The notes beneath the pieces were generated by a model, which had not been told where the DNA came from, made no database searches, and saw only the letters and a program-made list of their open reading frames with translations. Below, piece after piece: positions 1 through 64,000 of a stretch of DNA of 64,000 nt (position 1 is the stretch's first letter; each line of letters begins with the position of its first letter). This DNA is from Rhizobium anhuiense. GTDB lineage: Bacteria; Pseudomonadota; Alphaproteobacteria; Rhizobiales; Rhizobiaceae. The translations under genes and the position numbers were made by a program. The stretch covers positions 124,001 through 188,000 of the forward strand of contig NZ_ML133529.1 in the NCBI RefSeq assembly GCF_003985145.1, given 5' to 3'.

Positions 1-423
1 GTCTTGACTGCGGATGCCGCCATCAAGGATGCCAGTGGCCTCAAGGGCAAGCGTCTCGGCGTCGTGCAGGGGACCTTGCAGGAAGTCTATGCGGCCAAGA
101 ATTTCGGTGAGACCGATCTGGTGAAATTCCCCGACAACAATTCCGCCGTGGCCGCCCTCAACAACGGAACGATCGATGCGCACTTTCTCGACTACGAGGC
201 CGCCAAGCAATATGGCGAGCGCTATCCCGCGCTGAAGGTTGCTGTAAACATCCCGTCCTTCGATGCGCCGGCGGGCTTCGTAGTCAAGAAGGGAAATGAT
301 GCCTTTCGGACGGCGCTGAACGGCGCGCTTCACGACGCGATGCAGGATGGCACCTGGAAGTCCCTTTATGAAAAGTGGTTTCCCGGCTCGCCCATGCCGG
401 ACCAGTATCTTCCCAAGAAGTAA
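1..423 (+). CDS. amino-acid ABC transporter substrate-binding protein (3' part only)
   Basis: This is the C-terminal part of a periplasmic binding protein of the polar amino-acid type (SBP_bac_3); the reading frame is open to the first base, so the start and signal peptide lie outside the window. The visible 140 residues show the second lobe: a '[12 protein letters not shown]' hinge strand, '[17 protein letters not shown]' and a closing '[10 protein letters not shown]' helix, all typical of the family. It is followed after about 100 bases by a fused permease-ATPase, so it should deliver its ligand to that protein. Ligand unknown; the FAD oxidoreductase downstream suggests an amino acid or an opine-like imino compound. 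Confidence 0.9.
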
Positions 424-435
424 GGCCGCAGGCCG

Positions 436-454
436 GCCGTTCAGAGCGGACGGC
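436..454 (+). promoter_or_regulatory. stem-loop between binding-protein and permease genes
   Basis: GCCGTTC and GGACGGC pair over 7 bp (one G-U) around a 5-base loop, 12 bases after the binding-protein stop. There is no T-run, so it is more likely an mRNA-stabilising or partial-attenuation hairpin than a full terminator. Similar hairpins follow the other plus-strand binding-protein genes. Confidence 0.45.
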
Positions 455-525
455 TGACAAATGGCGCTGCCGATCGCAGCCTGCGAGCGGCAGCGTGCCC
501 GGCAAGGGCTCCAATGGGGATCTCG

Positions 526-2064
526 ATGAACTGGCTTGAAAATCTGCGCCGCAGCTTCCTCGACTGGGATGCCATGGCGGAAGTGCTGCCGAGCATGATC
601 AGCGTCGGCCTGAAAAACACATTGATCCTGGCCGCTGCCTCGACCGTGCTCGGCGTCGTCATCGGCATGGTTCTTGCCGTGATGGGCATCTCGCAGTCCC
701 GCTGGCTGCGGCTGCCGGCACGCCTCTATACCGATGTTTTCCGCGGGCTGCCGGCGATCGTCACGATCCTGATCATCGGTCAGGGTTTTGCCCGGATCGG
801 CCGGGAGATCTTCGGTCCGTCGCCATTTCCGCTCGGCATCCTGGCGCTCAGCCTGATCGCCGGTGCTTATATCGGCGAAATCTTCCGGTCGGGGATCCAA
901 AGCGTCGAGCGCGGTCAGATGGAAGCCTGTCGGGCGCTCAGTATGAGCTACGGGCAGGGCATGCGCCTGATCGTCATCCCGCAGGGCATCAGGCGCGTTC
1001 TGCCGGCGCTGGTCAACCAGTTCATCGGAAACGTCAAGGATTCCAGCCTTGTCTATTTCCTCGGATTGCTCGCCTCCGAGCGGGAGATCTTCCGTGTCGG
1101 GCAGGATCAGGCCGTCGTCACAGGTAATCTGTCGCCGCTGCTGCTAGCGGGTGTTTTCTACCTTGTCATCACCGTGCCGCTGACCCACTTCGTCAATTAT
1201 ATCGATGCGCGACTGCGCCTGGGAAAACAAGGCCACGGCCCCGGCACGGCAAGTGGGCTGCTCGAGGTGAGCGAGTTGCAGGCCGCTGCCGGACCGCAGT
1301 CCGCGGCCAAATCTGTCGAGGAGATGGAACCGCGCTTCAAGGGTGGGGCCCTCAATATCCGGGACCTGACCATGGCCTATGGCCATCTCGACGTCCTGAA
1401 GGGGGTCGATCTCGACATTGCCGCCGGGACCGTCACCTGCATCATCGGCCCCTCCGGCTCGGGAAAATCGACGCTGTTGCGCTGCATGAACAGGCTTGTC
1501 GAACCGAAAGGCGGTGACATCCTGCTCGATGGCGAAAGCATCCTGGCGATGAAGCCGGAGAGGCTGCGCCGGCGTGTCGGCATGGTGTTCCAGCACTTCA
1601 ACCTGTTTCCCGATCACACGGCGTTTGAAAACGTCATGCTTTCGCTGACGAAGATCAAAAAGATGCCGAGACAGGAGGCGCGACGCATCGCCGAGGCGCG
1701 TTTGGCCGAGGTCGGTCTCGCAGAGCGCAAGGATCATCGCCCGGCAGGTCTATCGGGCGGGCAGCAGCAGCGCGTCGCCATCGCGCGTGCGCTTGCCATG
1801 GATCCGGAACTCATCCTGTTCGACGAAGTAACCAGTGCGCTCGATCCCGAACTGGTGAAGGGCGTTCTCGACCTGATGGCCGCTCTCGGCCGCCAGGGCA
1901 TGACGATGGCCGTGGTGACGCACGAGATGGGATTTGCCCGCAGGGTGGCTGACCAGGTCGTCTTCATGGATGAGGGCCGCATCGTCGAAGCCGGCTGCCC
2001 GGAGCAGATATTCGACAATCCCCAAAGTGAGCGATTGAAGCGCTTCCTTGCCGAGGTCCTGTAA
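526..2064 (+). CDS. fused amino-acid ABC transporter permease-ATPase
   Basis: One polypeptide carries both the membrane channel and the motor of a polar amino-acid importer. Numbered from the alternative ATG at 514, residues about 25-230 are a HisM/GlnP-type permease with the EAA-like loop ('MEACRALSMSYGQGMRLIVIPQGIRR'-type region near 136-161). Residues 232-278 are a hydrophilic linker and 279-516 an ATPase with Walker A GPSGSGKST (312-320), Q-loop 'VFQHFNLFP', signature LSGGQQQ and Walker B 'LILFDE'. The start at 526 is preferred because GGGGA lies at ideal spacing; 514 has no clear ribosome site. Usually these are two genes; here they are fused. It forms an operon with the upstream binding protein. 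Confidence 0.92.
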   Translation: MNWLENLRRSFLDWDAMAEVLPSMISVGLKNTLILAAASTVLGVVIGMVLAVMGISQSRWLRLPARLYTDVFRGLPAIVTILIIGQGFARIGREIFGPSPFPLGILALSLIAGAYIGEIFRSGIQSVERGQMEACRALSMSYGQGMRLIVIPQGIRRVLPALVNQFIGNVKDSSLVYFLGLLASEREIFRVGQDQAVVTGNLSPLLLAGVFYLVITVPLTHFVNYIDARLRLGKQGHGPGTASGLLEVSELQAAAGPQSAAKSVEEMEPRFKGGALNIRDLTMAYGHLDVLKGVDLDIAAGTVTCIIGPSGSGKSTLLRCMNRLVEPKGGDILLDGESILAMKPERLRRRVGMVFQHFNLFPDHTAFENVMLSLTKIKKMPRQEARRIAEARLAEVGLAERKDHRPAGLSGGQQQRVAIARALAMDPELILFDEVTSALDPELVKGVLDLMAALGRQGMTMAVVTHEMGFARRVADQVVFMDEGRIVEAGCPEQIFDNPQSERLKRFLAEVL

Positions 2065-2160
2065 AGCGCCCGAGGCAAGGCATGGGCGCCGGTCTTCCGC
2101 ACGCCGGATGCACCGGATTTTTCACCCGATGTAGAAAGAGCAGGAAACAAGGTTATCGAC

Positions 2161-3297
2161 ATGAATGCTTCCACCAAACCCGTGAAGGTCATCGTCATCG
2201 GCGGCGGGATCTTTGGCGTCTCGACGGCCGTTCATCTGGCGCGGCTCGGGGTCCGCACCGTGCTCGTCAATGACGGCCCGCTTGCCAACGGTGCCTCCGG
2301 CCGTTCGCTTGCCTGGCTCAACTCGGCGCGTAAACGCTCCGATGCCTATCACCGGCTGCGTTTGGCCGGCATAGATCGCTATCGCACCCTGGCCGCCCGA
2401 TATCCCAATGCGCCGTGGCTGCGTTTCGACGGCGGCCTGACATGGGATGCGGACGATGCCGGCAACGAGATCGCCGAGATCTTCGACTATGAGCGCGATC
2501 GCGGCTATCACGCGCAATGGCTCGCCCGGGAAGGAATTGCCGGGACGACGCCAGGTGTCGACGCAAGCGCCGTGACGCCGCAAGGCGCGATCTTCAACCC
2601 CGGGGAGGGCTGGATCGATCTTCCGTCCTTGATCGCCACACTCGCGGAAGAGTTCCGCTCGCTGGGCGGTGAGATCATTACCGATGCCGGGCGCGCGACG
2701 GTCGATGTCGAAGGCGGGCGGGCCTGCGGCGTGATCACGGCCGACGGCATACGCCGCGATGCGGATGCCGTGCTGCTTGCTGCGGGCGGCGATGTTCCCG
2801 CAATCGTGGCCGAGGCCGGCCAGCTTATCGAGGATGCAACGCCTGTCGCCCTTCTCGTCAGGACCAAACCGATCCGCCACCCGCTGAAGGCCGTACTCAA
2901 TACCCCCCGCATTGCCATTCGGCCGACGCCCAGCGGCGGCTTTGCGCTCGATTCCGCCTGGTCCGAGGAAGAGGTGAGCGTGAAGCCTGACGGCAGCTAC
3001 GAAGTCAGGCAATCGACGCTGGACGGGCTGCTGCGCGAGGCCTCAAGGGTTCTCGAAGGCAATCCGCGACTGGAGATCGAAGATTATGGAGTCGGGCCGA
3101 AGCCCATCCCGGGCGATGGCGAGCCGGTCTTCGGCGAGCTCTCGTCAATCCCTGGTTATTTCGTTGCCTTCAGCCATAGCGGCGCCACCCTCGGCCTGAT
3201 TGCCGGCGAATTGCTGGCGGACGAAATCGTCACTGGGCGCCGCCATCCACTGCTGGCGGAGTTTCGGCCGGAGCGTTTCAGCGCGTCGCGACAGTGA
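2161..3297 (+). CDS. FAD-dependent oxidoreductase (DAO family)
   Basis: A 378-residue flavoprotein of the D-amino-acid oxidase / glycine oxidase / sarcosine oxidase group. The N-terminus has the dinucleotide fold 'VIVIGGGIFGVSTAVHLARLG' (about 10-30), followed by 'GASGRSLAWLNSARK' where DAO proteins bind FAD. A C-terminal 'PGYFVAFSHSGATLGLIAGELLADEI' segment completes the FAD site. It is likely to oxidise an amine or imino acid. It lies 96 bases after the amino-acid transporter on the same strand and is probably co-transcribed, so its substrate is probably what the transporter brings in. Exact substrate not recognisable. Confidence 0.85.
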   Translation: MNASTKPVKVIVIGGGIFGVSTAVHLARLGVRTVLVNDGPLANGASGRSLAWLNSARKRSDAYHRLRLAGIDRYRTLAARYPNAPWLRFDGGLTWDADDAGNEIAEIFDYERDRGYHAQWLAREGIAGTTPGVDASAVTPQGAIFNPGEGWIDLPSLIATLAEEFRSLGGEIITDAGRATVDVEGGRACGVITADGIRRDADAVLLAAGGDVPAIVAEAGQLIEDATPVALLVRTKPIRHPLKAVLNTPRIAIRPTPSGGFALDSAWSEEEVSVKPDGSYEVRQSTLDGLLREASRVLEGNPRLEIEDYGVGPKPIPGDGEPVFGELSSIPGYFVAFSHSGATLGLIAGELLADEIVTGRRHPLLAEFRPERFSASRQ

Positions 3298-3336
3298 AGG
3301 TCGCGAAGCTCGAGCCGCTGGCCGGGGGTGACGGTT

Positions 3337-5844
3337 CTATGCCGCAGCGGTTCGACGAAGCGTGTCCGTTTCCGCCAATTGGAACTGATCGATCAATTGG
3401 AGGAGTATCCTCGTCTCGTCGGCAAGTTCCTTCGTCGCCGCGCTGGTTTCCTCGACCATGGCCGCATTCTGCTGCGTCATCTGGTCCATCCGGTTGACGG
3501 AAGAATTCACTTCATGAAGGGCGTTATACTGCTCTCTGCTCGAGCGGGCGATCACGTCCATCTGCCCGGAGGCTGTGACCACTTTCGCCGAAATGCTTTC
3601 GAGGACTTCGCTCGTTTCGCGCACGACACGCGCTCCATTGGCAATCTCCGTCTGCGAACGTCCGATGAGCTGTTTGATCCTTTGGCCGGCCTCCGCGGAG
3701 CGCTGGGCGAGCTCGCGCACTTCCTGGGCCACGACCGCAAAGCCCTTTCCGGCCTCGCCGGCGCGGGCCGCTTCGATGCCGGCGTTGAGCGCAAGCAGGT
3801 TCGTCTGAAACGCGATTTCGTCGATGACGCCGATGATTTGAACGATCTCGTCGGACGCCGCTTCGATCTTGCTCATCGCATCGATAGCACTGGCGACGAC
3901 CTGGGATGACGAATCGGCCGCCTGTTTGGTGTCGGTGATGATCTGATGGGCGTCATCGGCGCAGGCTGCAGACGAACGAACCGTCGTGGTGATTTCTTCG
4001 ATGGCTGCTGCAATCTCCTCGAGTGCGACGGCCTGTTGTTCCGTGCGCCTTGCTAGATCGCCCGCGGCGAGATCCATTTGCCCGGCATTGCCTTCGATCA
4101 TCCGGGTGTTCGTGCGGATCTGGTCGATCGTTTCCTGCAGCCGTAGCAGCGACGCGTTGAAATCGTTGCGAAGCTGCTCCAACCGTCCGAAAAAGGGTGT
4201 CGCGATCGTCTGCGAAATGTCGCCCTGCGCCAGTCGACCGAGACCCTGTGCCAGTGCCGTCACCGCGAAGTCTATCTGCTCTTCGACCGCGCGTTTTTCC
4301 TCATCGTTGCGATGCCTTTCCTCTTCGGCCTTCGATCGCTCGATCTCGCTGCGCTCCTCGATCTCGACCTTGGCGATGGCATTGTTCTTGAATACGCCGA
4401 GCGCGCGGGCCATATCGCCGATTTCATCGGCCCGGCGCTCGCCAACGATTGATGTTTCGAGCTTGCCATCCGCCAGGCGCCTCATGGCCGAGGTGATCTG
4501 ATTGATCGGGCCCTTGAGCGTCACGGTCAGCCCGACGCCTGCGAGGATCGCGATCACCACGCCGAGGATTGTCGTGCCGAGAGACATCGAGTTGGCGTCC
4601 GTGCGTTCGTCGGCCGCGTTCTGCCGCTGCATTTCGGCGAAAGCCGTCAGTTGAGACCACATCCCGTCCACGTCGGCGGCGGCCGAACGGAATTCCTCCT
4701 GGCGCTGTGCGCTGATGTGGACGAGGTCCGCGGCAGCCTCCTGCATCTTGTCCAGCGCCGGCAGAAGCTTCGATTTGAGTTTGTCGAACTGCGCAACGCT
4801 GCCGGCGTTGGAAATCAGCATGTCCAAGCCTTTCCTGACAGCGGTAATTTCCTGCGAGAGTCTCTGAAGATTGGCGTCCGTCGGCGCGAGCGTCAGTTTG
4901 GCCATGACGATCTGAATCACGTAAGCCGACGTGATCAGTTTCTGGCCGTCTCTCTGGCTGGTCTTAGCGCGCTCGACCGGCTTGGCAATCTCGGCCGCCT
5001 TTTCCGTTGCCGCCTTCACCCGCCGTGCGGCGGCCGCCTGCAATTCAGGCAGTCTGCCGACGATCTGGCCCATCGCATTGCTGAGGCCGGCTGCGCGTTC
5101 CTCGGTTTGACCGGTGGCCTCGACAAGCGGCTTCAAGGAAACAATGGCGTCGTCGATCGCCTTTTTGGCCTCCGGCGCTTCGCCGGCCAGCGCCATCGCC
5201 AGGACCCGCTGCTGCCGGCCGAGTTCTTCCATGTCAGGCCCGCCGATACCGGCGGCGGCTTGAACCTTGTCGTTAAACGCCTGGGCGAAGGATAAGAAAT
5301 CGGAAATACGCTGCGCGTCGCCCAGCATGTTGCGTGCTTCGTCCTCCTGGCTGTCGGCAGCCCGCTGAAGAACCTTGGTACCTTCGACGATATCCGTCTG
5401 GGACGACACGACGACGCTCAATGCCTTCTGAAGATCGATGAGCAGCGCCGCCCGGTTCTCCTGAAGTCGCCAGAGCGAATCCATGCGGGTTGAAATTCCG
5501 TCGATGGAGGATTGCGCCTGCTCGAGCTCCTGCTGACCGCTGCGATCGGCGGCGAGCTTATCGATGCCGGCTTTCAGAAGGGTGCGTTGATCGGCAAGTT
5601 TTCGGGTGACGACATCCCGGTTTTCTTGCGTGGCATTGGCGAGGAACTCGCCCATCGCGGCCGACAAATCCCGAAAGCCGCTCAAGGACTGCAGGACGGA
5701 ATTTGAAATATCCATCCGCCCCTGGAGCAGGCTCGACGCATAAAAACCTGTCGCGCCCACGGCCATGATGCTCAAGACGAACGGAATGATGAACACCATT
5801 ACCTGCGTCTGGATTCGAACGCGTGACAATAGCCTTCCCAACAT
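3337..5844 (-). CDS. methyl-accepting chemotaxis protein
   Basis: An 835-residue transmembrane chemoreceptor. One membrane segment lies near residues 13-35, then about 380 residues of helical sensory domain, a second membrane segment near 420-445, a HAMP region (446-500) with a second HAMP-like stretch, and the cytoplasmic signalling hairpin around residue 700 ('[40 protein letters not shown]'-type core). The C-terminus lacks an NWETF-like CheR pentapeptide. A strong ribosome site (GAGGAGGG) precedes the ATG. No che genes are nearby, so it is an orphan receptor. Ligand unknown. It converges with the FAD oxidoreductase gene, leaving only about 40 bases. Confidence 0.93.
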
Positions 5845-6270
5845 GAGTCCCTCCTCGGCTCACAGCGTCTCGTTACGGCGCCGGGCGCAGGGGCTGTTGC
5901 AGTTCGCCTCCCGTCGAGTGAAAATCCTCTTCCGCCTGAGGCGGTCGGCGCACAGGTTTGCTCGCAACCAGCGGCCGTTCGCCCCTTCCTCTTGACCTTC
6001 CGAAATTCCTGGATCCGTCGGAAGGAAATGCCTGAAGAAGAACAATCAATCTCGGGTGAAGATGCCGATCCCCTCGAACCGGTTCTGCACATAATCCCTG
6101 TCGGACGCATGACGCATCAGTGGAATAGATATTTCATACTGCACGACTCGTGAAATATTCGTTTCAATATTCGCCGAAACCAGCATTTTGTCCAGCCTGG
6201 GAAGCGGCGGCCGATGCATCCTTCTGAGCCGTCAGACGTTCTATCGCCAGGAAACAACTGGAGACGCATC
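5845..6270. other. divergent intergenic region, 426 bases
   Basis: It separates the chemoreceptor (minus) from the small membrane protein gene (plus) and should hold both promoters. I see no convincing gene. The only clear structure is the AT-rich inverted repeat at 6129-6158. Confidence 0.5.
6129..6158. promoter_or_regulatory. inverted repeat ATATTTCA-N14-TGAAATAT
   Basis: Perfect 8-bp arms separated by 14 bases, in an AT-rich patch about 110 bases upstream of the gene at 6271. The half-sites are the same octamers as in the perfect palindrome at 13310-13323 but in inside-out order. Possible regulator site; not matched to a known one. Confidence 0.35.
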
Positions 6271-6792
6271 ATGTTGAAGGACGAACGCGGAGAGATCGGC
6301 ACAAATAGGGGTATGCCCGGCGGTGCCGGCACCGCACCGGCGGCTTTGGAAGAAGCCACCATCAATCCCGATCTCATCAGACGTGAGGGTTTCGCGAGCG
6401 AGGCCGACTATCGGGCGTATATTGCAACACTCGGTGGTCATGTTCCGGTTGGCGACATCGTCGAGGAACCTCTCCTGGTCTCTGATGGTGATGTCTCCGA
6501 TGGTCATGCCCTGGAAGGCCGCTTGCGAGAACTGAGAGAAGAGATCGAAAACCTCCGCGCGCGCCTTCACGTGATCCAGCATCAGGCTGCGACCGTCGTT
6601 GCGGAGAACGTCCGTTGGGCCGATGCAAGCGCCCATGTACAGCTCGGCAATCAGCCCTGGCTCAAGCTGGCAGGCGCGATGGCGGCAGCATTCGTCGTTA
6701 CGCGGGGCATCCGGCGGCTGCCTCTGGGAGCCGTGGCGACGACGGCGGTGCCGTTGGTGGCGGCGGCGATGAACCGGAAGTTCGCCAGGTGA
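6271..6792 (+). CDS. hypothetical protein with coiled coil and C-terminal hydrophobic helix
   Basis: 173 residues, not recognised. Residues about 85-115 ('LEGRLRELREEIENLRARL') are a predicted coiled coil. Residues about 135-170 hold an Ala/Val-rich stretch ('AGAMAAAFVVTRGIRRLP', then 'AVATTAVPLVAAAMNRKF') that could anchor it in the inner membrane. The layout recalls small membrane-anchored stress proteins of the ElaB/DUF883 kind, but no signature residues prove this. The start at 6271 is chosen because GGAG sits 7 bases upstream; an ATG at 6214 has no such site. It is convergent with the EEP-family gene, 23 bases apart. Confidence 0.6.
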   Translation: MLKDERGEIGTNRGMPGGAGTAPAALEEATINPDLIRREGFASEADYRAYIATLGGHVPVGDIVEEPLLVSDGDVSDGHALEGRLRELREEIENLRARLHVIQHQAATVVAENVRWADASAHVQLGNQPWLKLAGAMAAAFVVTRGIRRLPLGAVATTAVPLVAAAMNRKFAR

Positions 6793-6815
6793 CGTCTGTC
6801 AGCGTCGACGACTGA

Positions 6816-7544
6816 TCACGCGAAACCGATTTCCGCTAGCAGAGGCAGGTGGTCGGAGGCGACTCTTGTCAGCCGGTTTTCCAGGACCGCCGCCTGTTTG
6901 ACGATCAGATCCTCGGTAACGAAGATGTGGTCGAGGCGCATCAGCGGGTAGCGGGATGGAAAGGTCGCTCTCGGCGCGTTGCTGCCTGCGAGTTGGGCGT
7001 CCTTTAATGAGCGCGCGGCAAGTCGGTAAGCCGCCGACGACGGAATGGCGTTGAAATCGCCGCAAAGAATGCTGGGAAGCGCTTCGTCCGCCGTGCCGCG
7101 CAGCCAGCCGGAATTCAGCAGTGTCGTCATCTGCCGGATACGCTCGCGGCCGCGAAGGCCGAGATGGGTGTTGACGACCAGCAGTTTTCGGTCGCCGACC
7201 AGTATTTCGACGGACAGCGCTCCGCGCTGTTCGCCGATGGATGGCAGCGGGCCGGCCTTGACCGCGCCTGTCGGCAGCGCGGTGATGATCGCGTCGCCAT
7301 ATTGCTCCTCGGCAACCGACAGCGCCGGATGGAAATGCGCCTGCATCTTCAGCAGCGAGGCAATCATATGGGCCTGGTCGACGCCGCCGGTCCTGCGCCT
7401 GAGGACATCGACCTCCTGAAGCGCGACGATATCGGCCCCGGCCTCGGCGATGACGGAAGCGATGCGGCCGGGATCGAGCTTCCGGTCGCTGCCGAGACAA
7501 CTGTGCACGTTATAGGTCAGAAGTTTGATCGATTTATCCGGCAT
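6816..7544 (-). CDS. endonuclease/exonuclease/phosphatase-family protein (YbhP-like)
   Basis: 242 residues of the EEP superfamily (metal-dependent phosphoester hydrolases). It shows the family blocks in order: 'LLTYNVHSC' at the N-terminus, 'IVALQEVD' (metal-binding Glu), 'VVNTHLGLRG', 'LCGDFNAIP' and the terminal 'ASDHLPLLAEI' with the catalytic Asp-His. The start at 7544 (Met-Pro-Asp-Lys) is preferred because upstream in-frame codons translate the repeat/hairpin region. In E. coli, ybhP (EEP), clsB/ybhO (phospholipase D family) and ybhN are neighbours; here the same three families are adjacent. A promoter-like motif on the minus strand (7630-7654) suggests stress control. Substrate unknown, possibly a lipid phosphodiester. 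Confidence 0.85.
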   Translation of the reverse strand: MPDKSIKLLTYNVHSCLGSDRKLDPGRIASVIAEAGADIVALQEVDVLRRRTGGVDQAHMIASLLKMQAHFHPALSVAEEQYGDAIITALPTGAVKAGPLPSIGEQRGALSVEILVGDRKLLVVNTHLGLRGRERIRQMTTLLNSGWLRGTADEALPSILCGDFNAIPSSAAYRLAARSLKDAQLAGSNAPRATFPSRYPLMRLDHIFVTEDLIVKQAAVLENRLTRVASDHLPLLAEIGFA

Positions 7545-7576
7545 TGGCCCCGCTGAAAAGCTTGTTCCCTCCGGGA

Positions 7577-7644
7577 GAACACGGAACTCGTTCCTCCCCA
7601 GGGAGAACATAGAACGTGTTCTCCTTGGGAACACAGAACTCGTT
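7577..7644. repeat. 16-bp direct repeats flanking a long palindrome
   Basis: GAACACGGAACTCGTT (7577-7592) recurs as GAACACAGAACTCGTT (7629-7644), 15 of 16 bases identical, 52 bases apart. Between them is the hairpin at 7597-7629, whose loop contains another GAAC. The set lies in the control region between the EEP-family gene and the YbhN-like gene. Confidence 0.7.
7597..7629. promoter_or_regulatory. 13-bp inverted repeat (hairpin) in shared control region
   Basis: CCCAGGGAGAACA and TGTTCTCCTTGGG pair at 12 of 13 positions around a 7-base spacer. There is no T-run, so it is not an obvious terminator. On the minus strand it would lie in the 5' untranslated leader of the EEP-family gene; on the plus strand it ends inside the -35 element of the next gene. 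Confidence 0.6.
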
Positions 7645-7652
7645 TGATCGTT
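7628..7652 (+). promoter_or_regulatory. EcfG-type promoter for the YbhN-like gene
   Basis: GGAAC (7628-7632), 16 bases, CGTT (7649-7652): an exact match to the alphaproteobacterial general-stress (EcfG/RpoE4) consensus, 46 bases before the ATG at 7699. Confidence 0.65.
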
Positions 7653-7654
7653 CC
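7630..7654 (-). promoter_or_regulatory. overlapping minus-strand EcfG-like promoter for the EEP-family gene
   Basis: On the minus strand GGAAC (7654-7650), 16 bases, TGTT (7633-7630). It overlaps the plus-strand motif almost completely, because the site is nearly palindromic. One mismatch to CGTT. Confidence 0.45.
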
Positions 7655-7698
7655 AGATCATCGAGCCGTCGCGCTCGCATCTCGGAAACGGACAATCG

Positions 7699-8661
7699 AT
7701 GAGCTTGAAAAGCGTAATCTGGAATGGACTGCTCATGGCCGCGCTTTGCCTTGCGGTCTTTCTCCTCTATCGGATCTTCCAACAGTATAGTCTCGAGCAG
7801 ATCGTCCAGTCGGTTCGCAGCATTCCTTTTTCGACCTTCTGCACAGCCCTTCTGTTTGCGGCGGCATCCTATCTGTGCCTCAGCTGTTTCGATCTGCTGG
7901 CGATCCGTTCGCTCGGCAAATCCTTGCCCTATTCCAGGATAGCGCTGACTTCATTCATCAGCCTGTCGCTCGGCCACAATATCGGCTTTGCCGGCCTGAG
8001 CAGCGGCGCCTTCCGCTATCGTTTCTATTCTCGCTGGGGGCTGACGGCGGAGGACGTGGCGAAGGTCATACTGTTTTGTGGCGTCACGGTGGGGTTGGGG
8101 CTGATCACGCTTAGCGGTCTCGCGATGATCGTCAATCCCGGTGATGCTGGGCGTCTGCTGCGCATTGATCCGGGGAGTGTGCGCATCTTCGGCGCGGTGG
8201 CGCTGGTCGTGCCGGTTGTCTATACGGGCCTGGCGTTCTTCATCCGCGGCACGTTGCGGCTGTGGCGCTGGTCGTTTCAGCTGCCGCGATTTTCGACCGC
8301 GGTCGCGCAGGTCGGGGTCGGGACGCTCAACTTCATGCTCGTCTCCGCCTGTCTGCACCAGATGCTCTCGGCCTTTGGCGACGTCGCCTTTTTCCGGTCG
8401 GTGACGGCTTACGTGCTCGCCAATTCGGCAATTCTCGCAACACATGTTCCGGGCGGCCTCGGCGTGCTCGAGGCGACCGTTTCCTATGCCGTGCCGAAGG
8501 AGGCCTCGATCGGCGCGCTGATTGCGTTCCGCTGCGCCTATTTCTTCATCCCGCTGGCGCTCGGATCCACGCTTCTCGTCATCAGCGAGATGATCTTCCG
8601 GCGGAGATCACGCCGGCCGGATGAGGAGGCGGACGAGCGCGCCGAGGCCCAGTCGGTCTAA
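7699..8661 (+). CDS. YbhN-like integral membrane protein (lysylphosphatidylglycerol synthase TM-region family)
   Basis: 320 residues with about eight hydrophobic segments, of the UPF0104/YbhN family related to the flippase part of MprF. Family-type stretches include 'SLGHNIGFAGLSSGAFRYRFYSRWGLT' (about 92-117) and 'LATHVPGGLGVLEATVSY' (about 248-267). It probably moves or binds a lipid in the inner membrane. It lacks the aminoacyl-transferase domain of true MprF. The 3' end overlaps the convergent phospholipase-D-family gene by 54 bases. An exact GGAAC-N16-CGTT promoter upstream suggests general-stress control. Confidence 0.85.
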   Translation: MSLKSVIWNGLLMAALCLAVFLLYRIFQQYSLEQIVQSVRSIPFSTFCTALLFAAASYLCLSCFDLLAIRSLGKSLPYSRIALTSFISLSLGHNIGFAGLSSGAFRYRFYSRWGLTAEDVAKVILFCGVTVGLGLITLSGLAMIVNPGDAGRLLRIDPGSVRIFGAVALVVPVVYTGLAFFIRGTLRLWRWSFQLPRFSTAVAQVGVGTLNFMLVSACLHQMLSAFGDVAFFRSVTAYVLANSAILATHVPGGLGVLEATVSYAVPKEASIGALIAFRCAYFFIPLALGSTLLVISEMIFRRRSRRPDEEADERAEAQSV

Positions 8662-10104
8662 GGGTGCGAAGGGTCGAACCGGGTCGAAGAGCCCTGTGCC
8701 TGTAATCGGTGAAATGCTGCCCGACAGCGCAACGGTGAATTCTCGCAAGCCCCGAGGCCCGTCATTGAGCGCATCGACCGCAGCGATGACCGAGCCGCTT
8801 TGCGCAAAGGCTGCGGCAAAGCTTTCGGGTTTGGTTCCGAGATATTCCGAAAGCAGGCGATTGCCCAAATCCGCGATTGCGCCGCGGTGCTCGTCATTGC
8901 CAGCCTCGAACAGCATGTCGCATTCGCAATCCAGCCCTTCCGAGCGATTGTTGAGGTTGGAGGAGCCGATGCGGACCAGTTCGTCATCGGCGATTATCAG
9001 TTTGGAATGGACGAGCACCTCCACCTCGCCGTCCTCTCCCGGCGTGACCGCGTAATAGACGCGCAAACGGCCGGCGCGATCGGCGCGTTTGAGGCGGCGG
9101 ATGACGCGGTCGCGATTGCCGCCCATGACGAGCTTTTCGATCAGTCCGTGAGAACTGCGCGTACAGATGATGACGACCTCAGGCCCGTCTTCCTCCTGCA
9201 GCCGCGCGGCAATGGCGTCGGCAACGCGGAAAGAGGCGAGATATTGCGCCTCGATGTAGAGCTGCCGCCGCGCGCGGGCGATGACGTCCAATGTCATGGC
9301 GATGCCGTCGCTAATGCCGGGGCGAAGTGCGGTCGAAGGCTCCGTCAGCGCGAAGCTGACCGCAACCTCCCTCATGGAAATGGCGAGATCGTCCGGCCAG
9401 ACGAAGCGGATATTTTCGGCCAAAGGCAGGTGGATCTCGCCGGTGGCATTTTCCCAGCGCTGCCTGGCGATGTCGCCGATCAGCCTGGCGGCATCGCCGG
9501 TGACCATTGCCTGAACGTCGTGCAGCGGATCGTAGGAAACGCCCTCCGGGTCGCGCCGCAGTTTCTCCTCGGCGCGATGGCGCCGGGTATCCCATCGCCG
9601 CGACGTCAGGTCTATGCCGCCGATGAAGGCGACGGCGTCGTCGATGCAGACGAGTTTCTGATGGTGGCAGCCGCGCAATGTCGGTTGAAGCTCGAAGCGC
9701 AGATCGATCCGTGCATTCCTGGGAAAGTTCTTCTTTCGCAGCACCTGCAGGGATTTCTCCGAATAGATCGGCCCGAGCGTCCAGATGAGGATGCGTATTT
9801 CAAGCTTGGGATTTGCCGCGGCCAGGGCATGCAGCAGATCGGCCAATGTTTCGTCGGATTTTTCCGGTTGCATCCGGATGTCGGGATTGAAATCCCATCC
9901 GATGATCCAGACGGTGCGCCGCGCCTGCCGCAGCACGCGCGCCAGTTCGGCGAAATAGCTGTTGCCGTTGATCAGGAAGGCTGCCTTCGCCGCGCTTCCT
10001 TCCAAGCGCAAGGCGCCGCCCTCCTGTTTTGGGCGGTCGCCTGGTCGTTGTGATTTTGTCTGGGGCAAGTTCGGGTCATTGAAGATGGTTTCGAATGTCG
10101 TCAT
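8608..10104 (-). CDS. phospholipase D-family protein (cardiolipin synthase B-like)
   Basis: 498 residues with two HxK(x)4D motifs: 'HHQKLVCIDDAVAFIGG' near residue 150 and 'HSKLIIADDELVRIGSSN' near 363, both intact. No N-terminal membrane segments are present, as in ClsB rather than ClsA. Likely activity: transfer or hydrolysis of phosphatidyl groups, possibly cardiolipin synthesis at the inner membrane. GAGG upstream supports the ATG at 10104. A perfect minus-strand GGAAC-N16-CGTT motif lies 30 bases upstream. Neighbours (EEP family and YbhN-like) match the E. coli ybhPON gene group, which supports a role in envelope lipid handling during stress. Confidence 0.88.
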   Translation of the reverse strand: MTTFETIFNDPNLPQTKSQRPGDRPKQEGGALRLEGSAAKAAFLINGNSYFAELARVLRQARRTVWIIGWDFNPDIRMQPEKSDETLADLLHALAAANPKLEIRILIWTLGPIYSEKSLQVLRKKNFPRNARIDLRFELQPTLRGCHHQKLVCIDDAVAFIGGIDLTSRRWDTRRHRAEEKLRRDPEGVSYDPLHDVQAMVTGDAARLIGDIARQRWENATGEIHLPLAENIRFVWPDDLAISMREVAVSFALTEPSTALRPGISDGIAMTLDVIARARRQLYIEAQYLASFRVADAIAARLQEEDGPEVVIICTRSSHGLIEKLVMGGNRDRVIRRLKRADRAGRLRVYYAVTPGEDGEVEVLVHSKLIIADDELVRIGSSNLNNRSEGLDCECDMLFEAGNDEHRGAIADLGNRLLSEYLGTKPESFAAAFAQSGSVIAAVDALNDGPRGLREFTVALSGSISPITGTGLFDPVRPFAPLDRLGLGALVRLLIRPA

Positions 10105-10133
10105 GATTGCCTCGGCCTCTCACTGGGAGAGCA

Positions 10134-10158
10134 AACGCCTGGAATATTTTTGGGTTCC
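10134..10158 (-). promoter_or_regulatory. EcfG-type promoter for the phospholipase D-family gene
   Basis: Minus strand reads GGAAC (10158-10154), 16 bases, CGTT (10137-10134), an exact consensus match, 30 bases before the start codon. Confidence 0.65.
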
Positions 10159-10222
10159 CTGTCGCGCCGGATGAGGCGAACATGCCGGCAACGACGGGCG
10201 ATACAAAGTGCAAGGAAACGAG

Positions 10223-11479
10223 ATGTCACAACGAGCAGGCAGCGCCGATCTTCCCCTTCACGGGGGACGTGTGCCGCATTGGCTCGGCGATCGGATGACG
10301 CGGCTCGGCACGCTGATCACCGAGGCGATCGTCCATCACTATGGCCGCGACGAATTCCTGCGCAGGCTCGCGCATCCCTTCTGGTTCCAGTCCTTCGGTG
10401 CGGTCATGGGCATGGACTGGCATTCCTCCGGCATCACCACCAGCGTTCTCGGGGCGCTGAAGCGTGGGCTGAAGCCGCGTGCCGGCGAACTCGGCCTGCA
10501 TGTCTGCGGCGGTCGCGGCGCGCATTCGCGCAAGACCCCGCAGGAGCTTGTCTCGATCGGCGAGCGTGTCGGTCTCGACGGAGAGGGGCTGGCGACCACG
10601 AGCCGTCTCATCGCCAAGGTCGACAGTGCTGCCCTTCAGGACGGGTTCGATCTTTATCTCCACGGGTTCATTGTTGCCGATGACGGCCATTGGGTGGTGG
10701 TGCAGCAGGGTATGAATGGCGACAGGCGGCAGGCCCGGCGCTATCACTGGCTGTCGGAAGGGCTGGAGAGTTTCGTCGACTCGCCGCATGCGGCAATCGA
10801 GGGAAGGAGCCAGGGCGAGATCGTCAATCTGGCCGACAGGCGCGCCGAGCGCTCGCGGCGCGGCCAGCTCGATCTGCTGGCGACGCTCGGCCCCGACCGG
10901 ATCATCCGCGAGGCCGCCGCGCTGCTGCGTGCCGAAGAACCCGCGCCCGAACCTGCCGAACAGCCGATGCTGCCGCACCTGATCATGCCCGCCCATCACG
11001 ACGTCCGCGAGAGCGACGTCAATATGCGGCGCCTGCACGGAAATCTGGCCGCCGCGGCCGATCGCGGACCGGCGGATTTCGAAGAGCTGCTGCTGGTTCC
11101 AGGCGTCGGCGCCCGCACGGTGAAGGCGCTGGCGATGGTGGCGGAAGTCGTCCACGGCGCGCCTTGCCGCTTTTCCGATCCGGCGCGCTTCTCGATCGCC
11201 CATGGCGGCAAGGACCGACATCCCTTTCCGGTTCCGCTCAAGGTCTATGACGAGACCATCGCCGTGATGAAATCGGCGGTGCAGAAGGGCAAGCTGGGGC
11301 GGGAGGAGGAGTTGCAGGCGCTGCGGCGCCTGGACGACCAATCCAGGCAGATGGAACGCTATGTGACCGGCCCCGACCTCAAGGAAATCATCGCCGGCGA
11401 ATTCCGGCACTCCGCGGATTTCGGCGGCCGCAGCGTGTTCGGCTGGGAGCCGCCGCCGGTGGATGAGAGTGGTCATTGA
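10223..11479 (+). CDS. DUF763 domain-containing protein
   Basis: 418 residues. The first 300 match the conserved DUF763 layout as I recall it: 'LPLHGGRVPHWLGDRMTRLG' near the start, 'WHSSGITTSVLGALKRGL', 'LHVCGGRGAHSRKTPQEL', 'YLHGFIVADDGHWVVVQQGMN' and a helix-hairpin-helix-like 'LLLVPGVGARTVKALAMVAE' near residue 295. The last element is common in DNA-binding proteins. The function of the family is not known. The start at 10223 has AAGGAAACGAG upstream; a GTG at 10208 is a weaker alternative. It is divergent from the phospholipase D-family gene, with about 120 bases between. Confidence 0.8.
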   Translation: MSQRAGSADLPLHGGRVPHWLGDRMTRLGTLITEAIVHHYGRDEFLRRLAHPFWFQSFGAVMGMDWHSSGITTSVLGALKRGLKPRAGELGLHVCGGRGAHSRKTPQELVSIGERVGLDGEGLATTSRLIAKVDSAALQDGFDLYLHGFIVADDGHWVVVQQGMNGDRRQARRYHWLSEGLESFVDSPHAAIEGRSQGEIVNLADRRAERSRRGQLDLLATLGPDRIIREAAALLRAEEPAPEPAEQPMLPHLIMPAHHDVRESDVNMRRLHGNLAAAADRGPADFEELLLVPGVGARTVKALAMVAEVVHGAPCRFSDPARFSIAHGGKDRHPFPVPLKVYDETIAVMKSAVQKGKLGREEELQALRRLDDQSRQMERYVTGPDLKEIIAGEFRHSADFGGRSVFGWEPPPVDESGH

Positions 11480-11598
11480 CGTGATCTGCCGACCAATGCG
11501 CGCCAGCCTCACATCATGCGGGGCGGGCCATTAGATCCATAGAACGGGCCGTGTGCATCATCGAAACATGCAAGGGCGCAGGGGCGGCCATGCTTTCC

Positions 11599-12048
11599 TT
11601 AACGCGCGGAGCCAGGCAGGGCGATCTCACCGTTTTCCTCTCCATCCCAGTACCGGATGGAGGACGCCGAAACCTTGATGAGAACGATCCCAGGAGTGTC
11701 CACTCCTTCAGGAAACCACCGCTCGAGATCGGGGACCCAATGTTCTTCAAATGTCGCCTTGTCCCGTACCAGTGAGGCAAAGCCCTCGACAGCGATGAAA
11801 ATCCCCGGCTTGCCGAGGAGGCTGGGAGGCGCCGTGAACGTCAGCGAGACGGCGTCGATGCCTTCGATCTCGGTGATTTTTCTGCTGTCTTCATACGAAA
11901 AGAACCAGGAATCCCCGTCATATTCGACGTCGCCGTTATTGCTCATCGGTCGGGCCGAGATGCGGCCCGACCCGGCGTTCGTAGACAGCATGCAGAAATC
12001 GATCTTCTTCAGTTGCGAGGATAGGTCTTCGAGGGTCATGGACGCCAT
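11599..12048 (-). CDS. general stress protein, pyridoxamine-5'-phosphate oxidase fold
   Basis: 149 residues of the flavin-binding split-barrel family (GSP26/YzzA-like). Blocks such as 'FCMLSTNAGSGRISARPMS', 'WFFSYEDSRKITEIE', 'VAVEGFASLVRDK' and 'VLIKVSASSIRYWDGE' fit the general stress protein subgroup, which binds FMN/FAD rather than acting in vitamin B6 synthesis. The ATG at 12048 follows GGGAGATCACA, a good ribosome site; upstream in-frame codons are unlikely to be used. A GGAAC-N16-CGCT motif upstream fits control by the general stress sigma factor. It lies about 110 bases upstream of the end of the EamA transporter gene. Confidence 0.85.
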   Translation of the reverse strand: MASMTLEDLSSQLKKIDFCMLSTNAGSGRISARPMSNNGDVEYDGDSWFFSYEDSRKITEIEGIDAVSLTFTAPPSLLGKPGIFIAVEGFASLVRDKATFEEHWVPDLERWFPEGVDTPGIVLIKVSASSIRYWDGEENGEIALPGSAR

Positions 12049-12079
12049 TGTGATCTCCCGTGTTTGAATGCTCGGGAGT

Positions 12080-12104
12080 AGCGTGCAAGCGTCCAGATTG
12101 TTCC
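12080..12104 (-). promoter_or_regulatory. EcfG-like promoter for the PNPOx-fold stress protein
   Basis: Minus strand: GGAAC (12104-12100), 16 bases, CGCT (12083-12080). One mismatch to CGTT; 31 bases before the start. Confidence 0.5.
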
Positions 12105-12161
12105 GTGGAAAGTCCACGTGACTATGTCTCTATCCCTCTGAAGATAAGCAGCGCTGTAGCT

Positions 12162-13079
12162 TCAATGGCCGTCGGGCGGGACGGCCTCAATCGGAACCGT
12201 TTCTTTCAGATTCTTCCGGTGGAAGATGAAGAGCCCGGCAACGACGATGATTGCGGCGCCGATGATGACCTGCATGTCGGGAACATCATTGAAGAAGAGG
12301 TAGCCGAGGATGATCGCCCAGAGCAGCAGCGTATATTGGAGCGGCGCGAGCAGCGATGCCGGTGCAAGCTTCAGCGAGCGGGTGATCAGCAGATGCGCGC
12401 AGGTGGCGACGATGCCGAGGAGCAACATGCCGGACCAGTCGACAATCGTCCCCGGCTGCCAATGGCCGATGCTCAAAACGATGCCGGTGATGAGCGCGGC
12501 GACCGTCTGCCATGTCACGAGCGTCGTGTCGCTGGTCGAGCGCAGATAGCGGCTCATCACCAGCGACAGTGCAAAGGCAAGGCTGCCCGCAAGGCCGAAG
12601 AGCGACGGAAGCGACAGCATTGCGGTTGACGGACGCAGCGCGATGACGACGCCTGCGAAGCCGATCAGAACGGCCAGCCAACGCCGCCAGCCGATTTTTT
12701 CTCCGAGAAAGAAATGCGAGAGCGCCGCAATGTAGATCGGCCCGGCCATATAGAAGGTCATGACGTCTGCGAGCGGCAGATAGGCGACGGCGGCGTAAAA
12801 CAGCGCGACATCGCAAGTCGCCATGAAAACGCGTATGAACTGGAGGCCCTTCTGCTCGACGCGGAACAAACCCATCGGTCCTTGCCGCAGGATCATTGGT
12901 CCGAGCACAATGAAAGCGCCGACCGAGCGGATCACCAGCACCTGACCGACGGCAAAGCTCGCAACAAGCCACTTGCCCATCGCATCGTTCAGCGCAAAAA
13001 GCAGATCGCCAAGCAGCATCAGCACGACGCCTGTTATGATCAGGTTTCCGGCATTGGCTACACCAGTCTCGGTCTTCAT
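12162..13079 (-). CDS. EamA/DMT-family membrane transporter
   Basis: 305 residues with ten predicted membrane segments and two EamA repeats, as in drug/metabolite exporters ('LGDLLFALNDAMGKWLVASFAVGQVLVIRS' type first repeat; 'TLLLWAIILGYLFFNDVPDMQVIIGAAIIVVAGL' type last helices). It probably exports a small metabolite. The start at 13079 is preferred over 13088 because AAGG then lies at proper spacing. It is transcribed away from the sugar ABC operon, sharing an approximately 390-base control region. Substrate not predictable. Confidence 0.85.
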   Translation of the reverse strand: MKTETGVANAGNLIITGVVLMLLGDLLFALNDAMGKWLVASFAVGQVLVIRSVGAFIVLGPMILRQGPMGLFRVEQKGLQFIRVFMATCDVALFYAAVAYLPLADVMTFYMAGPIYIAALSHFFLGEKIGWRRWLAVLIGFAGVVIALRPSTAMLSLPSLFGLAGSLAFALSLVMSRYLRSTSDTTLVTWQTVAALITGIVLSIGHWQPGTIVDWSGMLLLGIVATCAHLLITRSLKLAPASLLAPLQYTLLLWAIILGYLFFNDVPDMQVIIGAAIIVVAGLFIFHRKNLKETVPIEAVPPDGH

Positions 13080-13309
13080 TTTAGACATCCTTGCAAAAGC
13101 GGCCGCGAATACGCGGCCGAGTGCGGCTTCGGCCTTAACCCTGCCGATGTCAATGGGCCGGTTGAAGAGATTGCAGTCGAACCCGCAAACGACCGTCTTC
13201 AGGCCTGTCGACCCACGGCTTCATCAGCCGCCGCATCAAGTGCCTCTCATGAAGCGGTGCCTTCGAGCGCCAAATGCGGGCAACAATCGCCATGCAGGAC
13301 GCTGACGTT

Positions 13310-13323
13310 TGAAATATATTTCA
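13310..13323. promoter_or_regulatory. perfect 14-bp palindrome, likely operator
   Basis: TGAAATATATTTCA is a perfect palindrome located 15 bases upstream of the -35 box at 13338. The SorC-type regulator encoded in the operon (17130-18134) is the obvious candidate to bind it. Confidence 0.5.
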
Positions 13324-13337
13324 CATGATGAATTATA

Positions 13338-13366
13338 TTGACACCGCTCCGCCGTTGCGATTATCT
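13338..13366 (+). promoter_or_regulatory. sigma70-type promoter of polyol operon
   Basis: TTGACA (13338-13343), 17-base spacer, TTATCT (13361-13366). It points to a transcript start near 13373, so ATG codons at 13325 and 13328 would not be transcribed. Confidence 0.5.
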
Positions 13367-13372
13367 GCCCAT

Positions 13373-13398
13373 ACCGGACTTCGAGGAGGAACTCCGGT
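13373..13398 (+). promoter_or_regulatory. leader hairpin carrying a copy of the ribosome-binding site
   Basis: ACCGGACTT pairs with AACTCCGGT (8 of 9) around the loop CGAGGAGG. The same TCGAGGAGGAA block recurs as the true ribosome site of the binding-protein gene at 13459-13470. Confidence 0.35.
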
Positions 13399-13403
13399 CT
13401 TCA

Positions 13404-13487
13404 ATGGATCATCGGCAGCCGCTGAGGCGCCGCCGGATATTTGGGAGGGGCTTCGGCCTCGAGGAGGAAACTTGCGCAGATTTCTAA
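13404..13487 (+). other. possible 27-codon leader reading frame
   Basis: An ATG-to-TAA frame begins 14 bases after the leader-hairpin GGAGG and runs through the ribosome site and TTG start of the next gene in another frame. The peptide is Arg-rich ('RQPLRRRRIFGRG'). No homology is recognised; it may be chance. Confidence 0.15.
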
Positions 13488-14500
13488 GCACGACCGCATT
13501 GGCGGTCCTCGCATCGACGCTTTATGCCGGCGTGGCCAGCGCGGACGCGGAAAATCCGTTCCGCTGCAAGCCCGGTGAAAAATACGTCATGAATGTCATG
13601 GTTTCGGGCGTCGAATATTGGTTCCCGGTCTATGAAATGTTCAAGCAGGCCGGTCAGCAGCTCGGTTGCGAGACGGCTTATACCGGCACGCCGGAATATG
13701 ACGTCAACAAACAGATCGCCACCTTCGACCAGGCGCTGGCCCAGAACCCGGCCGGTATCCTCGTTCATCCGATGAACTCCGATCCGTTCATCGAGCCGAT
13801 CAACCGGGCCATCGATCAGGGCACGGCGGTCGTCACCTTCGCAGCCGACGCGCCGCTGTCCAAGCGCATCTCGTTCATCACGTCGGACAATACCCGCGAA
13901 GGCACCTATGCGGCCGACGCGATTGCCGAAAAGATGGGGGGCAAGGGTGAATATGCCGTTCTGGAAAATCCGGGCCAGGACAACCACGACAAGCGTATCG
14001 CCGCCTTCATCGCCCGAATGGACGAAAAGTATCCTGATATGAAGCTGGTCGGCCGCGCTGCGTCCAACCAGGACCCGAACAAGGCCTATCAGGGCTTGAT
14101 GAGCTTGGTGCAGGCACATCCGAACCTTGGCGCCGTCTTCATGCCGGAAGCGAACTCGGCCATCGGCGCTTCGCAGGCCAACAAGGAAAGCGGCGGCAAG
14201 ATCCTCGTCATGTGCGCCGACGTCAACGCCAACATCCTCGACATGATCAAGGCGGGCGAAGTGTTCGGCTCGATCAACCCGAACCAGGGCATGCAGGGTT
14301 ACATGGGCTTCATGCTCCTGTGGCTCGCCAAGCATCCCGAACTCATCGACCCGATGAACGACGCCAAGCGCGCCAGCTTCAACCCGATGAGCATTCCGTT
14401 CGTCGACAACGGCCTGTCGATCGTCACGGCCAATAATGCCGACGACTTCTACTGGGACAAGTACCTGAAGCGGCGGGGCACCAAGGGCATCGAGGAGTAA
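13472..14500 (+). CDS. sugar/polyol ABC transporter periplasmic binding protein (RbsB-type)
   Basis: 342 residues from a TTG start that follows a strong AGGAGG at 4-base spacing. The protein then begins with a classic signal peptide ('[19 protein letters not shown]', cleavage after 'ASA'). Upstream in-frame Met codons lie before the predicted transcript start and would block export. The mature part is a periplasmic binding protein of family Peripla_BP_4: '[20 protein letters not shown]', '[16 protein letters not shown]', '[12 protein letters not shown]'. First gene of a nine-gene operon with ATPase, permease, regulator and catabolic enzymes; ligand probably a polyol or rare sugar. Confidence 0.9.
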
Positions 14501-14513
14501 ACCTTTGTGCCTG

Positions 14514-14540
14514 CTGTCCGGGGCTTCAAGCTCCGGGCAG
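14514..14540 (+). promoter_or_regulatory. stem-loop after binding-protein gene
   Basis: CTGTCCGGGGCTT pairs with AAGCTCCGGGCAG in RNA (11 Watson-Crick, 2 G-U). It has no T-run and lies 13 bases after the stop. It probably protects the binding-protein mRNA so that more of it is made than of the ATPase and permease. Confidence 0.6.
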
Positions 14541-14565
14541 CCATCGCGAGCGTGAGGAGGAAATT

Positions 14566-16107
14566 ATGGTGGCGTCGGTGCCGGTTCTGGAAATCCGCAA
14601 TGTCAGCAAGCACTTCGGTGCAGTGAAGGCGTTGACGGATGTGAGCTTCAACCTGGAAAAAGGCGAGGTTCATGCACTTTGCGGCGAAAACGGCGCGGGC
14701 AAGTCGACGCTGATGAACATCATTGCCGGCGTGCTGCAGCCGACCGACGGGGACGTCCTTGTCGATGGCGTGCCGATAAAAGTGGCGTCGCCGGCGGTGG
14801 CGCAATCGCTCGGGCTTGGCCTCGTGCATCAGGAAATCGCGCTTTGCCCGGATGCGACGGTGGCCGAGAACATGTTCATGGCCGCGACCAACCGCCGCCG
14901 CTCGCCTTTCATGAATTATGGCAGGCTGGAACGGGATGCGCAGGTCGTGATGAACCGTCTGGCGCCGATCGATGTTCGCCGCAAAGTCGGCGACTTGTCG
15001 ATATCAAGCCAGCAGCTTGTCGAGATCGCCAAGGCACTGACGCTCGATTGCCGGGTGCTGATCTTCGACGAACCGACGGCGGCTCTGACGGAAGCGGAGG
15101 CGCAGGTCCTGTTCGGGATCATCCGCGACCTCAAGGCGCAGGGTATTTCGATCATCTATATCAGCCACCGCATGGCCGAAATCTTCAGCCTGTGCGACCG
15201 GGTCACCGTCTTTCGCGATGGCCGCTATGTCTCGACGGAGACGGTGGCGGACTTGACGCCGGATGATGTCGTGCGCCGCATGGTCGGGCGCGAGATCACC
15301 CAGCTCTATCCAGAAAAGCAAGCGCCGGCGGAGCGGACCGGCGAGATCATTCTGAGCGTCCGCGATCTCGGCGACGGCAGCCGCTTTACGGATGTGAGCT
15401 TCGAACTGCGCAAGGGCGAAATTCTCGGCGTCGGCGGGCTCATCGGCTCCGGGCGCACCGAGATAGCCGAAGGCATTTGCGGGTTGCGGCCGGTGATCGC
15501 CGGCGAGGTGCAACTGCATGGACAGCGGCTGCCGGCGCACTCCTATGCGAAGGCCGCGCAGGCGGGTGTCGTCTACCTGTCGGAAGACCGGAAAGGCTCC
15601 GGCATCTTCCTCGATCTTTCCATCGCCCAGAACATTGCCGTTCTCGATTTGAAATCGCTGACCGGACCCCTGGGACTGTTGAATTCCAAAGCCGAGGCGG
15701 ATCGTGCCCACGAGCTGGTCCGGCGGCTCGGGGTGCGGATGGGGGGCATCGACATGCCGGTCTCGTCGCTGTCGGGCGGAAATCAGCAGAAGGTAGCGAT
15801 TGCCAAGCAACTGGCGGTCAATCCGAAGGTCATCCTGATGGACGAGCCAACCCGCGGTATCGATGTCGGCGCCAAATCGGAAATCCACCGGCTGCTGCGC
15901 GATCTCGCGCGCTCTGGCATCGGCATTGTCGTCATCTCGTCGGAACTGCCGGAGCTTCTCGGTCTATGCGACCGGGTGCTGGTCATCCACGAGGGCACCG
16001 TTGCAGGCGAGGTCGAGGACGAGACGATGACGGAGGAAGCGATCATGCGGCTCGCGTCGGGTATCGGCGGTCTTAACAATTCAAAGGCATCAGAGCATGC
16101 CGCATAA
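14566..16107 (+). CDS. sugar ABC transporter ATPase (RbsA-type, two ATPase domains)
   Basis: 513 residues, the normal size for carbohydrate uptake ATPases of the CUT2 class. The first domain has Walker [10 protein letters not shown] near residue 40 and Walker B '[11 protein letters not shown]'. The second has the usual degenerate Walker A 'GLIGSGRTE' near 290, signature '[15 protein letters not shown]' and '[19 protein letters not shown]'. A GAGGAGG ribosome site precedes the ATG. It drives import of the ligand held by the protein encoded at 13472 through the permease at 16136. Confidence 0.95.
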
Positions 16108-16135
16108 AGAAAACGCAGGGGCGGGAGACAAGGTC

Positions 16136-17128
16136 ATGGCGGACGCTACATTGGCAACGGTACATCAGGCACGCGCGCCCGGCTGGAAACGGCTGGGGAC
16201 AATGCGCGAGGCGGGACTGATCGCGATCATCCTGGCGCTCTGCATCGTCATGAGCTTTGCCTCGCCGCATTTTCTGACGCTCGGCAATTTCCGGGCGATG
16301 CTGATGTCGTTCTCGGTGGAGGGAATCGTCGTCGTCGGCATGACCATCCTGTTGATCGTCGGCGGCATCGACCTGTCGGTCGGCTCGGTCGTCTGCTTCT
16401 CGATGGTATTGTCTGGCTCGCTGTTCCTGATGGGGCTCGATCCGTGGAGCGCATCCCTGATCGGGATCATAGCCAGCAGCCTGATCGGCTGCGTCATGGG
16501 CTTTTTCGTCACGGTCGTCGGGCTCAACCACTTCATCACCTCGCTTGCGGCGATGGTCATCGTGCGCGGCATCTGCCTGATCATCACCAAGGGCACGCCG
16601 CTGTCGCTGTTCACCTTGCCGCCTTCGTTCAAGGCGGTCGGGCAAGGCACGTTCTACGGCGTCCCCTATGTGATCCTGATTTTTGTTGCGGTCGTCGTGT
16701 TGTTCGATTTCCTGCTGCGCCGGGCAACCGCCTTCCGCAAGGTGTTCTACACCGGCAGCAACGAGAAGGCGGCGCTCTATTCCGGTATCAAGACCAACCA
16801 GGTGAAGTTCTGGGTGACGGTGCTTTGCGCCACGCTGTCGGGGGTTGCCGGGGTGATCTACATGTCCCGCTTCGGCGCCGCGACCCCGACCTTCGGCGTC
16901 GGCATGGAGCTCAATATCATCGCAGCCGCGGTGATTGGCGGCGCGTCGCTGAATGGCGGCTCCGGCACGATCTTGGGGGCAATTCTCGGCATTGCCCTCC
17001 TGTCGGTCGTTACAAGCTCGTTGATCTTGCTCGACGTGTCCGTCTATTGGCAAGACATGATTAAAGGCTGCATTCTGCTTGCTGCCGTCTCGATCGACCA
17101 TTTCCTGCACAAGCGGAAGGCTGCCTGA
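16136..17128 (+). CDS. sugar ABC transporter permease (RbsC-type)
   Basis: 330 residues with about nine membrane segments of the BPD_transp_2 family: 'TILLIVGGIDLSVGSVVCFSMV' (the conserved GGIDLSVG motif), 'ILGAILGIALLSVV' near the end, and a C-terminal 'VDHFL'-like tail. The start at 16136 has GGGAG upstream and yields a short cytoplasmic N-terminus. An ATG at 16097 would overlap the ATPase gene by 11 bases and is possible. Part of the polyol import system. Confidence 0.93.
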   Translation: MADATLATVHQARAPGWKRLGTMREAGLIAIILALCIVMSFASPHFLTLGNFRAMLMSFSVEGIVVVGMTILLIVGGIDLSVGSVVCFSMVLSGSLFLMGLDPWSASLIGIIASSLIGCVMGFFVTVVGLNHFITSLAAMVIVRGICLIITKGTPLSLFTLPPSFKAVGQGTFYGVPYVILIFVAVVVLFDFLLRRATAFRKVFYTGSNEKAALYSGIKTNQVKFWVTVLCATLSGVAGVIYMSRFGAATPTFGVGMELNIIAAAVIGGASLNGGSGTILGAILGIALLSVVTSSLILLDVSVYWQDMIKGCILLAAVSIDHFLHKRKAA

Positions 17129-17129
17129 C

Positions 17130-18134
17130 ATGCCGATAGCCAAACTCAAACCCGCAAACGCGCCGCGCGAGGAAATCGTCATCGCCCGGCAGATGCACCA
17201 GGCCCTGGTCTTGCATTTCCTCGAGGGACTGACACAGGCGCAGATTGCCGATCAACTCGGCATCTCGCATGCTACCGTCAACCGCCTGATCAAGCGCGGC
17301 CGGCAACTCGGCCTGGTCGAGATCAAGATCAAGTCGCCGGTCGAGCCGCTGGTCGATATGGAGGAACAGCTGCGAGCGCTTGGTGGCATCGGCCGCGCCG
17401 TGGTGGTGCCGACTGTGTCCGACAATCCGCAAACGGCGCTTCAGGCCGTCGGCGAAGCGGCAGCGCGGTTGCTGCTGGAAGAGATCATCGATGGCGATAC
17501 GATCTGCATCACGGGAGGCAAAGGCGTGAGCGCCGTCGTCGCCGGCTTGCAGCCGTCACGTCGTTTCAATGTCGAGGTCATTCCAGCAACGGGCTGCGTG
17601 CAGGGTAAGCACTATACCGACGTCAACCATGTCTCGACCTTGATGGCCGACCGGCTTGGGGGACGTTCCTACCAGATTCACGCGCCGCTCTTTGCCGACG
17701 ATGCCGAGCAGCGGGCAATGCTGATCAACATGCGTGCCGTCGCCGACGTTTTCAAACGGGCGCGCGAGGCGAAGGTCGCGGTGGTCGGCATCGGCTCGAT
17801 CCTGTCGGACGATTCGAGCTATTACGACCTGCATCCCTCCTCGAGCACCGACCGCGCCGCGATCGAGCGGTCCGGCGCCTCCTGCGAATTGCTGGCGCAT
17901 CTGCTCGATGATCATGGCCAGGTCTGCGACTACAGCCTCAACCGGTCGCTGGTGTCGCTGACGCTGCCGGAATTCGCCTCGATCCCCACCAAGATCGGCG
18001 TGGCGAGCGGGCCGAACAAGGCAGGCCCAATCCTCAGCGTTCTCAGGGGCAATCATCTCGATACGCTGGTGACCGATGAGGCGACAGGTGCGCGGGTGCT
18101 GGCACTGGCGAATGGCGAAGGAAAATGGGCATGA
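17130..18134 (+). CDS. SorC-family transcriptional regulator
   Basis: 334 residues. An N-terminal helix-turn-helix ('LTQAQIADQLGISHATVNRLIKRG', about 33-56) is followed by a SorC sugar-binding domain ('VGEAAARLLLEEIIDGDTICITGGKGVSAVV', 'VVGIGSIL', 'GVASGPNKAGPILSVLRG'). These regulators sense a phosphorylated sugar and control the operon they sit in, as EryD does for erythritol genes. The gene starts 1 base after the permease stop. Its likely operator is the palindrome at 13310-13323. Confidence 0.9.
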   Translation: MPIAKLKPANAPREEIVIARQMHQALVLHFLEGLTQAQIADQLGISHATVNRLIKRGRQLGLVEIKIKSPVEPLVDMEEQLRALGGIGRAVVVPTVSDNPQTALQAVGEAAARLLLEEIIDGDTICITGGKGVSAVVAGLQPSRRFNVEVIPATGCVQGKHYTDVNHVSTLMADRLGGRSYQIHAPLFADDAEQRAMLINMRAVADVFKRAREAKVAVVGIGSILSDDSSYYDLHPSSSTDRAAIERSGASCELLAHLLDDHGQVCDYSLNRSLVSLTLPEFASIPTKIGVASGPNKAGPILSVLRGNHLDTLVTDEATGARVLALANGEGKWA

Positions 18135-19126
18135 ATGGACAGCAATTGACACGTGAGATCGGCAAATCCGGCGTTTCCGCCTCGGCGGTCGGGCTGGGCA
18201 CCTGGGCGATCGGCGGCTGGATGTGGGGCGGGACCGACGAGGCCGAATCCATCGCCGCAATCCAGGCATCGATTGACGCCGGCGTAACGCTGATCGACAC
18301 GGCGCCAGCCTATGGGCTTGGACGTTCCGAAGAGATCGTCGGCAAAGCGTTGGCTGGGCGACGCGACAAGGCTGTGATCGCCACCAAATGCGGCCTTGTC
18401 TGGCATACGCAGAAGGGCCGTCATTTCTTCGACCAAGACGGCAAGCCGGTCCACCGTTATCTCGGCGGCGATGCGATCCTGCATGAGGTCGAGGAAAGCC
18501 TGAGGCGGCTCGGAACCGACTATATCGACCTCTACATCACCCATTGGCAGGACCCGACGACCCCGATCGAGGAAACGATGCGGGCGCTGGAAGACCTGCG
18601 AACATCGGGCAAGATCCGGGCGATCGGCGCAAGCAATGTCAGTTCCGACGACCTCGATGCCTATCTCGCTGCCGGCGGTCTCGACGCGATCCAGGAGCGG
18701 TTCAGCATGATCGACCGCGAGATCGAGGCAGAGCTTCTGCCGCTGACCAAGGCCAACGGCATAGCGACGCTGAGTTACTCGTCGCTGGCGCTGGGGTTGC
18801 TGTCCGGCACCATCGGTCCGGACCGTGTGTTTTCCGGCGACGACCAGCGCAAGGACAATCCGCGCTTTTCAGTCGACAACCGCCAGAAGGCAGCGGCGCT
18901 CGCCGACGCCATCCGGCCGCTCGCAGAAAAACACGGCGCCAGCATCGCCCAGATCGTGATTGCCTGGACGCTGGCGCAGCCGGGCGTCACCTTTGCACTT
19001 TGCGGGGCGCGCAATCCGGCACAAGCGCTCGACAATGCGCGGGCCGGGACCATCCGGCTGGATACGGCCGATCTTGCGGCCATCGATACGGCCATAGCGG
19101 CGAAACTGACTGATATGGACAGGTAG
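18131..19126 (+). CDS. aldo/keto reductase
   Basis: 331 residues of the AKR superfamily, NAD(P)H-dependent. The TIM-barrel catalytic residues are visible: Asp in 'VTLIDTAPAYGLGRSEE' (Tyr included), Lys in 'VIATKCGL' and His in 'YITHWQDPTTP'. The C-terminal 'AQIVIAWTLAQPGV' and 'LCGARNPAQALDN' bind the cofactor. It starts with an ATGA overlap with the regulator gene (the ATG at 18125 has too short a ribosome spacing). In this operon it may oxidise a sugar/polyol or reduce an aldehyde released by the aldolase at 20860. Confidence 0.9.
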   Translation: MNGQQLTREIGKSGVSASAVGLGTWAIGGWMWGGTDEAESIAAIQASIDAGVTLIDTAPAYGLGRSEEIVGKALAGRRDKAVIATKCGLVWHTQKGRHFFDQDGKPVHRYLGGDAILHEVEESLRRLGTDYIDLYITHWQDPTTPIEETMRALEDLRTSGKIRAIGASNVSSDDLDAYLAAGGLDAIQERFSMIDREIEAELLPLTKANGIATLSYSSLALGLLSGTIGPDRVFSGDDQRKDNPRFSVDNRQKAAALADAIRPLAEKHGASIAQIVIAWTLAQPGVTFALCGARNPAQALDNARAGTIRLDTADLAAIDTAIAAKLTDMDR

Positions 19127-19138
19127 CGGATCGCCATC

Positions 19139-20887
19139 ATGAAACGGCAAGAAATATTGGACGGGCTCCGCCAGAGCCCGAAGGTGGACGTCTGCGTCGT
19201 CGGCGGCGGCATCAACGGCATCAGCGTCTTTCGGGAACTGGCCCTGCAGGGGCTGAACGTGCTGCTCGTCGAGAAGCACGACTATTGCTCCGGTGCCAGT
19301 TCGGCGTTGTCGCGCATGGTCCATGGCGGGCTTCGCTATCTTGAAAACGGCGAATTCAAGCTGGTGCAGGAATCGCTGGTCGAGCGGGACCGGCTGCTGC
19401 GCAACGCGCCGCATTACGTCGCGCCGCTGCCGACGACGGTGCCGGTGTTCGATATCTTTTCCGGCCTCGGCAATGGCATTGTCCGCTTCCTTGGCCTCAG
19501 CCGCCGTCCGAGCCGACGTGGCGCCGTCGCCATCAAGGCGGGCCTGAGCATCTATGATTTCCTGACGCGCAAACGGGCATTGATGCCGCGCCACCAGTTT
19601 CGCGGCCGGCGCACAACGCTTGCCAAGTGGCCGGCGCTCAATCCCGACATCAAGAGTTCCGCCACCTATTTCGACGCCTGGGTCAGCCATCCGGAGCGGT
19701 TGGGCATCGAGCTCCTACAGGATGGTCTTTTGGCAAAGTTCGGAGTGATGGCGCTGAACTATGCCGAACTGCGGCGTACCGAAAATGGTGAGTATCACGT
19801 CGAGGATCAGATCGGCGGCGCGTCCGTTGCCGTCGAACCGGCGCTGATCATCAACGCCACCGGTGGCTGGATCGACCTTGCCAATCAAACCCTGTTTTCG
19901 CCAGAAGCACGGCCGTCACCACTGATGGGCGGCACCAAGGGCTCGCATCTCATCATCGACAATGCGGAGCTGCGCGACGCACTTGCCGATCACATGATCT
20001 ACTACGAGAACGAGGACGGGCGGATCTGTATCGCTTTTCCTTATCTCGGTAAGGTTCTCGTCGGTTCCACCGATATCCGCGTCGATGATCCGGAAACGGT
20101 GCGCTGCGAGGCGGACGAGCGGGATTATATCCTGCAATCGCTTGCCTTCGTGCTGCCCGATATCACCATTCGGCCGGAGCAAATCGTTTTTCAGTTTTCC
20201 GGCGTGCGGCCGCTGCCGGCGAGCACCGACAGCTTTACCGGACGCATCCCGCGCGATCATTTCTGCACCATGCTGGAGCCTCCCGATGGCGGTGCGCCGG
20301 TGCTCTGCATGATCGGCGGCAAGTGGACGACATTCCGGTCCTTCGGGGAACTGGCGGCCGACATGGCTCTGGAAAGGCTCGGCAGGCGGCGCCGCGTTGC
20401 GACAACCGATCGGCCGATCGGCGGCGGTCGGGCCTTTCCCGCGAACACGCCCGCCTGGCTAGCGCAGATGGCAGCCAGCAAAGGCCTTTCCGCAGGGCGC
20501 ATGGCTGAGCTGTTTGCCCGATATGGCACGGATGCCGAGGCGATTGCCGGCTTCATCGCGCCAAGCCCCGATGAAGCGCTGCCGCACGCCGCCTACTCGG
20601 TGCGCGAATTGCAGTTCCTGATCCGCGAGGAAGCGGTGGAACATCTCGACGACCTGCTTTTGCGGCGCACGACGCTTGCCGTTTCGGGCGAGCTTTCACT
20701 CGACATGATGGACGCAGCACTCGACCTGCTGGCGCAGGATAAGAACTGGACGCTCGCGCATCGCGCCAGTGAGCGCGTCCGCTTTCTCACCCTTCTCAAC
20801 GAACGCCACGGCGTCGACGAAGACATGCTTTCCGCAAGGAACGAACCAAGGAGCACAGAATGCGACACAACAGCAAAGTCCGGATGA
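19139..20887 (+). CDS. GlpD-like FAD-dependent polyol-phosphate dehydrogenase
   Basis: 582 residues, close in size and layout to glycerol-3-phosphate dehydrogenase (GlpD): FAD motif GGGINGI (about 22-28), 'SRMVHGGLRYLENGEFKLV' and a GlpD-type central domain ('GTKGSHLII', 'CIAFPYLGKVLVGSTD'), then the C-terminal helical DAO_C domain. EryB of the erythritol pathway is from the same family, so the substrate may be a C4/C5 polyol phosphate rather than glycerol-3-phosphate. The end overlaps the aldolase gene by 28 bases, so the two are translationally linked. Confidence 0.88.
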   Translation: MKRQEILDGLRQSPKVDVCVVGGGINGISVFRELALQGLNVLLVEKHDYCSGASSALSRMVHGGLRYLENGEFKLVQESLVERDRLLRNAPHYVAPLPTTVPVFDIFSGLGNGIVRFLGLSRRPSRRGAVAIKAGLSIYDFLTRKRALMPRHQFRGRRTTLAKWPALNPDIKSSATYFDAWVSHPERLGIELLQDGLLAKFGVMALNYAELRRTENGEYHVEDQIGGASVAVEPALIINATGGWIDLANQTLFSPEARPSPLMGGTKGSHLIIDNAELRDALADHMIYYENEDGRICIAFPYLGKVLVGSTDIRVDDPETVRCEADERDYILQSLAFVLPDITIRPEQIVFQFSGVRPLPASTDSFTGRIPRDHFCTMLEPPDGGAPVLCMIGGKWTTFRSFGELAADMALERLGRRRRVATTDRPIGGGRAFPANTPAWLAQMAASKGLSAGRMAELFARYGTDAEAIAGFIAPSPDEALPHAAYSVRELQFLIREEAVEHLDDLLLRRTTLAVSGELSLDMMDAALDLLAQDKNWTLAHRASERVRFLTLLNERHGVDEDMLSARNEPRSTECDTTAKSG

Positions 20888-21702
20888 ACCGGCTGTTCGG
20901 CGGCGGCCGCTGCCTCGATGTGGCGATCGATCACGGCGTCTGCAACGAGCCGTCCTTCCTCAACGGGCTGGAGGACATTCAGGCCGTCGTCAAGGCGCTG
21001 GTCTCTGCCGCGCCGGATGCGATCCAGATGAATTACGGCCAAGCGGACCTGCTGCAGGACGTGCCCGGCAAGGACAAGCCGGCGCTGGTCATGCGCATCG
21101 ACATGGGCAATCCCTATAACCGAATCCGCCACCGCGACATGTGGGCGGTGCTGCAGAACGACGCCGAACCGTTGATCGGCGCGATCGAGATGGATGCAGC
21201 CTGCGTCGTCGTCAACCTGTTCATGCTGCCTGATGAGCCGGACCTGTTCCGCCAGTGCGTGCAGAACATTTCCCGCGTGCGGGGCGATTGCGACAGGTAT
21301 GGCATGCCGCTGATGATCGAGCCGCTGGTGATGCAGCCGGTCACCGAAAAAGGGGGTTATATGGTCGATGGTGACGCGGACAAGATTGTGACGTTGACGC
21401 GGCTCGCCCGTGAGATGGGCGCAGATATCGTCAAGGCCGACCCAACCACCAATGCCGAGGATTTCCACAGGGTGGTGGAAGCAGCCCGTTGCCCGGTTCT
21501 CGTCCGCGGTGGCGGCAGGGAAGATCTTCGTGCCGTCTTCGACAAATCGGCGGCCTTGATGCGACAAGGCGCTCTAGGCATGGTCTATGGCCGCAACATC
21601 TATCAGCACGCCAATCCGAGGGCCGTGGTGCGCGGACTGATGGCGATCGTGCACGAGGATGCGAGCGGCGATCAGGCGTTTGCGCTCTACCAGCAGGGTT
21701 GA
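20860..21702 (+). CDS. class I aldolase (DhnA / DeoC-LacD family)
   Basis: 280 residues forming a TIM barrel of the DhnA-type fructose-bisphosphate/related aldolase family. 'LDVAIDHGV' near the start and 'ADIVKADPTTN' with probable Schiff-base Lys192 are the family marks, followed by 'VLVRGGGRE' and 'GMVYGRNIYQH' for phosphate binding. AAGGAGCACAGA precedes the ATG. It probably splits a ketose phosphate into dihydroxyacetone phosphate and an aldehyde, after the kinase and GlpD-like dehydrogenase encoded on either side. Exact substrate unknown. Confidence 0.85.
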   Translation: MRHNSKVRMNRLFGGGRCLDVAIDHGVCNEPSFLNGLEDIQAVVKALVSAAPDAIQMNYGQADLLQDVPGKDKPALVMRIDMGNPYNRIRHRDMWAVLQNDAEPLIGAIEMDAACVVVNLFMLPDEPDLFRQCVQNISRVRGDCDRYGMPLMIEPLVMQPVTEKGGYMVDGDADKIVTLTRLAREMGADIVKADPTTNAEDFHRVVEAARCPVLVRGGGREDLRAVFDKSAALMRQGALGMVYGRNIYQHANPRAVVRGLMAIVHEDASGDQAFALYQQG

Positions 21703-21733
21703 ATGCGATCTCGAACCTTGGGAGGGGTTCAGC

Positions 21734-23260
21734 ATGGGAAACTATCTTTTGGGGCTCGACGCCGGAAACACCGTCATCAAGGCGGTGATTTTCGACCTGA
21801 GCGGCAACGAGATCGCGGCTGCGTCCGAAGAAGGGCACAGCCGCATGCCGAGCCCGGGGCATGTCGAGCGAGGGCTGGACGAACTCTGGACGAATGCACG
21901 GCAGGTCATCCGCGCCTGCATCGAAAAGGCGGAGATCCAGCCGGAGGAAATCGCCGCGATCGGTTGCGCCGGGCATGGCAACGGTCTCTATGCGCTTGAT
22001 CGTGACGGCGCTCCGCTGCTCGGCATCCAGTCGCTCGACACGCGGGCCGCCGGCCTGGTCGATGAATGGCGAGAGGCCGGCATTGGTGACCGGACCTATC
22101 CGATTGCCCGCCAGCGTCCGTGGCCATCCCAGACGCCGACATTGCTTGCCTGGCTCAAGCGTCACCGGCCGGATCTGTTCAACCGCATCGGTACGGTGTT
22201 CTTCTCCAAGGATTTCGTCGTCAACCGCCTGACCGGCCGCCGCGTCAGCGAGGTGTCCGATATGTCGGGTGCCGGTCTGCTGGATCTTGCCGCGCGCCGC
22301 TACGACAAGGCGCTGATGGAGGCCTATGGACTGGGAGATTGCATGGACCTCTTGCCGCCGCTCATCGAAAGCGCCGACATTGCCGGCACGGTAACGGAAG
22401 AAGTGGCGACGCAAACCGGGCTCGCCGCCGGTACTCCTGTGGTCGGCGGGCTGTTCGACGTCGTCGCCTCGGCGCTCGGCTCGGGCGTTTCACGCACCGG
22501 CAGCGCCTCGATCATCGCCGGCACCTGGAGTATCAACCAGGTCATCATCGATGGCCCCGACCTCGACGGGCCGGTGTTCATGTCGTCGACCTTCGATCGC
22601 AGCCGCTACATGGCGATGGAGAACAGCGCCACCTCGGCTGCCAATCTCGAATGGCTGGTGCGGGAGTTTTTCGAAGGCGAGCATGCGGAAGACGTTTCGC
22701 CCTTCGATGCCTGCTGCGCGCTGGCCGAGGCGATCGAACCCGCTGCAGACGACCCGCTTTACCATCCGTATCTCTACGGCGCCCAGCAGGATGGCCATGC
22801 ACGCGCCGGCTTCTACGGTCTTGCCGGTTGGCACACCAAGGGGCATCTCGTTCGCGCGCTTCTTGAGGGCGTCGCCTTCGGTCATCGCCAGCACATCGAG
22901 GCGATCCGAAAGGCCGGCGCGGTCTTCAACGAAGCCGTGCTGTCCGGCGGCGGCTCGCGCAGCCTGATCTGGCCTCAGATCTTTGCCGATGTGCTCGGCG
23001 TTCCGGTCAGCGTTGCCCGCTCGCGTGAAACCGGTGCGCTGGGAGCGGCGATTGCAGCCGGAACCGGCGTCGGTGTCTTCGCAGACTTCGGCGCCGGTGC
23101 TGCGGCCATGGTCCGGACCGAGCGGCATTATCGTCCGGATGTCTCGCTTGAGGCACATTATGCGCGGCGCTACGCTCTCTATCAGGATATCGCCGAGGCA
23201 ATGGCACCGCTCTGGCGGCGTCTGACGGCGGTTCCGCTGGCAGCGGGAGCGGCGGCATGA
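21734..23260 (+). CDS. FGGY carbohydrate kinase, L-xylulose kinase (LyxK)-like
   Basis: 508 residues. N-terminal phosphate loop 'LLGLDAGNTVIKAVIFD', central 'GTPVVGGLFDVVASALGSG' and 'SIIAGTWSIN', C-terminal 'EAVLSGGGSRSLIWPQIFADVLGVPV' with the adenosine motif. The middle part closely resembles LyxK/YiaP ('RQRPWPSQTPTLLAWLK', 'NSATSAANLEWL', 'GFYGLAGWHTKGHLV'), while the gene setting recalls EryA. It should phosphorylate the imported sugar or polyol. The start at 21734 has GGAGG upstream; the longer frame from 21659 overlaps the aldolase gene. Confidence 0.9.
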   Translation: MGNYLLGLDAGNTVIKAVIFDLSGNEIAAASEEGHSRMPSPGHVERGLDELWTNARQVIRACIEKAEIQPEEIAAIGCAGHGNGLYALDRDGAPLLGIQSLDTRAAGLVDEWREAGIGDRTYPIARQRPWPSQTPTLLAWLKRHRPDLFNRIGTVFFSKDFVVNRLTGRRVSEVSDMSGAGLLDLAARRYDKALMEAYGLGDCMDLLPPLIESADIAGTVTEEVATQTGLAAGTPVVGGLFDVVASALGSGVSRTGSASIIAGTWSINQVIIDGPDLDGPVFMSSTFDRSRYMAMENSATSAANLEWLVREFFEGEHAEDVSPFDACCALAEAIEPAADDPLYHPYLYGAQQDGHARAGFYGLAGWHTKGHLVRALLEGVAFGHRQHIEAIRKAGAVFNEAVLSGGGSRSLIWPQIFADVLGVPVSVARSRETGALGAAIAAGTGVGVFADFGAGAAAMVRTERHYRPDVSLEAHYARRYALYQDIAEAMAPLWRRLTAVPLAAGAAA

Positions 23261-24882
23261 ACATGCGGGTGAATGATGGGGCCATCGATGCGGGAAGCTA
23301 CGACTACATCATCGTCGGCGCGGGATCGGCGGGATGCGTTCTGGCCAACCGGCTGTCGCACGATCCGAAAACTCGCGTCCTGCTGCTCGAAGCCGGCGGC
23401 AGCGACCGATATCACTGGGTGCATGTGCCGATCGGCTATCTCTATTGCATGGGCAATCCGCGCACCGATTGGATGATGAAGACGGCGGCGGAAGCCGGAC
23501 TGAACGGCAGGTCACTGCCTTATCCGCGTGGAAAAGTGCTGGGCGGCTGCTCGTCGATCAACGGCATGATCTATATGCGCGGCCAAGCGGCCGATTATGA
23601 CGGCTGGCGGCAAGCCGGCAATTCCGGCTGGGGCTGGGATGACGTGCTGCCCTATTTCCTGAAATCCGAGGACAATTATCGCGGGAAGTCGCTGATGCAC
23701 GGGGCAGGCGGCGAATGGCGGGTGGAAAAGCAACGGCTTTCCTGGCCGATCCTCGATGCCTTTCGCGATGCGGCCGAGGAGCTCGGCATTCCAAAAACCG
23801 ACGATTTCAACGATGGCGACAATGAGGGCTCCGGCTATTTCGAGGTCAATCAGCGCGGCGGCCTGCGCTGGAACACGACAAAGGCCTTTCTGCGCCCGGC
23901 GATGAAGCGGCCCAATCTGCGCGTGCTGACCCGCGCCGAAACCGAGCGGCTGGAATTCGACGGCAGGATGGTGACCGGCGTGCGGTTCCGGCTGAACGGG
24001 CAGAAACATCTGGCTCGCGCCGATCGCGAGGTCATCCTGTCTGCCGGTGCGATCAATTCGCCGAAAATCCTCGAGCTTTCCGGCGTCGGTCGCCCGGATG
24101 TGTTGTCCGCTGCCGGACTGGACGTCGCCCACGAACTTCGGGGTGTCGGCGAAAACCTGCAGGACCATTTGCAGATCCGTACGGTCTTCCGCATCGAGGG
24201 CGCAAAGACGCTGAACCAGCTCTATCACAACTTGTTCAGCCGAGCGGGTATGGGGCTTGAATATATGCTGCGCCGGTCCGGTCCGCTGTCGATGGCGCCG
24301 AGCCAGCTCGGTATCTTTGCCAAGAGCGATCCGGCTGTTGCGACCGCCGATCTCGAATATCACGTGCAGCCCTTGAGCACAGACCGGCTCGGCGAGCCGC
24401 TGCATAAATATCCCGCTGTCACCGTCTCCGTCTGCAATCTGCGGCCGGAAAGCCGGGGGAGCGTGCATGTTGGCGGCCCGGACCTTTGCATGGCGCCGGA
24501 AATCCGCCCGAACTATCTTTCGACAGCCGGCGACCGGATGGTTGCGACGAAATCGATCCGGCATGCCCGCCGGCTGATGGAGGCCGATGCCATTCGCAAT
24601 TACCGGCCGCAGGAGATGCTGCCGGGCACGGAATATCAGAGTGACGAGGACCTGATCCGTCGGGTCGGCGATATCGCCACAACGATTTTCCATCCGGTCG
24701 GCACCTGCAAGATGGGCAGCGACACCATGGCGGTTGTCGATCCGCAATTGCGGGTGCATGGTCTTGCGAGACTGCGGGTGGTCGATGCCTCGATCATGCC
24801 GACGATCGTCTCGGGCAATACCAACTCGCCAGTAATCATGATTGCCGAAAAGGCCGCGGAAAGCATTGTATCAGAGGCTTAA
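23257..24882 (+). CDS. GMC-family FAD oxidoreductase (choline/alcohol dehydrogenase-like)
   Basis: 541 residues. FAD motif 'IIVGAGSAGCVLANRLS' (about 19-35), GMC signature 1 'PRGKVLGGCSSINGMIYMRG' (about 90-109), signature 2 'GAINSPKILELSGVG' and the catalytic His in 'FHPVGTCKMG' near 478. These enzymes oxidise primary or secondary alcohols, such as polyols. It overlaps the kinase stop by ATGA and is the last gene of the polyol operon. No signal peptide is seen, so it acts in the cytoplasm or at the inner face of the membrane. Confidence 0.9.
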   Translation: MNMRVNDGAIDAGSYDYIIVGAGSAGCVLANRLSHDPKTRVLLLEAGGSDRYHWVHVPIGYLYCMGNPRTDWMMKTAAEAGLNGRSLPYPRGKVLGGCSSINGMIYMRGQAADYDGWRQAGNSGWGWDDVLPYFLKSEDNYRGKSLMHGAGGEWRVEKQRLSWPILDAFRDAAEELGIPKTDDFNDGDNEGSGYFEVNQRGGLRWNTTKAFLRPAMKRPNLRVLTRAETERLEFDGRMVTGVRFRLNGQKHLARADREVILSAGAINSPKILELSGVGRPDVLSAAGLDVAHELRGVGENLQDHLQIRTVFRIEGAKTLNQLYHNLFSRAGMGLEYMLRRSGPLSMAPSQLGIFAKSDPAVATADLEYHVQPLSTDRLGEPLHKYPAVTVSVCNLRPESRGSVHVGGPDLCMAPEIRPNYLSTAGDRMVATKSIRHARRLMEADAIRNYRPQEMLPGTEYQSDEDLIRRVGDIATTIFHPVGTCKMGSDTMAVVDPQLRVHGLARLRVVDASIMPTIVSGNTNSPVIMIAEKAAESIVSEA

Positions 24883-24889
24883 CGCGGTT

Positions 24890-24924
24890 TTCCCAGGCGA
24901 AGCGCGAAGCGGTTTTGCCGGGAA
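24890..24924. repeat. rhizobial palindromic intergenic repeat, copy 1
   Basis: TTCCCAGGC and GCCGGGAA form a slightly imperfect stem around 'GAAGCGCGAAGCGGTTTT'. The arm and loop words (AAGCGGTTTT, CCAGG, GGAAT) match a short repeat I recall between rhizobial genes. It sits right after the GMC gene, between two convergent genes. Related in arm and loop words to the element at 59585. Confidence 0.45.
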
Positions 24925-24941
24925 TCGGCGTAATAACAGGG

Positions 24942-24955
24942 GGTTCGGCCGAACC
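24942..24955. terminator. palindrome GGTTCGGCCGAACC between convergent genes
   Basis: Perfect 14-bp palindrome located 10 bases past the LysR gene end. On the minus strand it is followed by 'CCCTGTTATTACG', with no T-run; termination is only suggested by its position. Confidence 0.3.
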
Positions 24956-24964
24956 GCTTTCGAT

Positions 24965-25888
24965 CTAAAGCGCCCAGTCATCCCGATTTTGGACCTCGGC
25001 AGCTTTGTCCTCGCGGCAAATCGTTTCCAGCGCCAACGAGGCACGACTGGAGTGCCTCTGTTTGTGCCGCAGGATTGCAAATTGGCGGGACGGCAAAGGG
25101 AAGCGCGCCTTAACCAGCAGACCCTGCGTCAAGAGCGGCGCGGCCACGGCGCCGGAAACGACCGTTGCGCAGAGGCCTTCTCTTGCTGCCGATATGACGG
25201 CTTCATTCGACGGCAGCTCAAGCGCGACTGTCAGATCTGCGGGGCCGATGCCGAGATTGGAAATCGCCGCCTCGAAAGCCGACCGGGTTCCGGACCCTTT
25301 TTCCCGCATGACCCATTTCGTGCCCGAAACCAGCTCCGCCGGGGCGATCGGTTTGCCACGCGCCCAGGGATGGCGCGGACCGACGACGATAAGGAGTTCG
25401 TCCTCGGCGAGCGGCCGAATATTCAGCGCCGGTTCGTCAACGCTGCCCTCGACGAATCCGACTTCCGCCAATCCATCGAGAACCGCTTTCGCCGCCGTGG
25501 TCGTGTTGCCGATCATCAGCTTGAGGTCGATGCCCGGGTAGCGGACCTTGAAACGCATCAGCATCGCCGGCAGCCAATAGCTTGCGATCGTCTGGCTGGC
25601 AAAAACAACGAGCTCACCCTTTTGCAAGCCGCCGAGATCGGACAAGACGAGTGCTGCGGCTTTTGCGCGCGCGAGTGTGGCTCGTGCCTCCCCCAGAAAC
25701 ACCCGCCCTTCATATGTCAGCTCTATGCGGCGTCCGACACGGTGAAAAAGCTCGACGCCATAGGAGGCCTCGAGATTGCGGATGGCCGAACTGACGGCCG
25801 ACGGCGTGAGGCCGATCGCCGCGGCGGCATTGGTCAGGTGCTCGCGTTCCGCAACCGCAACGAAAATGGAGAGCTGTTCGAAAGTCAT
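24965..25888 (-). CDS. LysR-family transcriptional regulator (YeiE-like)
   Basis: 307 residues. Winged helix-turn-helix at the N-terminus ('LTNAAAAIGLTPSAVSSAIRNLEASYGVELFHRVGRR', about 18-54), then a LysR effector domain ('LVVFASQTIASYWLPAMLMRFKVRYPG', 'EVGFVEGSVDEPAL', 'WVMREKGSGTRSAFE'). The latter blocks are typical of the YeiE/CbbR/CysL subgroup. It is divergent from a YeiH-type gene, the same pairing as yeiE-yeiH in enterobacteria, so it probably controls that gene through the site at 25899-25913. Confidence 0.9.
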   Translation of the reverse strand: MTFEQLSIFVAVAEREHLTNAAAAIGLTPSAVSSAIRNLEASYGVELFHRVGRRIELTYEGRVFLGEARATLARAKAAALVLSDLGGLQKGELVVFASQTIASYWLPAMLMRFKVRYPGIDLKLMIGNTTTAAKAVLDGLAEVGFVEGSVDEPALNIRPLAEDELLIVVGPRHPWARGKPIAPAELVSGTKWVMREKGSGTRSAFEAAISNLGIGPADLTVALELPSNEAVISAAREGLCATVVSGAVAAPLLTQGLLVKARFPLPSRQFAILRHKQRHSSRASLALETICREDKAAEVQNRDDWAL

Positions 25889-25898
25889 GATGCAATCG

Positions 25899-25913
25899 TT
25901 CGATTTTACCGAA
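25899..25913. promoter_or_regulatory. likely LysR operator TTCG-N7-CGAA
   Basis: An inverted repeat with 4-bp arms (a T-N11-A-type LysR box) lies 10-25 bases upstream of the LysR start, between the divergent genes. Confidence 0.45.
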
Positions 25914-25988
25914 TGAACTATATTAAACTATTCAATGGAAGTCGACAATTGAGTATGGGACAGTGAAGCATTCCGCAAGGTCTTGCCG

Positions 25989-27014
25989 ATGCTCGTTTCC
26001 GCCTCCCGTTCCCCGTCGCTTCCTGCCGTCCTGCCGGGACTTGTCCTTTGTGTGGCGGTCACGCTCATTGCGCAGTTGGTTGAGCAGTTGCAGCTGATGA
26101 TTTTCGGCGCGCACTGGATCGAGAGCCTCGTGCTGGCCATTCTGATCGGCATTGCCATGCGCTCCTCGGTCCGCCTGCCGCAGACCTTCACTCCCGGCAT
26201 TCACTTCGCCGCCAAGACGCTTCTCGAGATTGCCGTCGTGTTGCTGGGCGCCTCGCTCAGCACGGCCGCCATCCGGCAGGCCGGACTGCCGCTTGTCGGT
26301 GGAATTGCCGTCCTGGTTGCGCTGTCCTTGGCCGGCAGCTTTCTGCTTGGCCGGCTCTTCGGGCTGTCGACCAGCCTGGCGACCTTGGTTGCTTGCGGCA
26401 ACTCGATCTGCGGCAATTCTGCGATCGCCGCGGCAGCACCTGTGATCGGCGCCAAACCGGACGATATCGCCGCCTCGATAGCCTTTACCGCGCTGCTCGG
26501 CGTTGGTGCGGTGCTGACTTTGCCGCTTCTGCATCTGTTCCTGGGTCTCAGCGCCGTACAATATGGCGTTTTCGCAGGGCTGACAGCCTATGCCGTGCCG
26601 CAGGTATTGGCGGCGACGGCCTCCGCCGGCGCCGTCAGCACCCAGGTGGGCACGCTCGTCAAGTTAATCCGCGTGATGATGCTCGGCCCCGTCATTCTTG
26701 TGCTCGGCGCAGTTCATGGTCGCCGTCCCGGCGGCGCCGCAATCAATCTCCGCCATGTTCTGCCATGGTTCATCCTCGGTTTTGCGGCCATGGCGACGCT
26801 TCGTTCGCTCGACGCGATCCCGGCGCCGCTGCTGCCCGCGATGTCGGCTGTATCAGCCGCCTTCACCGTTACTGCCATGGCCGCGTTGGGCCTCTCCGTC
26901 GATGTCAGATCCATCGCCCATACCGGCGGTCGGGTCCTCGTCGCGGCGGCGCTGTCGCTGCTAGCTCTGGCGGTGCTTGGGCTTTGCTTGATCGGCCTGC
27001 TGAATATCGTCTGA
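25989..27014 (+). CDS. YeiH-family membrane protein (putative sulfate exporter family, UPF0324)
   Basis: 341 residues with about ten membrane segments and the family blocks 'IGIAMRSSVRLPQTFTPGIHFAAKTLLEIAVVLLGA', 'ACGNSICGNSAIAAAAPVIGA' and 'FTALLGVGAVLTLPLL'. The family is called putative sulfate exporters, but function is poorly proven. The ATG at 25989 has AAGG upstream; a TTG lies two codons earlier. Paired with the divergent YeiE-like regulator. It stands 100 bases before the CoA-transferase operon, with the operator-like palindrome between, so it is probably a separate transcript. Confidence 0.85.
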   Translation: MLVSASRSPSLPAVLPGLVLCVAVTLIAQLVEQLQLMIFGAHWIESLVLAILIGIAMRSSVRLPQTFTPGIHFAAKTLLEIAVVLLGASLSTAAIRQAGLPLVGGIAVLVALSLAGSFLLGRLFGLSTSLATLVACGNSICGNSAIAAAAPVIGAKPDDIAASIAFTALLGVGAVLTLPLLHLFLGLSAVQYGVFAGLTAYAVPQVLAATASAGAVSTQVGTLVKLIRVMMLGPVILVLGAVHGRRPGGAAINLRHVLPWFILGFAAMATLRSLDAIPAPLLPAMSAVSAAFTVTAMAALGLSVDVRSIAHTGGRVLVAAALSLLALAVLGLCLIGLLNIV

Positions 27015-27079
27015 GACGGGGTGGTGTGCCCAAAATACTTGCAAAAATTCCCGTTGCCTTCCAAACGATCAGCGACTAG

Positions 27080-27093
27080 CCTGTATATACAGG
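27080..27093. promoter_or_regulatory. perfect 14-bp palindrome, HutC/GntR-like operator
   Basis: CCTGTATATACAGG is fully palindromic and contains the TGTATATACA core recognised by HutC-type GntR regulators. It lies 21 bases before the start of the CoA-transferase gene, the first gene of the operon that also encodes a HutC-type regulator (30312). Confidence 0.65.
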
Positions 27094-27113
27094 GCGGAGA
27101 AGCAAAGATCGTC

Positions 27114-28664
27114 ATGCGGGTCATCTCTTCACAGCAAGCTGCGGATCTCCTCGAAGACGGGATGACGGTCGCTGCCTCGGGTTTTGGAGGATGCTGCCAT
27201 CCCGAGGCCATCACGGCCGCGGTGGAGGAGCGTTTCCTCGCCACTGGAAAACCGCGCAAGCTGACACTTCTGTTTGCTGCCAGCACGGGCGATCGTCAGA
27301 CGCGCGGCATGGGGCATTTCGGCTATGAGGGCCTCGTCGCCCGCGTGATCGCCGGGGGATGGCGGGGAACGCCGCGCCTTGGCAGGCTGGCGATCGAGGA
27401 AAAGATCGAAGCGCATTGTTGGCCGCAAGGCGTCATCGCCCAGCTCTATCGGGCGATTGCCGCCGGTCAGCCTGGGGTGATCACCCATATCGGGCTCGGT
27501 TCTTTCATGGACCCGCTGCATGGCGGCGGCCGCATGAATGCGACGACGCCGCGAGCGCTTGTCGAGCGCGTGTCGTTGCGCGGCAAGGAATGGCTGCTTT
27601 ATCCCTCGATGCCGCTCGACTGCGTGCTTTTGCGCGGTACGACGGCCGACGAAGACGGCAACGTCACCCTCGAGGACGAAGCCTTTCCGCTCGACGTGCT
27701 CGCCATGGCGCAGGCAGGCCGAAATTCCGGCGGTGTCGTCATCGTGCAGGTCAAGCGGATTGCCGAGCGCGGCTCGCTGCCGCCGGGCGATGTTCGCATC
27801 CCGGCGGCGCTGGTCGATTATGTCGTCGTCTGCGAAAATCCGGCCCAGCACGGCGTCAGTTTCGCCGAGACAGACAATATCGCCTATACCGGGCGCGTCC
27901 GGATGGCGGTGAGCCGCCTGCACCCGGCGCCGCTGTCGGCCGATAAGATAATTCAGCGCCGTGCCTTCCTGGAGTTGGCGCCGCTCCATCGCCCGACGAT
28001 CAACCTCGGCATCGGCATTGCCGCCGGGATCGGTCGGATCGCCAGCGAAGAGGGATTCGACGATTATACGGTGACGATCGAATCCGGCGTGATCGGCGGC
28101 GTGCCGGCCGAGGAACTGTCCTTCGGCGCTGCCGTCAATCCGACCGCCATCGTCCCACAGGCTTCGCAGTTCGACTTTTACGACGGCGGCGGCCTCGATA
28201 TCGCCTTTCTCGGCATGGCCGAGGTGGATAGGCACGGTGCGGTCAATGTCAGCCGCTTCAACAATTCCATCGTTGGGGTCGGCGGCTTCACCAATATTTC
28301 GCAGACGGCGGGGCGTGTTGTCTATCTCGGCGCATTTTCGGCCGGCGGCGCGGAAATTGCGGTTGCCGACGGCAGGCTCGACATCATCCGGGACGGCAGA
28401 GTTTGCAAGATCGTCGACCATGTCGACCAGATCAGTTCGAGCCCGGCCTTTGCGCCGGAAGGGCAGTCGCAGCTCGTCGTCACCGAGCGGGCGGTCTTTC
28501 GAGTGATCGAGGGATGCCTGATGCTGACGGAGTTTGCCCCCGGCATCGATCTCGCCTCCCATGTTCTCGACCGCCTGCCGAAGGGCGTCGCGGTGTCGGA
28601 CCAGCTGAAACAGATGGACGCGCGCCTGTTTTCCACCCACGCCATGAAGGACTTTGCCCCATGA
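27114..28664 (+). CDS. family I CoA-transferase, fused alpha-beta (YdiF/acetoacetate type)
   Basis: 516 residues containing both CoA-transferase halves: an alpha-like half ('ITHIGLGSFMDPLHGGGRMN') and a beta-like half ('INLGIGIAAGIGRIASEEG') with 'TIESGVIGG', where the Glu is the expected catalytic residue that forms the CoA thioester. It should move CoA from an acyl-CoA such as acetyl-CoA onto a carboxylic acid. The ATG at 27114 is taken because the operator palindrome lies just upstream; the frame stays open from 27021. First gene of the operon with SDR, MaoC, regulator and lyase; probable role is activating the acid made by the lyase. Confidence 0.9.
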   Translation: MRVISSQQAADLLEDGMTVAASGFGGCCHPEAITAAVEERFLATGKPRKLTLLFAASTGDRQTRGMGHFGYEGLVARVIAGGWRGTPRLGRLAIEEKIEAHCWPQGVIAQLYRAIAAGQPGVITHIGLGSFMDPLHGGGRMNATTPRALVERVSLRGKEWLLYPSMPLDCVLLRGTTADEDGNVTLEDEAFPLDVLAMAQAGRNSGGVVIVQVKRIAERGSLPPGDVRIPAALVDYVVVCENPAQHGVSFAETDNIAYTGRVRMAVSRLHPAPLSADKIIQRRAFLELAPLHRPTINLGIGIAAGIGRIASEEGFDDYTVTIESGVIGGVPAEELSFGAAVNPTAIVPQASQFDFYDGGGLDIAFLGMAEVDRHGAVNVSRFNNSIVGVGGFTNISQTAGRVVYLGAFSAGGAEIAVADGRLDIIRDGRVCKIVDHVDQISSSPAFAPEGQSQLVVTERAVFRVIEGCLMLTEFAPGIDLASHVLDRLPKGVAVSDQLKQMDARLFSTHAMKDFAP

Positions 28665-29467
28665 AAATCGATGGAGCCGTCATCATCGTCACGGGCTCGG
28701 CAACAGGCGTCGGGGCCGCATGCGTGAAGCAGTTCGCCGAGAGCGGTGCCCGGGTGGTCGTCAATTACAACAGCAGCAACAAAGAGGCCGATGAAACGGC
28801 CGATATCTGCCGCAGCCTGGGCGCGGAGGTCGAGATCGTCCAGGCCGACGTTGCCGACGATGCGGCCTGCCGCCGGATGGTCGCGACGGCCGTCAACCGG
28901 TGGGGGCGCCTCGACGCCCTGGTGAACAATGCCGCAACGACGGTCAAATCGGATCCTTTCGATCTGGAGACATTGTCGGCCGAAGATTTTCAGAGTGTTT
29001 TCGGCGTCAATGTCATCGGCGCCTATCAGATGTGCCGGGCGGCGGTGCCTGCGATGCGGGACAGCGGCGGCGGTGCGATCGTCAATGTCTCATCCAACGT
29101 TGCCTTTACCGGCGGCGGCAGTTCGCTTGCCTATACGGCCTCCAAGGGTGCGCTCAATGCGTTGACCCTGGCGCTAGCGCGCACCTGCGGTCCCGATATC
29201 CGGGTGAACGCGGTTTGCCCCGGCATCATCGATACGCGCTGGATGCGCGACACGCTCGGGCCGGATGCCTATGGCGCCATTGCCAAGCGATTTTCGGAAA
29301 CCGCGCCGCTCGGCCGGGTCGCGACACCGGAAGACGTTGCCGGCGCCATTGTCTGGCTTGTTCAGGGGGCAGACTTCGTCACTGGCGAATTGCTTTCCGT
29401 CGACGGCGGCATCCGCCTGTCGGGTGGCGTTCGCAAACCCGTGGCATCCGGCGGAGCCGCATCGTGA
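28661..29467 (+). CDS. short-chain dehydrogenase/reductase
   Basis: 268 residues of the classical SDR family. NAD(P) motif 'TGSATGVGAA' (TGxxxGxG, about 11-18), 'NNAA', catalytic Ser in 'IVNVSSNVAF' and 'YTASK' (Tyr-x-x-x-Lys). 'PGIIDTRW' and the terminal 'GELLSVDGGIRL' are standard. It starts with an ATGA overlap with the CoA-transferase. FabG-like enzymes oxidise 3-hydroxyacyl-CoA, which would follow the MaoC hydration step next door. Confidence 0.9.
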   Translation: MKIDGAVIIVTGSATGVGAACVKQFAESGARVVVNYNSSNKEADETADICRSLGAEVEIVQADVADDAACRRMVATAVNRWGRLDALVNNAATTVKSDPFDLETLSAEDFQSVFGVNVIGAYQMCRAAVPAMRDSGGGAIVNVSSNVAFTGGGSSLAYTASKGALNALTLALARTCGPDIRVNAVCPGIIDTRWMRDTLGPDAYGAIAKRFSETAPLGRVATPEDVAGAIVWLVQGADFVTGELLSVDGGIRLSGGVRKPVASGGAAS

Positions 29468-30315
29468 CACTGTCGGCCCAATCCATCCTCGATTTCCCGG
29501 TGCCGCAGGCGACGCATGTGGTTACTGCAAGAGATGCCATCCTCTACGCCCTGTCTGTCGGCTACGGCACCAACCCGCTCGACGAAAACCTATTGAACTA
29601 TGTCTATGAACGCGATCTCGTGACCGCGCCGACCCTTGCCAATGTCGTGGCGCATCCAGGCCCGTGGATGCAGCAGACGGGTGTCTACTGGGCGCGTCTC
29701 GTGCATTCCGAACATCGCCTGACCATCCACCGGCCAGTCCCTCTCGATGTGCCGCTGATCTCCCGGTCGCGCGTCTTGTCGGTGGTCGATCGCGGCCTTG
29801 AGAAAGGCATGTTCGTCAGCTTCGAGCGCATGATCGCAACCGTGGAAGGTGATGAGCCGATCGCGACGATCGTCCAGACGAACGCCTGCCGCGGTGACGG
29901 TGGATGCGGTTCGGCGGGAACGGCGCCTGAACCTCTGTCCAAAGTCCCGGACGACGAGCCGGACTTCGAATTCAATGTCGACCTCCCTGACAACGCCGCG
30001 CTGCTTTATCGCCTGAACGGCGATCTCAATCCGCTGCATGCGGATCCACAGGCAGCCGGCCGAAGCGGCTTCGATCGGCCGATCCTACATGGGCTGTGCA
30101 GCTTCGGTTATGCGGGCTACGCCATCATCGCCGCCATCGATCCAGGCATGAAGATCGGCTTGCGGGCGATCGCGGCGCGGTTCAGCGCGCCGATCTTTCC
30201 CGGAGAAACGATCACCCTGCAGATGTGGCGCAACGACGCCGAGATTCGCTTCAGGGGGATCGTTGCGTCACGGGGTGTGACCATCCTCGACAATGGCATG
30301 GCGAGGCTGTCATGA
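29464..30315 (+). CDS. MaoC-family enoyl-CoA hydratase 2
   Basis: 283 residues, a double hot-dog protein. The C-terminal half has the hydratase-2 motif: 'GDLNPLHADPQAAGRSGFDRPILHGL', with the Asp and His that carry the catalytic water. The N-terminal half is the inactive lid ('YALSVGYGTNPLDENLL'), as in the (R)-specific enoyl-CoA hydratase of peroxisomal MFE-2. A GTG start overlaps the SDR stop (GTGA). Expected reaction: trans-2-enoyl-CoA plus water gives (R)-3-hydroxyacyl-CoA. It fits hydration of an acrylyl-type CoA ester. Confidence 0.9.
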   Translation: MTLSAQSILDFPVPQATHVVTARDAILYALSVGYGTNPLDENLLNYVYERDLVTAPTLANVVAHPGPWMQQTGVYWARLVHSEHRLTIHRPVPLDVPLISRSRVLSVVDRGLEKGMFVSFERMIATVEGDEPIATIVQTNACRGDGGCGSAGTAPEPLSKVPDDEPDFEFNVDLPDNAALLYRLNGDLNPLHADPQAAGRSGFDRPILHGLCSFGYAGYAIIAAIDPGMKIGLRAIAARFSAPIFPGETITLQMWRNDAEIRFRGIVASRGVTILDNGMARLS

Positions 30316-31079
30316 CGAAAGCGGTCAAACCAGCCGCCGGCGAGGCGCGCCATTATATCAGGATCAAGGAGCAGATCCTGGCCGACATCGCCGAAGGCAA
30401 GCTGCAGCCGGGAGACCGGGTATCCTCTGAAAGCGAACTGGTGGCGGCATTTGGCGTCAGCCGCATGACGGCGAACCGCGCGCTGCGGGAATTGATGTTC
30501 GAGGGTGTCCTCAAGCGATCCGCCGGGATCGGAACCTTCGTGTCGCCAAAGCACCTCGACGTCGATCTGCTTCAAATCCGCAACATAGCCGACGAAATAC
30601 TGGAGCGGGGTCACACGCATAAGGCGGCGGTCGTTCAGGCCGGCTCGATGAAGGCGGATGCCAACGTTGCCGACGCGCTCGAACTGACGCTCGGCGCTGA
30701 GGTGATGCACTCGCTGATCGTGCACCTGGAAAACGACCAGCCCATTCAGGTCGAGGAGCGCTACGTCAATCCGCTGGTCGCGCCCGACTATCTGTCGACC
30801 GATTTCAGCAGCATGACGCCGAACGAATATCTGACGAAGGTTGCGCCGATAACGGCGTTCGAACATATCGTCCAGGCCGTCAAACCGGACACGACGATCC
30901 GCAAATATCTTGGCCTGAAGAATGATCACCCTTGCCTGCGCGTCTTTCGAAGGACCTGGTCGGGCGAGGCCGTCGTGACCTGTGCGCTGTTATACTATCC
31001 GGGCGCGCAATATCGGCTGGAAGCACGGTCCACCAAGGGTCCCTCGAAGCCCGTCGCCATTCTCGGAGAGAAACAGTGA
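30312..31079 (+). CDS. GntR-family regulator, HutC subfamily
   Basis: 255 residues. GntR winged helix-turn-helix at about 15-80 ('GDRVSSESELVAAFGVSRMTANRALREL', 'GIGTFVS') and a UTRA effector domain ('QVEERYVNPLVAPDYLSTDFSSMTPNEYL', 'LRVFRRTWS'). The 'YL...P' UTRA features are those of HutC, which senses urocanate. Its gene overlaps both neighbours (ATGA/GTGA). It probably represses the operon from the palindrome at 27080-27093, with the product of the adjacent lyase or a related acrylate as inducer (inference). Confidence 0.92.
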   Translation: MTKAVKPAAGEARHYIRIKEQILADIAEGKLQPGDRVSSESELVAAFGVSRMTANRALRELMFEGVLKRSAGIGTFVSPKHLDVDLLQIRNIADEILERGHTHKAAVVQAGSMKADANVADALELTLGAEVMHSLIVHLENDQPIQVEERYVNPLVAPDYLSTDFSSMTPNEYLTKVAPITAFEHIVQAVKPDTTIRKYLGLKNDHPCLRVFRRTWSGEAVVTCALLYYPGAQYRLEARSTKGPSKPVAILGEKQ

Positions 31080-32581
31080 GCGCCACCCATTCTCCATCGA
31101 TCACCTTCAGCGCGTCGCCGCCGACGATCGAGGACATCGCAGCAATTGCCCGTCGTCACGCCAGGATCGAAATCTCCGCCGAGGTCGAGGCCCGGATTAC
31201 GGCGGCGCGCGCCGTCGTCGATCGCTATACGGAAAAGGAGCTGCCGGTTTATGGCCTGACGACAGGACTGGGAGCGGGGGTCGATACACGACTTGCAACG
31301 GAAGATCTGGTGGCGTTTCAGATGCGTGTGCCGCAAGCCCGCGCGGTCGGCGTCGGAAAGCCGCTTGCCCAGGAATCCGTGCGGGCGATGATGGCCGTCA
31401 GGGCTGCCGGCATGGCGGCGGGCGGCTCCGGCATTTCGCTGAACGTGTTTCGTGGTCTGATCGCCGCCATCAATGCAGATATCCATCCGGTCGTCCCGTC
31501 ATTGGGCTCGATCGGTGCGGCGGATTTGGCTCCGCTTGCCCATATGAGCCGGGCGCTTCTCGGCTTCGGCGAGATCGAGCTTGGCGGCGAAGTGCTGCCG
31601 GCCGCCATCGCCCTCGAAAGGGCCGGCCTGAAACAACTCGAATTGGCGCCGAAGGACGGGCATGCGCTTGTCGTGGCCAACAGTCTCTCCATCGGCCTTG
31701 CCTGCCTGGCGCTTGAGGATATCGAGCGGCTCTTCGATTGGTCCCTGAAGGCGATTGCCGTTAATTTCGAAGCGTTCCGGGCCAATGTCAGCGTCTTCGA
31801 CGATCGCGCTCTCGCTGCCAGACCGGCCTTTGGGCAGCGCCGTGTCGCCGCTCAACTGATGGAACTGCTTTCGGGAAGCTCCTTGCTTGCGGCCGATGCC
31901 GCAAGACGTCTCCAGGATCCTTTGAGCTACCGCTGCACGCCGCAGGTCTGGGGCGCGATGAGGCATGCGATCGATGAGGCAAGGCAGGCGACGGAGATAG
32001 ATCTCGTCAGCTCCAGCGACAATCCTGTCGTCATCGCCTCCGAAGGCGTCATTCTTGCACACGGCAATTTCGACATGACCGCTTTTGTGCTCGCCTGGGA
32101 AAGGCTGGGGCAGGCGATGGCGCATTGTGCGGCAGGCACCGCCTATCGGATCATGAAGATCATGTCGCCCGGCATGTCCGACCTCCCGCGCTTCCTGACC
32201 CCGATGGGCCAGAGCCGGACCGGTTTTGCGACCGTGCAAAAGACCGTCTCGGCCATGGAAGCCGAAATCCGCCATCTCGCCATGCCGGTTTCGCTCTCGC
32301 CCTTTCCCGTCGCCGATGGCGTCGAAGACCAAGCGTCGATGGCGCCGAGCGTTTTGGCAAAGACGCAGGCGATCGTCGAGCGCCTGCGTTATCTCGTTGC
32401 AATTGAACTGATTGCCTCGGCGCAGGCCGTCGAGCTGCGCGGCGTCTCAGGCGAATTGGGCAAGGGATCGGCTGAGGCCTATGCTTTCGTCCGCAACCAC
32501 GTCCCGGCGCTTGATGAGGATCGCGCGCAAGGGCCGGATTTTGCGACGATCGCCGCATTGATCGGGCTTGGCCCGCAGTAA
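31076..32581 (+). CDS. HAL/PAL-superfamily lyase lacking the MIO triad (ergothionase-like?)
   Basis: 501 residues from a GTG start that overlaps the regulator stop and has GGAG 8 bases upstream. The whole protein aligns with histidine/phenylalanine ammonia-lyases: 'YGLTTGLG' with the catalytic-type Tyr59, 'RLQDPLSYRCTPQVWGA', 'SSSDNPVV', 'GVEDQASMAP'. The hallmark GASGDLAPLA, whose Ala-Ser-Gly cyclises into the electrophilic MIO group, reads GAADLAPLAH at residues 147-156. One residue is missing and no Ser or Gly remains, so MIO cannot form. The basic 'GGNFHAEP' of HAL is 'HGNFDMTA'. It is therefore not a normal ammonia-lyase. Elimination from a quaternary trimethylammonium group, as in ergothionase, needs no MIO and fits the adjacent OpuC-type transporter. 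Confidence 0.75.
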   Translation: MSATHSPSITFSASPPTIEDIAAIARRHARIEISAEVEARITAARAVVDRYTEKELPVYGLTTGLGAGVDTRLATEDLVAFQMRVPQARAVGVGKPLAQESVRAMMAVRAAGMAAGGSGISLNVFRGLIAAINADIHPVVPSLGSIGAADLAPLAHMSRALLGFGEIELGGEVLPAAIALERAGLKQLELAPKDGHALVVANSLSIGLACLALEDIERLFDWSLKAIAVNFEAFRANVSVFDDRALAARPAFGQRRVAAQLMELLSGSSLLAADAARRLQDPLSYRCTPQVWGAMRHAIDEARQATEIDLVSSSDNPVVIASEGVILAHGNFDMTAFVLAWERLGQAMAHCAAGTAYRIMKIMSPGMSDLPRFLTPMGQSRTGFATVQKTVSAMEAEIRHLAMPVSLSPFPVADGVEDQASMAPSVLAKTQAIVERLRYLVAIELIASAQAVELRGVSGELGKGSAEAYAFVRNHVPALDEDRAQGPDFATIAALIGLGPQ

Positions 32582-32696
32582 GCCCGGTTCGCCACTGCCC
32601 CACCAAGAAGGGCAGGGCGCCGACCGGTCATGCCGACGGCTATTCCGGGGAACGCCGCCGGTTCGTTCATTGAAAAGTCAACAAGAGGGAATGACT

Positions 32697-33584
32697 ATGA
32701 AAAATTGGACAAAGGGCATCCTTGCAGCCGGCATCATGGCAACCGCCATGTTCCAGTCTGCATCCGCAGAGACCATCAAGGTCGGCAGCAAGAATTTCAC
32801 CGAGCAGTTCATCCTCGCTGAAATGTATTCAGCCGTTCTGGAAAATGCCGGCTTCACCGTCGAGCGCAAGATCAACCTCGGCGGCACGCTGATTGCGCAC
32901 CAGGCATTGGTGGCCGGCGAGATCGATCTTTATCCGGAATATACCGGCACGGCGCTCGCATCCGTCGTCAAGGGCGAGATGTCGACCGACGCCGACAAGG
33001 TCTATACGCAGGTCAAGGACTTCTACGCCAAGCAGTTCAATCTCACATGGCTGAAGCCGAGCGGGATCAATAACGGCTATGTCATCGTCGTCCGGCAAGA
33101 AACGGCGCAGGCCAACAATCTGAAGAGCCTGTCGGATCTCGCCAAGGTCTCCAAGACACTGGTCTTCGGCGGCGGCGCCGAATTTCCGGATCGCGCCGAC
33201 GGCCTGCCCGGCCTGAAGCGCGTCTACGACGCCGAGTTCAAGGAGTTCAAGCAGTTCGCCAAGCTTGGTCTTCGTTACGACGCGCTGGAACAAAAGGATA
33301 TCGACGTTGCCAATGGTGCGGCGACCGACTGGCAGATCGGCTCGAAGAATCTCGTGCCGCTGGCAGACGACAAGGGTCTGTTTCCGCCCTACTACGTGGC
33401 GCCTGTTGTCCGCCAGGACGTGCTGAAGGCCAACCCGAAGGTTGCCGAACTGCTCGAAGCGGTCGGCTCCCATCTCGACAACGAAAAGATGCGGGTCCTC
33501 AATGCCAAGGTCGAAACCGATCACGAGGAAGCCAAGGATGTGGCGGTCGATTTCCTCAAGGAAAACGGCCTCCTGCCGAAATGA
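32697..33584 (+). CDS. quaternary-amine/glycine-betaine ABC transporter binding protein (OpuC/OsmF type)
   Basis: 295 residues. A signal peptide ('MKNWTKGILAAGIMATAMF', cleavage after 'ASA') leads an OpuAC-type domain: 'IKVGSKNFTEQFILAEMYS', 'EYTGTALASVVKGE', 'LKPSGINNGYVIVVR', 'WQIGSKNLVPLADDKGLFPPYYVAPVVR'. The family binds compatible solutes and betaines through an aromatic cage; EgtU, which binds ergothioneine, is of this type. The start at 32697 has AGAGGG at 7-base spacing. Ligand likely the quaternary compound degraded by the upstream enzymes. Confidence 0.9.
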   Translation: MKNWTKGILAAGIMATAMFQSASAETIKVGSKNFTEQFILAEMYSAVLENAGFTVERKINLGGTLIAHQALVAGEIDLYPEYTGTALASVVKGEMSTDADKVYTQVKDFYAKQFNLTWLKPSGINNGYVIVVRQETAQANNLKSLSDLAKVSKTLVFGGGAEFPDRADGLPGLKRVYDAEFKEFKQFAKLGLRYDALEQKDIDVANGAATDWQIGSKNLVPLADDKGLFPPYYVAPVVRQDVLKANPKVAELLEAVGSHLDNEKMRVLNAKVETDHEEAKDVAVDFLKENGLLPK

Positions 33585-33595
33585 TTGTCATGCCT

Positions 33596-33623
33596 CCGCG
33601 GCCGGATATCAATCCGGCTGCGG
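33596..33623 (+). promoter_or_regulatory. strong stem-loop after binding-protein gene
   Basis: CCGCGGCCGGAT and ATCCGGCTGCGG pair over 12 positions (one G-U) around ATCA. No T-run. It lies 11 bases after the stop and probably stabilises the binding-protein mRNA within the operon. Confidence 0.6.
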
Positions 33624-33705
33624 TCTGGCGCGGCGATCCATTTAAGGGTTTTTGTTCGAAAATCCGTCCGGTCAGCAGCCGGGCAGGAATATGGAGAAGC
33701 GGGAA

Positions 33706-34710
33706 ATGCAGGAAATCTGGATCGATTATCTCAACGCCCTCGATGCCAAGGCGCTGGCGCTGACGAATGACGAGATTCTCGATGCGGTGTCGAAGGCGCT
33801 GGATGCGCAGGGCAGGGGTGAAACCGTCATCGAGCCGCGTGTTCATCTTGTGCCGGAGAGCTCCGACAAAGGCCATTTCAACGTGCTTCGCGGCTACGTC
33901 AAAGCGCTGAATTATGCCGGCGTCAAAGTCGTCGGCGACTTCGTCGACAACTACAAGGTCGATCTGCCTTCGGAGCTTGCGGTCCTCAACCTGTTCGACC
34001 CGAACACCGGCGTGCCGAAGGCCATCATCGACGCAACTGCCATCACCGACATGCGCACCGGGGCCGTCACCGCTCTTGGCGCAAAATATCTCGCCCGCAA
34101 GGACAGCAAGATTCTCGGCCATATCGGTGCGCGCGGAACCTCTTACTGGAATGTCCGGCTTCTCGACCATCTCTTCGACTTCGAGGAAATCCGCGTGCAT
34201 TCGCGCCGGCCGGAAAGTCGGGATGCCTTCGCCAAGCGTCTTGAGGCGGATCTCGGCAAGAAGATCATCGTCACCGACAATTGGGAGGATTGCCTCAAGG
34301 GCGCCGACATCATGGTCGAGGCGAGCCGCCTGCCGGAACCGGCGCCGCTGTTCAAGACGGAATGGGTGAAGAAGGGCGCCTTCGTCGTGCCCTATGGCAC
34401 GATGAGCGCGCTTGAATTCGATCTCACCGACATCATGGACAAGGTCGTCGTCGACGATTGGGGACAATGCGGCCCCGGCAAGCCGTTCGGAGCGCTTCGC
34501 CGTCACGTCGACGAGCGCAAGGTGACGGCCGAGAACCTGCATGCCGAAATCGGCCAGATCGTCTGCGGCATGAAGCCCGGCCGCGAAAGTGACGAGGAGA
34601 CGATCCTGTTCTGGCACCGCGGCCTCAGCACCACCGACGTGGCGCTCGGCGCCGCCATGGTCGATAAGGCAAGAGAGATGAACATCGGCCAGCGGCTGCG
34701 GTTCGCATAG
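33706..34710 (+). CDS. ornithine cyclodeaminase / mu-crystallin family protein
   Basis: 334 residues. The family fold is visible: N-terminal dimer domain, 'AIIDATAITDMRTGAVTALGAKYLARKD' and the NAD(P) region 'LGHIGARGTSYWN', a variant of the usual GxGxxA. Members include ornithine cyclodeaminase, alanine dehydrogenase and ketimine reductases. 'DWGQCGPGKPFGALRRHV' replaces the common C-terminal block. The starts at 33706 and 33691 are both possible. In this operon it might reduce an imine or deaminate an amino acid from side-chain degradation; the reaction is not predictable. Confidence 0.75.
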   Translation: MQEIWIDYLNALDAKALALTNDEILDAVSKALDAQGRGETVIEPRVHLVPESSDKGHFNVLRGYVKALNYAGVKVVGDFVDNYKVDLPSELAVLNLFDPNTGVPKAIIDATAITDMRTGAVTALGAKYLARKDSKILGHIGARGTSYWNVRLLDHLFDFEEIRVHSRRPESRDAFAKRLEADLGKKIIVTDNWEDCLKGADIMVEASRLPEPAPLFKTEWVKKGAFVVPYGTMSALEFDLTDIMDKVVVDDWGQCGPGKPFGALRRHVDERKVTAENLHAEIGQIVCGMKPGRESDEETILFWHRGLSTTDVALGAAMVDKAREMNIGQRLRFA

Positions 34711-34715
34711 TTGCC

Positions 34716-35534
34716 ATGGTGATGTCCAAGCCGATCGCCTGTTCGAGAATGTATAATCTCAGTCCGCGCATTCGCGGCCTGTGGGATGCGTTGTTTGCGC
34801 TGGTCAGCGTGCAGTCCGGCATTGAGCTCGAGATCATCGCTCATGCAGCACCGGCGCCGCTGTCGGAGCTATGGGCGAGGCCGGACATGGGGCTGGTCTT
34901 TATGTGCGGCTATCCGTTTTCGCGTATGCCCGAGGGCGCCAGGCCGACTGCCCTTGCTGCACCCGTTTCGAGCGAGGCATGGTCTTTGGACCAGCCGCTC
35001 TATGCCAGCCACATTCTCGTCGCCTCCACCGGGGCGGTGAACGAGGTAGCGGATCTCGCTGTGGCCCGCTGGGGCTGGACCGTGCGCGATTCCCAATCGG
35101 GCTACCACGCGGCGCGTTCTTTTCTTGCCGACCGGTTTGCCGGGAAAGTGAAGCAGAGCATGACGGTCGGGCCGCTGCTCAACCCGTCAGGCATCGTCGC
35201 CGCCCTCAAGGACGGCAGGATCGATGCGGGTGCGATCGATGCTTACGCCTTCCAATTGTTGTCGATGCACGAAACCGATGCGATCGATGGTCTTCGTATT
35301 CTGGCGACGACCGATCCGCTTCCCGCGCCGCTATTGGTTGCCGCGCAAACCTTGCCTGCGGACATCGCCACAGCATTACAGCAAAGCCTCGTGACGTTGC
35401 ATGAAACGCCTGAGGGAGCGGCGGTTTTGGAACGGCTCGGCCTCCGGCGATTTTCGACGGTCGTTCCCCCGGCCTACGATAGTCTGCCGCTAAGAGCCGA
35501 CGACGCCGATCGCAGATTGGGGATCACATGGTAG
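34716..35534 (+). CDS. PhnD-like solute-binding-fold protein without signal peptide
   Basis: 272 residues. The layout 'MGLVFMCGYPFSRM', 'RDSQSGYHAARSFLA', 'ALKDGRIDAGAIDAYAFQLL' and 'LPADIATALQQSLVTLHETPEG' is that of PhnD/phosphonate-type periplasmic binding proteins. There is no signal peptide, so it would stay in the cytoplasm unless it has an undetected upstream start. It begins 5 bases after the cyclodeaminase-like gene and 37 bases before the permease gene. It may be a cytoplasmic ligand sensor or an enzyme that has reused the binding fold; exact role unknown. Confidence 0.65.
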   Translation: MVMSKPIACSRMYNLSPRIRGLWDALFALVSVQSGIELEIIAHAAPAPLSELWARPDMGLVFMCGYPFSRMPEGARPTALAAPVSSEAWSLDQPLYASHILVASTGAVNEVADLAVARWGWTVRDSQSGYHAARSFLADRFAGKVKQSMTVGPLLNPSGIVAALKDGRIDAGAIDAYAFQLLSMHETDAIDGLRILATTDPLPAPLLVAAQTLPADIATALQQSLVTLHETPEGAAVLERLGLRRFSTVVPPAYDSLPLRADDADRRLGITW

Positions 35535-35571
35535 ACAGCCGAACGAGCGCTCGGATGCGGAGGTCTCGACG

Positions 35572-36204
35572 ATGAAATGGGTCCCCAAACATCTCGACCG
35601 GCTCTTCGACGCGCTGTTGGAGCACCTCTATCTCGTTTTTTCCTCGGTCGGCATTGCCCTGGTGATCTCGCTGATCGTCGGGATATGGGCGGCGAGGCGG
35701 CCGCGGAGTTTTGCGGCCATCGTCATCTTCACCGGCATCCTGTTCGCCGTGCCGAGCCTGGCGCTGTTTGCGCTTCTGATCCCCATCATGGGCATCGGGG
35801 CGGCGCCCGCCATAACCGGTCTTGCCGCCTACTCGCTGATGATCCTGATCCGCAATATCGGCATGGGATTTCAGGCTATTCCGCGTGACATATTGGAAGC
35901 TGCTGATGGCATGGGCTACGGCACGGCACGGCGGATCTGGGAAGTAGAACTGCCGCTGGCCATGCCCTATATCGTCGGCGGCATCCGCATCGCCATGGTG
36001 ACGGTCATCGGCATCGCCACCGTTGCCGCCTATATCAATGCCGGCGGGCTCGGCGTCATCATTTTCGAAGGCATCGACCAGCGCTTTCCCGAAAAGATCA
36101 TCGCCGGCGGGCTGCTGACGTCATGTCTGGCGCTCTTTGCCGACTACTGTTTTGCCTCCTTCGAAAAGCTGCTGCGCCGGCGCAGCGGGGGGAAGCCGGC
36201 ATGA
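35572..36204 (+). CDS. OpuC-type ABC transporter permease 1
   Basis: 210 residues with five to six membrane segments, of the BPD_transp_1 betaine type (OpuCB/YehW). 'GILFAVPSLALFALLIPIMGIG', the coupling loop 'ILEAADGMGYGTARRIWEVELPLAMPYIVGGIRIA' and 'YINAGGLGVIIFEGI' are family blocks. It forms the channel together with the second permease, whose gene overlaps it by ATGA. Confidence 0.92.
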   Translation: MKWVPKHLDRLFDALLEHLYLVFSSVGIALVISLIVGIWAARRPRSFAAIVIFTGILFAVPSLALFALLIPIMGIGAAPAITGLAAYSLMILIRNIGMGFQAIPRDILEAADGMGYGTARRIWEVELPLAMPYIVGGIRIAMVTVIGIATVAAYINAGGLGVIIFEGIDQRFPEKIIAGGLLTSCLALFADYCFASFEKLLRRRSGGKPA

Positions 36205-36836
36205 TCGTGATCGATGCATTCAGCTGGATCTTCAACAATTCCGGCACCTTCTTCAACGCGTTCAATCGCCATCTTCTGATGTGCGCCCTCTCGCTCGGCA
36301 TCGCCTTCGTCATCGCCGTGCCGCTCGGATTCGTCGTCGCCCGGGCGCCGCGCGCCGCCTTTGCGGTGGTCAATATTGCCGGCGCCCTGCGCTCCATCCC
36401 GAGCCTGGCGATCCTGTCGGCGACGATGCCTTTTCTCGGCATCGGATTGCTGCCGTCGGTGATCGCCCTCATCGTCCTGGCCGTGCCGCCGTTATTGTTG
36501 AACACGATCATCGGCATCCGCGAGATCGACGCCTCGGTGATCGATGCGGCGGATGGAATGGGCATGAGCGCCGGACAGATGCTGTGGGAGATCGAACTTC
36601 CCCTGGCCGTTCCCGCGATTCTGTCGGGCGTCAGGACGAGCGCCATCCAGGTCATCGGCGGGGCGGCGCTGGCCTCCTTCATCGGCGGCGGCGGGCTTGG
36701 CGATTTCATCAATGCCGGCATTGCGATCATGAACATGCCGCGCCTTCTTGTCGGAGCGGTGCCGATTGCCCTGCTCGCAATCTTCGCGGAATTGGCCTTC
36801 GGCGCCCTGGAGCGCCTCTTCACTCAACGGCGCTGA
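36201..36836 (+). CDS. OpuC-type ABC transporter permease 2
   Basis: 211 residues, paralogous to the preceding permease: 'GALRSIPSLAILSATMPFLGIG', 'VIDAADGMGMSAGQMLWEIELPLAVPAILSGVRTSAIQVIGGAAL', 'FIGGGGLGDFINAGI'. The start at 36201 overlaps the previous stop (ATGA), which fits a heterodimeric channel made at equal ratio. Pairs of such permeases are normal in OpuC/Yeh/EgtV-like systems. Confidence 0.92.
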   Translation: MIVIDAFSWIFNNSGTFFNAFNRHLLMCALSLGIAFVIAVPLGFVVARAPRAAFAVVNIAGALRSIPSLAILSATMPFLGIGLLPSVIALIVLAVPPLLLNTIIGIREIDASVIDAADGMGMSAGQMLWEIELPLAVPAILSGVRTSAIQVIGGAALASFIGGGGLGDFINAGIAIMNMPRLLVGAVPIALLAIFAELAFGALERLFTQRR

Positions 36837-36858
36837 GCGGCCGAAAGCGGATATCAGG

Positions 36859-37800
36859 ATGATTCATCTCGATCATGTGACCAAGAACTACGACGGAAGT
36901 GGCCAGCATGCGGTCGACAACCTCGATCTCCTGATCGAGACTGGTACGACGGTTGCCCTGATCGGTCCTTCGGGCTGCGGCAAAACCACGACCATGCGGA
37001 TGATCAATCAGTTGGAGACCCCGACGACGGGACGTGTGCTGGTCGACGGCAGGGATATCGCCCGGGTCGACCAGAAGGAGCTGCGCCGCAGCATCGGCTA
37101 TGTCATCCAGCAGGTCGGTCTGTTTCCGCATATGTCGATCGCACGCAATGTCGCGACCGTCCCGCGGCTTCTCGGTTGGGAAAAGGCGCGCAGCGATCGC
37201 CGCGTCGACGAACTCCTGGATCTCGTCGGTCTTGATCCGGCCATCATGCGGCAGCGCCTGCCGCATGAATTGTCAGGCGGGCAGCGCCAGCGCGTCGGTT
37301 TCGCGCGTGCACTCGCAGCCGACCCAGCAATCATGCTGATGGACGAACCGTTCGGCGCGATCGATCCGATCACCCGCGTCCGGCTTCAGGACGAATTCCG
37401 CGATATTTTGAGGAAGGTGAAGAAAACCGTCGTCATCGTCACGCATGACCTCGATGAGGCTATCAAGATGGGCGATCGCATTGCGATCATGCGGGATGGC
37501 CGCCTCCTTCAATATGATAGCCCGCAGGAAATCCTTGCGCGTCCCGTCAACGAATTCGTCGAGAGTTTCCTCGGCCCCGACCGAGCCATAAAGAGGCTCA
37601 GCTTGATTGCCGTATCGACGATCATGACCGCGCCGGAACCGTCCAACGGTGATGCCGAGATCGCCGCTGACGCCACGGTTCACGATGCCTTGGCGCTCAT
37701 CCTGTCCGGTGAGATGCCGGGCCTGCATGTCAGGTCAGCCGATGGGACGCTTGCGGGATATCTGTCGCGAGACACCTTGTTGCGCGCCAATCGGCTGTAG
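36859..37800 (+). CDS. OpuC-type ABC transporter ATPase with CBS domain
   Basis: 313 residues. Walker A GPSGCGKTT near 36-44, the betaine-class 'IGYVIQQVGLFPHMSIARNVATVPRLLGW' region, signature 'LSGGQRQRVGFARAL' and Walker B 'IMLMDEPFGAIDP'. A single C-terminal CBS domain ('AADATVHDALALILSGEMPGLHV') replaces the usual CBS pair, which in OpuA senses ionic strength. It powers the betaine importer; last gene of the operon that begins at 27114. Confidence 0.93.
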   Translation: MIHLDHVTKNYDGSGQHAVDNLDLLIETGTTVALIGPSGCGKTTTMRMINQLETPTTGRVLVDGRDIARVDQKELRRSIGYVIQQVGLFPHMSIARNVATVPRLLGWEKARSDRRVDELLDLVGLDPAIMRQRLPHELSGGQRQRVGFARALAADPAIMLMDEPFGAIDPITRVRLQDEFRDILRKVKKTVVIVTHDLDEAIKMGDRIAIMRDGRLLQYDSPQEILARPVNEFVESFLGPDRAIKRLSLIAVSTIMTAPEPSNGDAEIAADATVHDALALILSGEMPGLHVRSADGTLAGYLSRDTLLRANRL

Positions 37801-38080
37801 AGCTCACCTGCTAAGCAAATGCGAGCGCGGCGCCGAGGACACGAATCATCGATATCCGGGCGCAACTCACCGACTCGCTCGCGGTGCGCGAAGGGATCAA
37901 CATACCAATGCTACCCACGCGCGCTGAAAGGGATTGCCGATCGCCCGCCTCAGGCTGTAGATCGGTATCACACAATGGGATTGTGTGAAGCCGGTCGCAA
38001 TCGCATCAACGCCGCTCGTTCATCATCGGCTGTCTGAAGCTTTACCAGCGCGCTGCGCTGTCACATAAGGGTCGACGCCA
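37801..38080. other. intergenic region, 280 bases
   Basis: No gene is seen. It holds one inverted repeat at 37968-37988 and no T-run terminator for the betaine operon. Base composition is like the surroundings. Confidence 0.5.
37968..37988. promoter_or_regulatory. inverted repeat TCACACAA-TGGGA-TTGTGTGA
   Basis: Perfect 8-bp arms with a 5-base loop, 168 bases past the ATPase gene and 93 before the next reading frame. May be an operator or weak terminator. Confidence 0.35.
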
Positions 38081-39175
38081 TTGTCTTCGCTTGTTCTTCC
38101 TAGTCGCCCGCTTTCGTTGGCGCGCAACGTCATCTCCACGCCAAATGCTTACTTCTGGTCAACGCCTATCATCCTGGCACTGGCTATCTTTCTCTTCGTT
38201 TCGGAAGCGCCAGGCGTGATCCGCGATTACCAGATCAGCCAGAACCCCTTGGTGCTCGAAAACGGCGATGTGCAAAACGGGCGATGCACGACGCGCAAAG
38301 CCATCTTCACGGATTGCGAAGCACGCCTTGTCTACAATTACGGCGGACGGGACTACGACACCGAGGTCGAGGTCATGTTCGTCGATTTCCATACCGGCGA
38401 CTACGAAACCGGCCTTGTGATATCAGCCGATCATCCGGAACTCGCGACGATGAGCCTAGGTCTGGATATGCTCTGGAACCGGATCATCACGCTGACTGTG
38501 TTTGTCATCCTGCTTGGCGGCATGAGCCTGGGTATGATTTTTCTCGGTATCCGCATTTGGCGGGTCAAGGGCCAACTGCGCCGGCCTGCCATGCTGACCC
38601 CTGTCCCGGTCGAGGTGACCGCATTCGACCGCAAACGCGGCGTCCTTTCCATCACCTATAATGACAAGATCGCCGCCGACAAAACGGGGCGATCGGCTTA
38701 CACGCGCATGAAGAATGGAGAAGAGCCGCTCATCGTCGGTGAAGCCAAGGGCAAAGCGATCGGACTGGCTGTCAGGCACGGCAATACTGCTCTTCCGGTG
38801 CTTCTGGACGATCGTCTGTAGCGCGTCGAGCTTACGGATGATGAGCGTGCCGCCGCTCTTGCATCTCTCGCGTCTCAGCAAGAAGGCGATCGGAATGCGA
38901 CGGTCTTGGTCGAAGAGCCCAAAAAGGCGGTATCGATCTGGAAGCGGCTGCAGATTTTCTTCGGTGTGTTGCTTCTGATCCTCGTCGGTGTGGTCGGCTT
39001 CTGGCTTTGGTACGTCACGAGCTCCACGACACAATTTCAATCGCCTGGCATGGATATCAACAATCTCATGCCGGCGCCGTTGAACGAGTGGGGATGCCAG
39101 CAGCTCAAGAAGCGGTTCGGTCAGGATCGTGCGCCGTTTGGTTGCGTCGCTGACGATTACACAAGTTGGAAATAG
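38081..39175 (+). pseudogene. DUF3592-like membrane protein gene split by in-frame TAG
   Basis: The frame from 38081 encodes two membrane segments ('WSTPIILALAIFLFVSEAPG' and 'VFVILLGGMSLGMIFLGI') and a soluble part, then stops at TAG 38819-38821 after 246 codons. The same frame stays open for another 118 codons, 'RVELTDDERAAALASL...' with a third membrane helix ('IFFGVLLLILVGVVGFWLWY'), to the TAG at 39173. The two parts read as one protein of about 364 residues with a nonsense mutation. The only start available is TTG 38081 (an in-frame TAA lies 15 bases upstream), so the 5' end may be decayed as well. Function unknown. Confidence 0.6.
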
Positions 39176-39337
39176 GGACTTTCAATGGCGGGCTCAGCCG
39201 GGAGGACTGGCTCGGCCTGCCTGGCGCCTAGCCATTTTGGGGATAAGCTCGGAAAAAATCTGCGGATGCAGGCAACACACCATTGCGAAACCAACCGCGC
39301 TCGGCAAATGTCACCTCACGTAGCGTGAGACAAGTTC

Positions 39338-39784
39338 ATGTCATTTCGGATCGAACGTCTGGTTGAAAAACACGTCAGCGGCGCGGCCGACGTATTGGTA
39401 AGAGCCTATGCCCTGCCGCCGTGGAACGAGAGCTGGTCCCTTGAGGCGGCTGCGGAAAATGTGACCTATGTGCTTGAAACCCCTAGATCGGTTGCGCTGG
39501 CGGCGGTTGATGAAGGCAAGGTGCTCGGGATTGCGCTGGGCGTACGACAGCGGCGCCACACCGGCCCGGTGATTTACTTGGACGAGCTTTCAGTGCAACC
39601 CGACGCACAGGGTATGGGAATAGGCACTGCTCTGCTTTCTGCAATGTTTGAAACAGCCAAAGCTGAAGGGTGTAATAGCGTCTGGCTGATCTCGCAGCGA
39701 GGTGGGGCGCTGTCGGAGTTCTATCAGCGTTGCGGATTTGCTATGAGAGACGAGCTTGGCCTGTACTCCAGATCGAGCGGATAG
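39338..39784 (+). CDS. GNAT-family N-acetyltransferase
   Basis: 148 residues. The acetyl-CoA binding motif A is 'LSVQPDAQGMGIGTALLSAMFETAK' (Q/R-x-x-G-x-G/A), with motif B 'VWLISQRGGALSEFYQRCGFA'. A small stand-alone acetyltransferase; acceptor unknown. It is convergent with the Dpp-type ATPase gene at 39875, about 90 bases apart. Confidence 0.85.
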   Translation: MSFRIERLVEKHVSGAADVLVRAYALPPWNESWSLEAAAENVTYVLETPRSVALAAVDEGKVLGIALGVRQRRHTGPVIYLDELSVQPDAQGMGIGTALLSAMFETAKAEGCNSVWLISQRGGALSEFYQRCGFAMRDELGLYSRSSG

Positions 39785-39874
39785 TGCTGGATTGGGAGTC
39801 TCTGATCCGCCAGTGACGATCCTGAGGACGGCGGGCCTGCGACGACGTCGAGCCGCCGCGCATCGATCGAGAAT

Positions 39875-40618
39875 TTACGCCTTTCCATACATCTGGCTCG
39901 CCCGCAGCAGGCGTTGCGAATAGGGATGCTCGACCGCGCCTCTGCGCAGGGCTGCGATATCGACCTGTTCGACGATCTCGCCGGCTTCCATGATGGCGAC
40001 GCGGCTGCACATATGGGAGACGACGGCGAGATCATGGCTGACGAGCAGATAGGTGAGGCCGCGTTCCCGACGCAAATCCTGAAGGAGATTGAGGATTTCG
40101 GCCTGAACCGACACGTCGAGCGCAGATGTCGGTTCGTCGAGAAGCAGAACATCCGGGTCCAGCATCAGGGCGCGGGCGATCGCCACACGCTGCCGCTGTC
40201 CGCCGGACAGCTGGTGCGGAAATCGGTAGCTCAGCGCCGGATCGAGGCCGACCGATCTCAGGACGGCATTCACGTCGACGGAATTCGTATCCAGTCCCTG
40301 GTTGCGCAGCGGCTCTTTCAGCTGCGAGCGGATGGTTTTGCGCGGGTGGAGCGACCCGTAGGGGTCCTGGAACACCATCTGCACCCGGCGGAAGAACGGC
40401 CGGCTACGCTGCCGGTCCAGCGTCTCGCCCTGGAGCGAGATCCGGCCGTCATAATTGGCGTTGAGGCCGGAAAGCGCCCTTAGCACGGTGGATTTTCCGC
40501 AGCCGGACTCGCCGACCAGGCCGAAGGCCGTGCCGCTCTCGATGGCGAGGCTGATGTCTCTGACGACGGGTCGCTGGCCATGCCCGAAACGGATCGTGAG
40601 ATTGTCGATCTTGATCAC
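39875..40618 (-). CDS. Dpp/Opp-type ABC transporter ATPase (DppF-like)
   Basis: 247 residues from a GTG start overlapping the previous gene (GTGA). Walker A GESGCGKST near 37-45, 'MVFQDPYGSLHPRKTI', signature 'LSGGQRQRVAIARAL' and '[20 protein letters not shown]'. It lacks the long C-terminal oligopeptide-binding extension except for 'AVEHPYSQRLLRAS'. Last gene of the minus-strand uronate operon; works with the ATPase at 40615-41472. Confidence 0.93.
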   Translation of the reverse strand: MIKIDNLTIRFGHGQRPVVRDISLAIESGTAFGLVGESGCGKSTVLRALSGLNANYDGRISLQGETLDRQRSRPFFRRVQMVFQDPYGSLHPRKTIRSQLKEPLRNQGLDTNSVDVNAVLRSVGLDPALSYRFPHQLSGGQRQRVAIARALMLDPDVLLLDEPTSALDVSVQAEILNLLQDLRRERGLTYLLVSHDLAVVSHMCSRVAIMEAGEIVEQVDIAALRRGAVEHPYSQRLLRASQMYGKA

Positions 40619-41472
40619 CGCGGCGCCTCCAATACGGGTTCGTCGAGCCAGGCCGGATCGCGCTTGAGGATCGGCAGCCGGGCAGGGGGATTCTCGATCG
40701 TCGGCAGGGATGCGAGAAGCCCTTGCGTATAGGGGTGTCTGGCCTTGTCGAGATCGCGCGCCTCGAGCACTTCGACGACCCGCCCCGCATACATGATGAG
40801 GACGCGATCGCAGAAATTCCTGATCAGATTGAGGTCGTGACTGATGAAGATCAGGCCGAGATTGCGGCGTAGCACGAGCTCGTCCAGCAGCGCCAGGATT
40901 TCGAGCCTTACCGTCACGTCGAGTGCCGACGTCGGCTCGTCGGCGATCAGCACTTCGGGTTCGGCGATCAGCATCATGGCGATCATCGCGCGCTGGCCCA
41001 TCCCGCCGGAGATTTCGTGCGGATAAAGGCGGGCCACGCGCTCGGGATCGCGAATCTGGACGGCTTCGAGCATATCGAGCGCTTGGCGGGAGGTCTGCTT
41101 GGTGCTCGCCTTGGGATGATGTAAACGATAGGTTTCGGCGATCTGTTCGCCGATCCGCATGACAGGATTGAGCGAATATTTCGGGTCCTGCAGGATGAGC
41201 CCGATCCGCCGCCCCCTGATCGTCATCATCGTTTTCTCGTTTGCCTTGAGCAGATCCACGTCGCGAAAGCGCATCCGCTCGGCATTGACGATCGCGGTCG
41301 GCGGTAAGAGCTTCATGATCGCCCGCCCGACAGTGGATTTTCCCGATCCGGATTCACCGACGATCCCGAGTTTTTCCTGTCCGAGCGCGAAGCTGACGCC
41401 GCGCACGGCCCGCACCTGTCCACCGCCGAAGGCGATTTCGAGGTTTTGAATATCGATCAAGGGCTCGGTCAT
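40615..41472 (-). CDS. Dpp/Opp-type ABC transporter ATPase (DppD-like)
   Basis: 285 residues. Walker [10 protein letters not shown] near 35-43, '[27 protein letters not shown]', signature '[15 protein letters not shown]' and Walker B '[12 protein letters not shown]'; C-terminal '[20 protein letters not shown]' typical of the family. Its start overlaps the permease stop (ATGA). Although the fold is called oligopeptide type, such transporters in rhizobia often carry sugars or oligosaccharides. Confidence 0.93.
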
Positions 41473-42404
41473 TCTGAACCTCGGGGATCAAGCACATCAC
41501 GGAGCGCATCGCCGACGAGGTTGAAGGCGAGGCTGACCAGCGCAATGGCAATGCCGGGTGCGGCGATGACCCAGGGGCTGTCGAGCATGAACTCACGGCC
41601 GCTCGCGGCCATCGAGCCCCATTCCGGCCATGGCGGCTGGGCACCGAGGCCGAGGAAGCCGAGACCAGCGGCGGTGATGATGATGCCGGCCATATTGAGG
41701 GTGACGCGGACGATCACCGAGGGAATGCACATCGGCAGGATGTGGCGGGTGATGATTGCGATTGAGCTCGCGCCCTGCAGGCGCACGGCGGCGATATAGT
41801 CCGCCTTGCGAAGGCTGAGCGTTTCGGCCCGCGCGAGGCGCGCGATCGGCGGCCAGGCCGTCAGCGAAATTGCGACGATTGCGTTGGTGATGCCCGGTCC
41901 GAGCGCTGCGGCAAAACCGAGCGCCAGCACCAGCCCGGGGAAAGACAGGAAGATGTCGGTGACGCGCATCAGGATTTCATCGATGATGCCGCCGAAATAA
42001 CCTGAGACGGTGCCGATCAGCAGGCCGAGCGGGGCGACGATGATCGTGACGAGCATGATGATGTAGAGCGTCGTGCGGGCGCCATAGATCACCCGGGAGA
42101 ACACATCGCGGCCGAAATTGTCGGTGCCGAGCCAATGGCTTGCCGATGGGGCGGCAAGCCGCCCGGCCATGTCCTGGACGATCGGATCGTAGCTCGTCAG
42201 CAGGGGGGCGGCCGTCGCCACCACGATCAGCAGCACGATGATGGCGAGTCCGGCGAGGCCAAGCGGGTGCAGGCTGAATTTCAGCCAGCCCTGATGGATT
42301 TGCTGCGCGGACGATTGAAACCAGCCTCGAGGCTCCGGCGCGAGCAGCCATTTGCGAAAGCCGCCGGTGTCAACGCTGTCTGCGTGCTCAGAGGAAATCG
42401 TCAT
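41469..42404 (-). CDS. Dpp/Opp-type ABC transporter permease (DppC-like)
   Basis: 311 residues. N-terminal cytoplasmic tail, one membrane helix, then the DppC core: 'HWLGTDNFGRDVFSRVIYGARTTLYI', 'LGLLIGTVSGYFGGIIDEILMRVTDIFLSFPGLVLALGF' and 'AAVRLQGASSIAIITRHILPMCIPSVIV'. Start at 42404 (GGTGA upstream); a TTG at 42428 would overlap the neighbouring permease. Confidence 0.93.
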   Translation of the reverse strand: MTISSEHADSVDTGGFRKWLLAPEPRGWFQSSAQQIHQGWLKFSLHPLGLAGLAIIVLLIVVATAAPLLTSYDPIVQDMAGRLAAPSASHWLGTDNFGRDVFSRVIYGARTTLYIIMLVTIIVAPLGLLIGTVSGYFGGIIDEILMRVTDIFLSFPGLVLALGFAAALGPGITNAIVAISLTAWPPIARLARAETLSLRKADYIAAVRLQGASSIAIITRHILPMCIPSVIVRVTLNMAGIIITAAGLGFLGLGAQPPWPEWGSMAASGREFMLDSPWVIAAPGIAIALVSLAFNLVGDALRDVLDPRGSE

Positions 42405-42408
42405 GGCG

Positions 42409-43506
42409 TCACCGTGTCCTCGGATCAAGAATGCGATAGAGGAAGTCCGACAGGATATTGATCGTCAGGAAGACGGCGCCGATCGTCAGCACAGAGCCCA
42501 TGACGACATTCATGTCGTTCATCTGCAGCCCTCGGGTCAGGTACTGGCCGAGCCCCGGCCATCCGAAAACCGTTTCGATCAGCACCGCCCCTTCGAGCAG
42601 CCCGCCGAAGGTCAGCGCCATGATCGTCAAAAGCTGCACGCGGATGTTCTTGAAGGCATGGCGCCAGACAACCTTGCGGGTGCCGAGCCCCTTTGCCCGC
42701 GCAGTGATGATGTATTCCTGGCTGAGCTGCTCCAGCATGAAGCTGCGCGACATGCGGCTGATATAGGCGACGGAATAATAGCCGAGGATCGCCGCCGGCA
42801 GGATGATGTGGCCGAGAGCGTTGTGAAACACGTCCCATTGCTGCTGCAGCGCTGCGTCGATCAGGAGAAAGCCGGTCATGGGCGTGACGAGGCCTTCGTA
42901 GAAGACGTCGATGCGGCCGGATGCGCCGACGAGCTTGAGCTTGGCGTAGAAGATGAAGAGCGCCATCAGCCCGGTCCAGAAGATCGGAATGGAATGGCCG
43001 GCAAGGGCCACGATGCGGGCGACGTGGTCGATGACAGTTCCGCGTCTGACGGCAGCCGTGATCCCCAGGGGAACGCCGATGATGGCGCCGATGATCATGG
43101 CGATGACCGCAAGCTCGATGGTGGCGGGAAAGATCGTCATGAGGTCGGTGAGGATCGGCTGGCCGGTCGTCGCCGAGGTGCCGAGATCGCCTGTCGCGAT
43201 CTTCCCGACATAGGCGAGGAACTGCATCCAGACGGGTTGCCCGAGTCCCAACTCATGATAGACGCGATCATAAACCTCCTTGCTGACCTCCGCCCCGGTG
43301 ATGGCGAGCACCGGGTCGGCAGGCAGCAGACGGCCCATCGAAAAGGTCAGGAAGAGAAGGCCGAGCAACGTCGTCACCACAGCCACGACCCGCCCTGCCA
43401 AGCGCCGCAACAGGTTCACCAGAGGGTGCGGGGCCGCATCGGCGAACCCGCCCTCCGCAGAACGGGTGCCGCTCTCCCGCTTCGATGTCAGATCGGCGCT
43501 CGCCAC
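42409..43506 (-). CDS. Dpp/Opp-type ABC transporter permease (DppB-like)
   Basis: 365 residues from a GTG start with AAGGAG at 8-base spacing; that ribosome site lies across the stop codon of the binding-protein gene. DppB marks include 'LLFLTFSMGRLLPADPVLA', 'GDLGTSATTGQPILTDLMTIFPATIELAVIAMIIGAIIGVPLG' and 'YIITARAKGLGTRKVVWRHAFKNIRVQLLTIMAL'. Forms the channel with the DppC-like protein. Confidence 0.93.
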   Translation of the reverse strand: MASADLTSKRESGTRSAEGGFADAAPHPLVNLLRRLAGRVVAVVTTLLGLLFLTFSMGRLLPADPVLAITGAEVSKEVYDRVYHELGLGQPVWMQFLAYVGKIATGDLGTSATTGQPILTDLMTIFPATIELAVIAMIIGAIIGVPLGITAAVRRGTVIDHVARIVALAGHSIPIFWTGLMALFIFYAKLKLVGASGRIDVFYEGLVTPMTGFLLIDAALQQQWDVFHNALGHIILPAAILGYYSVAYISRMSRSFMLEQLSQEYIITARAKGLGTRKVVWRHAFKNIRVQLLTIMALTFGGLLEGAVLIETVFGWPGLGQYLTRGLQMNDMNVVMGSVLTIGAVFLTINILSDFLYRILDPRTR

Positions 43507-43511
43507 GCGTT

Positions 43512-45098
43512 CTACTCCTTGGTAACGTCGTGCCAGCGCGTCGACCAGGTTGTGTGCCCGTGATAGTTCTTGACGTTGGCGCGCGTGACATAGGGGTCGG
43601 TTCGCTGGAAGAAGATGACGAGCGGCGAGGCCATGCCGGCATAGATGCCGTCCATCTTCTTGAAGATGTCAGTGCGCTTGCCCGTATCGCGCTCCTTCAT
43701 CGATTGGTCGACGAGTGTGTTGAGCTCGTCCACTTTCATGCCGGCGCGCCAGAGATAATAGCTGCCGAGACGCGCCTCGTCGCTATTGTCGGGATTATAG
43801 GCATATTGCGTGGCGACAGCGAAAGGGTCAGGCAGTCGGGCGCCGGAATTGCCGAGCAGCACCTCGTATTTCCGCTCGCGGAAGGCGGGCGTGAATTCGC
43901 CGGGCACGAGATCGAGATCGAGGCCGGCAGCACGGGCGCTCGCCTGCAGCGCTTCGGCGAAGGGCAGTGTCGCCGCGCCCGATGGATTGAGCACCTTCTT
44001 CAGGCCATTGGGGTAGCCGGCTTCCGCCAGCAGTTGTTTGGCTTTGGCAGGATCATAGTCGTAGTGGGAGGCAGCTTCCTCGGGCGCGCCGATCATGCCG
44101 CGCGGGATCATCGACTGCCAGGGAAAACCGGTGTAGCGCATGATGTTGCCGGAGATCGCCTTCCAGTCGAAAGCATGCTGGAAGGCCTCGCGAACCTTCG
44201 GCTTCTGCAGATCCGGGTCTTTTTGGTTGAGGGCGATGTAATAGAAGCCCAGACCCGGAACGCTCTCGATCACCACGTCCTTGTTGTTGGACAGGGCATC
44301 GAGGTCGCCGCTTGCCAGATACTGGCCGACATCGACATCTCCGGCTTCGAGCTGCAGTCTGAGGTTACCGGATTCTGGGATATGCCGAGCGACGACGCGG
44401 GTCATGGCCGGCTTGCCGCCCCAGTAGTTCGGCTGCGCGTTGAAGATCGCAACATCGTTCGGCCGCCATTGCGCCAGCGCGAACGGGCCGCTGCCGGCAG
44501 AATTGGCAGAAAGCCAGGCGCCGCCGAAGTCGCCGTTTGCCTCATGCGAGAGTGCCGTCTTCTTGTCGATGATGCCGATCGACGAGCCGGCTAGCGAATA
44601 GAGCACCAGATCGGTGTTCACGGCCTGCGGCAGCTCGATCTCAAGCGTGTGTTCGTCCTTTGCCCGAACGAGCTTTTCGACGTTGTCTGATGTGAAGCCC
44701 CAGAGCGCGACATCGGTGGAGCCGACCTGGCCCATCTTGATAACGCGCTGGATCGACCAGGCGGCATCATCGGCTGTTACCTTGTTGCCGCTCTGGAAGA
44801 CCGCGTCGTCGCGCAATGTCAGCGTGATGATCTTGCCGTCCGCCGAGACGCTCCATTGCGTCGCGAGCATCGGCTTCAGCGTTTTTAGATCGTCCGGTGA
44901 CAGTTGCACGAGGTTGTCGTAGAGATTGGAGATCAGCTCGGAAACCGTGCGGGCATTGTTCTGGGCCGGATCGAGCGTTCTTATGCCGGTGAGATTCGTG
45001 CCGATGACCAGCATGTTTGGCGGCGATGCAGCCCAGCTCGGCTGTGCCGCCGTCAGGGCGCCCGTTATCGCGATCGTTGTCAGTAGCTGTTTCAGCAT
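43512..45098 (-). CDS. Dpp/Opp-type ABC transporter substrate-binding protein
   Basis: 528 residues starting 'MLKQLLTTIAITGALTAA', a signal peptide with cleavage near 'SWA'. SBP_bac_5 blocks: 'IRTLDPAQNNARTVSELISNLYDNLVQL', 'DDAVFQSGNKVTADDAAWSIQRV', 'VREAFQHAFDWKAI', 'PYDYDPAKAKQLLAEAGYPNG'-like region. GGAGG 7 bases upstream fixes the start at 45098. It lies downstream of the uronate enzymes, so the ligand may be a uronate or oligouronide rather than a peptide (inference). Confidence 0.92.
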   Translation of the reverse strand: MLKQLLTTIAITGALTAAQPSWAASPPNMLVIGTNLTGIRTLDPAQNNARTVSELISNLYDNLVQLSPDDLKTLKPMLATQWSVSADGKIITLTLRDDAVFQSGNKVTADDAAWSIQRVIKMGQVGSTDVALWGFTSDNVEKLVRAKDEHTLEIELPQAVNTDLVLYSLAGSSIGIIDKKTALSHEANGDFGGAWLSANSAGSGPFALAQWRPNDVAIFNAQPNYWGGKPAMTRVVARHIPESGNLRLQLEAGDVDVGQYLASGDLDALSNNKDVVIESVPGLGFYYIALNQKDPDLQKPKVREAFQHAFDWKAISGNIMRYTGFPWQSMIPRGMIGAPEEAASHYDYDPAKAKQLLAEAGYPNGLKKVLNPSGAATLPFAEALQASARAAGLDLDLVPGEFTPAFRERKYEVLLGNSGARLPDPFAVATQYAYNPDNSDEARLGSYYLWRAGMKVDELNTLVDQSMKERDTGKRTDIFKKMDGIYAGMASPLVIFFQRTDPYVTRANVKNYHGHTTWSTRWHDVTKE

Positions 45099-45165
45099 CT
45101 CAAGACCTCCCAATCCTGTGGCGCGGCCATGCCGGCACCTGTTGCTTGCGGAAATAATGTCGGCC

Positions 45166-46119
45166 TCAGACGGCGGCCTTTGAAGTCTCCTGCCGGTTCG
45201 GATCCGTTTGAACATTGCCCTCGGCCTCCCAGCTTCGAAGCAGCCGATGAAGTTCCTCGCGGTCATGCTGGTCGAGCAGCGGCAAGCCCGGCACACGCAC
45301 CGGGCCGACATCGAGACCGGAATAGCTGACCGCCTCTTTCACGACGGTCACGTTGGCGCCGTTGCGGAATTTGGTCCGCATCCGCTCGAATGGTTCGAGC
45401 TTATTGACGATCGCTCGTGCCGCGGCGAAATCGCCATTTTCAAGCGCATCGTGGACGGCAAGCGAGAGCTTCGGTGCAACATTGACGAGACCGGAAGTGA
45501 AGCCGCGCGCACCGGCTGCGGTGAATGTCGGCGCCCAGCTTTCTGCTAGGCCGCAGACGAACAGTGCACCGGCCGGGTCGGCCGCCGGGATCGCTCGCGA
45601 CAGCAGCATCAGATCGGTCGTCGCAAACTTGATACCGGCAATATTGCCGTGATTTGCGAGCCGAACGATCTCTGCGACACTGAAACCCTCGGCCCTGACA
45701 TAAGCGACCAGCGGCAGGGCGGAAGCATCCGCAAGATTGCAGAAATAGTCGATCTGGGCCGAAGGTGCTGCGAAAGGATCGACGGGCTGATGCGACATCA
45801 CGGCGGAGGCGCCGATGCGGGCCGCGTCCTTTGCCATGCCGACCGCCTCGCGCAGCGACCGGCCGATCGCCGCCGTCACCGGCGCCTTGCCGTCGACACC
45901 TGACACCGCCGCCTCGTGGACGATCCTGATCTCCTCAGGCGTCAACGCATAAAATTCCCCGGTATTGCCGGCGGCAACGATGTTGTGGATGCCTGCTGCC
46001 GCCACCCGCTCATAGACCTTCGCCGTGATCCGGGGGTCGACTTCGCCGCTGCCGTCATAGGCGGTGACGGGAACACCCGATACGCCTGTGAGCGCCTTGC
46101 GCATGATTGCGATGCTCAT
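45166..46119 (-). CDS. dihydrodipicolinate synthase-family protein (keto-deoxy sugar acid dehydratase/aldolase?)
   Basis: 317 residues of the DapA/NAL TIM-barrel family. 'IVAAGNTGEFYALTPEEI' is the substrate-carboxylate loop, Tyr in 'LPLVAYVRAEG' and Schiff-base Lys near 162 in 'IAGIKFATTDL'. In a locus with a uronate dehydrogenase and lactonase, the likely role is that of KdgD (2-keto-3-deoxy-hexarate to 2-oxoglutarate semialdehyde) or a KDG-type aldolase. GGGGGAAG upstream supports the start. Confidence 0.85.
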   Translation of the reverse strand: MSIAIMRKALTGVSGVPVTAYDGSGEVDPRITAKVYERVAAAGIHNIVAAGNTGEFYALTPEEIRIVHEAAVSGVDGKAPVTAAIGRSLREAVGMAKDAARIGASAVMSHQPVDPFAAPSAQIDYFCNLADASALPLVAYVRAEGFSVAEIVRLANHGNIAGIKFATTDLMLLSRAIPAADPAGALFVCGLAESWAPTFTAAGARGFTSGLVNVAPKLSLAVHDALENGDFAAARAIVNKLEPFERMRTKFRNGANVTVVKEAVSYSGLDVGPVRVPGLPLLDQHDREELHRLLRSWEAEGNVQTDPNRQETSKAAV

Positions 46120-46179
46120 CTTTCTTCCCCCTTAGCTTTCCATCAATCCGCCGTCACCCGACGGGTGATCGGCACGCTG

Positions 46180-47055
46180 TCATCCGAAACGGAAGGGCGC
46201 CAAGCCCTCTGCGTCCGCGTCGAAGGCGATGACCGTTCCCGCCTCGAAGCGTCCAGTGCGGTCGGTCGACAGGCTCGTGACGTAGAGGGTGCGCAGATCC
46301 GGCCCTCCGAAACACGGCATGGTCGGTGCGGCGACCGGCAGAATGTAGATCTCGACGATTTCGCCGTCGGGCGATATCCGGTTGAGGCGACCGGCGGATA
46401 CGCCGGCGCTCCAGTAAAAGCCGTCACGATCGATGGCCGCTCCGTCCGGCCGCCCGTCGTCTTCCGTGAAGCTGCGAAGCCGGCGTCCTTCGCCGATTTC
46501 GCCCGTCGCCGGATTGAAATCGAATGCCTGCAGGAAACATTGCCGGCTGTCGGAGTGATACATCCGCCGGCCATCCGGCGACCAGGCAAGACCGTTGGAG
46601 CTCGTCAGTCCCGTTGCCACCGTCCGCGCGCTGCCGTCGGCGCCGACCCGGAAAAGAGCGGCGTCGTTTACTTGCGGCTTGGCTTCGCTGATCGAGCCGA
46701 CCCAGAAGTGTCGGTCGGGACCGACCTTGCCATCGTTGAGGCGGCCATTGATGTGGCGCCCGACCGGATCGCACAGGAACTCGAGATCGCCCGAGGCGGG
46801 CTCGAAGAGGTGGACGCCTGTCTGGAGGCCCACGACGATCCTGTTGTCACGGCAGAGCCCGAGGCTGCCGACCGGAGCCGGCATGTCGAAGCGGTCGACC
46901 TTCCCTTGCGCGGAGATGCGGACAACTGCCGGCGCCAGGATATCGACGAGCCACAGCGTGCCGGTCCGCTCGTCCCATACCGGGGATTCACCGACCGTCA
47001 GCGGTTGCTGGATCACGGAACGGACGTCCGGGCGGATGATGCGCGGTGCCGTCAT
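46180..47055 (-). CDS. SMP-30/gluconolactonase-family lactonase
   Basis: 291 residues of the six-bladed beta-propeller lactonase family. 'GESPVWDERTGTLWLVDI' (metal-binding Glu), 'GHINGRLNDGKVGPDRHFWVGS'-type blade, 'TGLTSSNGLAWSPDGRRMYHSDS' (Asn and Asp ligands) and 'CFGGPDLRTLYVTS'. It opens aldonolactones; following uronate dehydrogenase it would open galactaro- or glucarolactone. It starts with an ATGA overlap with that gene. Confidence 0.9.
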   Translation of the reverse strand: MTAPRIIRPDVRSVIQQPLTVGESPVWDERTGTLWLVDILAPAVVRISAQGKVDRFDMPAPVGSLGLCRDNRIVVGLQTGVHLFEPASGDLEFLCDPVGRHINGRLNDGKVGPDRHFWVGSISEAKPQVNDAALFRVGADGSARTVATGLTSSNGLAWSPDGRRMYHSDSRQCFLQAFDFNPATGEIGEGRRLRSFTEDDGRPDGAAIDRDGFYWSAGVSAGRLNRISPDGEIVEIYILPVAAPTMPCFGGPDLRTLYVTSLSTDRTGRFEAGTVIAFDADAEGLAPFRFG

Positions 47056-47882
47056 GGAACCATCTCCAGGCTCTCGGCCAAGCCCTCGGCGTCCCGCATG
47101 CGGATGGTGCCGTCGTGATTGATCTCACAGAAGCCGCCACCCTGGAACGCAAGCGCCACCGGCCCTTCGGATCCCTGCTCGATGCGGGCATGGTCGCGTG
47201 GCCGGTCCTGTGGCTGGTAGCCGAGCCTCGCTGCCAGTTCGTTGTCCCACCATTTCTCGTCGGTGTCAGAAACACCATAGACCACCGTCGCGGCGATCGA
47301 CGGGTGCGACAGGCCGATCCTGACCAATTGCGCCAGGTCTCGTGCGCTGATCCAGATCGCGACGGATCGCTCGCTGTTGGGATAGGTGCCGGCATTGCCG
47401 ATGCGGATCGAAAGGGAGCGAATGCCCGATGTGTCGTAGTAGAGCCCCGCCACCAGTTCGCCCCAGCATTTGGAAAGCCCATAAGGGCTGTCCGGGCGCA
47501 TCGGATCGAGCGGCGAGACGAGCTGGCCGCGCGGATAAAAGCCGGTGGCATGATTGCTCGAGGCATAGACGACCCTGGGAATTTTGTTGATCCGCGCCGC
47601 CTCGTAGAGATTGTAGGTTCCCAGCACATTGGCCTGCAGGATGGCGTTCATATCGATGCCGCTTGCAATGCCCGCCAGGTGGACGATGCCGTCGATATCT
47701 TCAAGCGCAGCGGTGGCCTCATCGACATTGGCGAGATCGGCCTTCACGAAATGCTCGTTTTCGCCAAGCCCGGCAGGCTCCTCGAGATCGATCAGGCGCA
47801 GATGCTCGACATGCGAGCGAAGCAGCGGGCGCAGCAGCGTTCCGACACGTCCGGCGGCACCCGTCACAGCGACCCGTTTCAT
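47052..47882 (-). CDS. NAD-dependent uronate dehydrogenase-like SDR
   Basis: 276 residues. NAD motif 'VTGAAGRVGTLL' (GxxGxxG), 'IVHLAGIAS', 'YASSNHATGFYPRG', catalytic 'SPYGLSK' (Tyr near 132) and 'SLSIRIGNAGTYP'. These blocks match bacterial uronate dehydrogenase (Udh), which turns D-galacturonate or D-glucuronate into the aldaro-lactone with NAD. The start at 47882 is set by GGAGGAAGAACG. First enzyme gene behind the GntR regulator. Confidence 0.87.
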   Translation of the reverse strand: MKRVAVTGAAGRVGTLLRPLLRSHVEHLRLIDLEEPAGLGENEHFVKADLANVDEATAALEDIDGIVHLAGIASGIDMNAILQANVLGTYNLYEAARINKIPRVVYASSNHATGFYPRGQLVSPLDPMRPDSPYGLSKCWGELVAGLYYDTSGIRSLSIRIGNAGTYPNSERSVAIWISARDLAQLVRIGLSHPSIAATVVYGVSDTDEKWWDNELAARLGYQPQDRPRDHARIEQGSEGPVALAFQGGGFCEINHDGTIRMRDAEGLAESLEMVP

Positions 47883-47903
47883 CGTTCTTCCTCCCATTCT
47901 CGC

Positions 47904-48617
47904 TCAAACGCCCTGGAACATGCGGGCGCGAGCATTCAGTATGTGTCTCTTCATCGCATCGTGAGCGTCGGTTTCCCGCCGCGCGAAGATCGCCTCCACG
48001 ATCACCGCATGCTCATCCTGGACGCTGCGAATCTGCTCCAGCGTTCGTTTCAAGCTCAGGCTTCGTGTCACGGAATGCCCGATGGCGAAATGCGGCCTGA
48101 ACCATTCACGAACGGTGATGTGGAACTGGTTGCCGGTCGCCATGGCGATGGCATCATGCAGTGCCTGGTCTTCCTCGGCGCCAAGCTCCCCGTTGCGCAG
48201 GCATTGCTCGATCGCAAGAAGCGCTGCCGTTATCCGCTCCCTGTCATCCGGCTGCCAGTTTCGTGCGGCAAGCTCCGCAGCCTCCGCTTCGAGGCCGGCG
48301 CGGAATTCGAAAAAGCGCTGGACATCGGCGAGCGAGCCGACCGGCACCATTTTCAGCATCGACGAATCCGGCCTTTGCCGAACATAGGAGCCGGATCCCT
48401 TGCGCGAAACGACCAGGCCATCGGCTCTTAAACGTTCGAGCGCCTCACGCACGACGGGCCTCGAGGCGCCGAAATCCGCGGCGAGCTTCGTTTCCGACGG
48501 CAGTCGTTCGTTCACCGGAAAGTTGCCGTCGGCGATCATCCCCACGATCTTCTCGTAGATGATGTCGCTGAAGCGCGTTGCGCCTCTGTTGGAAACGGCG
48601 TCGACTGCGAAAGTCAT
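47904..48617 (-). CDS. FadR-type GntR regulator of the sugar-acid locus
   Basis: 237 residues. N-terminal GntR domain ('YEKIVGMIADGNFPVNERLPSETKLAADFGASRPVVREALERL', 'GSGSYV') and an all-helical FCD domain ('EFRAGLEAEAAELAA', 'DQALHDAIAMATGN', 'DEHAVIVEAIFARRETDAHDAMKRHI'). FCD regulators usually sense a carboxylic acid intermediate. It stands at the junction of the two divergent operons and probably controls both. The ATG has AAGGA 6 bases upstream. Confidence 0.92.
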   Translation of the reverse strand: MTFAVDAVSNRGATRFSDIIYEKIVGMIADGNFPVNERLPSETKLAADFGASRPVVREALERLRADGLVVSRKGSGSYVRQRPDSSMLKMVPVGSLADVQRFFEFRAGLEAEAAELAARNWQPDDRERITAALLAIEQCLRNGELGAEEDQALHDAIAMATGNQFHITVREWFRPHFAIGHSVTRSLSLKRTLEQIRSVQDEHAVIVEAIFARRETDAHDAMKRHILNARARMFQGV

Positions 48618-48931
48618 TATGGTCCTTTTCTCTCAAGCCACGCGGCGCCCCACGTACTCCCTGTCGCCGATCGTGAGGTCTTCTGTGTGGCCTACAGAAT
48701 CTGACAGATCTGCCGCCGTTTTTGGTCTGGCGACAGTATTTTCAGAGGCATGACGCCTGCGGTGTCTGGCTGCATCGCTATCGAATTTGTAAATATCTGT
48801 CAACTCTTGTAATCATTTGAGAACGTGTCTATGGTTCGGTCCCAGCGCCGAGGAGGGCGCAAGCGGCAGGTCGGGAGCCCGCCGCATCAGCTGGTGCAAA
48901 AGCTGTGCCGGCGCAAAAAGGGAGGAACTCG
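48618..48931. other. divergent control region of sugar-acid locus, 314 bases
   Basis: It lies between the GntR gene (minus) and the second binding-protein gene (plus) and must contain both promoters. The AT-rich stretch 48780-48832 is the likely plus promoter. CAGATCTG (48705-48712) is a small palindrome. I could not identify a clear FadR-type TNGTNNNACNA operator. Confidence 0.5.
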
Positions 48932-50869
48932 ATGCCCAATGAAATTCTGTCGCGTGGTGTCACACGCCGCGCCGTGCTTGGTGGCATGGCTGGCGTCGCA
49001 GCGCTGTCCATCGCCGGCCGCGCTTTCGCCGCAGGCGGCGAAGCGCCGGCACTTGCGCAGCTCGTCAAAGACGGAAAACTGCCGCCGCTTGCCGAGCGCC
49101 TGCCGAAAAAGCCGATGGTGGTGACGCCGTACGAGAAAGTCGGCACCTATGGCGGCTCGCTGCGGCGCGGCCTTCGCGGTTCATCGGACCATAACGGCAT
49201 CCTGCGCATGGTCGGCAACCAGAGCCTTGTGCGCTGGAACCTCGATTTTACCGCCGTGCAGCCGAACCTTGCCGAACGCTGGGAAGTTAGCGACGACGCA
49301 ACCCAATTCACCTTCCATCTGATCGAAGGTGTTCGCTGGTCCGACGGCCACCCCTTCACGGCCGACGACGTCGTTTTTGCGATCGAAGACTGCGTCAAGA
49401 ACACCGAGCTCTACAGCTCGACACCGGCGCAGCTTGCCGTCGCCGGCAAGCCGGTCACGGTCGAGAAGATCGACGATTATACGGTGAAGTTCACCTTTGC
49501 GGCGGCCAACGCGCTTTATCTCGAAAACCTCGCCACGCCGCTCGGTCAGCATCCGACATTGTTCCCGAAGCATTACTGCAGTCAGTTCCTGCCGAAATAC
49601 AATCCCAATATCGAGGCCGATGCGAAGAAGGCCGGCGTCACCAGCTGGACGGAGCTGTTCCGCAGCCGTTGCGGCGATATCGAGATCCCGTCGCGGTGGG
49701 GCAATGTCGACAAGCCGACGCTCGATCCGTGGGTGGTCAAGGAGCCCTATGCCGGGGGTGCCACGCGCGTCGTCATGACCCGCAATCCCTATTTCTGGCA
49801 GGTCGATACCGAGGGCAACCAGCTTCCCTACATCGATGAAATCAACTTCGGCATCTCGCAGGACGTCGAATCGCTGATGCTGAACGTCATCTCCGGAAAG
49901 ATCGATATCCAGGAACGCCATATCAGCGTTCTGGCCAACAAGCCGACGCTGTCCCAGAACATGGAGAAAGGCGATTATCGTCTGCTGACGCTGGTGCCTT
50001 CGGCCTCGCAACAGTGCCAGATCTACTTCAACATCACCCACAAAGATCCTGCCATGCGCAAGATGTTTGCGGATAAGGCGTTCCGGCAAGCGCTCTCAAT
50101 CGGCATCAATCGCCCGGAACTCATCGACATCGTCTATTTCGGACAGAGCGAACCCTACCAGGCCGGACCGCGTCCGACCCATCCCTGGTATAACGAGAAA
50201 TACGCGCGCCAGTTCACCGAATATGATGTCGACAAGGCGGGCGCGATGCTCGATGAAGCCGGCTACAAGAAGGGCAGCGACGGTTTCCGGCTGCGGCCCG
50301 ACGGCCAGAAAGTGTTCTTCTCGATCGACGTCATTCCGACGCTCTATCCAGACCTCGTCGATGCCCTGGAATTGGTCAAGACGCATTGGGCTCAGATCGG
50401 TATAGACATGAAGGTCAACACGATCGAGCGGGCGCTCTATTACACTCGCGGCGACGACAACGCCCATGATGCGGCGGTGTGGCCGGGTCCTGGCGGTCTC
50501 GATCCGATGCTCGATCCGCGCGATTTCTTCGCCTTCCATCCTCAAGGATCGCGTTACGCCATTCCGTGGACGCTTTGGTACACCTCCAACGGTGCCCGCG
50601 GCGAAGAGCCCCCGGAAAGCCAGAAGAAGCGCATGAAGCTCTTCGACGAAGCGCGTTCGACGGCCGATCTCGACAAGCGCGGCGCGATCATGAAGCAGAT
50701 CTTCGATATCGCGGCGGAAGAGTTCGAGACAGTCGGCCTATGCCTTGCCGTCGGCGGCTTCGGCATCATCCGCAACAATCTGCGCAATGTTCCCGAGAAG
50801 GAGCCGGATAGCTGGTCCTGGCCCAATCCGGGGCCTGCGATGCCGCAGCAATTCACCTTTACGAGCTGA
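48932..50869 (+). CDS. Dpp/Opp-type ABC transporter substrate-binding protein with Tat-like leader
   Basis: 645 residues, longer than the first binding protein of the locus. The leader 'VTRRAVLGGMAGVAAL' holds a twin-arginine pair followed by a hydrophobic stretch and 'AFA', suggesting Tat export. SBP_bac_5 blocks: 'LAERWEVSDDATQFTFHLIEGVRWSDGHPFTADDVVFAIEDC', 'FRQALSIGINRPELIDIVYFG', 'AGAMLDEAGYKKGSDGFRLRPDG'. The long form ending '...DSWSWPNPGPAMPQQFTF' is typical of the subgroup that carries sugars and oligosaccharides. GGAGG sets the start at 48932. Confidence 0.92.
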   Translation: MPNEILSRGVTRRAVLGGMAGVAALSIAGRAFAAGGEAPALAQLVKDGKLPPLAERLPKKPMVVTPYEKVGTYGGSLRRGLRGSSDHNGILRMVGNQSLVRWNLDFTAVQPNLAERWEVSDDATQFTFHLIEGVRWSDGHPFTADDVVFAIEDCVKNTELYSSTPAQLAVAGKPVTVEKIDDYTVKFTFAAANALYLENLATPLGQHPTLFPKHYCSQFLPKYNPNIEADAKKAGVTSWTELFRSRCGDIEIPSRWGNVDKPTLDPWVVKEPYAGGATRVVMTRNPYFWQVDTEGNQLPYIDEINFGISQDVESLMLNVISGKIDIQERHISVLANKPTLSQNMEKGDYRLLTLVPSASQQCQIYFNITHKDPAMRKMFADKAFRQALSIGINRPELIDIVYFGQSEPYQAGPRPTHPWYNEKYARQFTEYDVDKAGAMLDEAGYKKGSDGFRLRPDGQKVFFSIDVIPTLYPDLVDALELVKTHWAQIGIDMKVNTIERALYYTRGDDNAHDAAVWPGPGGLDPMLDPRDFFAFHPQGSRYAIPWTLWYTSNGARGEEPPESQKKRMKLFDEARSTADLDKRGAIMKQIFDIAAEEFETVGLCLAVGGFGIIRNNLRNVPEKEPDSWSWPNPGPAMPQQFTFTS

Positions 50870-50880
50870 TTTCGATCTTG

Positions 50881-50912
50881 GCGCCGTGCCCAACGGTACG
50901 GCGCTTTCTTTC
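50881..50912 (+). terminator. stem-loop with T-rich tail after binding-protein gene
   Basis: GCGCCGTGCC and GGTACGGCGC pair (one G-U) around CAAC, followed by TTTCTTTC. It lies 11 bases after the stop and 78 before the permease start. It resembles a partial intrinsic terminator that would lower permease/ATPase expression relative to the binding protein. Confidence 0.65.
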
Positions 50913-50989
50913 AGTTCGCCCTCCGATATGCCTTGCCGGCTGACGGCCGACAGGGCCCGGAGGGCGGCGTTCAATGCAAGAGGCGCCTC

Positions 50990-51976
50990 ATGCTGATCTT
51001 TATCGCCAAACGCTTCCTATGGATGATTCCATCGCTGTTTGCCGTCAGCTTCCTCGCTTTCGTGTTGATCCAGCTGCCGCCGGGCGACTATGTCACGACC
51101 TATATTGCGACGCTGGCCGCCTCCAACGAGATCGTCGATCAGAACACGGCGGCACAATTGCGCGAGCGCTTCGGCCTCGGCGATCCGATGCTCGTCCAAT
51201 ATTTCAAATGGATCTGGGGCATCCTCTCGCGCGGCGATTTCGGCATTTCCTTCGAGTGGCAGCAACCGGTCTCCGACCTGATCTGGGAGCGCATGGCGCT
51301 GACCCTCGTCCTGGCTCTGTCGACATTGATCGCCACCTGGGCGATCGCCCTGCCGATCGGCGTTTTCTCCGCCGTGCGCAAATATTCCATCGGCGACTAT
51401 TTCTTCACCGCCTTCACCTTCTTCGGCCTGGCCGTTCCGTCTTTCCTGCTGGCGCTGGTGCTGATGTATATCGCGGCGGTCGAATTCGGCCAGGATGTCG
51501 GCGGGTTGTTTTCGCCGGAATACGAGAACGCGTCCTGGAGCTTCGCCAAGATGGTCGACCTGTTCTCGCATCTCTGGCTTCCCGTCATCATCCTGGCCGT
51601 CTCTTCGACGGCAAGCCTCATTCGCGTGATGCGCGCGAATATGCTCGACGAACTGCCGAAGCCTTATGTGACCACGGCACGGGCAAAGGGGCTCTCGGAG
51701 TTCCGGCTGCTGATGAAATATCCTCTGATGATCGCGCTCAATCCCTTCATCTCGACGATTGCCTGGCTGCTGCCCAACCTCATTTCCGGCTCCGTCGTCG
51801 TCGCCATCGTCCTCAATCTGCCGACGGCAGCACCCCTGCTGCTGCAGGCGCTGATGGCCCAGGACATGTATCTCGCCGGCGCCTTCGTTCTGCTGATCTG
51901 CGCGCTGACGCTGATAGGCTCTCTGATCAGCGACATCCTGCTTGCGCTGGTCGATCCCCGCATCCGGTTGGAATAG
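50990..51976 (+). CDS. Dpp/Opp-type ABC transporter permease (DppB-like)
   Basis: 328 residues. 'FVLIQLPPGDYVTTYIATLAASNEIV' and 'GIFSRGDFGISFEWQQPVSDLIWERM'-type regions, then 'YVTTARAKGLSEFRLLMKYPLMIALNPFIS', the coupling loop. The start at 50990 is where the first membrane helix follows directly (GAGG upstream); the frame is open further upstream but without a ribosome site. Confidence 0.92.
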   Translation: MLIFIAKRFLWMIPSLFAVSFLAFVLIQLPPGDYVTTYIATLAASNEIVDQNTAAQLRERFGLGDPMLVQYFKWIWGILSRGDFGISFEWQQPVSDLIWERMALTLVLALSTLIATWAIALPIGVFSAVRKYSIGDYFFTAFTFFGLAVPSFLLALVLMYIAAVEFGQDVGGLFSPEYENASWSFAKMVDLFSHLWLPVIILAVSSTASLIRVMRANMLDELPKPYVTTARAKGLSEFRLLMKYPLMIALNPFISTIAWLLPNLISGSVVVAIVLNLPTAAPLLLQALMAQDMYLAGAFVLLICALTLIGSLISDILLALVDPRIRLE

Positions 51977-51985
51977 GAGCCTCAC

Positions 51986-53107
51986 GTGGCCGACATCACC
52001 GTTACAAATATTCAGCCGGATCGCGCTGCCGTCGCATCGCAGTGGCAGCTCATCTGGTGGGCTTTCCGCCGCCACCGGCTCGCCATGGTCGCGCTCGTCG
52101 TCACCGTGATGATGTATATCGTCGCCCTTGTTCCCGGTTTCTTCGCCATCAACGATCCGAACCTGCAAAATGCGCGGGCGACTTTTCACCCGCCGCAGAA
52201 ATTGCATCTGATCGATACTGCGAACGGTTTCTCCTTCGGCCCGCATTATTACCCGATGAAGCTGACTCGCGATCCGGAAACGCTGGCCGCTATCTTCAAG
52301 GAAGACACGACGAAGCGTGTCGACGTCCAGTTTTTCGGGCGCGGCTATGAATATTCCGTGTTCGGCCTGTTCGACACCAACATCCATCTGATCGCCTCGC
52401 CCGACAAGATGACGCCGCTGCTTCTCTTCGGTGCCGACAGGCTGGGGCGCGATGTCTTCAGCCGAACGGTACAGGGCTCGCAGATATCGTTGTCGATCGG
52501 CCTCGTTGGCGTATTCTTCTCGCTGATTCTCGGCATCGTGCTCGGCGGCATCTCGGGATACTACGGCGGCCGCATCGATTTCTTCCTGCAGCGGGTGATC
52601 GATTTCGTGCTGTCGCTGCCGACGATCCCGATCTGGCTGGCCATGGCCGCGGCCCTGCCGCAGGATTGGCCGGCGACGCTGCAATATATGATGATCACGA
52701 TCATCCTGTCGCTGACCGGCTGGGCGCAGCTTGCCCGCGTCGTTCGCGGCCGCTTCCTGTCCCTGCGCACCGAAGAATTCGTCGCCGCCGCCAGGCTCGA
52801 CGGCGTTCGCGAAAGACGCATCATCTTTCGCCACATGCTGCCGAGCTTCGCCAGCCACATCATTGCCTCGATCACGCTTGCGGTGCCGGCGATGATCCTT
52901 GCCGAAACCTCACTCTCCTTCCTGGGGCTTGGGCTGCAGCCGCCGACCATCTCCTGGGGCGTGCTGTTGCGCGAGGCCCAGAACATTCGCTCGATCGCCA
53001 CGGCACCGTGGCTCTTCATGCCGGGCTGCGCCGTCGTCGTTGCCGTGATGGCGCTCAACCTTCTCGGCGATGGCCTGCGCGATGCAGCCGATCCCTACAA
53101 CAAATGA
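51986..53107 (+). CDS. Dpp/Opp-type ABC transporter permease (DppC-like)
   Basis: 373 residues from a GTG start with AGGAG upstream. It is longer than usual because of an approximately 90-residue periplasmic insertion after the first helix ('FHPPQKLHLIDTANGFSFGPHYYPMK'), seen in the sugar-carrying subgroup. The core has 'LLFGADRLGRDVFSRTVQGSQISLSIGLVGVFFSLILGIVLGGISGYYGG' and 'EFVAAARLDGVRERRIIFRHMLPSFASHI'. Confidence 0.92.
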   Translation: MADITVTNIQPDRAAVASQWQLIWWAFRRHRLAMVALVVTVMMYIVALVPGFFAINDPNLQNARATFHPPQKLHLIDTANGFSFGPHYYPMKLTRDPETLAAIFKEDTTKRVDVQFFGRGYEYSVFGLFDTNIHLIASPDKMTPLLLFGADRLGRDVFSRTVQGSQISLSIGLVGVFFSLILGIVLGGISGYYGGRIDFFLQRVIDFVLSLPTIPIWLAMAAALPQDWPATLQYMMITIILSLTGWAQLARVVRGRFLSLRTEEFVAAARLDGVRERRIIFRHMLPSFASHIIASITLAVPAMILAETSLSFLGLGLQPPTISWGVLLREAQNIRSIATAPWLFMPGCAVVVAVMALNLLGDGLRDAADPYNK

Positions 53108-53114
53108 GGCCGGC

Positions 53115-54832
<1,718 letters not shown>

Positions 54833-54836
<4 letters not shown>

Positions 54837-56050
54837 AAATCACCGGGATCCGCACGTTTCTCATGCATGCCGGTCAGCCCGATCCCTCCAAATGGGCCTC
54901 GGACGAGCGCTCCGGAGATGGTGCGTCCAGACAACTCGCCGGCACCCGGAACTGGCTCTTTCTGAAGATCGATACCGACGAGGGCATCACCGGTATTGGT
55001 GAATGCTCCGGCTGGCCGCGCGTCATCGAGACGGCGATCCATGATCTTGCACCCCTCCTTATCGGCGAGGATCCGGCCCATATCGAACGGCTGTGGCAGA
55101 AGATGCATATCGCCATGATGGGTCACGGCATGCTCGGGACGGTCGGTGGCGGTGCGATGACCGGCATCGACATGGCGCTCTGGGACATCAAGGGCAAGGC
55201 GCTCGGCGTGCCAGTCTGGATGCTGCTCGGCGGCAAGGTGCGTGACCGGATCCCGATCTATTCGCATGCGAATACGCCCGAGCGCGCGCTTGCCATCAAG
55301 GAGCGCGGCATCAAGGCGATCAAATGCGGCGGGGTTGCCGATCCCGTTCGCAAGGTTGCAGCTCTCCGCGACGCCGTCGGCGACGACATGGACATCGCCA
55401 TCGATCTGCATGGGCCGCCATGGCTGACGCCAGCCGATGCCTGCCGGCTGGTGCGGGCGCTCGAACCTTACGAGCTGATGTGGGTCGAAGATCCGATCGC
55501 GCCCGACAATATCGACGGCTACCGGCGCATCCGCGACGCAGCCCATGTGCCGCTCGCGGCTGGCGAGCGCTCGGCGACTATCTTCGGCGAGCGCGAGCTC
55601 ATCGAGAAGGAACTGGTCGACGTGATCCAGCCGGATACCGGCCGGGCCGGCGGCATCACCCAGATGAAGAAGATCGCCGCCATGGCCGAGGCGCATCATA
55701 TCCAGATGGCGCCGCATTCGGGCTCGCTCGGGCCGGTGGCGGAATATGCCGCCTTGCATCTGCTTGCGGCGATCCCGAACGCCCTCATTCTCGAGCGCCT
55801 TGACGACGACTGGGACGGCCGCCGCCAGACGATCGTGCCGCACCCCGTTCAGGTCGACGGCCTGATTGCGGTTCCGGACGGGCCGGGGCTCGGCTGCGAT
55901 ATCGACGAAGCATTCGTCGCTCGTTTTCCGAGCGGCGGCAATGTCTCCGTTCCCGTGCCGGAAGCTGCCGGCTCCTATAATCCCGGAACCTACAAAGAGC
56001 ATCTCTACGTGCAGACGCGCGTCGCACGCCGCAGCTATTTCAATCGCTAG
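54833..56050 (+). CDS. enolase-superfamily sugar-acid dehydratase 1 (mandelate racemase/galactonate dehydratase type)
   Basis: 405 residues. Capping domain, then a barrel with metal ligands Asp in 'DIAIDLHGPPW', Glu in 'ELMWVEDPI' and Glu in 'PLAAGERSAT'; the general acid/base His is in 'IQMAPHSGSLGP', with His also after the first Asp (Asp-x-His). 'GIKAIKCGG' carries the barrel Lys. This set fits acid-sugar dehydratases of the DgoD/RspA group. It would dehydrate an aldonate or aldarate to a 2-keto-3-deoxy acid. Linked to the transporter by an ATGA overlap. Confidence 0.88.
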
Positions 56051-56062
56051 AAGGACAGAAAG

Positions 56063-57250
56063 ATGAAGATCGACCGCATGCGGGTTTTTATGACCCGCGA
56101 CAAGGACCGTCCCCGCGTGATCGTCGCGCTCGACACCGATGACGGGCTGACGGGCTGGGGTGAATGCTACAATCACGGCCCCGACAAGGCGCTGCCGCCG
56201 CTCCTGGATTATCTCTACGCATTTCTCTCCGGCCAGGACCCCACACGCGTCGATTATCTCGTCAATCTGTTGATCCAGCAAAGCCGGTTCCCGCCGGGTG
56301 CGCTTGGCCTTGCCGCGATCTCTGCGCTCGATCACTGCCTATGGGATCTTGCGGCCAAGGCAGCAAATGTCCCAGTCTACAAGCTGCTGGGCGGCGAGGT
56401 GCGCGACCGCATCAAGGTCTATGCCGGCGTCTACACCGCACCGGACGCGCCCGCCGCCCGCGACGAATTCGATCGTCTGAAGGAAGAATGGGGTTTCACC
56501 GCCTTCAAGCTCAGCCCCTGGCGTATCGACATGCACGCCCATCGCTGGGGCAATGTCGTGAAAGCCTCGGCGGATTATTTCCGCTCGCTGCGCGAGACGG
56601 TCAACGACGAATACGAGATCGCCTTCGATGCCCATGCCAAGATTTTCGAGCCGGTCGCCGCAAGGCAACTCGGCAACGCGCTGGCCCCCTACGATCCCTT
56701 GTTTTTCGAGGAACCGCTGCGCCCTGAGAATATCGAGGCGTGGGGCGATCTGAAACAGGGGCTCAACTGCGTGCTTGCCACCGGCGAGTCGCTCTACAAC
56801 AGAAACGAGTTCCTGCGGCTGCTGCAGGTCAAGGGCGCCGATCTCATCCAGCCCGATATCTGCGTCGTCGGCGGCATCAGCGAAATGCGCCGCATTGCTA
56901 CACTCGCCGAAGCCTATTTCGTCGGGGTGGCGCCGCACAACCCGATGGGGCCGCTTGCGACGGCGGTCAACGTTCATTTTTCGGCCGCGGCGCAGAATTT
57001 CCGCATCCTCGAATACCGGCTGCCGAAGGGGCAGGCCTATGTCTATGGCGGCCTCGATATCGAGAAACGGCAGGGGGAAACCCGCTATGTCGTCGATCCC
57101 TATCTGCCGAAGGACGGCTATCTGGAATTGCGTCCCGACCGGCCGGGCTGGGGCGTCGAAATGGACGAGAAGGCGATGGAAGAGGAAGGCTACATCCACT
57201 GGCAGCGGCGCGTGCCGAAGCGACCGGACGGCTCCTACGCCTTCGCCTGA
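56063..57250 (+). CDS. enolase-superfamily sugar-acid dehydratase 2
   Basis: 395 residues, related to but clearly different from the preceding protein. Metal ligands are Asp in 'EIAFDAHAKIFEP' (Asp-Ala-His), Glu in 'PLFFEEPLRPENIEAWG' and Glu in 'VLATGESLYN'; His in 'GVAPHNPMGP' is the likely acid. The barrel strand reads 'FTAFKLSPW' with a single Lys. 'PHNPMGPLATAVNVHFSAAAQNF' is characteristic of galactonate-dehydratase-type members. AAGGACAG precedes the ATG. Two dehydratases in tandem suggest the locus handles two epimeric sugar acids. Confidence 0.88.
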   Translation: MKIDRMRVFMTRDKDRPRVIVALDTDDGLTGWGECYNHGPDKALPPLLDYLYAFLSGQDPTRVDYLVNLLIQQSRFPPGALGLAAISALDHCLWDLAAKAANVPVYKLLGGEVRDRIKVYAGVYTAPDAPAARDEFDRLKEEWGFTAFKLSPWRIDMHAHRWGNVVKASADYFRSLRETVNDEYEIAFDAHAKIFEPVAARQLGNALAPYDPLFFEEPLRPENIEAWGDLKQGLNCVLATGESLYNRNEFLRLLQVKGADLIQPDICVVGGISEMRRIATLAEAYFVGVAPHNPMGPLATAVNVHFSAAAQNFRILEYRLPKGQAYVYGGLDIEKRQGETRYVVDPYLPKDGYLELRPDRPGWGVEMDEKAMEEEGYIHWQRRVPKRPDGSYAFA

Positions 57251-57265
57251 GGCATTGTGCGCTTT

Positions 57266-57306
57266 AAAAACCGGAGCTGGCCGCCCGGATGGACGTGGCC
57301 AGCTCC
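57266..57306 (-). terminator. intrinsic terminator for the nitroreductase / FMN reductase operon
   Basis: On the minus strand GGAGCTGGCC and GGCCAGCTCC (10 bp, perfect) enclose a 14-base loop and are followed by GG and TTTTT. It lies 40 bases past the FMN reductase stop. On the plus strand there is no T-run. Confidence 0.75.
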
Positions 57307-57345
57307 CGCAGTACAGGATACGCAATCGCTCATTCCAAGCGCCCG

Positions 57346-57918
57346 CTAGGCATCTCTAGGCAGCACTGAGCGAACCCTTGCGATGAAGACGTGGAAGTCC
57401 CGCATGAAAGTGCGAAGGAAATCGGCGGTGCTGTCTTTCGTGACCTCGCCGTCGTCGGTGATCAGCCCTGGTGTGAACTGGATGTAGGCTTCCGGGGCAT
57501 TCATCTGCGGAGAGTTGCAGAAACTGAGCACACTGCGCAAATTCTGCTGGGCGACGGCTGTGCCGATCGCGCCCGGCGACGTGCCGATCACTGCTGACGG
57601 CTTGCGTGTGAACGAGTTGGTGCCGTAGGGGCGGCTCGCCCAGTCGATTGCGTTTTTCAGCCCGCCGGGTATGGATCGATTGTATTCCGGCGTGACGAAC
57701 AGCACGGCGTCGACGGCCGCGATTGCCGCCTTGAATGCCTTGCCAGCCGGAGGGTAGTCGGCGTCATAGTCGTAGCTGTAGAGCGGCAGATCCTTGAAGG
57801 ATATCTCCGACATTTCGAGTTCCGGCGGGGCCAACCGCACCAACGCCGTGGCGAGTTTGCGGTTGATCGAGCCCTTGGCGAGGCTGCCGATGAGATAGCC
57901 TACTTTATGCGTGGTCAT
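57346..57918 (-). CDS. NADPH-dependent FMN reductase
   Basis: 190 residues of the flavodoxin-like NAD(P)H:FMN/quinone reductase family. 'IGSLAKGSINRKLATAL' binds FMN phosphate; 'LFVTPEYNRSIPGGLKNAIDWASRP' is the family signature; 'PSAVIGTSPGAIGTAVAQQNLRSVL' follows. GGGAGAACGCC sets the start at 57918. It lies 34 bases downstream of the nitroreductase and is probably co-transcribed, so the pair may provide and use reduced flavin in nitroaromatic or quinone detoxification. Confidence 0.9.
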   Translation of the reverse strand: MTTHKVGYLIGSLAKGSINRKLATALVRLAPPELEMSEISFKDLPLYSYDYDADYPPAGKAFKAAIAAVDAVLFVTPEYNRSIPGGLKNAIDWASRPYGTNSFTRKPSAVIGTSPGAIGTAVAQQNLRSVLSFCNSPQMNAPEAYIQFTPGLITDDGEVTKDSTADFLRTFMRDFHVFIARVRSVLPRDA

Positions 57919-57952
57919 GGCGTTCTCCCTCTTGTCCTTTGATCGCAAGTAA

Positions 57953-58618
57953 CTAATCGCCGAGGAACGTGACCGTCTCATCGAGCGGCGCGCGGCCTGT
58001 ACGGGCGTAACTTACCGTGGGGTCCTCGTACCCGATCGACATGCCGCAGAAGAGGATGAGCCCGTCCGGGGGTGACAGAACCTCCGCGACCGTCTCGCGA
58101 ACCTGCGACCACGCCATCTGCGGGCAACTGTGCAGACCTTCGGCGCGGAGCAGCAGCATGACGGTCTGCAGATACATGCCGACGTCGGCCCATTGGGGTA
58201 GGCCCAGGTCGCGATCGATGTAGCAGAACAGGGCGGCGGGCGCGCCGAAACAGTTCCAGTTGGCGATTGCTGCCCGCTGGCGCGCCTCCCAGTCCTCGCG
58301 TGCAATGCCGAGCGCGCTGTAGCGCTCCTTGCCGAAGGCGGATCGGCGCTCCCCGTAGGGGGACTTCAGTGCGGGCGGGTACATCTCGTACTGCCGTTTG
58401 TCCCAGGCGTCGCCATGGGCCACACGCTCGACGGCGGACGTCTTCAGCTCAGCCAGCGGCGCGCCGGTCATCACGTAGGTGTTCCACGGCTGGATGTTCG
58501 ATCCTGACGGCGACCAAGCCGCGGCGGACAGCACCCGCTCCAGAACCTCCCTGTCCACAGGCGCGTCTTTGAACCCGCGCACCGACCGTCGGCTTTTGAC
58601 TGCCTCATATACGTCCAT
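57953..58618 (-). CDS. nitroreductase-family protein
   Basis: 221 residues. 'AVKSRRSVRGFKDAPVDREVLERVLSAAAWSPSGSNIQPWNTYVMTG' is the N-terminal FMN-binding block; 'LGLPQWADVGMYLQTVMLLLRAEGLHSCPQMAW' and 'LILFCGMSIGYEDP' complete the fold. A near-perfect ribosome site (GGAGGTGATC) precedes the ATG at 58618. A 17-bp palindrome 79 bases upstream (58697) is the probable operator. Substrate unknown. Confidence 0.9.
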   Translation of the reverse strand: MDVYEAVKSRRSVRGFKDAPVDREVLERVLSAAAWSPSGSNIQPWNTYVMTGAPLAELKTSAVERVAHGDAWDKRQYEMYPPALKSPYGERRSAFGKERYSALGIAREDWEARQRAAIANWNCFGAPAALFCYIDRDLGLPQWADVGMYLQTVMLLLRAEGLHSCPQMAWSQVRETVAEVLSPPDGLILFCGMSIGYEDPTVSYARTGRAPLDETVTFLGD

Positions 58619-58696
58619 GATCACCTCCGTCTGACCCAAACCCAGCATCGATGAGCATGGTCGGGCTGCCGTTCCGTTCCTGATGCGGTTCATTAT

Positions 58697-58713
58697 CTCC
58701 ATTCGCAATGGAG
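58697..58713. promoter_or_regulatory. 17-bp palindrome CTCCATT-CGC-AATGGAG
   Basis: Perfect 7-bp arms with a 3-base centre, 79 bases upstream of the nitroreductase start. Good candidate operator for the ArsR-family regulator encoded next door or another regulator. Confidence 0.5.
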
Positions 58714-58740
58714 GCGTAATCACACCGTGGTCTAGGAGGG

Positions 58741-58758
58741 GTACATCAAACGTACATC
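58741..58758. repeat. direct repeat GTACATC, 11-bp period
   Basis: GTACATC occurs at 58741-58747 and 58752-58758, one helical turn apart, upstream of the nitroreductase promoter region. May be an activator site. Confidence 0.35.
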
Positions 58759-59012
58759 GGGGATCGATGCGTTCGAGGGGCATGTAGGCGAAGCATGACA
58801 GGACTCCCGCGCCACGGCATCCCGGCCTTGGAGTTGCGGCCCTTGAACGGCGGCTTGGCGCTTGCGCTCAAGCCGCAGTCGTCTTTTTCGAAACTGCGTT
58901 CTTCGCCGTGATGCCGCACCTCGCTGCGGCGGCGCCGATCCTGAGTTGCCGACAGGATCATCCTCAGCAGAATTGGGCACCAATCATGAGCCGCAAGAGC
59001 AACGCTTCGTCA

Positions 59013-59366
59013 TCAGGTGCCTACGGCTCGGACACGTTCTACCGGGGAGCGATGGTAGGATCCGAAAATGTCGGCGAGCGTATCGAGCATCGCCTTGGCC
59101 GCGCCGGATTGAAGTGAATAATAGATCGTCTGTGCAGCCCTTCGCGTCTGCACGAGTTCCTGTTCTCGAAGAATGGCCAAATGCTGGGACGTCGAAGATT
59201 GGCTCAACCCCACCTCGTCGGCCAGGACGCTCACCGACATTTCTCCCTCGGCCAGCAGATGCAGCATATGAAGCCGTTTGGCATTCCCCATGGCCGACAG
59301 GAAGTTTGCTTCGTTGTCGAAGGCGGTGGTTTCAGGGGAAGGCGCGGTTGACGAGTGATTGTTCAA
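59013..59366 (-). CDS. ArsR-family transcriptional regulator (NolR/HlyU-like)
   Basis: 117 residues from a TTG start with an excellent ribosome site (AAGGAGAT, 8-base spacing after AAGGAG). The frame is open further upstream to 59513 but without a ribosome site. Winged helix-turn-helix: 'FLSAMGNAKRLHMLHLLAEGEMSVSVLADEVGLSQSSTSQHLAILREQELVQTRRAAQTIYYSL'. There are no metal-binding Cys residues, so it is of the non-metal NolR/HlyU kind. It probably controls itself and the nitroreductase operon. Confidence 0.85.
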   Translation of the reverse strand: MNNHSSTAPSPETTAFDNEANFLSAMGNAKRLHMLHLLAEGEMSVSVLADEVGLSQSSTSQHLAILREQELVQTRRAAQTIYYSLQSGAAKAMLDTLADIFGSYHRSPVERVRAVGT

Positions 59367-59629
59367 AGCGAGATCTCCTTTAGGAACCAAAGCGGGGCAC
59401 CAGGTCATATCCCCGAGCTTTAATTTAGGAATAACGCATGGGTGCGCGGCCGAAACCCCATTGCCGGCGCAAGATGGTCTTTTTCGGCGCAGATCGGATA
59501 CGGCGCGCATCAAATGGACAGCGGCGGTATGTAATCTTCGAGGCCGGCATCCCGAGTTTTTGGAGGCGTGCTGCTAAAGCTGGAGCAATTCCAGCAAAAC
59601 TGTGCAGCAGTGCTGCGTCTGGAATTGCG
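59367..59629. other. intergenic region between response regulator and ArsR genes, 263 bases
   Basis: Holds the ArsR promoter with two copies of TTTAGGAA (59379-59386 and 59424-59431) and a rhizobial palindromic repeat at 59585-59628. No gene is seen. Confidence 0.5.
59585..59628. repeat. rhizobial palindromic intergenic repeat, copy 2
   Basis: GCAATTCCAG and CTGGAATTGC (10 bp, perfect) flank an inner GCAGCA-G-TGCTGC hairpin. The arms match a palindromic repeat I recall between rhizobial genes (GGAGCAATTCC...GGAATTGCG). It begins one base past the stop of the response regulator gene and may act as a transcript end or mRNA stabiliser. Confidence 0.6.
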
Positions 59630-60322
59630 CTAGCGCGCGCCTGCCTGGCGCATTTGTGCGGGCAGAGTTTCCCAGGCCCGGATCAATTCGCCGATGGAGG
59701 CAGCCTCCATCTTGTGCATGACATTGCTGCGATGCAGCTTGACCGTCACTTCGCTGATGCCGAGATCGAAGGCGATCTGCTTGTTGAGGCGGCCGCGTGC
59801 CACTTCATGCAGAACCTCGCGCTCGCGCTGAGTCAGGGTCTCCAGGCGCTTGATATTGCGCTCGGCGATCGCGGCTTCCGCTCGCCGCTCGGCATCCGTC
59901 GCAATGGCAGCCGTAATGGCGTCGAGCAGCGTCTGGTCCCGCACGGGTTTGGTGAGAAAATCGACAGCGCCGGCCTTCATCGCCTGAACGGTCATCGGGA
60001 TGTCGCCATGGCCGGTCACGAAGATGATCGGCTTGGCAATGCCGTTTTCGGCCAGATGACGCTGCAGGTGGAGGCCGCTTGCTCCAGGCATGCGCACATC
60101 GAGGATCAGGCAACCGGGGCTATCCAATATATCGGCGTCAAGCAATTCGCGGGTCGAGGCAAAACTGGTCGACCGGAAACCCGCCGACAGGATGAGCTCC
60201 GACAGCGCCTCACGAACGGACGCGTCGTCATCGACGATGATGACGAGTGGCTCTGTCTCTTCACATCTGCACTGCAACGATAACGGCGCCGATCTCCGCA
60301 GCAACGGCTGGTCAACTCGCAT
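59630..60322 (-). CDS. FixJ-family two-component response regulator B
   Basis: 230 residues. Receiver domain with acidic pocket 'VIIVDDDASV', phosphoacceptor Asp in 'CLILDVRMPGASGLHLQRHL' and Lys in 'VDFLTKPV'; LuxR/FixJ helix-turn-helix at the C-terminus ('LTQREREVLHEVARGRLNKQIAFDLGISEVTVKLHRSNVMHKM'). The start at 60322 follows GGAGGGTGAC and lies 1 base after the stop of the receiver-only gene. Likely phosphorylated by the kinase encoded at 61342. Confidence 0.93.
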   Translation of the reverse strand: MRVDQPLLRRSAPLSLQCRCEETEPLVIIVDDDASVREALSELILSAGFRSTSFASTRELLDADILDSPGCLILDVRMPGASGLHLQRHLAENGIAKPIIFVTGHGDIPMTVQAMKAGAVDFLTKPVRDQTLLDAITAAIATDAERRAEAAIAERNIKRLETLTQREREVLHEVARGRLNKQIAFDLGISEVTVKLHRSNVMHKMEAASIGELIRAWETLPAQMRQAGAR

Positions 60323-60323
60323 G

Positions 60324-60701
60324 TCACCCTCCATCTGTCGATTTATGCAAAGCGTTGGCTATGGCTGCCAGCAGCGCCTGGGCATCAAAGGGCTTTCGGA
60401 AAAATCCGCCCACGCCTTGAGCGCGGCCCTGATCTGCTATCTCGTGGCGGCCCGTGATCAGGAATACCGGCAGCTCCGGACGCGACTTTCGCACCAAATC
60501 GCGAAGTTCGAAGCCGTCGATGCCAGGCATTCCGATATCGGTGATGAGCAGGTCGAGGTCCGACAGCCCGTTGATGAGCAACGAGCCCGCCGACGAAAAG
60601 CTGCGGGCCACATAACCCGCGGATTCCAGAAGGTCGCCCATCGATTCAAGCAGCCTTGGATCGTCATCGACAATTGCCACGACGTGTCTTGTCTTGTTCA
60701 T
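60324..60701 (-). CDS. single-domain response regulator (receiver only)
   Basis: 125 residues, only a receiver domain: 'VAIVDDDPRLLESMGDLLESAGY', phosphoacceptor Asp in 'LDLLITDIGMPGIDGFELRDLV', Thr in 'FLITGRHE' and Lys in 'GFFRKPFD'. No output domain. It sits between two FixJ-type regulators and may act as a phosphate sink or shuttle, like CheY- or FixK-pathway single-domain proteins. GGAGG upstream sets the ATG at 60701. Confidence 0.92.
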   Translation of the reverse strand: MNKTRHVVAIVDDDPRLLESMGDLLESAGYVARSFSSAGSLLINGLSDLDLLITDIGMPGIDGFELRDLVRKSRPELPVFLITGRHEIADQGRAQGVGGFFRKPFDAQALLAAIANALHKSTDGG

Positions 60702-60703
60702 GT

Positions 60704-61345
60704 TCAATTCCCTCCCACTCGGCGCGAGTGGGTTATCGGTATTTCCAATCTCTCCGCGATCCGGACGAGATCGGCGAGCGACGCCGCCGCCATTTTCTGC
60801 ATCACATTTCTTCTATGGATCTGCAGCGTGACTTCGCTGATCCCCAATTCGGCTGCCGCCTGCTTGTTGAGAAGACCGCTGACGACGAGCGGCAGCACCT
60901 CGCGCTCTCGCGGCGTCAGGTCGAGGTAGTGTCGTTTGAGCATGTCGAGTTCGGCGCGTTCCGATCTCTTTGTCCGATCCTCGGCGATCGCCGCGTGGAC
61001 TGCCGCCATGAGGTCCGCATCGCTGAAGGGTTTGGTCAGGAAGTCCACCGCGCCATGCTTGATCGCACGCACGGAGGAGGGAATGTCGCCATGTCCTGTG
61101 ATGAAGACGATCGGCGGATGGTCCCTGTCAGCGATCTGTCTCTGCAGGTCGAGGCCGTTGATGTCAGGCAGTTCGATATCGAGAATAAGGCAGGCGGGCA
61201 GGTCAGGCTTGTCCGCTCTCACGTAATCGCAGGCCGATTCGAAGGCGATGGTGCGCATGCCGTGCGACTCCAGCAACTCGCCGAGCGCTTCCCGAATACG
61301 TCCATCGTCATCCACGATGAAGACAATATGGTCATCGGCTGTCAT
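60704..61345 (-). CDS. FixJ-family two-component response regulator A
   Basis: 213 residues. Receiver ('VFIVDDDGRIREALGELLESHG', Asp in 'CLILDIELPDINGLDLQRQI', Lys in 'VDFLTKPFS') and C-terminal LuxR-type DNA-binding domain ('LTPREREVLPLVVSGLLNKQAAAELGISEVTLQIHRRNVMQKMAAASLADLVRIAERL'). The start at 61345 overlaps the kinase stop (ATGA), so it is the most direct partner of that kinase. Similar in sequence and layout to regulator B, suggesting duplication. Confidence 0.94.
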   Translation of the reverse strand: MTADDHIVFIVDDDGRIREALGELLESHGMRTIAFESACDYVRADKPDLPACLILDIELPDINGLDLQRQIADRDHPPIVFITGHGDIPSSVRAIKHGAVDFLTKPFSDADLMAAVHAAIAEDRTKRSERAELDMLKRHYLDLTPREREVLPLVVSGLLNKQAAAELGISEVTLQIHRRNVMQKMAAASLADLVRIAERLEIPITHSRRVGGN

Positions 61346-64000
61346 GACGCCGCCTTCGTTTCTATGGGCAAGGTAAAGATCAACGTCGCTCCGTGCGGAT
61401 TGTTCTTCTCGGCCCACAATCGTCCACCATGAAGCTCGACGATCGAACGGCAGATCGCCAGCCCCATGCCCATGCCGTTTTCCTTGGTCGTGAAGAACGG
61501 CTCGAACATTTTCTCGGGAAACTCGATACCCTGGCCGCGATCGCTAATCTCGGTCTGGACGGCATTCCCCATATGGCGCACGCGGATCTCGATCATCCTG
61601 TCGTCTGCAACGGCGTCCATCGCTTCCATGCCGTTGCGGATGAGATTGATCAGGACTTGCTGGATCTGGATGCGATCGATTGCAATGAGCGGAAGATTGC
61701 CGTCAACGTCGACACCGATGCGAACACGACGTCGCCAGGCCTCGTCGGTCATCAGGCTGCGCGCCTCGTCGATGATGCCGGAGATCGTCGTTTGGATCCT
61801 CCTGTCCGCGGACTGTTTGAATAAGGCGCGAATGCGGCTGACGACCTCGGCCGCCGAGTTGGCGTCCCGGATGATGCGCTCGACCGTCTTTTGTGCCCGC
61901 TCCATATTCGGCGGCTCAGCCGTGAGCCAGCGCTGGCAGGCATGCGAATTCGCCACGACGGCGGCCAGCGGCTGGTTCACCTCATGCGCGATCGAAGCCG
62001 AAAGCTCGGCGAGGCTCGCCGCTTGGCTCGCCCGGGCAAGGCCCTCTTGCGCCAGGCGCAGCTCGTCTTGCGCCCGTACCTCACCGTCGATATCGAGGCA
62101 TATGACATTCCACTGAATGATCTCGCCTTCAGCGTTGCGCATCGGCGCCGCGCGTGTCTCGACCCAACGATATTCACCATCGAACCGCCGTAGGCGATGT
62201 CTGCGTGCATAGGGCTCGCCGGTAGCGAGCGAATGAGCATACTTTTCCTTGACTCCGGCCACCTCGTCGGGATGAACACCGGCGTCGAGTGTGCCGGCCA
62301 GCCGGGACTTTCCCGTTCCGTCCAGCTCTTCGAGCTTGTATCCGAGAAAGTCGCGAAGCTGAGGATTGCGATAGACCGGCTCTCCATCCGGAGCGGCGCA
62401 ATCGATCATGGCCGGCAGCGTCTCGACGATCTGCCAGAGCGAGCGTTCACTCTCTCGCAGCGCTTCTTCAACGCGCAGCTGATCATCGATGTCATGCGAG
62501 AGACCGTACCATTGGACGATCCGCCCGTTTTCGTCCCGCAGCGGCTCGGCGCTGCCCTTCACCCAGCGATAGACGCCATCGGCGCGCCGCAGGCGATACT
62601 GTTTCGAGAAGCCCTCGCCGGTGACGAGGGAGTGGTTGAGCGCTTCGGCGAGGCTGGCGGCATCGTCGGGATGGACGGCGGCTTCGATGAGGGCTGCCAG
62701 CCGACTCACGCCGGGCTTTTCCATATCGGCGATGTCGAGACCGAGAAAATCGATTAGGCGCTGGTTGAAGAAGGTCGGAGTGCCGTCCGAATTGAGCCGC
62801 CAGAGCAGGCTGGGAACCATATCCACCAGTTGCGAAAGCTCCCGCTCCCGGTCGCGCAGCGCTTCCTGTGCACGCATCTCATCGTCAATGTCGACTGAGA
62901 TCACGTACCATTGCATGATTGCGCCGCTTTGGTCCCGCAGCGGTTCGGCGCGGCCGTCGACCCAGCGATAGGCACCGTCGACGCGGCGCATGCGGTATTT
63001 TATCGAGAAGGGATCGCCGCTGGCGAGGGAACGATGAACCGTCTCCAGCAACCTCGATGCGTCATCGGGGTGGACGAGGGTGTGAATGACTGACGCGAGG
63101 CGGCTCATGCCAGGCCTGTCCATATCGCCCACGTCGAGACCGAAAAAGTCGATCAGACGTTTGTTGAAGAAGACCGGCTCGCCTTCCGGCGTCAAGCGCC
63201 TGATCTGTACCGGGACCATGTCGACGAGCTGCGAGAGCTCGCGCTCACGTTCACGTAACGCCTCCAGCGCACGCACCTCGTCGTCGATATCGAGAGAAAC
63301 GCCGTACCATTGCACGACCGTTCCGTCGTCATCGCGGCGGGGCTCGACCCGGCATTCCGCCCAGCGGTAGACATCATCCTGTTCGCGCCAGCGAAATCGC
63401 ATCGCGGAGCCGGAGCCGGTTTCGAAGCAGTTCCTGAGCGTACGCTGGATGTCGGGTGCGTCTTCTGGATGAATCAGCTGTTGCAGCAGATCGTCGATGC
63501 GCGGTTCACCGAGAGCGTCGAAATTGGCAATAACGGAGCGGAAATGATCCTGATACCGCTTGTTGAAATAGAACGATCCTCCCGTGGGCTCCACACTCCA
63601 GATGCGAACCGGCACGGCGTCTATGATCTGCTGAAGCTGTTGTTGGCTCCGCCGCACAGCCTCTTCGGCATGAACCTGATCGTCGATGTCGTGACACAGG
63701 CCGTACCACTGGACAATGCGCCCTGATTGATCCCTCATCGGTTCCGCACGGCTCGACATCCAGCGATAGAGGCCGTCGGAGCGGCGCAGTCGATACCGCA
63801 TGGCGAAGCTCGCGCCGGTAGCGAGGCAATGGCGAAGGGCATCTCCGAAACCCGCCGCATCCTCCGGGTGAACGGTGGCGTCCAGGACGGACTCCAGCCG
63901 GCTCATGTCGGGTTTGTCGAAATCAGCAACATCGAGACCGAGAAAATCGACCATCCGTTGGTTGAAGAAGGTCGGCTCGCCGTCGGGGGTTAGACGCCAG
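61342..64000 (-). CDS. multi-PAS sensor histidine kinase (5' end outside window)
   Basis: At least 885 residues; the frame is open to the window end, so the N-terminus is missing. Five PAS modules of about 125 residues are visible in tandem (the first one cut), each ending with a PAC block like 'LRRADGVYRWVKGSAEPLRDENGRIVQWYGLSHDIDD'. Then come a dimerisation helix with 'SIAHEVNQPLAAVVAN' (phospho-His about 213 residues before the C-terminus) and an ATPase domain ('INLIRNGMEAM', 'DRGQGIEF', 'FFTTKENGMGMGLAICRSIVELHGG'). No membrane segments are seen in this part, suggesting a soluble sensor. PAS repeats 3 and 4 are especially alike ('ERELSQLVDMVP' in both). Confidence 0.95.
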   Translation of the reverse strand, partial: WRLTPDGEPTFFNQRMVDFLGLDVADFDKPDMSRLESVLDATVHPEDAAGFGDALRHCLATGASFAMRYRLRRSDGLYRWMSSRAEPMRDQSGRIVQWYGLCHDIDDQVHAEEAVRRSQQQLQQIIDAVPVRIWSVEPTGGSFYFNKRYQDHFRSVIANFDALGEPRIDDLLQQLIHPEDAPDIQRTLRNCFETGSGSAMRFRWREQDDVYRWAECRVEPRRDDDGTVVQWYGVSLDIDDEVRALEALRERERELSQLVDMVPVQIRRLTPEGEPVFFNKRLIDFFGLDVGDMDRPGMSRLASVIHTLVHPDDASRLLETVHRSLASGDPFSIKYRMRRVDGAYRWVDGRAEPLRDQSGAIMQWYVISVDIDDEMRAQEALRDRERELSQLVDMVPSLLWRLNSDGTPTFFNQRLIDFLGLDIADMEKPGVSRLAALIEAAVHPDDAASLAEALNHSLVTGEGFSKQYRLRRADGVYRWVKGSAEPLRDENGRIVQWYGLSHDIDDQLRVEEALRESERSLWQIVETLPAMIDCAAPDGEPVYRNPQLRDFLGYKLEELDGTGKSRLAGTLDAGVHPDEVAGVKEKYAHSLATGEPYARRHRLRRFDGEYRWVETRAAPMRNAEGEIIQWNVICLDIDGEVRAQDELRLAQEGLARASQAASLAELSASIAHEVNQPLAAVVANSHACQRWLTAEPPNMERAQKTVERIIRDANSAAEVVSRIRALFKQSADRRIQTTISGIIDEARSLMTDEAWRRRVRIGVDVDGNLPLIAIDRIQIQQVLINLIRNGMEAMDAVADDRMIEIRVRHMGNAVQTEISDRGQGIEFPEKMFEPFFTTKENGMGMGLAICRSIVELHGGRLWAEKNNPHGATLIFTLPIETKAAS

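Follow-up and report, generated by a model that had tools for sequence, protein, structure and literature searches.

We found that a 27-bp site with mirror-image ends, located between two divergent genes of Rhizobium anhuiense, probably serves EcfG, the general-stress sigma factor of the RpoE4/RpoE2 type, as a bidirectional promoter. One of the genes encodes a YbhN-like membrane protein and the other encodes an EEP-family protein, and both lie in the stretch of 64,000 nucleotides that was analysed (hereafter, the window). The two-way reading is based on the sequence of the site, its spacing, its conservation and a series of controls, and we infer the identity of the sigma factor, the transcription starts, the relative strengths and the mutual exclusion of the two directions. 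Two-way promoters as such are known. An EcfG promoter in which the -35 and -10 elements are exchanged at the two ends was not seen among the open-access literature matches listed, and the titles and abstract beginnings of the full-text matches listed contained no two-way EcfG promoter.

The motif recognized by sigma-EcfG1 of R. etli is GGAAC-N16-CGTT (PMC3892343), and the same motif is found in stress-induced transcription units of this species (PMC4167512). A flexible -10 element of EcfG has been reported for Sphingopyxis (PMC7083833). In Escherichia coli, the bidirectional promoters of sigma-70 are pseudo-symmetric, share a -10 element and give divergent mRNAs; the most frequent distance between their starts is 18 bp, and distances of 10 and 23 are also common (PMC12825309). 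According to the same source, opposing polymerases cannot bind together at these promoters, and competition occurs only when one direction is substantially activated (PMC12825309).

Three sources supplied the YbhN loci: a contig search (40 loci), 148 genus genomes, and 297 family genomes, with YbhN present at an E-value of 1e-60 in 55 of the latter. The genus set consisted of 30 loci, of which the 29 besides the window were used, and 60 partly overlapping places, which were a part of all the places found; 55 non-genus places were taken in from the family set. Including the window, this gave 185 rows, and 154 remained after the rows identical from -120 to +100 were dropped. An EEP-like match was divergent in 129 of these rows and codirectional in 11, and the other 14 had no EEP in the available stretch. 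Two divergent rows, L228 and L233, were set aside, as their EEP matches are only 27-30% identical and neither has the site; thus, 127 divergent loci were studied. The search pattern for the site demanded GGAAC and CGTT, and did not demand the CC that follows CGTT in the window.

The original prediction had placed a near-palindrome, with GGAAC-N16-CGTT on the plus strand and GGAAC-N16-TGTT on the minus strand, between divergent YbhN-like and EEP-family genes. In our pattern search of the window, both matches were recovered at exactly the predicted positions, GGAACACAGAACTCGTTTGATCGTT on the plus strand (7628-7652) and GGAACGATCAAACGAGTTCTGTGTT on the minus strand (7654-7630), each with a spacer of 16, and the gene coordinates and Pfam domains agree with the predicted location (Table 1). 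A single 27-bp GGAAC-N17-GTTCC in the EEP/YbhN gap is common to the two matches. In the YbhN direction, the site agrees with the EcfG motif in all respects (GGAAC, CGTT, and a spacer of 16-17); in the EEP direction, the GGAAC and the spacer of 16 agree, and the -10 is TGTT, not CGTT. Each end combines a -35 of one direction with a -10 of the other, and no -10 is shared by the two directions: at the left end, the -35 for YbhN would overlap the -10 for EEP, and at the right end, the -10 for YbhN would overlap the -35 for EEP. The plus-strand -10 is 46 nt from the ATG of YbhN, and the minus-strand -10 is 85 nt from the ATG of EEP. Across 3.4 kb, plasmid NZ_CP098804 is 99.9% identical to the window.

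Table 1. Coordinates of genes, predicted promoter elements and neighbouring repeats in the window
Feature	Position	Strand	Remarks
EEP-family protein (Exo_endo_phos, PF03372)	6816..7544	-	Pfam; start as annotated in R. anhuiense NZ_CP098804
Three degenerate 26-bp repeats resembling the promoter half	7568..7645		Third repeat overlaps the promoter
13-bp inverted repeat beside the promoter	7597-7629		Would fall largely within the EEP mRNA leader
Mirror-image promoter site (predicted), GGAACACAGAACTCGTTTGATCGTTCC	7628..7654	both	27 bp, GGAAC-N17-GTTCC
Predicted -35 GGAAC, YbhN-directed	7628..7632	+	7630-7632 inside the minus -10; intact in 124/127 divergent loci, GG decayed in 3
Predicted -10 TGTT, EEP-directed	7630..7633	-	Spacer 16
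Predicted -10 CGTT, YbhN-directed	7649..7652	+	Spacer 16; 7650-7652 inside the minus -35; exact R. etli EcfG1 motif (PMC3892343, available text)
Predicted -35 GGAAC, EEP-directed	7650..7654	-	Outer two bases are the plus-strand CC, 7653-7654
YbhN-like membrane protein (LPG_synthase_TM, PF03706)	7699..8661	+	Pfam
PLD-family protein (PF13091 and PF00614), possibly cardiolipin-synthase-like	8608..10104	-	Pfam; convergent neighbour of YbhN
Predicted one-way EcfG-type PLD promoter, GGAACCCAAAAATATTCCAGGCGTT then TG	10134..10158	-	EcfG-type site in 39/40 loci

The site is highly conserved where the two genes are divergent. GGAAC-N16/17-CGTT followed by CC was found in 124 of the 127 non-identical divergent EEP/YbhN loci, window included, and these 124 intact loci contain 79 distinct site sequences. 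The CC is present in every divergent locus with the plus site (124/124), and CGTTCC is present in all 127. The spacer is 16 in 79 loci and 17 in 45. Most spacer columns hold 0.1-0.8 bit, and the columns adjoining the elements are higher, up to 1.84 bits; 121 of 124 loci have a T immediately before CGTT, and the second base after GGAAC reaches 1.63 bits in the spacer-16 sites. The YbhN proteins of these loci are about 40 to 100% identical to that of the window. The mirror is not limited to the genus: it also occurs elsewhere in the window's family, in other genera, including Sinorhizobium meliloti 2011, in which the same dyad is located at 100523-100550 of pSymB. The S. meliloti genes SMb20091 and SMb20094 (PMC6180224, PMC10880074, in the portions available) may lie near the EEP/YbhN cluster, and the available portions of PMC3616915 and PMC3188799 do not mention the genes of the cluster. 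At the order level (249 genomes, 15 with YbhN at an E-value of 1e-45), the mirror was absent from the 13 non-genus loci.

These observations might also be explained if only the YbhN promoter were real, the CC being an extended -10 or a feature of the leader, and EEP were served by another promoter. The two -10 elements are indeed unequal: the plus -10 never departs from CGTT in the 127 divergent loci, and the minus -10 across the 124 intact loci is TGTT in 73, GGTT in 39, AGTT in 10, and CGTT in only 2. The CC itself, however, is rare at EcfG-like sites elsewhere. The window's own genome contains 179 matches to GGAACN15-17CGTT, of which 90 were examined and divided by a simple codon-usage gene caller into 36 in genes, 33 promoter-like, and 21 neither. 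Of the 33 promoter-like sites, 1 has CC after CGTT, compared with 6 of the 57 others; the single promoter-like case (L282) is a dyad between S49-peptidase-like and mntH-like genes. In the 40 loci of the contig search, the PLD promoters have CC in 0 of 39 cases, with TG in 38 and TT in 1; L069 has a further EcfG-type match that does carry CC, but in another place, at -108. According to the annotation of NZ_CP098804, PLD and a DUF763 gene are also arranged divergently, and the one-way site sits in their gap; thus, divergence alone does not make a mirror. A plus EcfG site is present in 8 of the 14 YbhN loci that lack EEP, and the CC is missing in 7 of these 8 (GG, GG, GA, GA, GC, TA, and TC). The remaining locus, L129, retains the CC without EEP, as would be expected if the CC served YbhN; a distance of 0.06 changes per column separates it from its closest relatives.

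The same alternative is difficult to reconcile with three divergent loci (L195, L234, and L236), in which CGTTCC and the AAC are kept and the GG of the plus -35 is lost; in all three, the -35 that faces EEP is retained as GGAAC. In the case of codirectional EEP-YbhN pairs, no dyad was found within 300-350 bp upstream of YbhN in 11 loci (10 from the family set and L078), nor in the same interval in 8 order-level loci. We also considered an EcfG promoter in front of the codirectional pairs, and rejected it because no clear pattern appeared: GGAAC-N15-18-[CT]GTT occurs within 300 bp of EEP in 3 of 11 loci, one of them being a dyad (L218).

The association of the CC with a divergent EEP is strong when loci are simply counted (Fisher p 6.8e-11, which ignores relatedness). 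The tree of 151 YbhN proteins, obtained by a quick method with long-branch warnings, leaves only three independent pairs, two in the expected direction and one without difference (sign test p 0.5), and the Fisher value is therefore not proof. The YbhN loci without EEP belong mostly to one paralogous clade, and the loss of the CC without EEP amounts to only two changes on the tree, which are few events.

Some loci depart from the arrangement in the window. Among EEP loci in which YbhN was lost (L241 and L243) or left as a remnant (L242 and L244), the dyad is kept in 4 of 5; L240, in which EEP directly follows PLD, has no site. In L242 and L244, the C-terminal part of YbhN alone adjoins EEP, an apparent gene loss that left the dyad standing. 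In L218, EEP and YbhN are codirectional, and the dyad is 74 bp upstream of EEP with no YbhN on its other side. In G111, YbhN is apart from EEP, the plus -35 is TGAAC, and GTTCC is intact. Given these exceptions, the symmetry does not depend strictly on having both genes; it may outlast one partner gene, or may help the promoter that remains. The EEP-only loci and L218 also leave room for another cause of the symmetry, as a promoter for YbhN alone would imply. Weighing the rarity of the CC elsewhere and the three loci with a decayed plus -35 against these points, we consider a promoter for YbhN alone to be unlikely.

We think it very improbable that a dimeric transcription factor uses the dyad (GGAAC-N17/18-GTTCC) as its operator and that the site is not two sigma-factor promoters. 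An inverted repeat with conserved ends and a mostly free middle does resemble an operator. Half-sites of a dimer would, however, be expected to keep a fixed distance, and the spacing shifts by one base among lineages; a spacing of either 16 or 17 is easier to reconcile with a sigma factor than with a rigid dimer. Furthermore, one half of the dyad equals the known EcfG motif (PMC3892343, available text), the YbhN genes without EEP retain GGAAC-N-CGTT mostly without the dyad, and the PLD gene carries the same motif as a one-way site.

Returning to the predicted two-way promoter, the bare pattern is no commoner than chance, and the sequence alone is weak evidence. GGAACN{15,18}GTT gave 3 matches in the window versus 4.1 expected, and GGAACN{16,18}GTTCC gave 17 dyads in the window's own genome versus 36 for the reversed control pattern. 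The more specific GGAAC-N16/17-[CT]GTT occurs only three times in the 64 kb, as the two mirror matches and a site 29 bp upstream of the PLD start. Caution about chance is needed because CGTT is the reverse complement of the AACG in GGAACG, and the CC alone is enough to give an existing plus site a minus counterpart with a relaxed -10. The case for the predicted promoter is carried by position and conservation, not by pattern counts.

With the simple gene caller, 15 of the 17 dyads in the own genome could be placed; 8 of them fall within predicted genes, and 2 separate the starts of nearby divergent genes, namely the EEP/YbhN site and the S49-peptidase-like/mntH-like site. A second EcfG mirror site, with CGTT in both directions, was observed at L116:1501-1528 in an S49-peptidase-like/mntH-like gap (gene names assigned by eye). 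The plus half of the S49/mntH-like dyad is kept in 6 of 18 relatives and its mirror in 0 of 18, and for this reason we do not claim that mirror sites are a general rule of the genome. A chance dyad retained by common descent at the EEP/YbhN site, with a functionless minus direction, would be in keeping with the fate of this second dyad. Such a dyad also asks for no more than a CC behind an EcfG site already in place, and the frequency of CC in -60 to -1 of the YbhN genes studied is 0.077, site included. Shared descent does not explain the invariant ends, however, because most spacer positions vary widely in the same loci; the YbhN proteins, as noted, range from about 40 to 100% identity to that of the window. 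We give this explanation hardly any weight. The comparative data (the motif match, the retention of both half-sites, and the rarity of the CC elsewhere) are thus consistent with the two overlapping, divergent EcfG-type promoters that were originally proposed.

A NepR anti-sigma gene is a hallmark of the EcfG stress system. In the window's own genome, a profile search found one NepR match above the curated cut-off (C14:167453-167554), and a phyR-like gene, recognized by eye, is about 1 kb from it. Also about 1 kb from NepR, a GGAAC-N18-GTTCC dyad (L122; C14:166279-166306) was observed between phyR-like and histidine-kinase-like genes (named by eye), each of which is encoded on the minus strand; read on the minus strand, it is GGAAC-N17-CGTT.

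We examined other features of the intergenic region as well. The 26-bp repeats and the inverted repeat beside the site (Table 1) differ in length and form across species. A hairpin in the EEP leader was rejected as a conserved RNA element, since in the Rhizobium loci that were folded (genus and contig-search loci) the leaders range from 22 to 94 nt and the folds differ. The region was likewise rejected as a dispersed repeat, its best non-self match in the own genome having an E-value of 0.275, and Tandem Repeats Finder reported nothing in it. In L040, the mirror promoter is separated from YbhN by a dispersed repeat of about 100 bp (3855-3965), for which the window's own genome contains 58 matches; the YbhN leader is stretched to about 150 nt, and the promoter is intact. 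A similar insertion was seen by eye in L043.

If the site works as predicted, EcfG-RNA polymerase would sit on it in one orientation at a time and would give either the YbhN mRNA or the EEP mRNA, with expected starts at about 7658-7662 and about 7620-7624, respectively. The YbhN direction would be the stronger one because it has the consensus CGTT, the EEP direction having TGTT here. From geometry only, one polymerase would exclude the other because the two sites overlap fully; competition, if any, would be expected under stress, as EcfG is released then. With the second, one-way EcfG promoter in front of PLD, all three genes of the cluster would be under the general stress response. We suggest, tentatively, that the nested pair has been kept by selection in the window's family as an either-or switch; each binding of EcfG-polymerase would then yield just one of the two stress mRNAs, which would tie their ratio and set them in competition under a strong response.

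The elements and spacing of the site are like those of EcfG (ECF15) promoters such as those of R. etli sigma-EcfG1/RpoE4 and S. meliloti RpoE2; unlike these, which are treated as one-way in the available text, the site in the window carries both orientations (PMC3892343). It resembles the sigma-70 two-way promoters in its pseudo-symmetry and divergent genes, and differs from them in having an ECF motif, in exchanging -35 and -10 at each end, and in its expected starts about 36 bp apart (PMC12825309, available text). In the hrpL-hrpJ region of Pseudomonas syringae, an ECF site is likewise located in a divergent region, and its occupancy affects the opposite gene; however, hrpL-hrpJ has an ECF promoter beside a sigma-54 promoter, and not one site with two orientations, as far as the available text describes it (PMC5263251).

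If our reading is correct, bidirectional promoters, described for sigma-70 with its shared -10, would extend to an ECF sigma factor. The geometry would be different as well, with shared base pairs that are a -35 in one orientation and a -10 in the other. Two added bases would suffice to make an EcfG promoter two-way, because CGTT is the reverse complement of AACG and so overlaps the end of GGAACG; this nearly self-complementary consensus would explain the origin of the pair by two base changes. Since positions 7653-7654 belong to one direction only, the site would be a clean test bed for promoter competition in the general stress response. Judging by Pfam domains and gene names, the EEP, PLD and YbhN genes of the window may be the counterparts of ybhP, clsB (ybhO) and ybhN. 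The enterobacterial cluster has the same three kinds of protein and likewise has a link to a general stress sigma factor: in E. coli O157, ybhPO is listed as RpoS-controlled, with values of 251/7 (PMC2907692, available text). In Salmonella, ybhP-clsB-ybhN is one operon (PMC9241728, available text), whereas the window has divergent and convergent genes with predicted EcfG-type promoters. If the genes are true counterparts, both groups would have the same set under the general stress sigma factor, each through its own arrangement.
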